Origin: an uncultured Chloroflexota bacterium
GTDB taxonomy: Bacteria; Chloroflexota; Anaerolineae; Anaerolineales; Villigracilaceae
DNA: 33,494 nt
Direction: 5' to 3'
Assembly (NCBI GenBank): GCA_903914955.1
Contig: CAIWRB010000019.1
Coordinates: 1 to 33,494, forward strand
Under the pieces are notes generated by a model. The model had not been told where the DNA came from. It saw only the letters and a list, made by a program, of their open reading frames with translations, and did no database searches. Positions 1-33,494 of the stretch are shown in pieces; within the stretch, counting starts at the first letter, position 1; every line of letters starts with the position of its first letter. A program made the translations under genes and the position numbers.

Positions 1-1
1 G

Positions 2-90
2 CGGGGAGGGCGGGATTCGAACCCGCGACCGGTTTTAAAGCCGGCACTCACTTAGCAGGCGAGCCCATTCAGCCACTCTGGCACCTCCCC
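2..90 (-). tRNA. tRNA-Ser (anticodon GCT)
   Basis: The reverse complement folds as a class II tRNA. The acceptor arm GGGGAGG pairs with CCTCCCC, the anticodon stem CTCGC/GTGAG encloses the loop CTGCTAA with anticodon GCT, a long variable arm CCGG/CCGG follows, and the T loop is TTCGAAT. The discriminator base is G, as is usual for serine tRNAs. It reads AGC/AGT codons. Base 1 is compatible with the first C of an encoded CCA, but the window ends there. It is the second of two serine tRNAs on this strand. Confidence 0.95.
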
Positions 91-170
91 TTTTTTTGTA
101 GTAGCGACTTTTATCATTCGGCTGGTCGCACATGGACAGTTGCTAAAGCTGTCACTACGGGTAATTAGCC

Positions 171-258
171 TGGCGGAGGGGGTGGGATTCGAACCCACGT
201 TGGTGTGACCCAAACATGTTTTCAAGACATGCGCCTTCAGCCGCTCGGCCACCCCTCC
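171..258 (-). tRNA. tRNA-Ser (anticodon TGA)
   Basis: The reverse complement is a class II tRNA. The acceptor GGAGGGG pairs with CCCCTCC, the anticodon stem CATGT/ACATG holds the loop CTTGAAA with anticodon TGA, a long variable arm follows, and the T arm is GTGGG/CCCAC. The discriminator is G and the 3' CCA is encoded at 171-173. It reads TCN codons, mainly TCA. It lies about 80 bp upstream of tRNA-Ser(GCT) and is probably co-transcribed with it. Confidence 0.96.
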
Positions 259-269
259 AGGCGAAAGCG

Positions 270-275
270 ATTTTA
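270..275 (-). promoter_or_regulatory. Extended -10 box for the tRNA-Ser genes
   Basis: On the minus strand the hexamer TAAAAT is preceded by TGG, giving the extended -10 form TGnTAAAAT, and lies 11 bases upstream of the mature 5' end of tRNA-Ser(TGA). No good -35 box is visible, which fits an extended -10 promoter. Confidence 0.5.
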
Positions 276-360
276 CCACAGGCCTCCTCCAATTGACGGC
301 CATATTGAATTTTTTCAGCCCCCATGCCTGCTTTTGTAAGTAAATTGAGATTGGGTCAGA

Positions 361-1620
361 TCAACCCGCGATCTTTTGCAGAGCTTTACCAAGTCTTGCC
401 ACTTCTTCGAGCGTGTTGTAATGCGCTGCGCCAACGCGCAGCATGCCGCCGTTATCTTCGAGGCCTAAACGTTCAGTTATATTGATGGCGTAATAATTTC
501 CATCCCAGACATAGATTCCTTCCTGGGCTAATTTTTCAGCAATAACCCGCGGATTCATATCCTTTAATCGGAAGGAGAATGTTGCCACGCGATCTTCGAG
601 GCGACGGACATCGGTTAGGCCGTATATTCGTAATCCGGGAACAGCTTCCAGCGTGGAAAGAAGCGCGCGTCCAAGTTCAAATTCGTAGGCGCGGATGGCG
701 GTCATTCCTTTTTTCAGTTCCAGTCTGCGTCCTTGATAGCCCTTTTCTTTTAATCCCTCAATGTAGCTTTCGCCAAACTCCTTGCCGATCCATTCAAAAT
801 ATTCGATGGCTCCAAGCACGCCGGCGATGCCTTCGTGATTTTGTGTGCCGGTCTCGAATTTTCCCGGCAGGCTGTTCGTTGCGGGTCGGACTTTGTATGC
901 AAATAAATTTTCAAGCAGAACATGTTTGCCGTATAAAATTCCCGCGTGCGTGCCAAAAAATTTATAGGCGGATGAGATCAGAAAATCGCAATCCAATTTT
1001 TGCACATCGATCGGGCCGTGCGGTGCGTATTGAACTGCGTCAACATAAACCAGTGTGCCGGCAGCGTGCGCCATCTTGATGATCTTTTCAATCGGGTTGA
1101 TGGTGCCAAGTGAATTGGATGCGTAGCCTACAGCCAGCAGACGCGGCTTTCTGTCCAAAGCCTTTTGCAAGTCATCCAGTTTCAATGTGCCATCTTCCAC
1201 GTCAAAATCCACCCAGTTGACTTTGACGCCCCGATCCTGCGCGGCCAGTACCCAAGGAGTTACGTTGGCATCGTGGTCGAGGCGGGTCACTACGATCTCA
1301 TCGCCTTCATTCCAATCTCTTGAAATTGAACGACTGATATGAAGCGTGAGCGTGGTCATGTTGTTGCCGAAGACGATCTCTTCAGATGATGGTGCGTTGT
1401 AGAAATCTGCCATGGCGCGACGGGATTCATCCAGGACCAAGTCAGATGCGATGCTGGTAGCGAATGCGCCTCCATGATTTGCATTACATTCGATCAGATA
1501 TTTATTGATGCGGTCAAGCGATTGTTTTGCAATTTGTGTTCCGCCGGGATTATCAAAAAAAACATCAGGACGATTCAAGGAAGGGAATTGCTTGCGGATC
1601 AGGCTAAGGTCGAGGGACAT
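361..1620 (-). CDS. Class V aminotransferase, cysteine-desulfurase-like (VC1184 type)
   Basis: This 419-residue PLP enzyme has the fold-type I layout of cysteine desulfurases. An N-terminal block FFDNPGGTQI followed by NANHGGAFATS is typical of the VC1184 subfamily. The cofactor-stacking His is at 116 in LDHDAN, an Asp is at 194 in DAVQ, and the Schiff-base Lys is at 220 in SAYKFFGTH. The family is related to SufS/NifS, but its substrate is not established, and no scaffold or SUF genes are nearby. The ATG start is supported by AAGGAG seven bases upstream and by a TTGTGT-17-TACAAT promoter. A C-terminal small domain is intact and nothing looks truncated. True cysteine desulfurase activity is uncertain; a related lyase or transaminase is possible. 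Confidence 0.9.
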   Translation of the reverse strand: MSLDLSLIRKQFPSLNRPDVFFDNPGGTQIAKQSLDRINKYLIECNANHGGAFATSIASDLVLDESRRAMADFYNAPSSEEIVFGNNMTTLTLHISRSISRDWNEGDEIVVTRLDHDANVTPWVLAAQDRGVKVNWVDFDVEDGTLKLDDLQKALDRKPRLLAVGYASNSLGTINPIEKIIKMAHAAGTLVYVDAVQYAPHGPIDVQKLDCDFLISSAYKFFGTHAGILYGKHVLLENLFAYKVRPATNSLPGKFETGTQNHEGIAGVLGAIEYFEWIGKEFGESYIEGLKEKGYQGRRLELKKGMTAIRAYEFELGRALLSTLEAVPGLRIYGLTDVRRLEDRVATFSFRLKDMNPRVIAEKLAQEGIYVWDGNYYAINITERLGLEDNGGMLRVGAAHYNTLEEVARLGKALQKIAG

Positions 1621-1653
1621 GAAAAACTCCTTTGTTGAAATTCATACCAAGAG

Positions 1654-1682
1654 ATTGTATACTAAAATTGTACCCTACACAA
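1654..1682 (-). promoter_or_regulatory. Promoter of the class V aminotransferase gene
   Basis: On the minus strand TTGTGT (1677-1682) and TACAAT (1654-1659) are separated by 17 bp. The predicted transcription start is about 25 bases upstream of the ATG, leaving room for the Shine-Dalgarno AAGGAG. Confidence 0.6.
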
Positions 1683-1699
1683 AAGGAAACAATTTGTTT

Positions 1700-1725
1700 A
1701 GCAGGATATTGCAGACATTCCTGCT
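1700..1725 (-). terminator. Hairpin after mobA, possible weak terminator
   Basis: AGCAGGA and TCCTGCT form a perfect 7-bp stem around a 12-base loop, just downstream of the mobA stop codon. The following minus-strand sequence is A-rich rather than a run of T, so it may only be an RNA-stabilising hairpin. Confidence 0.35.
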
Positions 1726-1730
1726 GTTGT

Positions 1731-2327
1731 TTATTGTTCGTTAGCGCGGCGTTCCGCTTCTAAAAATTCCTCGGGCGTATTTAGATTCCAAAAACATAAA
1801 CCTGACGGGTTCAATGATTTAATTTCATCAGGATTCAAAGTCCGTACTTTAACTTTTTGAAACCATGAGACGACCTTCCATTGATCCGCGGCGATTGCTG
1901 ATTCGATCGCAGGCAGACAACTTTCGCGGCGATATAATGCGTGGAATGGTTCATAGCCTTCGTCAGTTTTTGCGATGACGACATCCAAATCTTCCTCGAG
2001 TATTAGGCTGTGCGCACCTTCGAAGAATTTTGTGCTGGCGAAGGGCATGTCGCAAGCCACCACCGCCACCAGCGGAGAATTGGCAGACGCGATGGCAGTA
2101 TAGAGTCCGCCCAAAGCGCCACGCCCCGGCTTTAGGTCAGCTGCGAGGTGGAGATTAAGGAAAGCATATTCGGCGGGACGATTCGTCGTTACAATGATCT
2201 CATCTGCAATTGGAGTCAACCGTTCGATCACACGTTGAATGAGCGGCCTGCCAAGAAAAAGTTTTAAGGCTTTATCCTCGCCCATGCGTGAGGATGCGCC
2301 GCCCGCTTGAATGACTACAGTTATCAT
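1731..2327 (-). CDS. mobA: Molybdenum cofactor guanylyltransferase (MobA-like)
   Basis: The 198-residue product starts with a nucleotidyltransferase signature (VIQAGGASSRMGEDKAL, residues 5-21) in which Gly-Gly and Lys bind the GTP phosphates. It continues with LIQRVIERL, the GRGALGGLYTA block and VACDMPF, the metal-binding Asp motif. MobA transfers GMP from GTP to molybdopterin to make the guanine dinucleotide cofactor. The start was placed at 2327 because family members begin a few residues before the signature; an upstream in-frame extension of 28 residues would run into the divergent gene. No Shine-Dalgarno precedes it, but TATAAT sits at -12 to -7, as expected for a leaderless mRNA. No other molybdopterin biosynthesis genes are adjacent, so the molybdoenzyme served is unknown. 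Confidence 0.88.
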   Translation of the reverse strand: MITVVIQAGGASSRMGEDKALKLFLGRPLIQRVIERLTPIADEIIVTTNRPAEYAFLNLHLAADLKPGRGALGGLYTAIASANSPLVAVVACDMPFASTKFFEGAHSLILEEDLDVVIAKTDEGYEPFHALYRRESCLPAIESAIAADQWKVVSWFQKVKVRTLNPDEIKSLNPSGLCFWNLNTPEEFLEAERRANEQ

Positions 2328-2340
2328 GGATATATTATAG
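2328..2340. promoter_or_regulatory. 13-bp divergent intergenic region with -10 box
   Basis: Only 13 bp separate the start codons of mobA (minus) and amrS (plus). On the minus strand TATAAT (2334-2339) is placed exactly for transcription to begin at or next to the mobA ATG. On the plus strand only poorer hexamers are present (TATATT at 2331-2336). Any -35 elements would lie inside the opposite gene. Confidence 0.55.
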
Positions 2341-3450
2341 ATGAGTTCACTGGCAAATGTATTGGATGATCTGACCGTTGAGGGAGAGCTGTATGAATCT
2401 CTTTCAGACAAAGAGGTGCGTTGCTATGCGTGCGGACATCGCTGCCTGATACGTGAAGGCAGGCGCGGAATATGTCAGGTGCGATTCAATTCGGATGGAA
2501 AGTTACGCGTGCCCTGGGGATATGTGGCCGCTTTGCAAAGCGACCCAATTGAGAAGAAACCTTTTTCACATGTGCTGCCCGGCTCGAACGCGTTGACGTT
2601 TGGAATGTTGAACTGCGATTATCACTGCCCTTATTGCCAAAATTTTATAACTTCGCAGGCATTGCGTGACCCGTCTTCTGATATTGCGGGGCAGTTTGTT
2701 AGAAAGATAACGCCTGTTCAAATAGTGGAATATGCAAAAAGAACAAATGCAAAAGTGGTTGTCTCTTCATACAACGAGCCGCTAATTACAAGTGAATGGG
2801 CTGTTGAGATATTCAAACAGGCAAAGTCAAATGGATTGATGTGTGCTTATGTATCCAATGGAAATAATACTCAAGAAGTGATGGAGTATATACGCCCGTA
2901 TATTGATGCATATAAGATCGACCTGAAATGTATGAGCGAAAAAAACTATCGCACTCTCGGCGGGACATTGCAAAACACGTTGGATGGGATCAAACGTGCA
3001 CGCGATCTTGGGTTATGGGTGGAAGTGGTTACTCTGGTGATCCCTGGTTTCAATGATTCAAACGAAGAGTTATGGGATGCAGCGCGTTTTCTCGCAAATT
3101 TATCTTTGGATATTCCCTGGCATGTGACGGCTTTTCATAAGGATTATAAAATGACCGCGCCTGAAAATACAGACTCTAAAACATTGATCCGCGCGGCTGA
3201 GATCGGGCGTGAAGCGGGCTTGAGATATGTATACGCGGGGAATTTACCGGGCAATGTCGGAGAGTATGAAACTACCCATTGTCCACAGTGCAACAGTCAG
3301 CTTGTGAAGCGAAGCGGGTATATCATCCTGCAATATGAAATAACAGGTGAGGGGGATTGTCCAAACTGCGGTGAAAAGATCGCGGGGCTGTGGCATCCGC
3401 AAGTCGCACAGGTTTTGTTGAATCAGACGGGGCGGCCTGTGTCTTTGTAA
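2341..3450 (+). CDS. amrS: AmmeMemoRadiSam-type radical SAM enzyme
   Basis: The 369-residue protein has an N-terminal cysteine region (CYACGHRCLI and GICQVR, residues 28-46) followed by the radical SAM cluster motif CDYHCPYC (CxxxCxxC, about residues 92-99). It resembles the pyruvate-formate-lyase-activase-like member of the AmmeMemoRadiSam set, which is usually found with AMMECR1 and Memo family proteins; its reaction is not known. Neither partner is encoded in this window. The C-terminus adds a zinc-ribbon-like pair, CPQC and CPNC, near residues 315-345. It is divergent from mobA with 13 bp between start codons and has no clear Shine-Dalgarno. No in-frame ATG follows closely, so the start at 2341 is kept with some doubt. 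Confidence 0.88.
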   Translation: MSSLANVLDDLTVEGELYESLSDKEVRCYACGHRCLIREGRRGICQVRFNSDGKLRVPWGYVAALQSDPIEKKPFSHVLPGSNALTFGMLNCDYHCPYCQNFITSQALRDPSSDIAGQFVRKITPVQIVEYAKRTNAKVVVSSYNEPLITSEWAVEIFKQAKSNGLMCAYVSNGNNTQEVMEYIRPYIDAYKIDLKCMSEKNYRTLGGTLQNTLDGIKRARDLGLWVEVVTLVIPGFNDSNEELWDAARFLANLSLDIPWHVTAFHKDYKMTAPENTDSKTLIRAAEIGREAGLRYVYAGNLPGNVGEYETTHCPQCNSQLVKRSGYIILQYEITGEGDCPNCGEKIAGLWHPQVAQVLLNQTGRPVSL

Positions 3451-3460
3451 CAGAAGCAAA

Positions 3461-3495
3461 TTGACAATTTCATCCTTTCCCTTTTGTTGTATAAT
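3461..3495 (+). promoter_or_regulatory. Promoter candidate of the ABC importer operon
   Basis: TATAAT at 3490-3495 is a consensus -10 box. TTGACA at 3461-3466 matches a consensus -35 but is 23 bp away, longer than the usual 17, so the functional -35 may be the weaker TTTCAT at 3468 or an activator may be needed. The predicted leader is about 75 bases. Confidence 0.5.
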
Positions 3496-3575
3496 CTGGG
3501 CTTGTCGGGAGTACATGAGGAGCGTTATCTATCCTCTATTCTCCATAATCCACTATTTCTCTAAGGAGGAGAAAC

Positions 3576-5345
3576 GTGAAAAAAAACCTATCTGTTCTAC
3601 TTTCGCTGGTAGTACTTGCGAGTATTTTGCTCGCAGCTTGCGGTGGTACTAAAGCCACCGAAGCCCCCGCTGTCGCTACTGAAGCACCCGCAGCCACCGA
3701 AGCCCCCGCTGTCGCTACTGAAGCACCAGCAGCTGTATTCAAGACCGCGACCGGTGCCTGGTCTCAGGAACCTGATAATATCATTCCGTATTTCACCCAG
3801 ATGTCTTATGCGATCTGGATTGCTCAATTAACAATGGTCGGTTTGGGCGAATGGGATGACCAGGGTAACTTTGTGACCGAATTGGGCGCTGAAGTTCCTT
3901 CTGCCGATAATGGCGGAGTCTCTGCTGATGGTTTGACCATCACCTGGAAACTTAAGCCCGGCCTCAAGTGGTCCGATGGCGAGCCCCTCACTTCTGCTGA
4001 TGTGAAGTTCACCTGGGAAGCTGTTGTCAATCCTGCCAATGCACCGCTCAGCCGCGTTGGTTACGAAAAGATTGTCAGCATTGATACTCCGGATGACACC
4101 ACTGCCGTAATCAAGTTCAGTGAACTTTATCCCCCGTGGCAGACCCTCTTCACCCAGGGCCCGAACAATTCCGGCTCCCTTCTTCCCAAGCACATTCTTG
4201 ACGGCAAGACCGCTCTCGAGAGCGATCCCTTCATTCATCAGCCGACAGTTGCTTCCGGTCCTTTCGTTATTTCCGAATGGGTCGCTGGCGATCACATGAC
4301 CCTCGTCCGCAACGACAACTTCTACGGAAGCCGCCCAAACTTGGATCAGGTCAACATCAAGTTCGTACCGACTCCTGAAACTGCTCTCGCCGCCCTGCAA
4401 ACTGGTGACATTGACTGGTATCCGGATTTCTCCGAATCTGACATTACAACCGTTGGCGCACTCGAACCCGCCATTCACCTCAAGGTGGTTCCTGGTGCTG
4501 ATTTCGAACACTACTTCTTCAATGAGGGCACAACCGCTGGCGTAGATGGCAAGGGTAAAGCTGATGTTAATGGCTTCTGCCCATTCAAGGATGTAAGAGT
4601 CCGCAAGGCCATTACCCTCGGTATTGATCGCCAGGCCTTTGTAGACAGCCTTCTCGCTGGCAAGACTACCATCCCCGCCACCCAGTGGCCGAACTCTTCC
4701 TGGTCAAACAGCAACCTTACCCCGGATGCTTATGATGCTGCTGCCGCTGGTGCTTTGCTCGACGAAGCTGGTTACAAACTTGGCGCTGATGGCATTCGCT
4801 CCGGCCCATGCGATGGCAAGGAAACAAAACTTTCCTTCAACTTCGACACAACCGACAAGCAGATCCGTGTGGATATTGCCCTCGCGGTGCAGTCTGACCT
4901 CGCCAAGATCGGCGTTGAATTCAAACCCAATCACACCCCCGGCGGTACTTTCTTCGCTGGCTACACCGATAGCGGCATTATGCCCACCGGCAAGTATGAT
5001 ATGGCTGGTTACACCACCGGTTTCTATCCCGATCCAATGACCGGCGTGATGGATAGCTATTCCTGTGCCACCGTGCCAAGTGCGGCCAACCCCTCTGGAG
5101 CAAACAACTACCTTATCTGCGATCCTCAATTAGATCCTTTGTTGGCTGCTGTTAATGCCTCCGCAGATCCCGCTGTCCGCAAGACCGCTTTGGATGCAGT
5201 TCAGAAGTACATCTTTGATCAGTATTATGTGATCATGATGTATTCCCGCGCCAACGTATACGGCTACGTGGACCGCTTCGTGCCCGCTGCCTTCGGCTTC
5301 TATAGCAACATGAACTGGAACGCCGAACTCTGGGATGTCAAGTAA
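3576..5345 (+). CDS. ABC transporter substrate-binding lipoprotein, family 5 (peptide type)
   Basis: This 589-residue extracytoplasmic solute receptor begins with a lipoprotein signal peptide ending in LAAC, so Cys22 would be lipidated. A Thr/Glu/Ala/Pro linker made of a duplicated 13-residue unit follows at about residues 27-52. The body matches SBP_bac_5 proteins, including the family signature region with LKWSDGEPLTSADVKFTWE near residues 130-150. Such receptors deliver oligopeptides, dipeptides or sometimes sugars and nickel to Dpp/Opp-type permeases, and the ligand cannot be read here. The start is GTG, supported by AAGGAGG six bases upstream. It is first in an operon with two permeases, and a perfect 30-bp hairpin lies between it and the first permease, which may keep its expression higher. 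Confidence 0.93.
   Translation: MKKNLSVLLSLVVLASILLAACGGTKATEAPAVATEAPAATEAPAVATEAPAAVFKTATGAWSQEPDNIIPYFTQMSYAIWIAQLTMVGLGEWDDQGNFVTELGAEVPSADNGGVSADGLTITWKLKPGLKWSDGEPLTSADVKFTWEAVVNPANAPLSRVGYEKIVSIDTPDDTTAVIKFSELYPPWQTLFTQGPNNSGSLLPKHILDGKTALESDPFIHQPTVASGPFVISEWVAGDHMTLVRNDNFYGSRPNLDQVNIKFVPTPETALAALQTGDIDWYPDFSESDITTVGALEPAIHLKVVPGADFEHYFFNEGTTAGVDGKGKADVNGFCPFKDVRVRKAITLGIDRQAFVDSLLAGKTTIPATQWPNSSWSNSNLTPDAYDAAAAGALLDEAGYKLGADGIRSGPCDGKETKLSFNFDTTDKQIRVDIALAVQSDLAKIGVEFKPNHTPGGTFFAGYTDSGIMPTGKYDMAGYTTGFYPDPMTGVMDSYSCATVPSAANPSGANNYLICDPQLDPLLAAVNASADPAVRKTALDAVQKYIFDQYYVIMMYSRANVYGYVDRFVPAAFGFYSNMNWNAELWDVK
3654..3731 (+). repeat. 39-bp tandem duplication in the binding-protein linker
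   Basis: Units 3654-3692 and 3693-3731 differ at a single base. Each encodes 13 residues, ATEAPAVATEAPA, so the repeat keeps the frame and lengthens the flexible linker between the lipid anchor and the binding domain. Each unit itself contains a shorter TEAPA repetition. Confidence 0.95.
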
Positions 5346-5366
5346 GTCGTAAGTCTCGATTAAAAA

Positions 5367-5396
5367 ATGAGAGGCAGGAAATTTCCTGCCTCTCAT
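5367..5396 (+). other. Perfect 30-bp intercistronic palindrome
   Basis: ATGAGAGGCAGGAAA is followed immediately by its exact reverse complement, between the binding-protein stop and the permease Shine-Dalgarno. On the plus strand no T run follows, so it is unlikely to be a full terminator there. On the minus strand it is followed by TTTTTT. The likely role is mRNA 3'-end stabilisation or partial attenuation, giving more receptor than permease. Confidence 0.75.
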
Positions 5397-5432
5397 ACTA
5401 TAACCTGACCAGCTTTATCTAGGAGGCCGCTT

Positions 5433-6392
5433 ATGTGGGCTTATATTGCGAGAAGATCCATTCAAGCGCTTTTTACGCTTTTGATCATCACAGTATTATG
5501 TTTTATTCTCACGCGTCTTTCCGCTGATCCGCTTGCACAATATGCCACCAATCCAAACATGTCTGCGGCAGATAAGGAAGCGCTTCGTGAACGCTTGGGA
5601 TTAAATCAGCCCATGCCAGTGCAATATTTGAAATGGCTGGGGTTGGCAGTTCATGGGGATTTGGGTAATTCTTTTTTTTCAAAGCAACCTGTATCATTAA
5701 TGATCTCCCAACGTTTACCTAATACTTTAAAATTGATGTTAACGTATGAAGTTGTTACGATCGTCATATCCCTGCTGCTGGGCATTATCTCAGCCGTCAG
5801 ACAATATTCTATTCTTGATAATGTAATAACAACTTTCTCATTTATTGGCTTTTCGATGCCGATCTTTTTTATCGCGCTGGGCGCGATGCTCATTTTTGCG
5901 GTTAAATTTAAAGAGTGGGGATTCCCCTATTTACCTACCGGGGCGGATATATGGGATCAGAAGGATCCCACACAATATATTAAACATATGATTCTGCCTG
6001 TATCATGCCTCGTTATCATTGGAACAGCAGGATATGCACGATTCGTTCGTACCAGTATTCTCGAAGTTCTTGGGCAGGATTATATTCGTACAGCTCGCGC
6101 CAAGGGTCTTAGCAATCGGGTGGTGCTTTATAAACACGCCTTGCGAAATGCGGCGCTTCCGCTCGTTACTATCATTGGTTTGGATATTCCGGGTTTGCTT
6201 GGCGGTGCTTTGGTCACCGAATCAGTTTATGCATGGCCGGGTATGGGACGCCTCTTCTGGGAGTACGCACAGCGCGGTGATTTTCCCGTAGTGCTTGGAA
6301 TATTATTGATCATATCAAGCGCTGTTGTGATTTTCACGATCATCACCGATGTGGTGTACACATTTGTTGATCCACGTATCCGTTTAAACTAA
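5433..6392 (+). CDS. ABC transporter permease, DppB type
   Basis: The 319-residue integral membrane protein has an N-terminal transmembrane helix, a long external loop containing LGLNQPMPVQYLKWL, and five further hydrophobic segments. The cytoplasmic EAA-type loop, YIRTARAKGLSNRVVLYKHALRNAALP (about residues 215-241, quoted in part: ARAKGLSNRVVLYKHALRN), contacts the ATPase. The C-terminal ESVYAWPGMGRLFW stretch is typical of DppB/OppB. The start has AGGAGG six bases upstream. It forms the translocation pore with the next gene product, and no ATPase subunit is encoded in the cluster. Confidence 0.93.
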   Translation: MWAYIARRSIQALFTLLIITVLCFILTRLSADPLAQYATNPNMSAADKEALRERLGLNQPMPVQYLKWLGLAVHGDLGNSFFSKQPVSLMISQRLPNTLKLMLTYEVVTIVISLLLGIISAVRQYSILDNVITTFSFIGFSMPIFFIALGAMLIFAVKFKEWGFPYLPTGADIWDQKDPTQYIKHMILPVSCLVIIGTAGYARFVRTSILEVLGQDYIRTARAKGLSNRVVLYKHALRNAALPLVTIIGLDIPGLLGGALVTESVYAWPGMGRLFWEYAQRGDFPVVLGILLIISSAVVIFTIITDVVYTFVDPRIRLN

Positions 6393-6407
6393 TTTCTGGA
6401 GTTTGAT

Positions 6408-7352
6408 ATGTCCTCTTCTGATATTGCCATTCTCAAATCTGAACCTATCGCTCCTCCTCTTACGCCTCAGCAGTTGATCTTGCGGCGTTTCCGCAAACAT
6501 CATTTGGCGATCTGGGGAATGGTTGGATTCGGATTGCTGTTGATCTTTATCGTTGTTGGCTCCATTCTAGTTACTGACAAAAAAGCCAATGAAGTAGATC
6601 TTAAGTCGCGCTTAAGTCCACCAAATCAATTGCATTGGATGGGGACAGACAGCACCGGCCGTGATATTTTCGCCCGCATGATCCACGGTGGACAAATATC
6701 CTTGATGGTTGGTTTCCTTTCTGTTTTATTTTCGGTCAGTGTGGGCGCAGTGGTCGGTGGCGTTGCTGCCTACTATGGCGGCTGGGTGGACACCGTATTG
6801 ATGCGCTTCACAGAAGCAATGCTTTCCATCCCCTCTTTATTTTTATTGATCGTGCTGGGAAAATATCTTGGCAGGGATGTACAAACCATCATAGTATTCG
6901 GGCAAAGTTATAGTGGAAGTGTTGGTATCGTGATCGTGGTGATTGGCGCCACTTCATGGATGTACCTGGCCCGTATCGTACGCGCCAACGTGCTATCCCT
7001 GCGTGAAATGGATTACATTTCTGCATCAAAGTCATTGGGCGCGACTGACATGCGGATTTTCTTCCGTCACCTCATGCCGAATACTATGGGCGCGATTATC
7101 GTTTCATCCACACTGGGGTTGGCAGGCGCGATCCTGAATGAGGCGTATGTCTCTTTTCTGGGATTGGGCGTACAACCCCCCACCGCTTCATGGGGAAATA
7201 TGCTCACCAGCGCGCAATCTTTCATTCAGCGTGGAGCATGGTGGATGTGGGTTTTCCCAAGTGTTTTCATCATTATAACGATCTTATGTATCAACTTGAT
7301 CGGTGACGGTTTGCGCGATGCTTTCGATCCGCGCAGTAATCGTAATATCTAA
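6408..7352 (+). CDS. ABC transporter permease, DppC type
   Basis: This 314-residue partner permease has the OppC_N-like first helix at about residues 35-57, then WMGTDSTGRDIFARMIHG, a hallmark of DppC/OppC. The EAA loop includes DYISASKSLGATDMRIFFRH, followed by NEAYVSFLGLGVQPPTASWG near the end. It starts 15 bp after the DppB-like gene with TGGAG as the ribosome site. The operon ends after it at a strong hairpin terminator, so the DppD/DppF ATPases that energise such importers must be encoded elsewhere or shared with another importer. Confidence 0.93.
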   Translation: MSSSDIAILKSEPIAPPLTPQQLILRRFRKHHLAIWGMVGFGLLLIFIVVGSILVTDKKANEVDLKSRLSPPNQLHWMGTDSTGRDIFARMIHGGQISLMVGFLSVLFSVSVGAVVGGVAAYYGGWVDTVLMRFTEAMLSIPSLFLLIVLGKYLGRDVQTIIVFGQSYSGSVGIVIVVIGATSWMYLARIVRANVLSLREMDYISASKSLGATDMRIFFRHLMPNTMGAIIVSSTLGLAGAILNEAYVSFLGLGVQPPTASWGNMLTSAQSFIQRGAWWMWVFPSVFIIITILCINLIGDGLRDAFDPRSNRNI

Positions 7353-7390
7353 AGAATTCCCGCCAACTGAAAATTAACCCTTAAAAGTAA

Positions 7391-7437
7391 ACACAAAAAG
7401 CGCTCCAGCGATTTTCTCGCTGGAGCGCTTTTTGTGT
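7391..7437. terminator. Strong rho-independent terminator after the ABC operon
   Basis: A perfect 21-bp stem (7391-7411 with 7417-7437) encloses a 5-base TTTTC loop. Its base is A-rich on the left arm and T-rich on the right arm (GCGCTTTTTGTGT), so it can work in both directions. Confidence 0.9.
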
Positions 7438-7452
7438 CAGAGAACCCAGAAG

Positions 7453-7470
7453 TGACGTCAACGTGTTGAC
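7453..7470. promoter_or_regulatory. Overlapping palindromes, operator-like
   Basis: TGACGTCA (7453-7460) overlaps the inverted repeat GTCAAC-GT-GTTGAC (7457-7470). The right arm runs into TTGACC (7466-7471), which could act as a -35 element. The site lies about 125 bp upstream of the M1 peptidase start and looks like a transcription factor site, but no regulator is adjacent. Confidence 0.35.
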
Positions 7471-7524
7471 CCAGGTAAACATCGAAATAAAACTGAGCAA
7501 TGCAAACTCACAATGCAGGTTCTT

Positions 7525-7555
7525 TTGATCCTGTTGATCGACCCAGGTCTACAAT
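7525..7555 (+). promoter_or_regulatory. Promoter candidate of the M1 peptidase gene
   Basis: TTGATC (7525-7530) and TACAAT (7550-7555) are spaced by 19 bp, and transcription would begin about 35 bases before the chosen ATG. This argues that the upstream in-frame ATG at 7500 is not used. Confidence 0.4.
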
Positions 7556-7595
7556 ACTCCAGGATGGTAAACTATCTAAACTAAAAAGAGGCGAA

Positions 7596-9107
7596 ATGAA
7601 AAATATAAAAACATCAAAAACAATTCTTGCTTGCCTATTAATATTCTCCGCGATCGCAGCCTGCAATCTGTTTACCGCCGCACCAAATTCCAGTCCACAA
7701 CCGCCAGCGAGTACAGCAGTCCCCACGATCATTCCTGTGGAAACAGCCGTGGAGGTAAGCGCCGGCTCATCTGGATTGGGGGATTCGCTCTATCCTGGTT
7801 TTGGAAATGGCGGCTATGACACGGTGCGTTACACGCTGGACATTACAGTAAACGATGTTGCTACAAGCGACCTGACCGCCATTGTGACCATCGAAGCAAA
7901 TGCGACTCAAAACCTGGGCAGTTTTAACTTGGATTTCAACGGTTTTGAGATCTCCGAATTAACAGTCAATGGTGAACCTGCTGAGTTTTCACGCAAGGGA
8001 CAGGAGCTAACGATCACTCCATTCAAACCGCTTATTGAAAATGAGTTGTTTACGGTTGTTATAAAATACAGCGGCTCACCGGAAGAAATGCAATCTGTGG
8101 CATTGCCAGTTCAAACGGGCTGGGTGAAGGCGGGGGACAGAAGTTTTGTTATGAGCGAACCGGACGGCTCCGCAAGTTTTTATCCCGTCAACGATCATCC
8201 GCTGGATAAGGCATTCTATACATTTCGCGTGACTGTTCCAAAACCGTATGAAGTTGCGGCAAATGGCCTGTTGACCGCAACCATCGAAAATGGCGATACA
8301 ACAACCTATCTCTTTGAATTGCGCGACCCCATGGCAAGTTATCTCGCCACGATCAACATTGACAAGTTTGAAATTGAAACCATGAAATCGGAAAACGGAA
8401 TCCCGATCCGAAATTATTATTCGACCAGTCTGCCCAAAAGTTATCGCGAGCCGTTTGCCCGTCAGGGTGAAATGATCGATTATTTCAGCGATATCTATGG
8501 TCCCTATCCCTTTGAAGTGTACGGCTCGATGATGATGGATACCGAATTTGGCTCGGCACTTGAAAACCAAACCCTCTCCATTTATGGCACCGACATGATC
8601 AATTTTGATGATATGGAAGAGACAGAGAGAACCGTGGCTCATGAACTGGCTCACCAATGGTTTGGCGATAGCGTCAGCGTGGCCGATTGGAACGAAATTT
8701 GGCTCAACGAGGGATTCGCAACCTATTCTGAAGGCTTATGGATCGAGCATATCAGCGGACGCGATGCGCTCGACGAGTGGATAAAATTAATTTATGCAGA
8801 TGTAGCCAAATTTCCGGAATATTATCCCCCGCCAGGCAACCCGCCTGCAGATGATCTCTTCAACGGTGGCGTGTATGAACGGGGCGGCCTGACTCTCCAC
8901 GCTCTGCGGCTTGATGTCGGTGATGAAATCTTCTTTAAAATTATGAAGACATATTATGACCGTTATAAAGGCGGAAACGTCACGACTGATGATTTTCTCG
9001 TCGTGGCTAATGAGGTGAGTGGAAAAGATCTGACAAATCTTTTAGATGACTGGTTATACAGCGAGCAACTTCCGTCCATCCTAGAATTGGGGTTGGGTGC
9101 AAAGTAA
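7596..9107 (+). CDS. M1 family metallopeptidase, lipoprotein
   Basis: The 503-residue protein starts at an ATG with AAAGAGG just upstream; a longer frame from 7500 lacks a ribosome site and would hide the signal peptide. The signal peptide ends in AIAAC, lipidating Cys23, and a Ser/Pro/Thr linker follows. An M1 N-terminal beta-sandwich (about 70-250) precedes the gluzincin catalytic domain with HELAH at 349-353 and the third zinc ligand Glu372 in WLNEGFATYSE. The exopeptidase motif usually written GxMEN appears as GSALEN (319-324), keeping Glu-Asn. It lacks the large C-terminal helical domain of eukaryotic-size M1 enzymes. It likely trims peptides outside the membrane, which fits the adjacent peptide importer, though a terminator separates the two units. 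Confidence 0.92.
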   Translation: MKNIKTSKTILACLLIFSAIAACNLFTAAPNSSPQPPASTAVPTIIPVETAVEVSAGSSGLGDSLYPGFGNGGYDTVRYTLDITVNDVATSDLTAIVTIEANATQNLGSFNLDFNGFEISELTVNGEPAEFSRKGQELTITPFKPLIENELFTVVIKYSGSPEEMQSVALPVQTGWVKAGDRSFVMSEPDGSASFYPVNDHPLDKAFYTFRVTVPKPYEVAANGLLTATIENGDTTTYLFELRDPMASYLATINIDKFEIETMKSENGIPIRNYYSTSLPKSYREPFARQGEMIDYFSDIYGPYPFEVYGSMMMDTEFGSALENQTLSIYGTDMINFDDMEETERTVAHELAHQWFGDSVSVADWNEIWLNEGFATYSEGLWIEHISGRDALDEWIKLIYADVAKFPEYYPPPGNPPADDLFNGGVYERGGLTLHALRLDVGDEIFFKIMKTYYDRYKGGNVTTDDFLVVANEVSGKDLTNLLDDWLYSEQLPSILELGLGAK

Positions 9108-9122
9108 AAGATTTTGTTATAA

Positions 9123-9156
9123 AAAACTTCCGCAGAAAAGACCCTGCGGAAGTTTT
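9123..9156. terminator. Terminator between M1 peptidase and diguanylate cyclase genes
   Basis: AAAACTTCCGCAG and CTGCGGAAGTTTT form a perfect 13-bp stem around an 8-base loop. The genes on either side converge, and the A/T-rich stem base makes it usable from both strands. Confidence 0.85.
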
Positions 9157-9176
9157 CATTTAATCGTCACGTTTAA

Positions 9177-10145
9177 TTATTCGCTTACAAACCAGCGATT
9201 GCGACCGCTCCTTTTCGCTTCATACATGGCGTTATCTGCGCGATTAAGCAACGTGTCCCAGGTTTCCATTCCACTTCGTAATTGAGCGATGCCAATGCTC
9301 ACGGTAACGGTTATGGAATGTCCTTGAATATGGGATGTAGTCTCACTGATCTGCTTGCATAAACGGGAGGCTTGTTTGGTGGCGGCAGTCAGATCCGAAC
9401 TCGGTAAAAGGATGAGAAATTCCTCGCCGCCGTACCTCCCTGCTAAATCAGGTTGGCGGGTATGATCGCGTAAATTGTATGCAACCTGTCTTAAGACTTC
9501 ATCACCCACCAAATGTCCATAAGTATCGTTGACGCTTTTAAAATGATCAATGTCCAGAACAGAAATTGTTAGCAGGGTATTGTATCTCTCGGCGCGCAGA
9601 ACTTCATCCTGAAGTTCCCGTACGATCATGCGTCGGTTGAGCAGAAAGGTCAACGGATCGATCTGCGCCACCTCCTTGGCTTGCACCATGACTGATTCCA
9701 TCTCGACCTGTTTATTGCGGGCTATTTTTTTTGTAAAATCACTTTCTATCTGAAAAAGTTTTACACGCCTGCCCAGCCGCTCGATAATTTCCTGAAAATC
9801 AGAATCTGTTTCGACCTTTTCTGCAATAAAGAGTATTCGTTCGTCTTGCATGGGGATCAACGTACAAGTGCAATATCGCGGTTGCTCTTCTCCCTGCTGT
9901 GTCAGCCCTGCATTCCAACGCTGACGCACCTTTGAATTTAGGTTCATAAGGAATTGATGTTTATCAGTTGTGGGGAAGAAGTCCCCCATTTTATTTGCCG
10001 AAGGATATATTATTTTATAGGATTCAAAAGCGCCATTCCAGGATATCAGAGTGCCGTCGCTTTCCATCAGGACTACCATGGCGCGGATATTCTCTAATAG
10101 TTCCCCAACGTAACTTGGAGAGATCAATTGCTCCAATTTTCCCAT
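9177..10145 (-). CDS. Diguanylate cyclase with N-terminal PAS-like domain
   Basis: The 322-residue protein makes cyclic di-GMP from two GTP. Residues 13-115 look like a PAS sensor domain (VVLMESDGTLISWNGAFE near 24-41), then a helical stretch leads to a GGDEF domain from about 160. The active-site loop is GGEEF at 239-243. An RxxD product-inhibition site (R230-D233) lies five residues before it, so feedback inhibition is expected. There is no EAL domain, transmembrane helix or receiver domain, so it should be cytoplasmic; the PAS ligand is not readable. The start lacks a Shine-Dalgarno but has TAAAAT at -12 to -7, the same arrangement as mobA and mutL. It lies downstream of mutL on the same strand with 62 bp between. 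Confidence 0.93.
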   Translation of the reverse strand: MGKLEQLISPSYVGELLENIRAMVVLMESDGTLISWNGAFESYKIIYPSANKMGDFFPTTDKHQFLMNLNSKVRQRWNAGLTQQGEEQPRYCTCTLIPMQDERILFIAEKVETDSDFQEIIERLGRRVKLFQIESDFTKKIARNKQVEMESVMVQAKEVAQIDPLTFLLNRRMIVRELQDEVLRAERYNTLLTISVLDIDHFKSVNDTYGHLVGDEVLRQVAYNLRDHTRQPDLAGRYGGEEFLILLPSSDLTAATKQASRLCKQISETTSHIQGHSITVTVSIGIAQLRSGMETWDTLLNRADNAMYEAKRSGRNRWFVSE

Positions 10146-10151
10146 AACACC

Positions 10152-10157
10152 ATTTTA
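10152..10157 (-). promoter_or_regulatory. -10 box of the diguanylate cyclase gene (leaderless)
   Basis: TAAAAT occupies -12 to -7 relative to the ATG at 10145. The six bases between box and start codon (GGTGTT) contain no ribosome site, so transcription is predicted to start at the ATG itself. Confidence 0.5.
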
Positions 10158-10207
10158 GCTTATTCAGAGTGAATTTCCACCCTCTTATCAATTTTAACGG
10201 CATAAAA

Positions 10208-11956
10208 CTAGCGCGGGCCTTTTCTGCCAAATTGACGTTCCAGTGCATCCACAGACAAATGGATCATCGTGGGTCTGCCGTGTGGACAGGTGCGCGGAGA
10301 GGCGCAGGCTTCGAGATCATTTAACAACGCGCGCTGTTCCTCGCTCGTCAGAGTCTGCCCGCCTTTAACAGCCAGCCGCTTGCAGACGCGCGCCGCGAGT
10401 TTCGCTTCAACCTCAGTCTGTAATGGCGCTTCATCCTCTTCAAAATCTTCAATCAGCGCGCGCAAAGCAGATGATGGATCGCCGCCTGCAAACAATACTG
10501 GCATGGCGCGTACTTGAAATGTATTCGCGCCAAATTCTTCCACTTCAAAACCAAAATGATTCAAGAATGGCAACTGTGATGTCAACATCTTCGCAGATTG
10601 CGGAGGCAGAGTCACAACTTCGGGCGTGAGTAATGACTGAGATGGAATACTCTTCTGGTCATGCTGTGCCATCAACTTTTCGAACAAAACGCGTTCATGT
10701 GCCGCATGTTGGTCAATGAGATATAAGCCGTCTGGTCCCTCGGCGACGATATAAGTAGATCCAATTTGACCGATGAGCCTTAATAAAGGAACACTGGCGA
10801 ATGTTGCAGGCTGTAAGTTTGAAGATTTGCTCTCCACGTTCTGCGACGGATCATTGTTTACTGATAAATCATCACTTGAAAGCGCCGCACTCCAGTCGAT
10901 CCCCACTTCCCTTCTTTCCATCGAAGCGGAGCGCGCGCCCCATAATTGAGGTGAGACAGACGCCACGGGCGTATATGCCAATAATGCTTTGCGCGCTGAA
11001 CGTTGCATAAAACTAAAAATCTTATCCTGACTTCTAAACCGCACTTCCGCTTTTGTGGGATGTACATTCACATCCACATCCTCGGGAGCGATCTCCAGAA
11101 ATAAAGCTGTAAGCGGATAACGCCCTACCATCAATAAGGTGTGATACGCCTGCAAGAGGGCCGTGGTCAAAGAGAATTCCTGCACCCAGCGCCCGTTGAC
11201 AAAGAATGTAATTTCTTTTCGATTGGAGCGTGTCAATGATATCGGGCTGATGAATCCTGTCAGAGATAAACCCTCCTCGATCGCCATTACTTCGAGCATT
11301 TGTTTCGCCACATCCACGCCATAAAGCGCGGCGAGTATGGAACGCCTGTCGCCGTCGCCCGCAGTTTGCAAAGTGGATTGATTGCCATCGGTTACTTTGA
11401 AGCGCACATTCGGATATGCCAGCGCATAGCGTGTGATCAAGGAATCGATCGCGCGTCTTTCGGTGACATCTGTTTTCAAGAATTTCAAACGCGCGGGTAC
11501 ATTGTAAAATAAATTTTCCACGCGCAGAACTGTGCCGATGGGTGCACCAATTTTTTCAACTTTACCAGAAACGCCGCCATCTATTTTTAGGCGCGCACCT
11601 TCTTTTGCGGATTCAATGCGCGAGGTGATGGTCATCTGTGAGACGGATCCGATCGAAGCGAGAGCTTCGCCTCGGAAGCCCAATGTTGAAATATGGAACA
11701 GGTCTTCGGACTGAATCAGTTTTGAGGTCGCGTGACGCGCAGCGGCCAACTCCAATTCGTTCGCTGGAATCCCATGTCCATCATCTGCCACCTCGATCAG
11801 AATTCTGCCTGCATCCACAATTGAAATGGAAATGTTTTTCGCGCCGGCATCCAGCGCGTTTTCAGTTAATTCTTTCACGACAGAAGCGGGGCGTTCAACG
11901 ACCTCGCCCGCCGCGATTTGCGAAGAGACCTCGGAAGATAAAAGACGAATAGGCAT
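10208..11956 (-). CDS. mutL: DNA mismatch repair protein MutL
   Basis: The 582-residue protein has the GHKL ATPase domain with ELTENALDAG (29-38), VADDGHGI and STLGFRGEALASIGSV, then a transducer domain, a variable linker rich in Ser/Asn, and a C-terminal dimerisation domain. The latter contains DQHA(x)2E(x)4E at 415-426, the endonuclease motif of MutL proteins from bacteria without MutH, and a late CPHGRP motif. It therefore should nick DNA itself after MutS recognition. MPIRLL is the usual family start, so the ATG at 11956 was chosen over one seven codons upstream. TATAAT at -12 to -7, inside a perfect palindrome shared with the divergent gene, suggests a leaderless mRNA. No mutS is in the window. 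Confidence 0.96.
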   Translation of the reverse strand: MPIRLLSSEVSSQIAAGEVVERPASVVKELTENALDAGAKNISISIVDAGRILIEVADDGHGIPANELELAAARHATSKLIQSEDLFHISTLGFRGEALASIGSVSQMTITSRIESAKEGARLKIDGGVSGKVEKIGAPIGTVLRVENLFYNVPARLKFLKTDVTERRAIDSLITRYALAYPNVRFKVTDGNQSTLQTAGDGDRRSILAALYGVDVAKQMLEVMAIEEGLSLTGFISPISLTRSNRKEITFFVNGRWVQEFSLTTALLQAYHTLLMVGRYPLTALFLEIAPEDVDVNVHPTKAEVRFRSQDKIFSFMQRSARKALLAYTPVASVSPQLWGARSASMERREVGIDWSAALSSDDLSVNNDPSQNVESKSSNLQPATFASVPLLRLIGQIGSTYIVAEGPDGLYLIDQHAAHERVLFEKLMAQHDQKSIPSQSLLTPEVVTLPPQSAKMLTSQLPFLNHFGFEVEEFGANTFQVRAMPVLFAGGDPSSALRALIEDFEEDEAPLQTEVEAKLAARVCKRLAVKGGQTLTSEEQRALLNDLEACASPRTCPHGRPTMIHLSVDALERQFGRKGPR

Positions 11957-11980
11957 TGGCAGATTATAATCTGCCAATGC
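11953..11980. promoter_or_regulatory. Perfect 28-bp palindrome: bidirectional leaderless promoter of mutL and the HAD gene
   Basis: GCATTGGCAGATTA is followed directly by its exact reverse complement. The outer ends contain both start codons: mutL on the minus strand at 11956 and the HAD gene on the plus strand at 11977. The centre contains two overlapping -10 boxes, TATAAT at 11965-11970 (plus) and at 11963-11968 (minus), each at exactly -12 to -7 of its gene. The 20 bp between the start codons leaves no ribosome site. TTGGCA/TGCCAA half-sites flank the -10 boxes and could also bind a dimeric regulator. Confidence 0.75.
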
Positions 11981-12612
11981 GATTCACAACTATTTTCTTC
12001 GATCTTGACGATACACTTTATCCATCGAATGCGGGTTTATGGAAAGCCATCAAAAACCGCATGAGCGATTATATGCGCGAGCGTATGGGTATTCCCGAAA
12101 AAGATATCGGGCCTTTGCGTGAAAAATATTATTTGCAATACGGCACGACCATGCGCGGTTTGCAGAAACATCATGAAATTAATGCAGATGATTTTCTGGC
12201 ATATGTACATGATTTGCGTCTGGAAGATTATCTGACTCCCGATCCACAGCAACGCTCGATTATCGCATCACTCCCAACCCGCAACCTGATATTTACCAAC
12301 GCTGACATTCCCCACGCTGAAAGAGTGCTCGCCGCGCTCAACCTGCGTGATCTATTCTCCACCATTGTGGATGTGAACAGTGTCGCGCCATACTGCAAGC
12401 CCATGCCTGAGTCATTTGAGATCGCCATGAAAATTGCAGATGAGAGCGATCCTGCGCGCTGTGTGATGATCGATGATCTCAAACGCACCACGCGCGTCGC
12501 ACAGGAAGCGGGCATGTTCAGTATTTTATTTGGCGCGACAGCCGTCGACGAAGACGCCAGCGCAAGCCTTTCAGACTGGGGCGGCTTGGTGAATATATTG
12601 GCGGCGCAATAA
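11977..12612 (+). CDS. HAD-family hydrolase, pyrimidine 5'-nucleotidase-like
   Basis: The 211-residue protein carries haloacid dehalogenase motif I as FFDLDDTLY (nucleophile Asp9, general acid Asp11), motif II Thr in IFTNA, the Lys motif in CKPMPESFE and motif IV in MIDD. The cap region with YGTTMRGLQKHH resembles the yeast Sdt1/Phm8 type pyrimidine 5'-nucleotidases, which dephosphorylate UMP and CMP. Substrate assignment is by resemblance only. The start is taken at 11977 because the motif begins a few residues later and because TATAAT lies at -12 to -7; an upstream ATG would fall inside mutL. A small membrane-protein gene follows after 2 bp. Confidence 0.85.
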   Translation: MRFTTIFFDLDDTLYPSNAGLWKAIKNRMSDYMRERMGIPEKDIGPLREKYYLQYGTTMRGLQKHHEINADDFLAYVHDLRLEDYLTPDPQQRSIIASLPTRNLIFTNADIPHAERVLAALNLRDLFSTIVDVNSVAPYCKPMPESFEIAMKIADESDPARCVMIDDLKRTTRVAQEAGMFSILFGATAVDEDASASLSDWGGLVNILAAQ

Positions 12613-12614
12613 TC

Positions 12615-12845
12615 ATGGAAGCAAACAAAGCTGTGATCGGCGCTCTGCTCTTTATCGTCCTTGTGATCGGAGCGAACTTTATCATGTATGCCATTGCGCG
12701 CGGCGCGGCAAAATCGGATCAGAAAAGCTTTCTGGAAACGATCAGCAAATCGCTGAGCACATCCACGCAGAAGAAGGATAACTCGATGGATGAGCTCCGT
12801 AAAAAAATTGAGGAATTGGAAAAGAAAGACCCTAAAGGTTTTTGA
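12615..12845 (+). CDS. Small single-span membrane protein of unknown function
   Basis: This 76-residue protein has one N-terminal transmembrane helix (about residues 7-28, ALLFIVLVIGANFIMYAIA) followed by a charged, probably coiled-coil tail rich in Lys and Glu (MDELRKKIEELEKKD). No family was recognised. It starts two bases after the stop of the HAD gene, so translation is likely coupled, and its own stop codon sits in the loop of the terminator hairpin. The layout, a short anchor plus helical tail, is that of a membrane tether or assembly factor, but this is only a description of shape. Confidence 0.75.
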   Translation: MEANKAVIGALLFIVLVIGANFIMYAIARGAAKSDQKSFLETISKSLSTSTQKKDNSMDELRKKIEELEKKDPKGF

Positions 12846-12859
12846 AATCTTTAGGGTCT
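12827..12859 (+). terminator. Hairpin overlapping the end of the small membrane protein gene
   Basis: AGACCCTAAAG (12827-12837) pairs perfectly with CTTTAGGGTCT (12849-12859). The 11-base loop contains the stop codon TGA at 12843-12845. The T tract that follows is poor, so termination may be partial or depend on ribosome release. Confidence 0.6.
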
Positions 12860-12953
12860 CGTATTCTTACACAAATCGTACAAAGGATTCAGCAAATATT
12901 AATCCCTGAGTGGTATCTTCTTATGAAGATAATGCTAAAAACTGGAGGCTATT

Positions 12954-14273
12954 TTGAATAAAACTTTAAAAACTATTTTAGTTGTACTGGTCGTGATCGT
13001 GATCGCGCTAGGCTCATTTGCCGGTGGATTCGCGACCGGGCATCTCCTGCCCATTTCAGGTTTGCCTGGTTTGCAGTTACCCAGCGTGGAAGCGCCTGCT
13101 ACTACAGCGCCTGAGCAACTATCAGTCACACCCGCAGAATTACAAACCACTTTCGCCCCTTTTTGGGAAGCGTGGAATCTTGTCCACCAGAATTATGTAG
13201 TTCAACCGGTCGACGATGTGCTCTTGATGCAGGGTGCAATTAACGGAATGATGAACACGCTTAAGGTTGGGCGCAATTATTTTTATGACCCCAAACAACT
13301 CGAAGAATCGAATGCCGCATTGAACGGCAAGGATTACGAAGGCATTGGAGCCTACGTTGATACCACTACCGAATACCTGACTGTCATCAGCCCCATCAAA
13401 GGCTCGCCCGCCGAGAAAGCCGGCTTGCGCTCCGGTGACCAGATCATAGCGATTGATGGCGTGGATATGACCGGCATTTCACCGGAAGAAGCGCGCCAGA
13501 AAGTGCTCGGGGCTGACGGCACGGAGGTTACTTTGACGATTCTTCGCAAGGGCACAAAGGTTCCCTTTGATGTGAAGATCACCCGCGCCAAGATCGTTAC
13601 CCCGCTTGTTGAATACGAGATGCGCCCCGATGGGATCGCTTACATACGCCTGGTTACTTTTGGCGAAACCGCTGACATAGAGTTAAAAAAAGCCATCGAT
13701 GAAATGCTTGCCCAAAACCCGAAGGGTTTGATCCTTGATCTGCGCAATAATGGCGGCGGCTATCTTGAACAGGGCATTTCGGTCGCATCTGAATTCCTGC
13801 CGAAAGACAAGGTTGTTGTCTTTGAAAAATTTGGAGATGGCACCCGTACTACATACAAATCGATTGGAGGCGGTTCCGCGACAGAAATTCCATTGGTGGT
13901 GCTTGTTAATGAAGGTTCAGCCTCCGCTTCAGAAATCGTCGCAGGCGCACTTCAAGACTATGGCCGCGCCAAACTGATCGGCACACGAAGTTATGGCAAA
14001 GGTTCTGTTCAAAGTTTTATCCCTCTTCAAAATGATCAGGGCGCTGTTGGCATCACGATGGCGTTGTGGCTTACCCCCAAAGAACGAGCCATTGACCATC
14101 TTGGCCTTGCGCCTGATATTTTTGTAGAGTTCACGGATGCTGATTTTGCTGCGGAGCGTGATCCGCAATTGGATACAGCCGTCCAGGCACTGCTGGCAAT
14201 TGTCAACGGAAGTCCGTTGCCGACCTCCATGCCGACTCCTGTTCTTACTCCCACGCATGTTCCTGCGCCTTAA
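12954..14273 (+). CDS. S41 family C-terminal processing peptidase
   Basis: The 439-residue protein has an N-terminal transmembrane anchor (about 7-28), a PDZ domain around 125-205 (SPAEKAGLRSGDQIIAIDGV) and the S41 protease domain. Alignment by eye to Prc/CtpB gives the catalytic Ser324 in GSASASEIVAGAL, Lys349 in SYGKGSVQ and Gln353. These enzymes cleave near C-termini of extracytoplasmic proteins. The tail after 415 is rich in Pro and Thr. The start is TTG, supported by GGAGG at 12944-12948 five bases upstream; no nearby ATG fits. A YugP-type membrane protease follows 33 bp later and is likely in the same operon. Confidence 0.93.
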   Translation: MNKTLKTILVVLVVIVIALGSFAGGFATGHLLPISGLPGLQLPSVEAPATTAPEQLSVTPAELQTTFAPFWEAWNLVHQNYVVQPVDDVLLMQGAINGMMNTLKVGRNYFYDPKQLEESNAALNGKDYEGIGAYVDTTTEYLTVISPIKGSPAEKAGLRSGDQIIAIDGVDMTGISPEEARQKVLGADGTEVTLTILRKGTKVPFDVKITRAKIVTPLVEYEMRPDGIAYIRLVTFGETADIELKKAIDEMLAQNPKGLILDLRNNGGGYLEQGISVASEFLPKDKVVVFEKFGDGTRTTYKSIGGGSATEIPLVVLVNEGSASASEIVAGALQDYGRAKLIGTRSYGKGSVQSFIPLQNDQGAVGITMALWLTPKERAIDHLGLAPDIFVEFTDADFAAERDPQLDTAVQALLAIVNGSPLPTSMPTPVLTPTHVPAP

Positions 14274-14306
14274 TTCATAAGGCAAAATATAAAGGAGAGT
14301 ACCACT

Positions 14307-15005
14307 ATGTTTTTTTTCAACCCAACCTACCTGATGTATATGCTCCCCGCTTTCATACTCATGGGACTTACATCCTGGTATGTGAAATCAGCCTATAACA
14401 AATGGAGCCGTGTGCAAGCCTCGAGCAGGCTCACCGGTCAGCAGGCCGCGCAACGATTAATGAACGCGGGAAATTTGTACGGCGTTCAAATTCAAAGCAC
14501 AGCCGGCAATCTGACCGACCATTACGACCCGCGCAATAAAACGCTTTTTCTTTCACAGGGCGTTGCCAATGTTGCATCGGTGGCGTCGGTCGCCATCGCG
14601 GCGCATGAGCTTGGTCATGCCATGCAGGACGCGGAGGAATATTTCCCACTGCGCTTCCGCTCCGCGCTGGTGCCGATCGTCAATATCGGCTCGAACCTCG
14701 GTTGGATCTTGATCATGATCGGCCTAGTCCTTCGTTATACCGAAATCGCCTGGCTGGGTGTGATCGTCTTCGCCGGAGGCGCGGTCTTCGCACTGGCAAC
14801 TTTGCCCGTGGAATTTAACGCATCAGCCCGCGCGAAGCAGCTGCTCGTGCAAACCGGCATCATCCAAACTGACGAAGAAAGGCGCGGTGTCAACGCTGTG
14901 CTCAATGCTGCCGCGTTGACGTATGTCGCAGGATTGGTCACTGCAATTTTGCAATTGCTATATTATGTTACACTCGTCAGCGGCGGGGGTCGGCGAAGAG
15001 GCTGA
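14307..15005 (+). CDS. Neutral zinc metallopeptidase, YugP family
   Basis: The 232-residue membrane protein has a hydrophobic N-terminal segment (5-27), a soluble part with HELGH at 100-104 as zinc site, then two to three hydrophobic segments (about 122-145, 148-168, 200-225). The arrangement and the surrounding sequence SVAIAAHELGHAMQDAE match the YugP/Zn_peptidase_2 family, whose substrates are largely unknown. AAAGGAGAG precedes the ATG. With the upstream S41 protease it forms a two-gene set of membrane-linked proteases, closed by a terminator at 15032. Confidence 0.9.
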   Translation: MFFFNPTYLMYMLPAFILMGLTSWYVKSAYNKWSRVQASSRLTGQQAAQRLMNAGNLYGVQIQSTAGNLTDHYDPRNKTLFLSQGVANVASVASVAIAAHELGHAMQDAEEYFPLRFRSALVPIVNIGSNLGWILIMIGLVLRYTEIAWLGVIVFAGGAVFALATLPVEFNASARAKQLLVQTGIIQTDEERRGVNAVLNAAALTYVAGLVTAILQLLYYVTLVSGGGRRRG

Positions 15006-15031
15006 CATTCATAGAATTGCCCTGCACTCAC

Positions 15032-15069
15032 AAAAAGGCAGACGTATAGTCTGTCTTTTTGTTTTTTTT
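15032..15069 (+). terminator. Rho-independent terminator after the protease pair
   Basis: AAAAAGGCAGAC and GTCTGTCTTTTT form a 12-bp stem with one G-T pair and a GTATA loop, followed by G and a run of seven or more T. Confidence 0.9.
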
Positions 15070-15072
15070 ATG

Positions 15073-15078
15073 TATAAT
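15073..15078 (+). promoter_or_regulatory. -10 box of the YbhN-like gene
   Basis: Consensus TATAAT lies at -14 to -9 relative to the ATG at 15087, immediately after the preceding terminator. The predicted start of transcription is within about two bases of the ATG, and there is no Shine-Dalgarno. Confidence 0.6.
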
Positions 15079-15086
15079 AACTATCT

Positions 15087-16100
15087 ATGAAGAAACTCTT
15101 TGTCATTATTGTCGTTTTCCTGGGGATTGCAGTTATAGCAATTAGTTTTAGTGAACTTGAAACGATCATCAAAACACTGCAACACGCACATTTGGGATTT
15201 TTTATTCTTGCAATTTTGTTTCAATTCACGTGGTTCGTCTCCACGGGAAGAATGTACCAGTCGATCTACCATCTGCTTGGCATAGACGAATCGATACTCA
15301 CGCTGAGTCGTATTGCCACAGCGGCGAATTTCATCAACGTAGTGGCGCCCACTGCAGGCGTAGGAGGTATCGCGCTCTTCGCGTCCGAAGCGCGCAGGCG
15401 TGGACATCCCTCCGGGAAAGTGACTGTCGCTGCGGCTTTATTTCTTCTGCTTGATCAAGCTGCTTTTTTGAGTGTGCTGGCCGTGGGATTGATCGTGCTT
15501 ATTCGGCGCAATGATCTTACCGCGGGCGAGATCTCGGCTTCGCTCTTCCTGCTTGGCATTGCCATAAGTTATGCGTTTGTTCTTTATGTCGGGTATCGTT
15601 CGGAAGAAAAACTGGGTAACCTATTGGCAAAAATAGTGCGGATCATCAATCGCATTGTCAATATTTTTCGCAAGGGAGAATACCTGAGCGAAACCCGCGC
15701 GCACGAATATGCCCACGAAATATCGGAAGGCTTTGCCGGGCTTACTGAAAAACCATCCAGCTTGATCAGGCCAGTCTTATGGGGAATTTTGGACAAGGTT
15801 CTGCTGATGTGTGTTCTTATCTGCGCATTTCTATCTTTTGAAGTACCTTTTTCGGCAGACACCATTATCGCCGGCTTTTCGATCGCATATCTTTTCCTGA
15901 TCGTTTCACCTACGCCTTCCGGAATCGGCATTGTCGAAGGACTGATGCCGATCGCGCTTACCTCATTAAGCGTAGACTGGAGTCAGGCTGTGTTGATCAC
16001 TCTCACGTATCGTACCGTCACATTTTGGGTGCCGTTCGGCATCGGCGCATTGGCATTCCGTTCCCTGCATACAGGCGGTGAAGAACCATCAGCAGTTTGA
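15087..16100 (+). CDS. YbhN / LPG-synthase-transmembrane-like membrane protein
   Basis: The 337-residue polytopic protein has about eight hydrophobic segments and the family signature PTPSGIGIVEG near residues 271-281, seen in the flippase-like domain of MprF and in the UPF0104/YbhN and AglD families. The N-terminal helix and the ISRIATAANFINVVAPTAG-like stretch (SRIATAANFINVVAPTAGV, about 75-93) also fit. The catalytic lysyl-transfer domain of MprF is absent. A lipid-linked transport or flipping role is a family-level guess. The gene ends overlapping the first possible start of the helicase gene, suggesting co-transcription, and is probably expressed from a leaderless promoter. Confidence 0.85.
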   Translation: MKKLFVIIVVFLGIAVIAISFSELETIIKTLQHAHLGFFILAILFQFTWFVSTGRMYQSIYHLLGIDESILTLSRIATAANFINVVAPTAGVGGIALFASEARRRGHPSGKVTVAAALFLLLDQAAFLSVLAVGLIVLIRRNDLTAGEISASLFLLGIAISYAFVLYVGYRSEEKLGNLLAKIVRIINRIVNIFRKGEYLSETRAHEYAHEISEGFAGLTEKPSSLIRPVLWGILDKVLLMCVLICAFLSFEVPFSADTIIAGFSIAYLFLIVSPTPSGIGIVEGLMPIALTSLSVDWSQAVLITLTYRTVTFWVPFGIGALAFRSLHTGGEEPSAV

Positions 16101-16102
16101 AC

Positions 16103-18661
16103 ATGATTCAATCTTTGCTCGACTATTGGAAACAGGATCAGAACACCGCGCCGAATTTTTCTGCGTGGAACACGACTCCGCCGCGCGCAGCGCAAACGCA
16201 TCCCTTTCCGAGTGATCTGCCTGCCCAGCTTCGAGAGGCATTATCCACCCGCAACATTGACCGCCTCTACTCCCATCAACTCTCTGCGTGGATAAATTCC
16301 CGCGCGAAAAAAAATATCATCCTCGCCACCGGCACCGCCAGCGGAAAGACGCTCGCGTACAACCTGCCTGTGCTCTCCACGTTGATCGAAAACAACGATT
16401 CGCGTGCGTTGTATCTCTTCCCCACCAAAGCTCTTGCCCAGGATCAGTTATCAGTACTTAATGAGCAGTTATCAGTTATAAGACCTCTGATTACTGATAA
16501 CTTATTACTGACCACTGGCATCTACGATGGAGACACTCCTCAATCACACCGTTCATCCATTCGCAAGAATGCGCGCATCGTGCTCTCAAACCCTGATATG
16601 TTACATACTGGAATTCTGCCGCATCATTCCAACTGGAGCGATTTCTTCAGCAACTTAAAGTTCATCATCATTGATGAAGCCCACACCTATCGAGGAGTCT
16701 TCGGTTCGCATGTCGCCAATGTCATCCGCAGACTCAAACGCGTGGCGGATTTTTACGGCGCGCATCCGCAGTTTATTCTTGCTTCTGCGACTATTGGAAA
16801 TCCAAAGGAGCTCGCTGAAAACCTAATCGAAGAAGAATTTGAATTAATTGACAACGACGGTTCCTCACGCGGCGAACGCCATTTTATTATTTACAATCCG
16901 CCCGTCACAGACTCCGCGCTAGGTTTGCGAAAAAGCAGTTTGTTGGAAAGTGTGAGACTGGCAAATGACTTGCTCGCTCACCATGTTCAATCTGTTATTT
17001 TTACAAGAACGCGCAGAAGCGTTGAAATCATACTCACATACCTTCAAGGAAATCATCCTCAATCGTTAATCGAAAATAGTAAATCACAAATCGCAAATCA
17101 AATCAGAGGCTATCGTTCCGGTTACCTCCCAATTCAACGCCGCGAGATAGAGCAAGGCTTGCGCGACGGTTCTGTTAAAACGGTTGTTGCCACGAATGCG
17201 CTCGAGTTGGGAATCGACATCGGTGGCTTGGGTGCGGCGATTCTCGTCGGGTATCCGGGCTCCATCGCAAGCGCGCGCCAGCAAGCGGGTCGGGCGGGAC
17301 GCGGGGATGATCCGGCGGTGTCGGTGCTGGTCGCGTCGCCGAATCCGCTTGACCAATTCCTTGCGCATCATCCTGAATATTTTTTCGGCAGGTCGCCGGA
17401 GCAGGCGCTGGTCAATCCGAATCATTTGCTGATTTTACTGGAGCATTTGCGCTGTGCCATGTTCGAACTTCCGTTTCAAAAAGGTGATGGCTTCGGAAGT
17501 ATCTCTGATGAATTACTCCATGAATATCTCGAATTCCTTGTCGCGAATCAAGACGCGCATTTTTCCAACGAAAAATATTATTGGATGAAAGACTCATATC
17601 CAGCCGCGAATATTTCACTGCGCTCTGCATCCGCGCAAAGTATTGTATTGCAAAGTCTGACCGAAGACGGCAGGCCATTGACCATCGGTACAGTCGACGG
17701 CGAAAGCGCCGCGTGGATGGTCCACCCCGGCGCGATCTACATGCACGAAGGACAGCAATATTTTGTGCAGGATTTCAATCTTGAACATCAGCTCGCCCAG
17801 CTTATTCCCGTCGGCCTCGATTACTACACCGAAGCGCAGAGAAGCTCCGAGATTGAAGTGCTTTCCACCAGTGCTCAATCCGCAGTTCCCGGCGGATTGA
17901 AAGCATACAGTGAAATTCAAGTAACGACTCAAGTCGTTGGCTTTAAAAAAATCCGTTGGTTCACGTACGAAAATTTAGGGGAAGAAATACTGGATATGCC
18001 TCCGTCCGAATTGCAGACAACTGGCTACTGGCTTTCTCTTTCCGAGGAAACAGTCTCGCATCTGCGCGACGCTGGGAATTGGTCCAACGACCCAAACGAC
18101 TACGGCTCTGACTGGCCGAAGATCCGCGACCGTGTGCGCGCGCGTGATCAATATAAATGTCAGGTCTGCGGCGCAGTGGAAAGCGGACGTCAGCATGATG
18201 TGCATCATAAGATCCCATTCCGCGCTTTTGTGCGTGATGATATGCTGGGTCGTGAGCAGGCCAATCGTTTGGAAAATCTTACAACCCTTTGTCCGGGCTG
18301 TCATAAAAAAGTGGAACAAAACGTCCGCATCCGCAGCGGACTTGCCGGGCTGGGATTTGTGCTCGGCAACCTCGCGCCGCTATTCCTCATGTGCGATCCG
18401 CGAGATTTGGGAATTCATACAGACCCGGCATGGTCAGCGGTCAACGGTCTACCATCTGTCGTTCTTTATGACCACGTCCCTGCGGGAATCGGATTCAGCC
18501 AAAAGCTGTTTGAGATCCATGATAAATTAATTCAACGCGCATATGAATTGGTCAGCGCCTGTGAATGTGAAGACGGCTGTCCCTCCTGCGTCGGTCCTGG
18601 CGGCGAAAATGGAATTGGCGGAAAAGTAGAGTCTCTGGAAATACTAAGAAATCTGCAATGA
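16103..18661 (+). CDS. MrfA/YprA-like DEAH-box helicase with an HNH domain
   Basis: This 852-residue protein has Walker A GTASGKT near 77-83, DEAH at 191-194, SAT at 228-230 and motif VI QQAGRAGR at 393-400: a complete superfamily 2 helicase core. The C-terminus ends in CECEDGCPSC (820-829), the four-cysteine cluster of the MZB/DUF1998 region found in MrfA and related Hrq1 helicases; MrfA of Bacillus works in mitomycin-C lesion repair. Between the helicase and that region lies an HNH-type module (about 673-743) with CQVC at 686-689, DVHH at 699-702 and CPGC at 730-733. Two repeat-like in-frame insertions occur at 16445-16502 and 17061-17105. The start at 16103 follows the preceding stop by two bases; TTG at 16097 is an alternative. 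No separate MrfB exonuclease gene is adjacent. Confidence 0.9.
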   Translation: MIQSLLDYWKQDQNTAPNFSAWNTTPPRAAQTHPFPSDLPAQLREALSTRNIDRLYSHQLSAWINSRAKKNIILATGTASGKTLAYNLPVLSTLIENNDSRALYLFPTKALAQDQLSVLNEQLSVIRPLITDNLLLTTGIYDGDTPQSHRSSIRKNARIVLSNPDMLHTGILPHHSNWSDFFSNLKFIIIDEAHTYRGVFGSHVANVIRRLKRVADFYGAHPQFILASATIGNPKELAENLIEEEFELIDNDGSSRGERHFIIYNPPVTDSALGLRKSSLLESVRLANDLLAHHVQSVIFTRTRRSVEIILTYLQGNHPQSLIENSKSQIANQIRGYRSGYLPIQRREIEQGLRDGSVKTVVATNALELGIDIGGLGAAILVGYPGSIASARQQAGRAGRGDDPAVSVLVASPNPLDQFLAHHPEYFFGRSPEQALVNPNHLLILLEHLRCAMFELPFQKGDGFGSISDELLHEYLEFLVANQDAHFSNEKYYWMKDSYPAANISLRSASAQSIVLQSLTEDGRPLTIGTVDGESAAWMVHPGAIYMHEGQQYFVQDFNLEHQLAQLIPVGLDYYTEAQRSSEIEVLSTSAQSAVPGGLKAYSEIQVTTQVVGFKKIRWFTYENLGEEILDMPPSELQTTGYWLSLSEETVSHLRDAGNWSNDPNDYGSDWPKIRDRVRARDQYKCQVCGAVESGRQHDVHHKIPFRAFVRDDMLGREQANRLENLTTLCPGCHKKVEQNVRIRSGLAGLGFVLGNLAPLFLMCDPRDLGIHTDPAWSAVNGLPSVVLYDHVPAGIGFSQKLFEIHDKLIQRAYELVSACECEDGCPSCVGPGGENGIGGKVESLEILRNLQ
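16445..16502 (+). repeat. Repeat cluster inserted in the helicase gene (CAGTTATCAGT family)
   Basis: CAGTTATCAGT occurs at 16445-16455 and 16466-16476, and its inverse ACTGATAACT at 16493-16502, so the second copy can form a 10-bp stem. The stretch encodes residues between the KALAQDQ and YDGDTP motifs, where related helicases have a shorter sequence, and it keeps the reading frame. Confidence 0.65.
17061..17105 (+). repeat. Short AATCN-type repeats inserted in the helicase gene
   Basis: An AT-rich stretch repeats the elements AATCG, AAATCA and AAATCG (for example AAATCACAAATCGCAAATC). It encodes Ser/Gln/Asn/Ile-rich residues between helicase motifs IV and V and stays in frame. It is compositionally unlike its flanks. 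Confidence 0.55.
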
Positions 18662-18665
18662 CGTC

Positions 18666-18671
18666 TATAAT
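18666..18671 (+). promoter_or_regulatory. -10 box candidate before the ChrB_C gene
   Basis: TATAAT lies directly after the helicase stop codon, about 27 bases before the ATG, leaving a short leader that contains AAGGAG. No convincing -35 is visible, and read-through from the helicase gene is equally possible. Confidence 0.45.
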
Positions 18672-18697
18672 TGTCTTAACCTAAAAGGAGAAATATC

Positions 18698-19135
18698 ATG
18701 CAATGGATCACCCGTTCCCATGTTCACGTTGACCGAGTCGCATGTCCATGGCTCATCACCCGCTTCATAGACAGCGAAGCAGAATTTTTATTCGTACCGT
18801 CCAATCAAATAGAGAAGGTTGCCAAAGAGACTGGCGCGATTCCGTATGACGCGCCCGGCGTTGAGCTTGGTCATGTGGACGGACGCTGCTCATTTGAGTC
18901 CATCATCGTTAAATATGGATTGAAGGAGCCGGGACTTTTGCGGCTTGCAAAGATAGTCCACGCCGCGGATGTGGATGAGGATATTGATACAGACCCCATC
19001 GCGCGCGGACTCGAAGCCATCGCCAGTGGATATAGTCTGCGTTTCCCTGACGACCTCGAAAATATTGAATATCAATTTGAAGTCTACGATGCATTATATG
19101 CATGGTGTCGATTGGATGTGGCAAAAACAAAATGA
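18698..19135 (+). CDS. ChrB C-terminal domain protein
   Basis: The 145-residue protein matches the C-terminal domain of chromate-resistance regulator ChrB: HVHVDRVACPWLITRFID at 8-25, then AEFLFVPSNQ and VDGRCSFE. The N-terminal DNA-binding half of full ChrB is absent, so it is a stand-alone ChrB_C protein, a common form whose biochemical role is unsettled. AAGGAG lies seven bases before the ATG. The last codons overlap the start of an MFS transporter by four bases (ATGA), so the two are translationally coupled. In other genomes ChrB_C genes often sit beside chromate transporter ChrA; here an MFS protein takes that position. Confidence 0.88.
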   Translation: MQWITRSHVHVDRVACPWLITRFIDSEAEFLFVPSNQIEKVAKETGAIPYDAPGVELGHVDGRCSFESIIVKYGLKEPGLLRLAKIVHAADVDEDIDTDPIARGLEAIASGYSLRFPDDLENIEYQFEVYDALYAWCRLDVAKTK

Positions 19136-20352
19136 CCCATCAACGCGATATCACCCTGCTTTTTTCCACGCGCATCATCCGCTTATTTTGCTATGGATTT
19201 CTATCGGTAGTTCTGGCGCTTTATCTCGCCGAAACAGGTTTTGACGAAAGACTCATCGGCCTGCTTTTTACGCTTACACTCGCCGGCGACGCGGGCATCA
19301 CATTGTGGCTCACCACGCACGCAGATCAGCTAGGGCGAAAAAAAACTCTTTTGATCGGTGCCCTGCTCATGGTTGGAGCGGGAGCCGTGTTCGTCGTCAC
19401 ACATAATATCATCCTGTTAATGGCGGCCGCCATTATCGGCGTCATCAGCCCAAGCGGAAATGAGATCGGGCCATTCCTTTCAGTGGAACAAGCTGGGCTG
19501 ACTCAATTGATCCCAAATGATAAGCGTACGAAAATTTTCGCATGGTACAACATGGTCGGTTCGTTTGCAACCGCAACAGGCGCGCTGGCGGGCGGATGGC
19601 TTGCGAAAATTTTGCAAAGCAGCGGTTGGTCGCAACTCGAATCATATCGCCTCGTGCTGATGGGCTATGGGCTTGGCGGAATTTTACTTTTGATTTTATT
19701 CATGGGCGTGTCACCTGCGATCGAAGTGACGGGCACAACAACTCAAATAAAAAAAACACTTGGCTTACACCGTTCACGAAAAGTTGTTTTTAAACTAAGC
19801 TCGCTCTTTGCTCTGGACGCGTTTGCCGGCGGTTTGGTTGTGCAAAGCATGATCGCGTACTGGTTCCATGTTAAATTCAACGTGGATTCGGGAACACTGG
19901 GCAGTATCTTCTTCGGCGCAAATGTTCTCGCGGGCATTTCAGCACTGCTGGCTGTTCCGCTCGCCGCGAAGATCGGCCTGATCAACACGATGGTCTTCAC
20001 CCACATCCCATCAAATATTTTATTGATGCTCGTCCCATTGATGCCGAACCTGCCGCTCGCCATTGGACTCTTGCTTGTGCGATTCAGCATTTCGCAAATG
20101 GATGTGCCCACACGTCAATCCTACACGATGGCTGTTGTGGCCCCCGATGAACGATCCGCCGCTTCAGGAGTGACTGCCATTGCCCGTTCTGTCGGCGCAT
20201 CCATCTCCCCCATGTTGACTGGCTTTTTCTTTAGCATTCCAATGTTTTTTAACGCGCCACTTTTCCTCGCGGGCGGACTTAAGATCGTATATGATCTTTT
20301 GTTATACAGAGAATTTCGCTCTGTCAAACCGCCGGAAGAAAGCGCGAAGTAG
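19132..20352 (+). CDS. MFS transporter coupled to ChrB_C
   Basis: The 406-residue protein has about twelve hydrophobic segments. The loop between helices 2 and 3 carries the MFS motif A variant DQLGRKKTLLIG (about 64-75). The second half is introduced by a Lys/Arg-rich central loop near 205-225. The ATG at 19132 overlaps the upstream stop as ATGA, so reinitiation explains the lack of a ribosome site; a start ten codons earlier is less likely. Substrate is unknown. Its coupling with ChrB_C suggests efflux of an oxyanion or other toxic compound, by association only. A terminator follows at 20366. Confidence 0.88.
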   Translation: MTHQRDITLLFSTRIIRLFCYGFLSVVLALYLAETGFDERLIGLLFTLTLAGDAGITLWLTTHADQLGRKKTLLIGALLMVGAGAVFVVTHNIILLMAAAIIGVISPSGNEIGPFLSVEQAGLTQLIPNDKRTKIFAWYNMVGSFATATGALAGGWLAKILQSSGWSQLESYRLVLMGYGLGGILLLILFMGVSPAIEVTGTTTQIKKTLGLHRSRKVVFKLSSLFALDAFAGGLVVQSMIAYWFHVKFNVDSGTLGSIFFGANVLAGISALLAVPLAAKIGLINTMVFTHIPSNILLMLVPLMPNLPLAIGLLLVRFSISQMDVPTRQSYTMAVVAPDERSAASGVTAIARSVGASISPMLTGFFFSIPMFFNAPLFLAGGLKIVYDLLLYREFRSVKPPEESAK

Positions 20353-20365
20353 TAAAGTAACAAGT

Positions 20366-20401
20366 AAATCTCGGAGGCCTTCAAGACCCCCGAGATTTTT
20401 T
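20366..20401 (+). terminator. Terminator after the MFS gene
   Basis: AAATCTCGG (20366-20374) pairs with CCGAGATTT (20390-20398) around a 15-base loop, followed by further T residues to 20401. The opposing gene on the minus strand ends at 20405, so the site serves convergent units. Confidence 0.8.
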
Positions 20402-20404
20402 AAG

Positions 20405-21178
20405 TTATATTCTTTGCGTCGGATTCAATATTAACAACGATGAGCCTTGGATGACCAGCGCGGTTAAGATCGCCGCTCCAAAGGAAATTGCCAAACTTTC
20501 CCTTTCGATCAACAGACTCAATACAATAAAGAAACCCGTGAACGCGAACATCCCATAAAGCAGCCCGCGTAAAACATGCGCCGCCGCCGCTGGTCCTTGA
20601 TGACGATGTGCGAATATCGCCAGAATGGTGACATATAACGGAATGGTCGCCAAGAGTCCTGTCAGTCGTGAACCGATCAACGGCGCGATGCCAGTCAATA
20701 AGAGAATAAAACTTGTTCCGATCAATATGCGGAAAGGGATATCCCATTTACCCGGCATTTCCCCGCTTTCTTTTATGGTCGTATCTTTTGGCATGAGCCG
20801 CAAACCAAGCACCAGCACTATGCAGACTAGAATAAAAATTGGCAGGAGCGGAAAGGTAAAATTTTGCAAGAGCATCGTGCCTGTCACAAATACAAGCAAA
20901 CTTCCGGCTATTGCGATCTGCCAGCGGAATTTCACAGCCAACCAGGAATATGTTAAAGCATAAGCAACCAGTGAAAGGCCGCCGCTCAACACGCCCAGCG
21001 CAGCATTCGCCGCAAAGGATGGGCTGTGACTAAGCGCGACAAAGAAGATAACCGGCCCGGAAGTAAGCGGCATCCCAACAACCCAGCCGCTGACGGCCGG
21101 TCCCCAACGACGACCCGCAAAGCTGGCAGAGCCGATAATGATGGGGGCGAGAATTAATTTCAACACAAAAATATTCAT
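20405..21178 (-). CDS. Membrane protein with internal duplication, function unknown
   Basis: The 257-residue protein is almost entirely hydrophobic, with about seven to eight helices. I do not recognise the family. Residues 26-76 and 169-219 appear to be diverged copies: GPAVSGWVVGMPL aligns with GSRLTGLLATIPL, and SFAANAALGVLSGG with GPAAAAHVLRGLLYG. A two-fold repeat of a multi-helix unit is common in transporters that arose by duplication, so a transport role is reasonable but unproven. A weak GGAAAA precedes the ATG. It is convergent with the MFS gene and faces away from the sulfatase gene. Confidence 0.8.
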   Translation of the reverse strand: MNIFVLKLILAPIIIGSASFAGRRWGPAVSGWVVGMPLTSGPVIFFVALSHSPSFAANAALGVLSGGLSLVAYALTYSWLAVKFRWQIAIAGSLLVFVTGTMLLQNFTFPLLPIFILVCIVLVLGLRLMPKDTTIKESGEMPGKWDIPFRILIGTSFILLLTGIAPLIGSRLTGLLATIPLYVTILAIFAHRHQGPAAAAHVLRGLLYGMFAFTGFFIVLSLLIERESLAISFGAAILTALVIQGSSLLILNPTQRI

Positions 21179-21520
21179 GATTTTCCAACTATTGATTTCA
21201 TTGTGAGCCGTGCTCCGGGTCTTTGCAGAGAAGCGATCCGCTGGAAATTGTGGATTTGAAAGCCTGCTGATTATACGCTGATGTTTTTCAAGAAAACGGA
21301 GTCAAAAGTTGGGAGACTTTTATCTCCACCGACTGGATTCGTCAGACTCCAGAAATCTCTCCGCATGGGGATATAATGCCACAGAGTACTTATCAAATCA
21401 TTACGCGACCCGATATTGTCATGTGCCGCCCCGCAGATTATGGCTGAAAATCAGCCTGAATTACAAAAACCTACGGGATATTCTGCATAAGGCAACTTAA
21501 TAGATTTGGCGGAGCTATAA
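21179..21520. promoter_or_regulatory. 342-bp gene-free region upstream of the sulfatase gene
   Basis: No convincing gene is present. It contains an imperfect inverted repeat at about 21298-21327 (GGAG..AAAAGT with ACTTTT..CTCC), TATAAT at 21372-21377 as a -10 candidate for the plus strand, and a small perfect hairpin GGCTGA-AAA-TCAGCC at 21442-21456. The sulfatase Shine-Dalgarno GGAG is at about 21510. If the TATAAT is used, the leader is about 140 bases, long enough for regulation. Confidence 0.4.
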
Positions 21521-23026
21521 ATGAAACGAGGAAAAAAAATTTATTTTATTATGTTGATCGGCATATTGATCCTTACATCGTGTGCGTCTGCAAGCACGCC
21601 TGAAATGTACGCCCCGCCTACACCTGTCATTGGTCATCTTCCAACCATCTTTGATATCAATATCGACTCGCCAGCTTCTTCAATGCGTATGAATGACTCG
21701 CGCCCAAACATCATCGTCATTCTTACAGATGACCAGCCTTTTCACACTGTCAATTACATGCCCGCGGTAAAAGAACAACTTATGGCTGGCGGGGTTGTGT
21801 TCGAAAATGGATTTGTCACCACGCCTCTGTGCTGCCCAAGCCGTGTCAGTATTTTATCCGGGCAATATGCTCACAACCATAAAGTCTATACAGACCGCAT
21901 GCCGCTGGGTGGCGCGCCAAAATTTGACGACACGACTGGTCTGTCGATCTGGTTACAAGCGGCTGGGTATCGCACCGCGTATTTTGGAAAATATCTGAAC
22001 GGATATGAAGAACTCTCTCCGCAAGGAGTTGTCCCACCGGGCTGGGATGAGTGGAAGGCATTCCTGGGCAAGAACCTTTCTAACGACGATACCGGCAGTG
22101 CGCAATACTTTTTTGATTTCAGCATGTCTGAAAACGGCAAGGAGGTTCCATATCCAAGGTCAAAAGAAAATTTCAGCACAGACGTAATTACAAATGACGC
22201 ATTAACATTTATCCGCGATGAACGTGATACACCCTTCTTCCTGATGCTTGGTTACTACAATCCGCATTCCCCCTACCTCTCTGCCCCGCGGCACAAGGAA
22301 GCATTCCGGGCCGGCAGTGATTACTGGGATTGGATTCAATATCGTCCGCCCAATTTCAACGAAGAGGATATCCGCGATAAGCCTGATTATATTGGAGATC
22401 TATCGCCTCTTTCGCCGGAGGAAATTGATACTGCACACAAGCAGATCCTACGCTCTCTATTGTCTGTGGACGATGGTGTCGCTTCAATTTTGACAGCTCT
22501 TCAGAAGGCGGGTTTGGATAAGAATACCATCATCGTTTATGTTTCAGATAACGGCCTGACTCTGGGTGACCATCGCTTTGGTGTAGCGAAGAACTGTCCA
22601 TACGAAGCCTGCGTCAAAATTCCTTTTATCGTCTATGCGCCGGGGTATTACGCACCGCGCACGGATACACATATAGTTGCAAATATTGATCTGGCCCCCA
22701 CGATTGCAGAATGGGCTGGCGTATCCGCCCCGGGTGCTGTGGATGGGATCAGTATGGTGCCGATCCTTATGGACCCTTCGTCCACATGGCGTAAAGATAT
22801 TTTGTTCGAGCATTGGCCAACCGAAGAGGGTGTTGGTTCCATGGTCCCGGAGTTTTTTTCCATTAGAACGATGGAATGGAAATACACCGAATACAAAACC
22901 GGCGAGGTGGAATTGTATGATCTAGTCAATGATCCATATGAACTTCAGAACATAGCCGGTAAAAAAGCTTATAAGGAAATTCAATCTGAATTGGCTGTGA
23001 AGCTGCAAATATTGAAAACAGAATAG
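21521..23026 (+). CDS. Sulfatase, lipoprotein
   Basis: This 501-residue protein has a lipoprotein signal ending in LTSC (Cys21), then an arylsulfatase-type alkaline-phosphatase fold. IIVILTDDQ holds metal-binding Asp70 and Asp71. The activation motif is CCPSR at 104-108, in the form CxPSR, so Cys104 would be converted to formylglycine. Later motifs include GKYLNGY, YNPHSPY and YVSDNGLTLGDH, all typical. It probably hydrolyses sulfate esters outside the cell, perhaps of host or algal glycans, but the substrate cannot be read. Formylglycine-generating enzyme or anSME is not encoded nearby. An alpha/beta hydrolase gene begins 7 bp after the stop. Confidence 0.93.
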   Translation: MKRGKKIYFIMLIGILILTSCASASTPEMYAPPTPVIGHLPTIFDINIDSPASSMRMNDSRPNIIVILTDDQPFHTVNYMPAVKEQLMAGGVVFENGFVTTPLCCPSRVSILSGQYAHNHKVYTDRMPLGGAPKFDDTTGLSIWLQAAGYRTAYFGKYLNGYEELSPQGVVPPGWDEWKAFLGKNLSNDDTGSAQYFFDFSMSENGKEVPYPRSKENFSTDVITNDALTFIRDERDTPFFLMLGYYNPHSPYLSAPRHKEAFRAGSDYWDWIQYRPPNFNEEDIRDKPDYIGDLSPLSPEEIDTAHKQILRSLLSVDDGVASILTALQKAGLDKNTIIVYVSDNGLTLGDHRFGVAKNCPYEACVKIPFIVYAPGYYAPRTDTHIVANIDLAPTIAEWAGVSAPGAVDGISMVPILMDPSSTWRKDILFEHWPTEEGVGSMVPEFFSIRTMEWKYTEYKTGEVELYDLVNDPYELQNIAGKKAYKEIQSELAVKLQILKTE

Positions 23027-23033
23027 GTTAAAA

Positions 23034-24353
23034 ATGATGTTAAAAAAACTTTCCCGATTCCTCAGTTTTACCTCTGCATTCTTCGGTCTGTTGACTCTCA
23101 TCCGCTCGCCAAAAGGCCGCGCAGGCGGAGCGATTTGGCTGCCAAAATTATGGGCGGGCGCATGGGCGCCGTTCCTCGCCATCGCGGGCGCGCTCGGCGC
23201 TTTGATCGGACTGATGCGCGGCGACCGCAAGGCAACTGTCAGCGGGCTGTTTGGCGCTTTTGCCGGGATCAGGCACACGGTCCGCGTGACGAAGCCGCAC
23301 GATGCATTCGATCTCGCGTTTGGCGAAGCTTGGGAGCAGAGAATCGATCCCGATCTGTGGATGCGCTTATCGCGTCCCTATCAATTGATCCAGCCATCCA
23401 AGCCATTCGGACTCTATCAAAAGGATATCGATATCGGCGGCGCGTCGCCTCTATACTGTGACCTGTGGCTGCCCCCATCTGAAGTAAAGCGCACCCGCCT
23501 TGGCATTATCTTCCTGCACGGCGGGCTATGGCATTCTCTGGACAAGGATTTTCTTTCACGGCCATTGTTTCAACGGCTTGTAAATCAGGGCCACGTGGTT
23601 ATGGATGTGGCCTATTCGCTCGCGCCCGAAGCAGATATGAAAAAAATAATGGATGATGTCAAACGCTCCATTATCTGGATGAAGGCGAATGCCGCGCAGC
23701 TTGACATTGATCCTGAACGAATTGTATTGATTGGTTCTTCAGGCGGCTCACATCTTGCACTGCTGGCCGCATACACGCCAAATCTCCCAGCGTTTCAGCC
23801 AAAGCGATTGAAAGCAGATACATCCGTCCGCGGTGTAATTTCCCTTATGAGTATTTCTGACATGGTTTCATTTTTTCATGAATATGGTGAGTCGAATTCG
23901 CGCCAGCCTGAATCCAGTTCGCAGATCACAGAGGATATGCTTGCGCGTGTCTTCGATAAAACCTGGTTGGATAATTTCATGACACGCTCACGCGCATTCC
24001 CTGCTTATCGCTATTCGAACATGCCCGGCGGGCCGTTATTGCTGATCAATTTATTCGGAGGAACTTTAAATGAAGTTCCGGAAACATACCGACTTTATTC
24101 ACCGCTTACCCATGTTGGCGCACACTGCCCGCCGACCCTGCAAATTTGTGGTGATAATGATTTCGCGATCGATGCATCACAAGGTCGGAAGTTGCATCAC
24201 ACCCTGCAAATTGCAAATATTCCTTCTGTATATGTGGAACTTCCAGATACGGTTCACGGCTTCGACCAGTATTTAGGCGTATCTCGCCGCATCGCCCCCG
24301 CCGCGCAAGTGGTAACAAATGACATTGAACAATTTTTGGCATTAATGGTTTGA
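23034..24353 (+). CDS. Alpha/beta hydrolase (HSL-like esterase) with N-terminal hydrophobic region
   Basis: The 439-residue protein begins with hydrophobic segments (about 8-23 and 38-62), probably a membrane anchor. The hydrolase domain has the oxyanion motif HGG at 162-164, the nucleophile Ser236 in GSSGG, an acid in GDNDFAID (Asp376) and His408 in DTVHGF, so the catalytic triad is complete. This pattern is that of the carboxylesterase group related to hormone-sensitive lipase and BD-FAE. The native substrate is unknown. It starts 7 bp after the sulfatase and lacks a good ribosome site, so coupling is likely. Confidence 0.88.
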   Translation: MMLKKLSRFLSFTSAFFGLLTLIRSPKGRAGGAIWLPKLWAGAWAPFLAIAGALGALIGLMRGDRKATVSGLFGAFAGIRHTVRVTKPHDAFDLAFGEAWEQRIDPDLWMRLSRPYQLIQPSKPFGLYQKDIDIGGASPLYCDLWLPPSEVKRTRLGIIFLHGGLWHSLDKDFLSRPLFQRLVNQGHVVMDVAYSLAPEADMKKIMDDVKRSIIWMKANAAQLDIDPERIVLIGSSGGSHLALLAAYTPNLPAFQPKRLKADTSVRGVISLMSISDMVSFFHEYGESNSRQPESSSQITEDMLARVFDKTWLDNFMTRSRAFPAYRYSNMPGGPLLLINLFGGTLNEVPETYRLYSPLTHVGAHCPPTLQICGDNDFAIDASQGRKLHHTLQIANIPSVYVELPDTVHGFDQYLGVSRRIAPAAQVVTNDIEQFLALMV

Positions 24354-24367
24354 GGAGAAAATAAGCC

Positions 24368-25018
24368 ATGCAATTAATCAGCATCAACATCGGACAGGAA
24401 CGAACACAGCAAAACGGAAACAAAGTTGAAACGACTGGCATTTATAAAATTCCAACCAACGAGTCTGTTGAGATCAACACGCTTGGAATCAACAAAGATT
24501 TCATCGCCAGCAAAAAACATCACGGCGGTCCGGATCAAGCCATCTATATTTACGGCAGCGCCGACTACGATTGGTGGTCACGGGAATTGAATCGCGAGAT
24601 CACACCCGGTACTTTTGGCGAGAACCTCACCGTCAGTGAATTGGAAAGCGCGCAATTCAACATCGGTGACCGATTGCATATCGGCAGTGTAATTTTCGAG
24701 ATCAGCGCGCCGCGCATTCCTTGCAGTACTTTTGCAGCACGCATGGAAGATCCGCAATTTGTAAAACGCTTTCGAGATGCGGAACGTCCCGGATTATATT
24801 GCCGCATCATAAAAGAAGGCAGCGTCAAGGCAGGTGATAATGTCCGCGTGGAAAAAACCTTCCTGCAAGAAACCATCCCTCTGATTCAGGTATTCCGCGA
24901 ATATTACAACAAGGATAAAAGCGAAGAAATGATCCGCAAACATCTCAACGCGCCGATCGCAATTCGTGTGCGCGTTCAAATGGAAGAAGAATTGGGAAAG
25001 CTTTTAGAGAATCAATAA
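24368..25018 (+). CDS. MOSC domain protein, YiiM-like
   Basis: The 216-residue protein has the MOSC beta-barrel hallmarks: KKHHGGPDQAIYIY (49-62), GTFGENLTV (81-89) and the conserved cysteine Cys119 in SAPRIPCSTFA, which in related proteins binds the molybdenum cofactor. YiiM of E. coli reduces N-hydroxylated compounds such as 6-hydroxylaminopurine, so a detoxifying N-hydroxylamine reductase role is plausible. GAGGAG lies upstream of the ATG. It follows the esterase by 14 bp. Together with mobA at 1731 it shows that the organism uses molybdopterin. Confidence 0.9.
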   Translation: MQLISINIGQERTQQNGNKVETTGIYKIPTNESVEINTLGINKDFIASKKHHGGPDQAIYIYGSADYDWWSRELNREITPGTFGENLTVSELESAQFNIGDRLHIGSVIFEISAPRIPCSTFAARMEDPQFVKRFRDAERPGLYCRIIKEGSVKAGDNVRVEKTFLQETIPLIQVFREYYNKDKSEEMIRKHLNAPIAIRVRVQMEEELGKLLENQ

Positions 25019-25129
25019 AACTTGTGTGACCATAAGCGAAACATCCGAAGCCAATGGAACGCGAGTAAGTTTATATGAAAATAATGCAGCAGGTTGGCAA
25101 TCTGCTTTACCTTGTGGAAAAATAAAAAT

Positions 25130-25777
25130 ATGGAACAAAGTGATATCATCCAAAAAACAACTGAATATATTAAACAGGAATTTGGGAATGATTCTTCAGG
25201 TCACGATTGGTGGCATATTTATCGAGTCTGCAAGAATGCACTCAGTATCTGTGAACATGAAAAAGCGGACGCCTTTATCGTGGAGCTCGCCGCCCTGCTG
25301 CATGACCTTGACGATTGGAAGTTCAATAAAAGTGATGATGAAACCCCGCAGCGCGCGAAAGCCTGGCTGGAACAATGCGGCGTTGAGTCGCATGTCATCG
25401 AACAGATTTGCGGGATCATTATGCACGTCTCATACAAAGGCGCGCAGGTTGAAAATAAAATGAATTCACTGGAAGGATTTATTGTGCAGGATGCAGATCG
25501 TCTGGATGCGATCGGAGCTATCGGCATTGGACGTGCATTCGCCTATGGCGGCTATAAGAACAGGCAGATGTATGACCCTGATTCCCCGCCGAATTTACAC
25601 AATAGTTTTGAACAATACAAACATAGCAAAAGTGCCACCATAAATCACTTTTATGAAAAACTACTTTTGTTGAAGAATAGAATGAACACTGTTACCGCAA
25701 AAAAGATTGCTGAAGAGCGGCATGAGGTTATGCTCCGTTTTCTCGATCAATTTATGCGAGAATGGGAAGGTAATTAA
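25130..25777 (+). CDS. HD domain phosphohydrolase, YedJ-like
   Basis: The 215-residue protein has the HD superfamily metal ligands: His25 in GHDWWHIYRV, His58-Asp59 in LLHDLDDW, and Asp121/Asp123 in VQDADRLDAIGAIG. The sequence GHDWWH plus the later AYGGY block is typical of YedJ-like predicted phosphohydrolases, whose substrates are probably nucleotides. The start at 25130 was preferred to one 12 codons upstream because homologues begin near the first HD helix; the ribosome site GGAAAA is weak. It is 111 bp downstream of the MOSC gene and may be a separate unit. Confidence 0.85.
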   Translation: MEQSDIIQKTTEYIKQEFGNDSSGHDWWHIYRVCKNALSICEHEKADAFIVELAALLHDLDDWKFNKSDDETPQRAKAWLEQCGVESHVIEQICGIIMHVSYKGAQVENKMNSLEGFIVQDADRLDAIGAIGIGRAFAYGGYKNRQMYDPDSPPNLHNSFEQYKHSKSATINHFYEKLLLLKNRMNTVTAKKIAEERHEVMLRFLDQFMREWEGN

Positions 25778-25787
25778 ATATCAAAGA

Positions 25788-25810
25788 CGGGATATGATTT
25801 TAAAATCCCG
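25788..25810. terminator. Convergent-gene hairpin
   Basis: CGGGAT (25788-25793) pairs with ATCCCG (25805-25810), and the loop contains the palindrome GATTTTAAAATC. It lies between the HD gene and the convergent membrane-protein gene and overlaps the latter's stop. The T run is short. Confidence 0.4.
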
Positions 25811-26507
25811 GCGTAAATTTCTGCTCCCATTCAGAGATGGCGGCGCGGATTTCGGCTTTGATGATTTCATCGGGGACATCATCTATAGTTTGATATTTCT
25901 TCAGACCGACATAAACTTCCACGCCGCCTTGAGTTGATTCTTGAAGACGAATACCGCTCTTGGCGAGTGGCGATGTCATTAAACGTTTTTGCAGGACGCT
26001 GTCAATTTGACTGACTATGCTGAGCGTTGAAATTTTATTTTCTGATTCGGGTTTCTTGGCGGCAGGTTGATCGGGCTGAGGCACGCCTAGTTGAACAGAA
26101 ACAGGCTCGGTTGAAGCATGAAGCGGCGCGGCTGATGGAGAAGATGCTATCGGAGTTTGATCTCCATCTAGGTAGGGGCGAAAAGCAGTGATTAATTCGA
26201 TTAAGCGTTTTTTCTTATCCAAAGGCAAAGGGCTTTTGATAAGCACGCCATCCATTTCAATTGTGATGCGACCGTTATTTTTTTTGAGGCGCAAAAGACC
26301 GGGGTCATCCGTGTCGCTGGGGGCGGTCCGAAATTCGGACGAAATTTGTTGATCAGCCTGAGCGATCTTTTTTTCGGCTTCCTTGATCTTTATTTCCGCA
26401 TTCGATTGGGCTGATTTTATTTTTTGTGCAGTACGGATGTTGGAATCAATGAATCCAATCACCCATCCCGCGAGTACTGCGATCACAATGTATATGATTG
26501 TTGGCAT
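25800..26507 (-). CDS. Membrane-anchored coiled-coil protein of unknown function
   Basis: The 235-residue protein has an N-terminal transmembrane helix (3-20), a charged helical stretch rich in Lys/Glu/Gln (26-58) that looks like a coiled coil, a small domain near 68-115, a Pro/Ser/Ala-rich linker (116-155) and a C-terminal domain (160-230) with VEVYVGLKKYQTIDDVPDEI. No family was recognised. It begins three bases after the fpg stop codon; the last fpg codons AGG TGA could also serve as its ribosome site. The close link suggests expression with fpg but says little about function. Confidence 0.8.
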   Translation of the reverse strand: MPTIIYIVIAVLAGWVIGFIDSNIRTAQKIKSAQSNAEIKIKEAEKKIAQADQQISSEFRTAPSDTDDPGLLRLKKNNGRITIEMDGVLIKSPLPLDKKKRLIELITAFRPYLDGDQTPIASSPSAAPLHASTEPVSVQLGVPQPDQPAAKKPESENKISTLSIVSQIDSVLQKRLMTSPLAKSGIRLQESTQGGVEVYVGLKKYQTIDDVPDEIIKAEIRAAISEWEQKFTPGF

Positions 26508-26510
26508 AAC

Positions 26511-27314
26511 TCACCTCATTTGCTGACAAGTTGGGCAAATATGCGTGCCGCGTTGACCAACCGTGAGCTTTTGAATTTTTGTGCCACACACAGGACACTG
26601 CTCATCTTCGCGGCCATACACGCGAAAATAATTTTGAAATTCACCGCCGCGATACACCCAATCTATACTGGCTCCATTGCGGCGAATGCCTTCCTTCAGG
26701 ACTGCGCGAATTGCTTTGCGTAATGATAAGGCTTGTTCTTTTGTAATTCTGTTTGATACTATGCACGGATGCAATTTTGCGATATGCAAACATTCATCTG
26801 TATAAATATTGCCGAGGCCTGCAATGAAGGTCTGGTCAAGAAGCAACGGTTTTAGCTGACGTTTATGCGCGTGTAAGTTCTCGAAGAGCCATTGCGCGGT
26901 GAAGTTTTTTTCAAGCGGCTCCGGTCCAAGTTTACCAAGGATTTTATCGGGTTGGTCGGTTAACCAAATTCGGCCAAATTTACGCGTGTCGTTGAAGGCA
27001 AGGTATTTTTGGTCTGAAAGTTTCAGTAAAAGGCGGTCGTGTTTTTCTGGTTTAATTTTACCCCGTCTTATTATCAAATCACCGCTCATGCGCAAATGTA
27101 TAAGGAAGTTGTAAGTTTCGAGGTGAATGATCAGATATTTTGCGCGGCGCGAAATATCCAATATTTTTTGCCCGGCGATCTGTTTTTTGAATATTGATGG
27201 AGAAGGGGTGGCAAGTGTCCGCGCCCAGCGCAGATCAGCGGAAAGAATGCGCTTGCCGATCAGTTCCGTTTTTAGAGCGCGGGCGATGGTTTCGACTTCA
27301 GGGAGTTCGGGCAT
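26511..27314 (-). CDS. mutM: Formamidopyrimidine-DNA glycosylase
   Basis: The 267-residue base-excision repair enzyme (Fpg/MutM) starts MPELPEVETI, so the processed N-terminal Pro and Glu3 provide the catalytic site; this fixes the start at 27314 despite an in-frame upstream TTG. It has the HLRMSGDL region, the helix-two-turn-helix block FIAGLGNIYTDECL and the C-terminal zinc finger CPVC...CPTC. It removes 8-oxoguanine and ring-opened purines. There is no ribosome site; the upstream bases are pyrimidine-rich on this strand. It lies 66 bp after prs, in a minus-strand series that also includes a membrane-anchored protein just downstream. Confidence 0.96.
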   Translation of the reverse strand: MPELPEVETIARALKTELIGKRILSADLRWARTLATPSPSIFKKQIAGQKILDISRRAKYLIIHLETYNFLIHLRMSGDLIIRRGKIKPEKHDRLLLKLSDQKYLAFNDTRKFGRIWLTDQPDKILGKLGPEPLEKNFTAQWLFENLHAHKRQLKPLLLDQTFIAGLGNIYTDECLHIAKLHPCIVSNRITKEQALSLRKAIRAVLKEGIRRNGASIDWVYRGGEFQNYFRVYGREDEQCPVCGTKIQKLTVGQRGTHICPTCQQMR

Positions 27315-27335
27315 GAGGGGAAAAGTTAGAAAGTT

Positions 27336-27359
27336 GAAAGTTTGGTTTTTGAAACTTTC
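27336..27359 (-). other. Hairpin and AAAGTT-type repeats between prs and fpg
   Basis: GAAAGTTT (27336-27343) pairs exactly with AAACTTTC (27352-27359). Together with GAAAGTT copies at 27323-27335 it forms a run of near-identical short repeats, which on the minus strand read AACTTTC and lie in the fpg leader. It may be a weak terminator after prs or a dispersed repeat. Confidence 0.5.
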
Positions 27360-27380
27360 CAATAAATCAACACGAAGAAA

Positions 27381-28370
27381 CTATTCGTTGAACATCTCGC
27401 CGACTGAGCGGCCTTCATGGGCGCGCTTAATTACCTCGCCTAACAAGGGCGCGATGGATAACACAGTAATACGTTCGCCCAAAATTTTCATCTTTTCGGG
27501 TGAGATTGGGGCGGAATCAGTGGTGATGATGTGCTTAATGGGCAGGGCCGCCAAACGTTCTGCACCATTGTGGGACAGAATGGGATGGACAAACACGAGG
27601 TATACATCCCGCGCGCCATTTTGTTTTACAACGTTCACAGCCTGCGAGATGGATCCGCCTGTATCCACTTCATCATCCACAATGATCACATCACGGTCTT
27701 TCACATCCCCGATCAGGGTCAGCGCTTCGGCGTTTGCATCATTGCCATGACGGCGTTTTTCGATGAACGCGATGGGCATATCCATATCCGCGGCGAAGTT
27801 GCGGCCTTTTTTTGCGAAACCAAGGTCTACCGAAACCACCACGGGGTCATACATCGCCGGGCGAATGCATTTGTTGACGTGGTCGATCAACAAATGGACA
27901 GCGGTCAGCACGTCACCGGGAATGGAGAAGAATCCCTGCACCTGCCCAGCGTGCGGATCGAGAGTCATATACCGGTCGGCGCCGGCCACTTCGATCATAT
28001 CCGCGACCAAACGCGCGGTGATCGGTACGCGCGGCTGGTCTTTTTTATCGGAACGGCCATAGCACAAATACGGCACCACTGCTGTGATGCGCGCCGCGGA
28101 ATCCAAGCGCAGAGTTTGGATCATGATCAGCAATTCCATTAAATTGCGATGCACTGGAGCAGCCGTACTCTGGATCACATACACATCCTGTCCGCGCACA
28201 CTGCCATGCAGTTTTACAAACAGATTTTCATTTGGGAATTCGATCAAATCACGCCCACTGATTGGTTGATCGAGATAATCAGCAACATTTTGTCCAAGCT
28301 CGGGAGATCCGGTACCGACAAAAAGTTTTATTCCGCCATATACTTTCAAGTCATGATGAACATGGTGCAT
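27381..28370 (-). CDS. prs: Ribose-phosphate pyrophosphokinase
   Basis: The 329-residue enzyme makes PRPP from ribose 5-phosphate and ATP for nucleotide, His and Trp synthesis. Seen motifs are VVPYLCYGRSDKK (ATP site, 98-110), DPHAGQVQGFF (138-148; many homologues have Leu where this has Pro), the flexible loop EKRRHGNDANAE (204-215) and the PRPP-binding loop VIIVDDEVDTGGS (228-240). AAGGA precedes the ATG. The N-terminus MHHVHHDLKVYGG is longer than in typical family members, so a later start is possible. It is 14 bp downstream of the meaB stop, so the two are probably co-transcribed. Confidence 0.94.
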   Translation of the reverse strand: MHHVHHDLKVYGGIKLFVGTGSPELGQNVADYLDQPISGRDLIEFPNENLFVKLHGSVRGQDVYVIQSTAAPVHRNLMELLIMIQTLRLDSAARITAVVPYLCYGRSDKKDQPRVPITARLVADMIEVAGADRYMTLDPHAGQVQGFFSIPGDVLTAVHLLIDHVNKCIRPAMYDPVVVSVDLGFAKKGRNFAADMDMPIAFIEKRRHGNDANAEALTLIGDVKDRDVIIVDDEVDTGGSISQAVNVVKQNGARDVYLVFVHPILSHNGAERLAALPIKHIITTDSAPISPEKMKILGERITVLSIAPLLGEVIKRAHEGRSVGEMFNE

Positions 28371-28384
28371 TTGTTTTTCCTTTT

Positions 28385-29383
28385 TTATTCATAGGTCAGC
28401 ATCGCCGCCGCTTCCCACGGCGAAAGTTCTCTTTGGATGACTTTCTCAAGAATATCATCATATTGCTTTTGTGGGACTTCATCCCTGAAGCGACTCACCA
28501 GTTTTTCGCGGATCAAAGAATCCAACTCGACCTCGAGCCGTGTACGTTCTCGAATAGCCCAGCCGCCGCTGTGAGTTAAGTGCGTCACATGCCGGGTAAT
28601 AGACTGTGCCAGTTCAGAGATTCCCTTGCCTTCAATCGCGACCGTTCGTTGAATAGGTGGGATCCACATCAGAGCAGAGGATGAATCTTGTTTAGGAGCA
28701 GCTACCCGCGTGGATTGACCGTGATGTTGAAAGACTCGCTCGGTCGGGTGCGCCAGTTCAAGCATCGATTTCAAGGATTTTTCGGTATTCTCCACGCCGG
28801 GCCGGTCTGCCTTATTCACGACCAGAATATCCGCGATTTCAAGGATACCAGCTTTAATGGCTTGAATATCATCTCCAAGGCCGGGGGCTTCGACAACGAG
28901 AGTTGTATGCGCCAGACGCGCCACATCCACTTCGCTTTGACCTGCGCCAACGGTTTCGATAATGACGATATCAAACCCGGCCGCATCAAATACCTGCGCC
29001 ATGTTGGCTGTGGATTGTGCCAGCCCGCCCAAGGAACCGCGTGTCGCCATCGAGCGGATGAATACGCCGCTGTCACCGGAAAGATCGCGCATACGGACGC
29101 GGTCACCGAGCACCGCTCCCCCTGTGAATGGACTGGATGGATCAACGGCGACTATTGCCACGCGCTTATTTTGTGTTTTTCGAAAATGTAAAGTCAGTTG
29201 ATTCACCAGCGAAGATTTGCCGGTGCCTGGCGCGCCGGTTACGCCGATCAGGTGTGCCTGGCCGGTGTGTGGAAATAATTCGATCAAGGCGGCGCGGCCT
29301 TCAGGCGCTTCATTTTCCACTTGGGTGAGCAAGCGGGCTAATGCAAGCCGGTCACCACTGAGTACTGCTTGAGAATAATTCAT
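28385..29383 (-). CDS. meaB: Methylmalonyl-CoA mutase-associated GTPase MeaB
   Basis: The 332-residue G3E-type GTPase has Walker A GVTGAPGTGKSS (47-58), VAVDPSSPFTGGAVLGDRVRM, ETVGAGQSEVDVA and the guanine-specificity motif NKADRPG. MeaB proteins gate loading and protect B12-dependent mutases of the methylmalonyl-CoA or isobutyryl-CoA type. The B12-binding protein gene lies just upstream on the same strand, supporting that link. A perfect hairpin lies between them, so meaB may be partly uncoupled from it. No Shine-Dalgarno was seen. The mutase large subunit is not in the window. Confidence 0.95.
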   Translation of the reverse strand: MNYSQAVLSGDRLALARLLTQVENEAPEGRAALIELFPHTGQAHLIGVTGAPGTGKSSLVNQLTLHFRKTQNKRVAIVAVDPSSPFTGGAVLGDRVRMRDLSGDSGVFIRSMATRGSLGGLAQSTANMAQVFDAAGFDIVIIETVGAGQSEVDVARLAHTTLVVEAPGLGDDIQAIKAGILEIADILVVNKADRPGVENTEKSLKSMLELAHPTERVFQHHGQSTRVAAPKQDSSSALMWIPPIQRTVAIEGKGISELAQSITRHVTHLTHSGGWAIRERTRLEVELDSLIREKLVSRFRDEVPQKQYDDILEKVIQRELSPWEAAAMLTYE

Positions 29384-29429
29384 AGGATTTTATTTCGTTA
29401 TTGGTAGGCCGAAAATTAGTATTAAGAAC

Positions 29430-29461
29430 AAAACACAGAGTAAGAAGTACTCTGTGTTTTT
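29430..29461. terminator. Terminator or attenuator between the B12-binding gene and meaB
   Basis: AAAACACAGAGTA (29430-29442) pairs perfectly with TACTCTGTGTTTT (29448-29460) around a 5-base loop. On the minus strand, the direction of the genes, it ends in TTTTGTTCTT; on the plus strand in TTTTT. It can work in both directions. Confidence 0.75.
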
Positions 29462-29469
29462 ATGGATCA

Positions 29470-29868
29470 TTATCCCGTCACTGCCAGTTTGACATCACGA
29501 ATAATGTCTTCGGTGGATGCGCCGGGACCGTACACTCCGGTCACTCCCATTTCTTTTAAACGATGCGAATCTTCATCTGGAATGATGCCGCCAATAAATA
29601 TTTTCACGTGTGATTGCCCATTGTATTTTAGCAATTCCAAAAGACGCGGAGTGAGCGCCATGTGCGCACCGGAAAGAATGGATAGCCCCACCACATCTAC
29701 ATCTTCCTGAAGGGCGGCTTCGGCGATCATTTCAGGGGTCTGGCGCAGACCGGTGTAGATCACTTCCATGCCGGCGTCACGCAAGGCACGCGCCACAACT
29801 TTCGCGCCGCGGTCATGCCCATCCAAACCGGGCTTGGCTACCAATACACGGATTTTCTTTTCAGTCAT
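29470..29868 (-). CDS. Stand-alone cobalamin-binding protein (mutase small domain)
   Basis: The 132-residue protein is a B12-binding Rossmann domain with DGHDRG at 16-21 (DxHxxG; His18 would be the lower cobalt ligand), [12 protein letters not shown] and the glycine motif IFIGGIIP. It matches the C-terminal domain of methylmalonyl-CoA mutase or a separately encoded small subunit. It should pair with a catalytic large subunit encoded elsewhere. GGAGG four bases upstream of the ATG and a TATAAT at 29896-29901 give it its own promoter. MeaB downstream fits the assignment. Confidence 0.93.
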
Positions 29869-29895
29869 TTTTCCTCCGAGGAGATGAAGTTTGAA

Positions 29896-29901
29896 ATTAT
29901 A
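29896..29901 (-). promoter_or_regulatory. -10 box of the B12-binding protein gene
   Basis: TATAAT on the minus strand lies 28 to 33 bases upstream of the ATG, which leaves a normal short leader with GGAGG. No clear -35 was found, and no cobalamin riboswitch is visible in this space. Confidence 0.5.
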
Positions 29902-29934
29902 CTATGTATCATAATCACGGTATTTGATAAAAAC

Positions 29935-29962
29935 AAAGGGATTGCATGTTCGCAATCCCTTT
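29935..29962 (-). terminator. Terminator of ftsK, overlapping its stop codon
   Basis: AAAGGGATTGC (29935-29945) pairs perfectly with GCAATCCCTTT (29952-29962). On the minus strand the stem is followed by GTTTTTATC. The ftsK stop codon lies in the first arm. Confidence 0.8.
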
Positions 29963-32270
29963 ACATTCCATCATCTTTTGGCGGCGCGGTCTGACCGTAA
30001 TCCAGAACCGGGCGCATTTGTGTGCCGCCTTCAGGTGGACCGACGATCTTTTTATCCTCCATCATATCCACAATGCGGGAAGCGCGAGTGTAGCCAATAC
30101 GCATTCTTCTTTGCAGCATGGAAACGGATGCGCGGCCTTCCTTGCGGACAATTTCAACAGCGTCGTCGAAAAGCGGATCGTTATCTGATTTAGCGCCTTC
30201 ATCCCATAGTTGGGTTTGTTTCAATGGGACACCACTTGGCACAGAATCTGCAGGAGTGCCTGCAACTGCGTATGGACTTGCGCCGCCGGCTTGTGTGCGC
30301 CAGTATTCGACCAGAGCCTGAATTTCATGATCTGAAACAAAGACTCCTTGCAGTCGTGCGGCTGAGGGCGCATCCGGGGCCTGATAAAGCATGTCACCGC
30401 GACCGAGCAATCTTTCAGCGCCGGGCTGGTCGAGGATCACGCGGCTGTCGGTATTGGATGCAACCGCGAATGCGATACGCGCGGGAAAATTCGCTTTGAT
30501 CAGACCCGTCACCACATCCACTGACGGACGCTGCGTGGCGAGAACCATATGAATACCAGTGGCCCGTGATAATTGCGCGAGACGTGTGATGGTCTTTTCA
30601 GTTTCATCCGGCGCGATCATCATTAAGTCTGCCAGCTCATCAATGATGATGACAAGGTAGGGTAATTTCTTCTGCCCTTTTAATTTCATCTTTGCATTGT
30701 AGTCAACAATATTGCGCGAGCCGGCCTGCGCGAATAAATGATAACGCTTGTCCATTTCGCGAGTCATCCATTGCAAGGCGCCGATCACGCGATCCATTTC
30801 CACCACCACCGGCCCAAGCAAATGCGGGATGCCGTTGTAGCCGGTCAACTCCACTCGTTTGGGATCCACTAAAACAAGCCGTACATCATCGGGTGTATTG
30901 AACAGCAACAGACAGGTGAGAATGGAATTTACGCACACTGATTTGCCAGAGCCGGTTGTGCCTGCGATCAACATGTGCGGCATACTCTCCAGGCTGGCTA
31001 TGATCGGAAGTCCCGCCACGTCACGGCCCAATCCAAAATTCAAAGGCTTGGTATTTCGCGTGTAAATTTCGCTTTCCAAAATATCGCGCAGCGCCACCAT
31101 CGCCATTTCTTCATTCGGAACTTCGATGCCCACATAACTATGCCCGGGCACTGGCGCTTGAATGCGGATTCTTGGAGCGGCCAATGCAAGCGCAAGATCA
31201 TCGGAGAGTGACGCGATCTTACTCACACGAACTTTTGTGCGGACGCCGCCTCTGGTCTCAAGAAATAGCGGCTCCACTCCGAACTGGGTGATCGATGGTC
31301 CGCGGCTGATCGCAACTACTTGAGCCGGCGCGCCAAAGGATGCGAGGGTTTCTTCAATTAATCGTGCGCGCTGTTGAATAAAATCTTCATTGATGGCGGG
31401 CGCGTTACCTGAGTCGAGAATATCGCTGACGTTTGGTAATTTCCAGTGGATGATATTCTGCCCCCTCGTCGTTCGCGTGGGTTGAATGGCGCCTTCGGCT
31501 ACTGGCGTTGCCGTCGGCATGGTGGAGGAATCTATCGGCGTGAAATCTTCCATCGAAACGGAAACAGGCTGAATATCTGGTTTGTTTGCGATGGGTTTAT
31601 TCAACCATTTTTGTATCCAGATCATTATCGGCGCGAGCCAGAAGAAAAGATCCTGCACGGGCTTATCCAAAAATACTGCTGTGCCGATAATAAACCACGC
31701 GATCAATGCGATGTATGCGCCGCCAGCGCCGAGCCAACTCCAAAGAACGCGTTGGAAGAGTGCGCCCAGAGCGCCGCCGCCAATGCCGTCCACTGCGATC
31801 ATTTCGGCATTATCAACGGTGCTGACAAAAGAATGTAAAATGGTGAGAAACCAGAGGAAGAGGATGACACTGCCGACGGCTCGTTCAATCGAAAGCGGCG
31901 GGATGCGTTCGATCTTGCGGAAGACCAGCCACAATCCAAAGACAAGCAATCCAATTGGCAGGATATAAACGCCCCAGCCAAAAATTTGAGAAATGAATTT
32001 AATTGCACCGCCAGCGATGAGGGAACTCTTTGCAGAGACAAGTCCAAAAATAATAATGACTCCAACGAATGCAAGGATGATACCGACTACATCAAGTTTG
32101 CGCTCGGCTGACAGATTCTCCCACCATGAAAACGCGGGCAACGGCGGCTCAGGCAGTTTGCTTTTTGACGCGTTTTTACCGCGCGGAATATCCCCTTTTT
32201 TGGAGGAAAGAATTTTTCCGGCAGGTTTTGTGCTTTTCTTAGGAGGTGTGGAGGGTTTTAGGAGGGGCAT
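29961..32270 (-). CDS. ftsK: DNA translocase FtsK/SpoIIIE family
   Basis: The 769-residue protein has a Lys/Pro-rich N-terminus, four hydrophobic helices (about 59-80, 95-117, 131-150 and 173-200), a linker, an alpha/beta motor domain with Walker A AGTTGSGKSV (436-445) and Walker B VIIIDELADLM (540-550), and a C-terminal winged-helix gamma domain (about 695-757, MLQRRMRIGYTRASRIVDMME). It pumps chromosomal DNA through the division septum. The linker is short compared with E. coli FtsK, as in SpoIIIE. The ATG at 32270 has no Shine-Dalgarno; a -10-like CATAAT lies 16 to 21 bases upstream. It is divergent from the tRNase Z gene. Confidence 0.95.
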   Translation of the reverse strand: MPLLKPSTPPKKSTKPAGKILSSKKGDIPRGKNASKSKLPEPPLPAFSWWENLSAERKLDVVGIILAFVGVIIIFGLVSAKSSLIAGGAIKFISQIFGWGVYILPIGLLVFGLWLVFRKIERIPPLSIERAVGSVILFLWFLTILHSFVSTVDNAEMIAVDGIGGGALGALFQRVLWSWLGAGGAYIALIAWFIIGTAVFLDKPVQDLFFWLAPIMIWIQKWLNKPIANKPDIQPVSVSMEDFTPIDSSTMPTATPVAEGAIQPTRTTRGQNIIHWKLPNVSDILDSGNAPAINEDFIQQRARLIEETLASFGAPAQVVAISRGPSITQFGVEPLFLETRGGVRTKVRVSKIASLSDDLALALAAPRIRIQAPVPGHSYVGIEVPNEEMAMVALRDILESEIYTRNTKPLNFGLGRDVAGLPIIASLESMPHMLIAGTTGSGKSVCVNSILTCLLLFNTPDDVRLVLVDPKRVELTGYNGIPHLLGPVVVEMDRVIGALQWMTREMDKRYHLFAQAGSRNIVDYNAKMKLKGQKKLPYLVIIIDELADLMMIAPDETEKTITRLAQLSRATGIHMVLATQRPSVDVVTGLIKANFPARIAFAVASNTDSRVILDQPGAERLLGRGDMLYQAPDAPSAARLQGVFVSDHEIQALVEYWRTQAGGASPYAVAGTPADSVPSGVPLKQTQLWDEGAKSDNDPLFDDAVEIVRKEGRASVSMLQRRMRIGYTRASRIVDMMEDKKIVGPPEGGTQMRPVLDYGQTAPPKDDGM

Positions 32271-32352
32271 GAATTCAAGAGGATGAATTATGAAGGATGA
32301 AAATTGGAAGTTTCAAAAAGATTATAGCACTGATGGTCTATTTTCTTTAAGG

Positions 32353-32358
32353 TACAAT
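32353..32358 (+). promoter_or_regulatory. -10 candidate of the tRNase Z gene
   Basis: TACAAT precedes the gene by about 89 bases, with only a weak CTGATG-like -35 at 17 bp. A second AT-rich candidate (TTATAG) lies at about 32366. If either is used, the hairpin at 32388-32418 is in the leader. Confidence 0.3.
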
Positions 32359-32387
32359 TGCATTGTTATAGATTTTCTCAAAGAAAC

Positions 32388-32418
32388 TTGCCACAGAGCG
32401 CTGTGACCTCTGTGGCAA
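32388..32418 (+). other. Perfect hairpin in the tRNase Z leader
   Basis: TTGCCACAGAG (32388-32398) pairs exactly with CTCTGTGGCAA (32408-32418) around a 9-base loop. No T run follows on the plus strand, so it is a leader structure or protein site rather than a simple terminator; on the minus strand it would lie upstream of ftsK. Confidence 0.6.
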
Positions 32419-32446
32419 ATCGTTAATTATTGTAAGGACTAAACCA

Positions 32447-33379
32447 TTGTTCGAAATACTTTTTCTTGGCACATCTGCTTCGGCTCCTTCGGCAAAGCGC
32501 GGGCTTGCGGGGCAGATCGTCTCTCATAACGAATATCGTTTTCTTATTGATTGCGGCGAAGGCACACAAAGACAGATCCTTCAATCGGGTATCGGTTTTA
32601 AGCGCCTGACGCGTATCTTATTAACGCACGGTCATCTTGACCACATCCTCGGTTTGGGCGGATTGCTGTCCACGCTCCTGCGCTGGGAGTCGATTGACGA
32701 GCTTACGATTTTTGGCGGTCGCAGTACGCTTGAGCGTGTTCGAACACTTCTTTATGATGTCGTTCTACGCGGCAACCAACCTCCCATGCCTTTGATCTTA
32801 AAAGAGATAAAGCCCGGAGTCATCTTTGAAGCGGATGATTTCACTGTGACCGCTTTTTCCGTTGCACACCGCGGCCCCGATTGTTTGGGTTATATTTTTG
32901 AAGAGAAGTCGCGCCGTCCATTTCTTTCACAAAAAGCGGATGAACTTGGCGTGCCATTCGGGCCTGAACGCGGACAATTGGTTGCCGGCAACGAGATCAC
33001 TCTGGCTGACGGCCGTCGTGTCACAGCGGACAATGTGCTGGGTGACTGGGAGAGGGGCAGTAAATTCGTCGTGGTGGGAGATGCCGGTCGGACAGATAAT
33101 CTGCTCGAGGTCTGCAAGGATGCAGATGGTCTCGTGATCGAATCTACTTATTTGGATGAAGAAGAAGAAATGGCGAAGCAGTTCTCACATCTCACAGCGC
33201 GCATGGGCGCGGAGCTCGCAATAAAAGCGGGAGTTAAGAAACTTATACTCACGCATATTTCGCGCCGCTATCGTGAAAAAGATGTGATCGCTGAAGCGCA
33301 ATCCATTTTCCCAAATGTGATCGTGGCACGTGATTTTGACATCTATCAGATCAAAAGAGAAATTGAAGAAGGCGGATAA
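32447..33379 (+). CDS. rnz: Ribonuclease Z (tRNase Z), MBL-fold
   Basis: The 310-residue metallo-beta-lactamase-fold protein processes tRNA 3' ends. Zinc ligands are in THGHLDH (60-66), with His141 in VAHRGPD, Asp212 in VVVGDAGRT, and His270 in LTHISRRY. The GTSASAP start block (8-14) is typical of RNase Z. The start is TTG, with AAGGA about ten bases upstream; no ATG fits. Because the tRNA-Ser(TGA) gene here encodes its CCA, the enzyme would be needed mainly for tRNAs without it. It is divergent from ftsK, and the gene lies near the right end of the window. Confidence 0.92.
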   Translation: MFEILFLGTSASAPSAKRGLAGQIVSHNEYRFLIDCGEGTQRQILQSGIGFKRLTRILLTHGHLDHILGLGGLLSTLLRWESIDELTIFGGRSTLERVRTLLYDVVLRGNQPPMPLILKEIKPGVIFEADDFTVTAFSVAHRGPDCLGYIFEEKSRRPFLSQKADELGVPFGPERGQLVAGNEITLADGRRVTADNVLGDWERGSKFVVVGDAGRTDNLLEVCKDADGLVIESTYLDEEEEMAKQFSHLTARMGAELAIKAGVKKLILTHISRRYREKDVIAEAQSIFPNVIVARDFDIYQIKREIEEGG

Positions 33380-33458
33380 ATTTTCAACTGCAATATTAAC
33401 TTGAGTTTAGAGTTCGTCGGACCTTAACAAAAATGGAACTAGCTGATAAAGTTTTCGT

Positions 33459-33494
33459 GTGACCAAAAAATCTCTCAGCGAGTTCCGAAAAGCA
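33459..33494 (+). CDS. Possible 5' end of another gene (partial)
   Basis: An open frame from GTG at 33459 runs off the end, giving VTKKSLSEFRKA (Met if used as start). Upstream, TTAACA (33424-33429) and TAAAGT (33447-33452) are 17 bp apart, and the latter is at -12 to -7 of the GTG, as in the leaderless genes of this window. Twelve codons are too few to recognise a family, and an overlapping ATG at 33434 stops after nine codons. Confidence 0.3.
   Translation, partial: MTKKSLSEFRKA

Follow-up and report, generated by a model that had tools for sequence, protein, structure and literature searches.

The window analysed here, the whole 33,494-nucleotide stretch from contig CAIWRB010000019.1 of an uncultured Chloroflexota bacterium, carries a divergent pair of genes encoding the mismatch repair protein MutL and a HAD-type pyrimidine 5'-nucleotidase (Table 1). 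An initial annotation of this DNA had placed both start codons inside one perfect 28-bp palindrome, with TATAAT at -12 to -7 on each strand. The sequence and a repeat finder bear this out: GCATTGGCAGATTATAATCTGCCAATGC is a perfect palindrome, in which all 14 base pairs match with no gap at the center, and both start codons lie within it, that of mutL as CAT at positions 11954 to 11956. The two ATGs are separated by 20 bp, and this interval holds two copies of TATAAT that overlap by 4 bases.

Table 1. Features of the mutL/HAD intergenic region and the flanking genes (window coordinates).
Feature	Position	Strand	Remarks
Perfect 28-bp palindrome	11953..11980		Repeat finder; perfect arms observed in the window's species only
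Shared core ATTATAAT, formed by two -10 boxes that overlap	11963..11970		TATAAT on both strands
TATAAT, -12 to -7 of the HAD gene	11965..11970	+	65 of 75 loci have it exactly there
TATAAT, -12 to -7 of mutL	11963..11968	-	65 of 79 loci have it exactly there
mutL, 582 aa; ATG at 11956, predicted transcription start	10208..11956	-	TIGR00585, 537.9 bits (cut-off 180)
HAD pyrimidine 5'-nucleotidase, 211 aa; ATG at 11977, predicted transcription start	11977..12612	+	TIGR01993, 189.9 bits (cut-off 142.9)

The symmetry of the palindrome is forced in the CAT/ATG ends (3 pairs) and in the overlapping -10 boxes (4 pairs), leaving 7 pairs free. When the left arm of one genus member was combined with the right arm of another, 6 of 6 arm pairs were obtained in 2 of 420 combinations. 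Perfect palindromes of at least 28 bp are not rare in this DNA, with four in 133 kb of the genome's own sequence (the mutL/HAD palindrome included) and three in 400 kb of the relative G020. The length of the mutL/HAD palindrome alone is therefore unremarkable, and what is remarkable is its placement at both start codons. The pattern CAT-N6-ANTATANT-N6-ATG was found at a single place in the 4.4-Mb genome, and its reversed control was found at none. A perfect 30-bp palindrome, ATGAGAGGCAGGAAATTTCCTGCCTCTCAT, is also present at window positions 5367 to 5396, between two plus-strand reading frames.

We searched 37 genomes of the genus for the locus, and the divergent mutL/nucleotidase pair was present in all of them. 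The initial annotation had described the 20 bp between the start codons as one two-fold symmetric control element shared by both genes. The sequence supports a shared, symmetric -10 box there, and the spacing is exactly 20 bp in 21 of the 37 genomes, 21 bp in one, and at least 39 bp in 15. All 21 loci with the 20-bp spacing contain the core ATTATAAT. Mirror pairing of their arms (6 positions per side) amounted to 53 of 126 pairs, compared with 52.1 expected from shuffled arms (s.d. 4.2, p 0.46), and only the window had 6 of 6 arm pairs. A second set, overlapping with the first, consisted of the 80 loci kept out of 124 found by a MutL search. These come from metagenome genomes, mostly labelled Anaerolineales, Anaerolineae, or Chloroflexi, with one Candidatus Villigracilaceae; one locus (L281) is without a MutL start, leaving 79, and the HAD gene was found in 75. 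Among them, 31 loci have the 20-bp spacing, the commonest ATG-to-ATG distance (31 of 75), and all 31 contain ATTATAAT, with perfect arms in none.

In the 80-locus set, an exact N6 separates the box from the mutL ATG at 65 of 79 loci and from the HAD ATG at 65 of 75, and both spacings are exact at 57 of 75. L284, whose MutL frame is broken, was scored as a miss. This locus was excluded from the tree described below and from the mutL side of the information profile. In that profile, built from 78 mutL and 75 HAD promoters, the -12 to -7 columns held 1.1 to 1.9 bits per base and the other upstream columns 0.04 to 0.94. The focus of information in the -10 columns, together with arm pairing at the shuffled level, indicates that the conserved anatomy on each strand is the box, six freer bases, and the start codon, and that the palindrome as a whole is not the conserved unit. 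The initial annotation had looked to relatives for conservation of the palindrome; the core is kept at every 20-bp genus locus, but the arms are not kept as an inverted repeat. Among individual loci, L228 and L243 have 1,127 and 1,214 bp between mutL and the HAD gene and still hold both boxes at the exact spacing. In L014 (genome G001), the HAD frame ends after 14 codons while the shared promoter and mutL look intact, representing either a pseudogene or an assembly error.

The TTGGCA/TGCCAA arms had also been suggested as a possible operator, and the perfect 28-bp symmetry with its TTGGCAG/CTGCCAA arms is what a site for a dimeric regulator of both genes might look like. However, the genus-wide arm statistics led us to reject this interpretation, as the inverted-repeat arms of a transcription factor operator would be kept in orthologous promoters and these are not. 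The window contains one copy of the full operator-like site, with no second TTGGCAG-N2..14-CTGCCAA, and the core-centered pattern occurs at the one genomic place given above. Moreover, the nearest relative among the 80-locus set, L206 (97% identity over MutL), is without the palindrome and has a different right arm. An operator function of the whole palindrome is thus highly improbable. We give equally little credence to a function at the RNA level, in which the palindrome within read-through transcripts would fold up and occlude the AUG, leaving only the leaderless mRNA to be translated. The window copy does fold stably (-22.6 kcal/mol, z -7.7), but of four relatives folded only L211 was stable (-18.7 kcal/mol, z -4.0) and three were near their shuffles (z -0.9 to 0.2). 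As a general feature, the RNA hairpin was therefore rejected.

The same layout recurs at other gene pairs. A search of 61 genomes for CAT-N6-ATTATAAT-N6-ATG returned 37 sites in 30 genomes, and the reversed control returned none. This set shares genomes with the 80-locus set, and the two are hence not independent; one genome (G040) lacked a MutL match, and G042 (whose match misses the N terminus) and G053 were left out, giving 58 mutL loci with the HAD gene in 42. Twenty-one of the 37 sites are mutL/HAD, and 14 of the other 16 lie between divergent reading frames of at least 119 aa that start exactly at the pattern ATGs. The two exceptions are G025 and a site with a single 15-aa frame (G035:C93). 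Eight of the 14 pairs look alike, each with a methyltransferase divergent from an aminoacyl-tRNA editing protein, as judged by Pfam for one pair and from the N-terminal sequences for the other seven. Further pairs, from the five of 14 on which Pfam was run, are PAPS reductase/methyltransferase, cobalamin adenosyltransferase/VWA7_N, and CofD/acetyltransferase. Changing the spacing to N5 (18 bp) gave matches in none of the 61 genomes and changing it to N7 (22 bp) gave matches in four, with no two-gene site, and the ATTATATAAT form of the pattern was likewise found in none of the 61.

Across 400 genomes of the phylum, the pattern was found in 18 and the reversed control in one. A single family (f1) holds 12 of the 18, of which 11 have divergent frames at the site (mutL/HAD or editing protein/methyltransferase) and one, G025, does not. 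Three of the phylum-wide matches come from other genera of this family and are mutL/HAD again. The remaining six genomes, in families f41 and f99, showed no two long frames at the one locus examined per genome (the best being 214 and 63 aa), and three of these loci are perfect palindromes.

Signals for leaderless transcription were also evaluated away from the locus. In 400 kb of G020, TATAAT stood at exactly -12 of in-frame ATGs six times compared with a mean of 0.43 at other offsets, and TANNNT stood there 23 times compared with 8.6. For the window's own genome, the sample comprised 152 kb, 18 kb of which was N. There, TATAAT at -12 was found solely at the mutL/HAD palindrome, in a count that does not contain a mobA-like gene (ATG at 2327); TANNNT was not enriched (7 versus a mean of 4.9), and TANAAT was (4 versus 0.46). 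Since the palindrome alone has the exact box in that count and TANNNT shows no enrichment, leaderless genes appear to be a minority in this genome. This agrees with the 4.7 given for Chloroflexi (row entry, 4 of 12 genomes) in a table of PMC3160421, which counts the phylum, with a TAtaaT pattern, among those that have leaderless genes of this kind. At the mutL/HAD pair, the 6 bp between box and ATG is too short for any Shine-Dalgarno sequence. The best -35-like matches at spacers of 15 to 19 bp score 3 of 6 for the HAD gene and 4 of 6 for mutL (spacer 15), and both lie inside the opposite gene. A distinct -35 element is thus not evident, and the strength of the promoter is uncertain.

A second tight divergent pair, with 13 bp between its ATGs, is located at window positions 2325 to 2343. 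The mobA-like gene on the minus strand has TATAAT at exactly N6, the only other TATAAT-N6-ATG in the window, and the best mobA models score below their cut-offs. It faces a plus-strand gene (ATG at 2341) for an AmmeMemoRadiSam-type radical SAM protein, for which TIGR04337 scores above its cut-off.

The box, its spacing, its conservation, and its recurrence at other gene pairs can all be read directly from the sequences, and they suggest that the mutL/HAD element is very probably a bidirectional leaderless promoter made of two overlapping Pribnow boxes in ATTATAAT, with a start-to-start register of 21 bp. RNA polymerase with the housekeeping sigma factor would sit on ATTATAAT in either orientation. 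Reading rightward, it would begin the nucleotidase mRNA at the A of the ATG at 11977; reading leftward, it would begin the mutL mRNA at the A of the ATG at 11956. With initiation seven bases past each box, each mRNA would start at the A of its own AUG, so that both would be leaderless, with starts 21 bp apart. We infer transcription from these predicted starts and leaderless translation of both products, and the two orientations would exclude each other sterically. Selection would then act on the box, the 6 bp, and the ATG of each side, and not on the mirror symmetry of the arms. Of the symmetric leaderless promoter in the initial annotation, the shared -10 box with leaderless-type spacing in both directions is retained, being present in 21 of 37 genus genomes and at other gene pairs. 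In contrast, the palindrome as the conserved unit is not, given the arm statistics and the 70-bp spacer of L206. Points against the shared promoter are the 16 of 37 genus loci without the 20-bp form, the apparent minority of leaderless genes in the window's genome, the -35-like matches of no more than 3 and 4 of 6, and the single reversed-control match among the 400 genomes of the phylum.

The overlap could also be compact packing without consequence, the two genes having independent, adjacent one-way leaderless promoters. The anatomy would be the same as that of the shared promoter, and confidence in one reading does not exclude confidence in the other; we put it at a little short of an even chance. 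In 26 of the 36 relatives with spacers of at least 39 bp (80-locus set), both boxes are kept at the exact spacing, indicating that sharing is not needed, and the available text of PMC12825309 reports basal activity of such promoters in Escherichia coli without competition. However, packing alone does not readily account for the exact 20-bp form at several unrelated gene pairs or for 20 bp being the commonest spacing. According to the same text, a shared -10 box excludes two polymerases at once; the basal activity of five E. coli bidirectional promoters was too low for polymerases to compete, and activating one direction repressed the other through competition. By analogy, the inverse coupling of mutL and the nucleotidase proposed in the initial annotation is possible but not to be expected by default.

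The relatives with long spacers show what the split form of this promoter looks like. In the genus, the usual split spacer reads ATTATA-CCCA, a hairpin, and then GGGTATTA-TATAAT. Changes between the fused and split forms are scattered over the tree, with at least 10 in the genus set, where the 21-bp locus was grouped with the long spacers, and at least 12 in the 80-locus set, where it was grouped with the 20-bp form and where the MutL tree was built quickly and many of its forks are weak (21 of 76 inner ones open). This distribution indicates that lineages switch repeatedly between one fused box and two separate boxes, which in the genus are usually parted by a hairpin.

The near-sister L206 carries the split form and is identical to the window over 40 bases on the mutL side and over the initial 59 bases of the HAD gene. 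Between these flanks, there is a 50-bp difference in the spacer and a difference at two adjacent bases of the right arm, both of which in the window are toward perfect symmetry. This is what a template switch would leave if the left arm had been copied onto the right while the hairpin spacer was removed. We nevertheless regard such a scar as an unlikely origin of the perfect arms, as L211, with a 20-bp spacing, is one base short of a perfect palindrome, so that a single ordinary substitution may suffice, and a two-state model on the MutL tree favors a 20-bp ancestor at the node joining the window and L206 (P 0.89). The same model gave P of 0.86 for the genus and 0.23 for the family node, and it fitted far better with insertion only (log likelihood -40.5) than with collapse only (-56.2), compared with -38.5 when both were free.

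The hairpin of the relatives belongs to an interspersed palindromic repeat with many dispersed copies per genome. Related repeats (E ≤ 0.001) are scattered through 35 of 46 genus genomes, with none found in the window's genome, and G033 has 31 matches, probably a lower bound as 19 of 140 candidates were scored there. The view that the hairpin is not a repeat family had come from a pattern search with mixed matches, in which the control matched in 10 of 37 genomes, and was rejected when DNA queries revealed the family. In L169 to L188, a dispersed palindromic repeat of about 60 to 95 bp carries TATAAT-like sequence at either end; N6-ATG comes after the end box in L183 and N5-ATG in L185, both candidate starts only. 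Recent transposition into the mutL spacer is argued against by the L206 genome, where no place besides its own mutL spacer matches the insert below an E value of 0.8. It is also argued against by a mean mutual identity of 0.71 among 11 mutL inserts versus 0.54 with 15 copies from elsewhere. This comparison is biased, since the greater length of the elsewhere copies reduces their identity, since they had been chosen for their similarity to a mutL insert, and since 10 of the 20 fetched are from G033. Insert identity and MutL identity were weakly correlated (r 0.33, p 0.056). On whether the split or the fused form came first, the results point both ways.

Since TATA is self-complementary, two facing Pribnow boxes always carry it as a direct repeat. 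Slippage from one copy to the other would yield ATTATAAT and fuse the two promoters without the loss of either. We infer fusion at the common TATA, which would account for the predominance of the 20-bp spacing. Tentatively, and with rather more doubt than belief, we propose that in this group, divergent leaderless promoters move back and forth between shared and split states. Slippage across TATA, aided by the hairpin, would fuse the boxes in one step, and a palindromic element would split them again, so that the mutL pair, having changed at least 12 times on the tree of the 80-locus set, would have coupled and uncoupled mismatch repair and a nucleotide pool enzyme in alternation.

If transcripts confirm the predicted starts, the element would be a natural minimal two-way promoter, 26 bp long with both start codons, whose spacing is set by the leaderless starts. 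The relatives would then form a natural series in which the same genes stand under one shared box or two separate boxes, making coupling versus buffering by a shared -10 box testable through comparison. Mismatch repair dosage affects the mutation rate, which lends the mutL case added interest.

The closest known systems are bidirectional promoters, described for E. coli as well as for other prokaryotes (Warman/Grainger; PMC12825309 and PMC10268837), in which, as the available texts describe, a single -10 element serves both strands and is used in either orientation but not both. Core ATTATAAT is likewise one -10 element readable on both strands. In the portion of PMC12825309 available, divergent starts are 10 to 23 bp apart in the five promoters studied and the common registers are 18, 10, and 23 bp with small variations allowed, so that the 21 bp predicted for mutL/HAD would be a variant and not an exclusion. 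The reciprocal positions would differ, with -12/-9 and -11/-10 predicted at mutL/HAD and -11/-7 in the known promoters as far as those texts go. In contrast to the latter, the predicted starts at mutL/HAD are the start codons themselves, which would make both mRNAs leaderless, and a separate -35 is not evident. Leaderless genes as described in the accessible parts of PMC3160421 and PMC12340547 carry a TATAAT-like box 12 bp ahead of the start codon, which is exactly its position at both genes of the mutL/HAD pair. Neither main text contains the word "divergent" or "bidirectional", whereas here two predicted leaderless genes would share one box. The Deinococcus report (PMC12340547, available text) that a -10 motif in a suitable position can serve as a promoter, to which a -35 adds strength, would fit the lack of an evident -35 element at mutL/HAD. 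The nearest precedent is in Mycobacterium tuberculosis (PMC3898074), where a legend describes juxtaposed divergent promoters as common and depicts the divergent pair prpD/Rv1129c with leaderless mRNAs; the available text does not state that one -10 box serves both genes. We found no description of two bacterial leaderless genes on one -10 box in the open-licence texts consulted. Bidirectional promoters and leaderless genes are each of a known kind, and within that literature, it is their combination, with a 21-bp register and toggling, that looks new.
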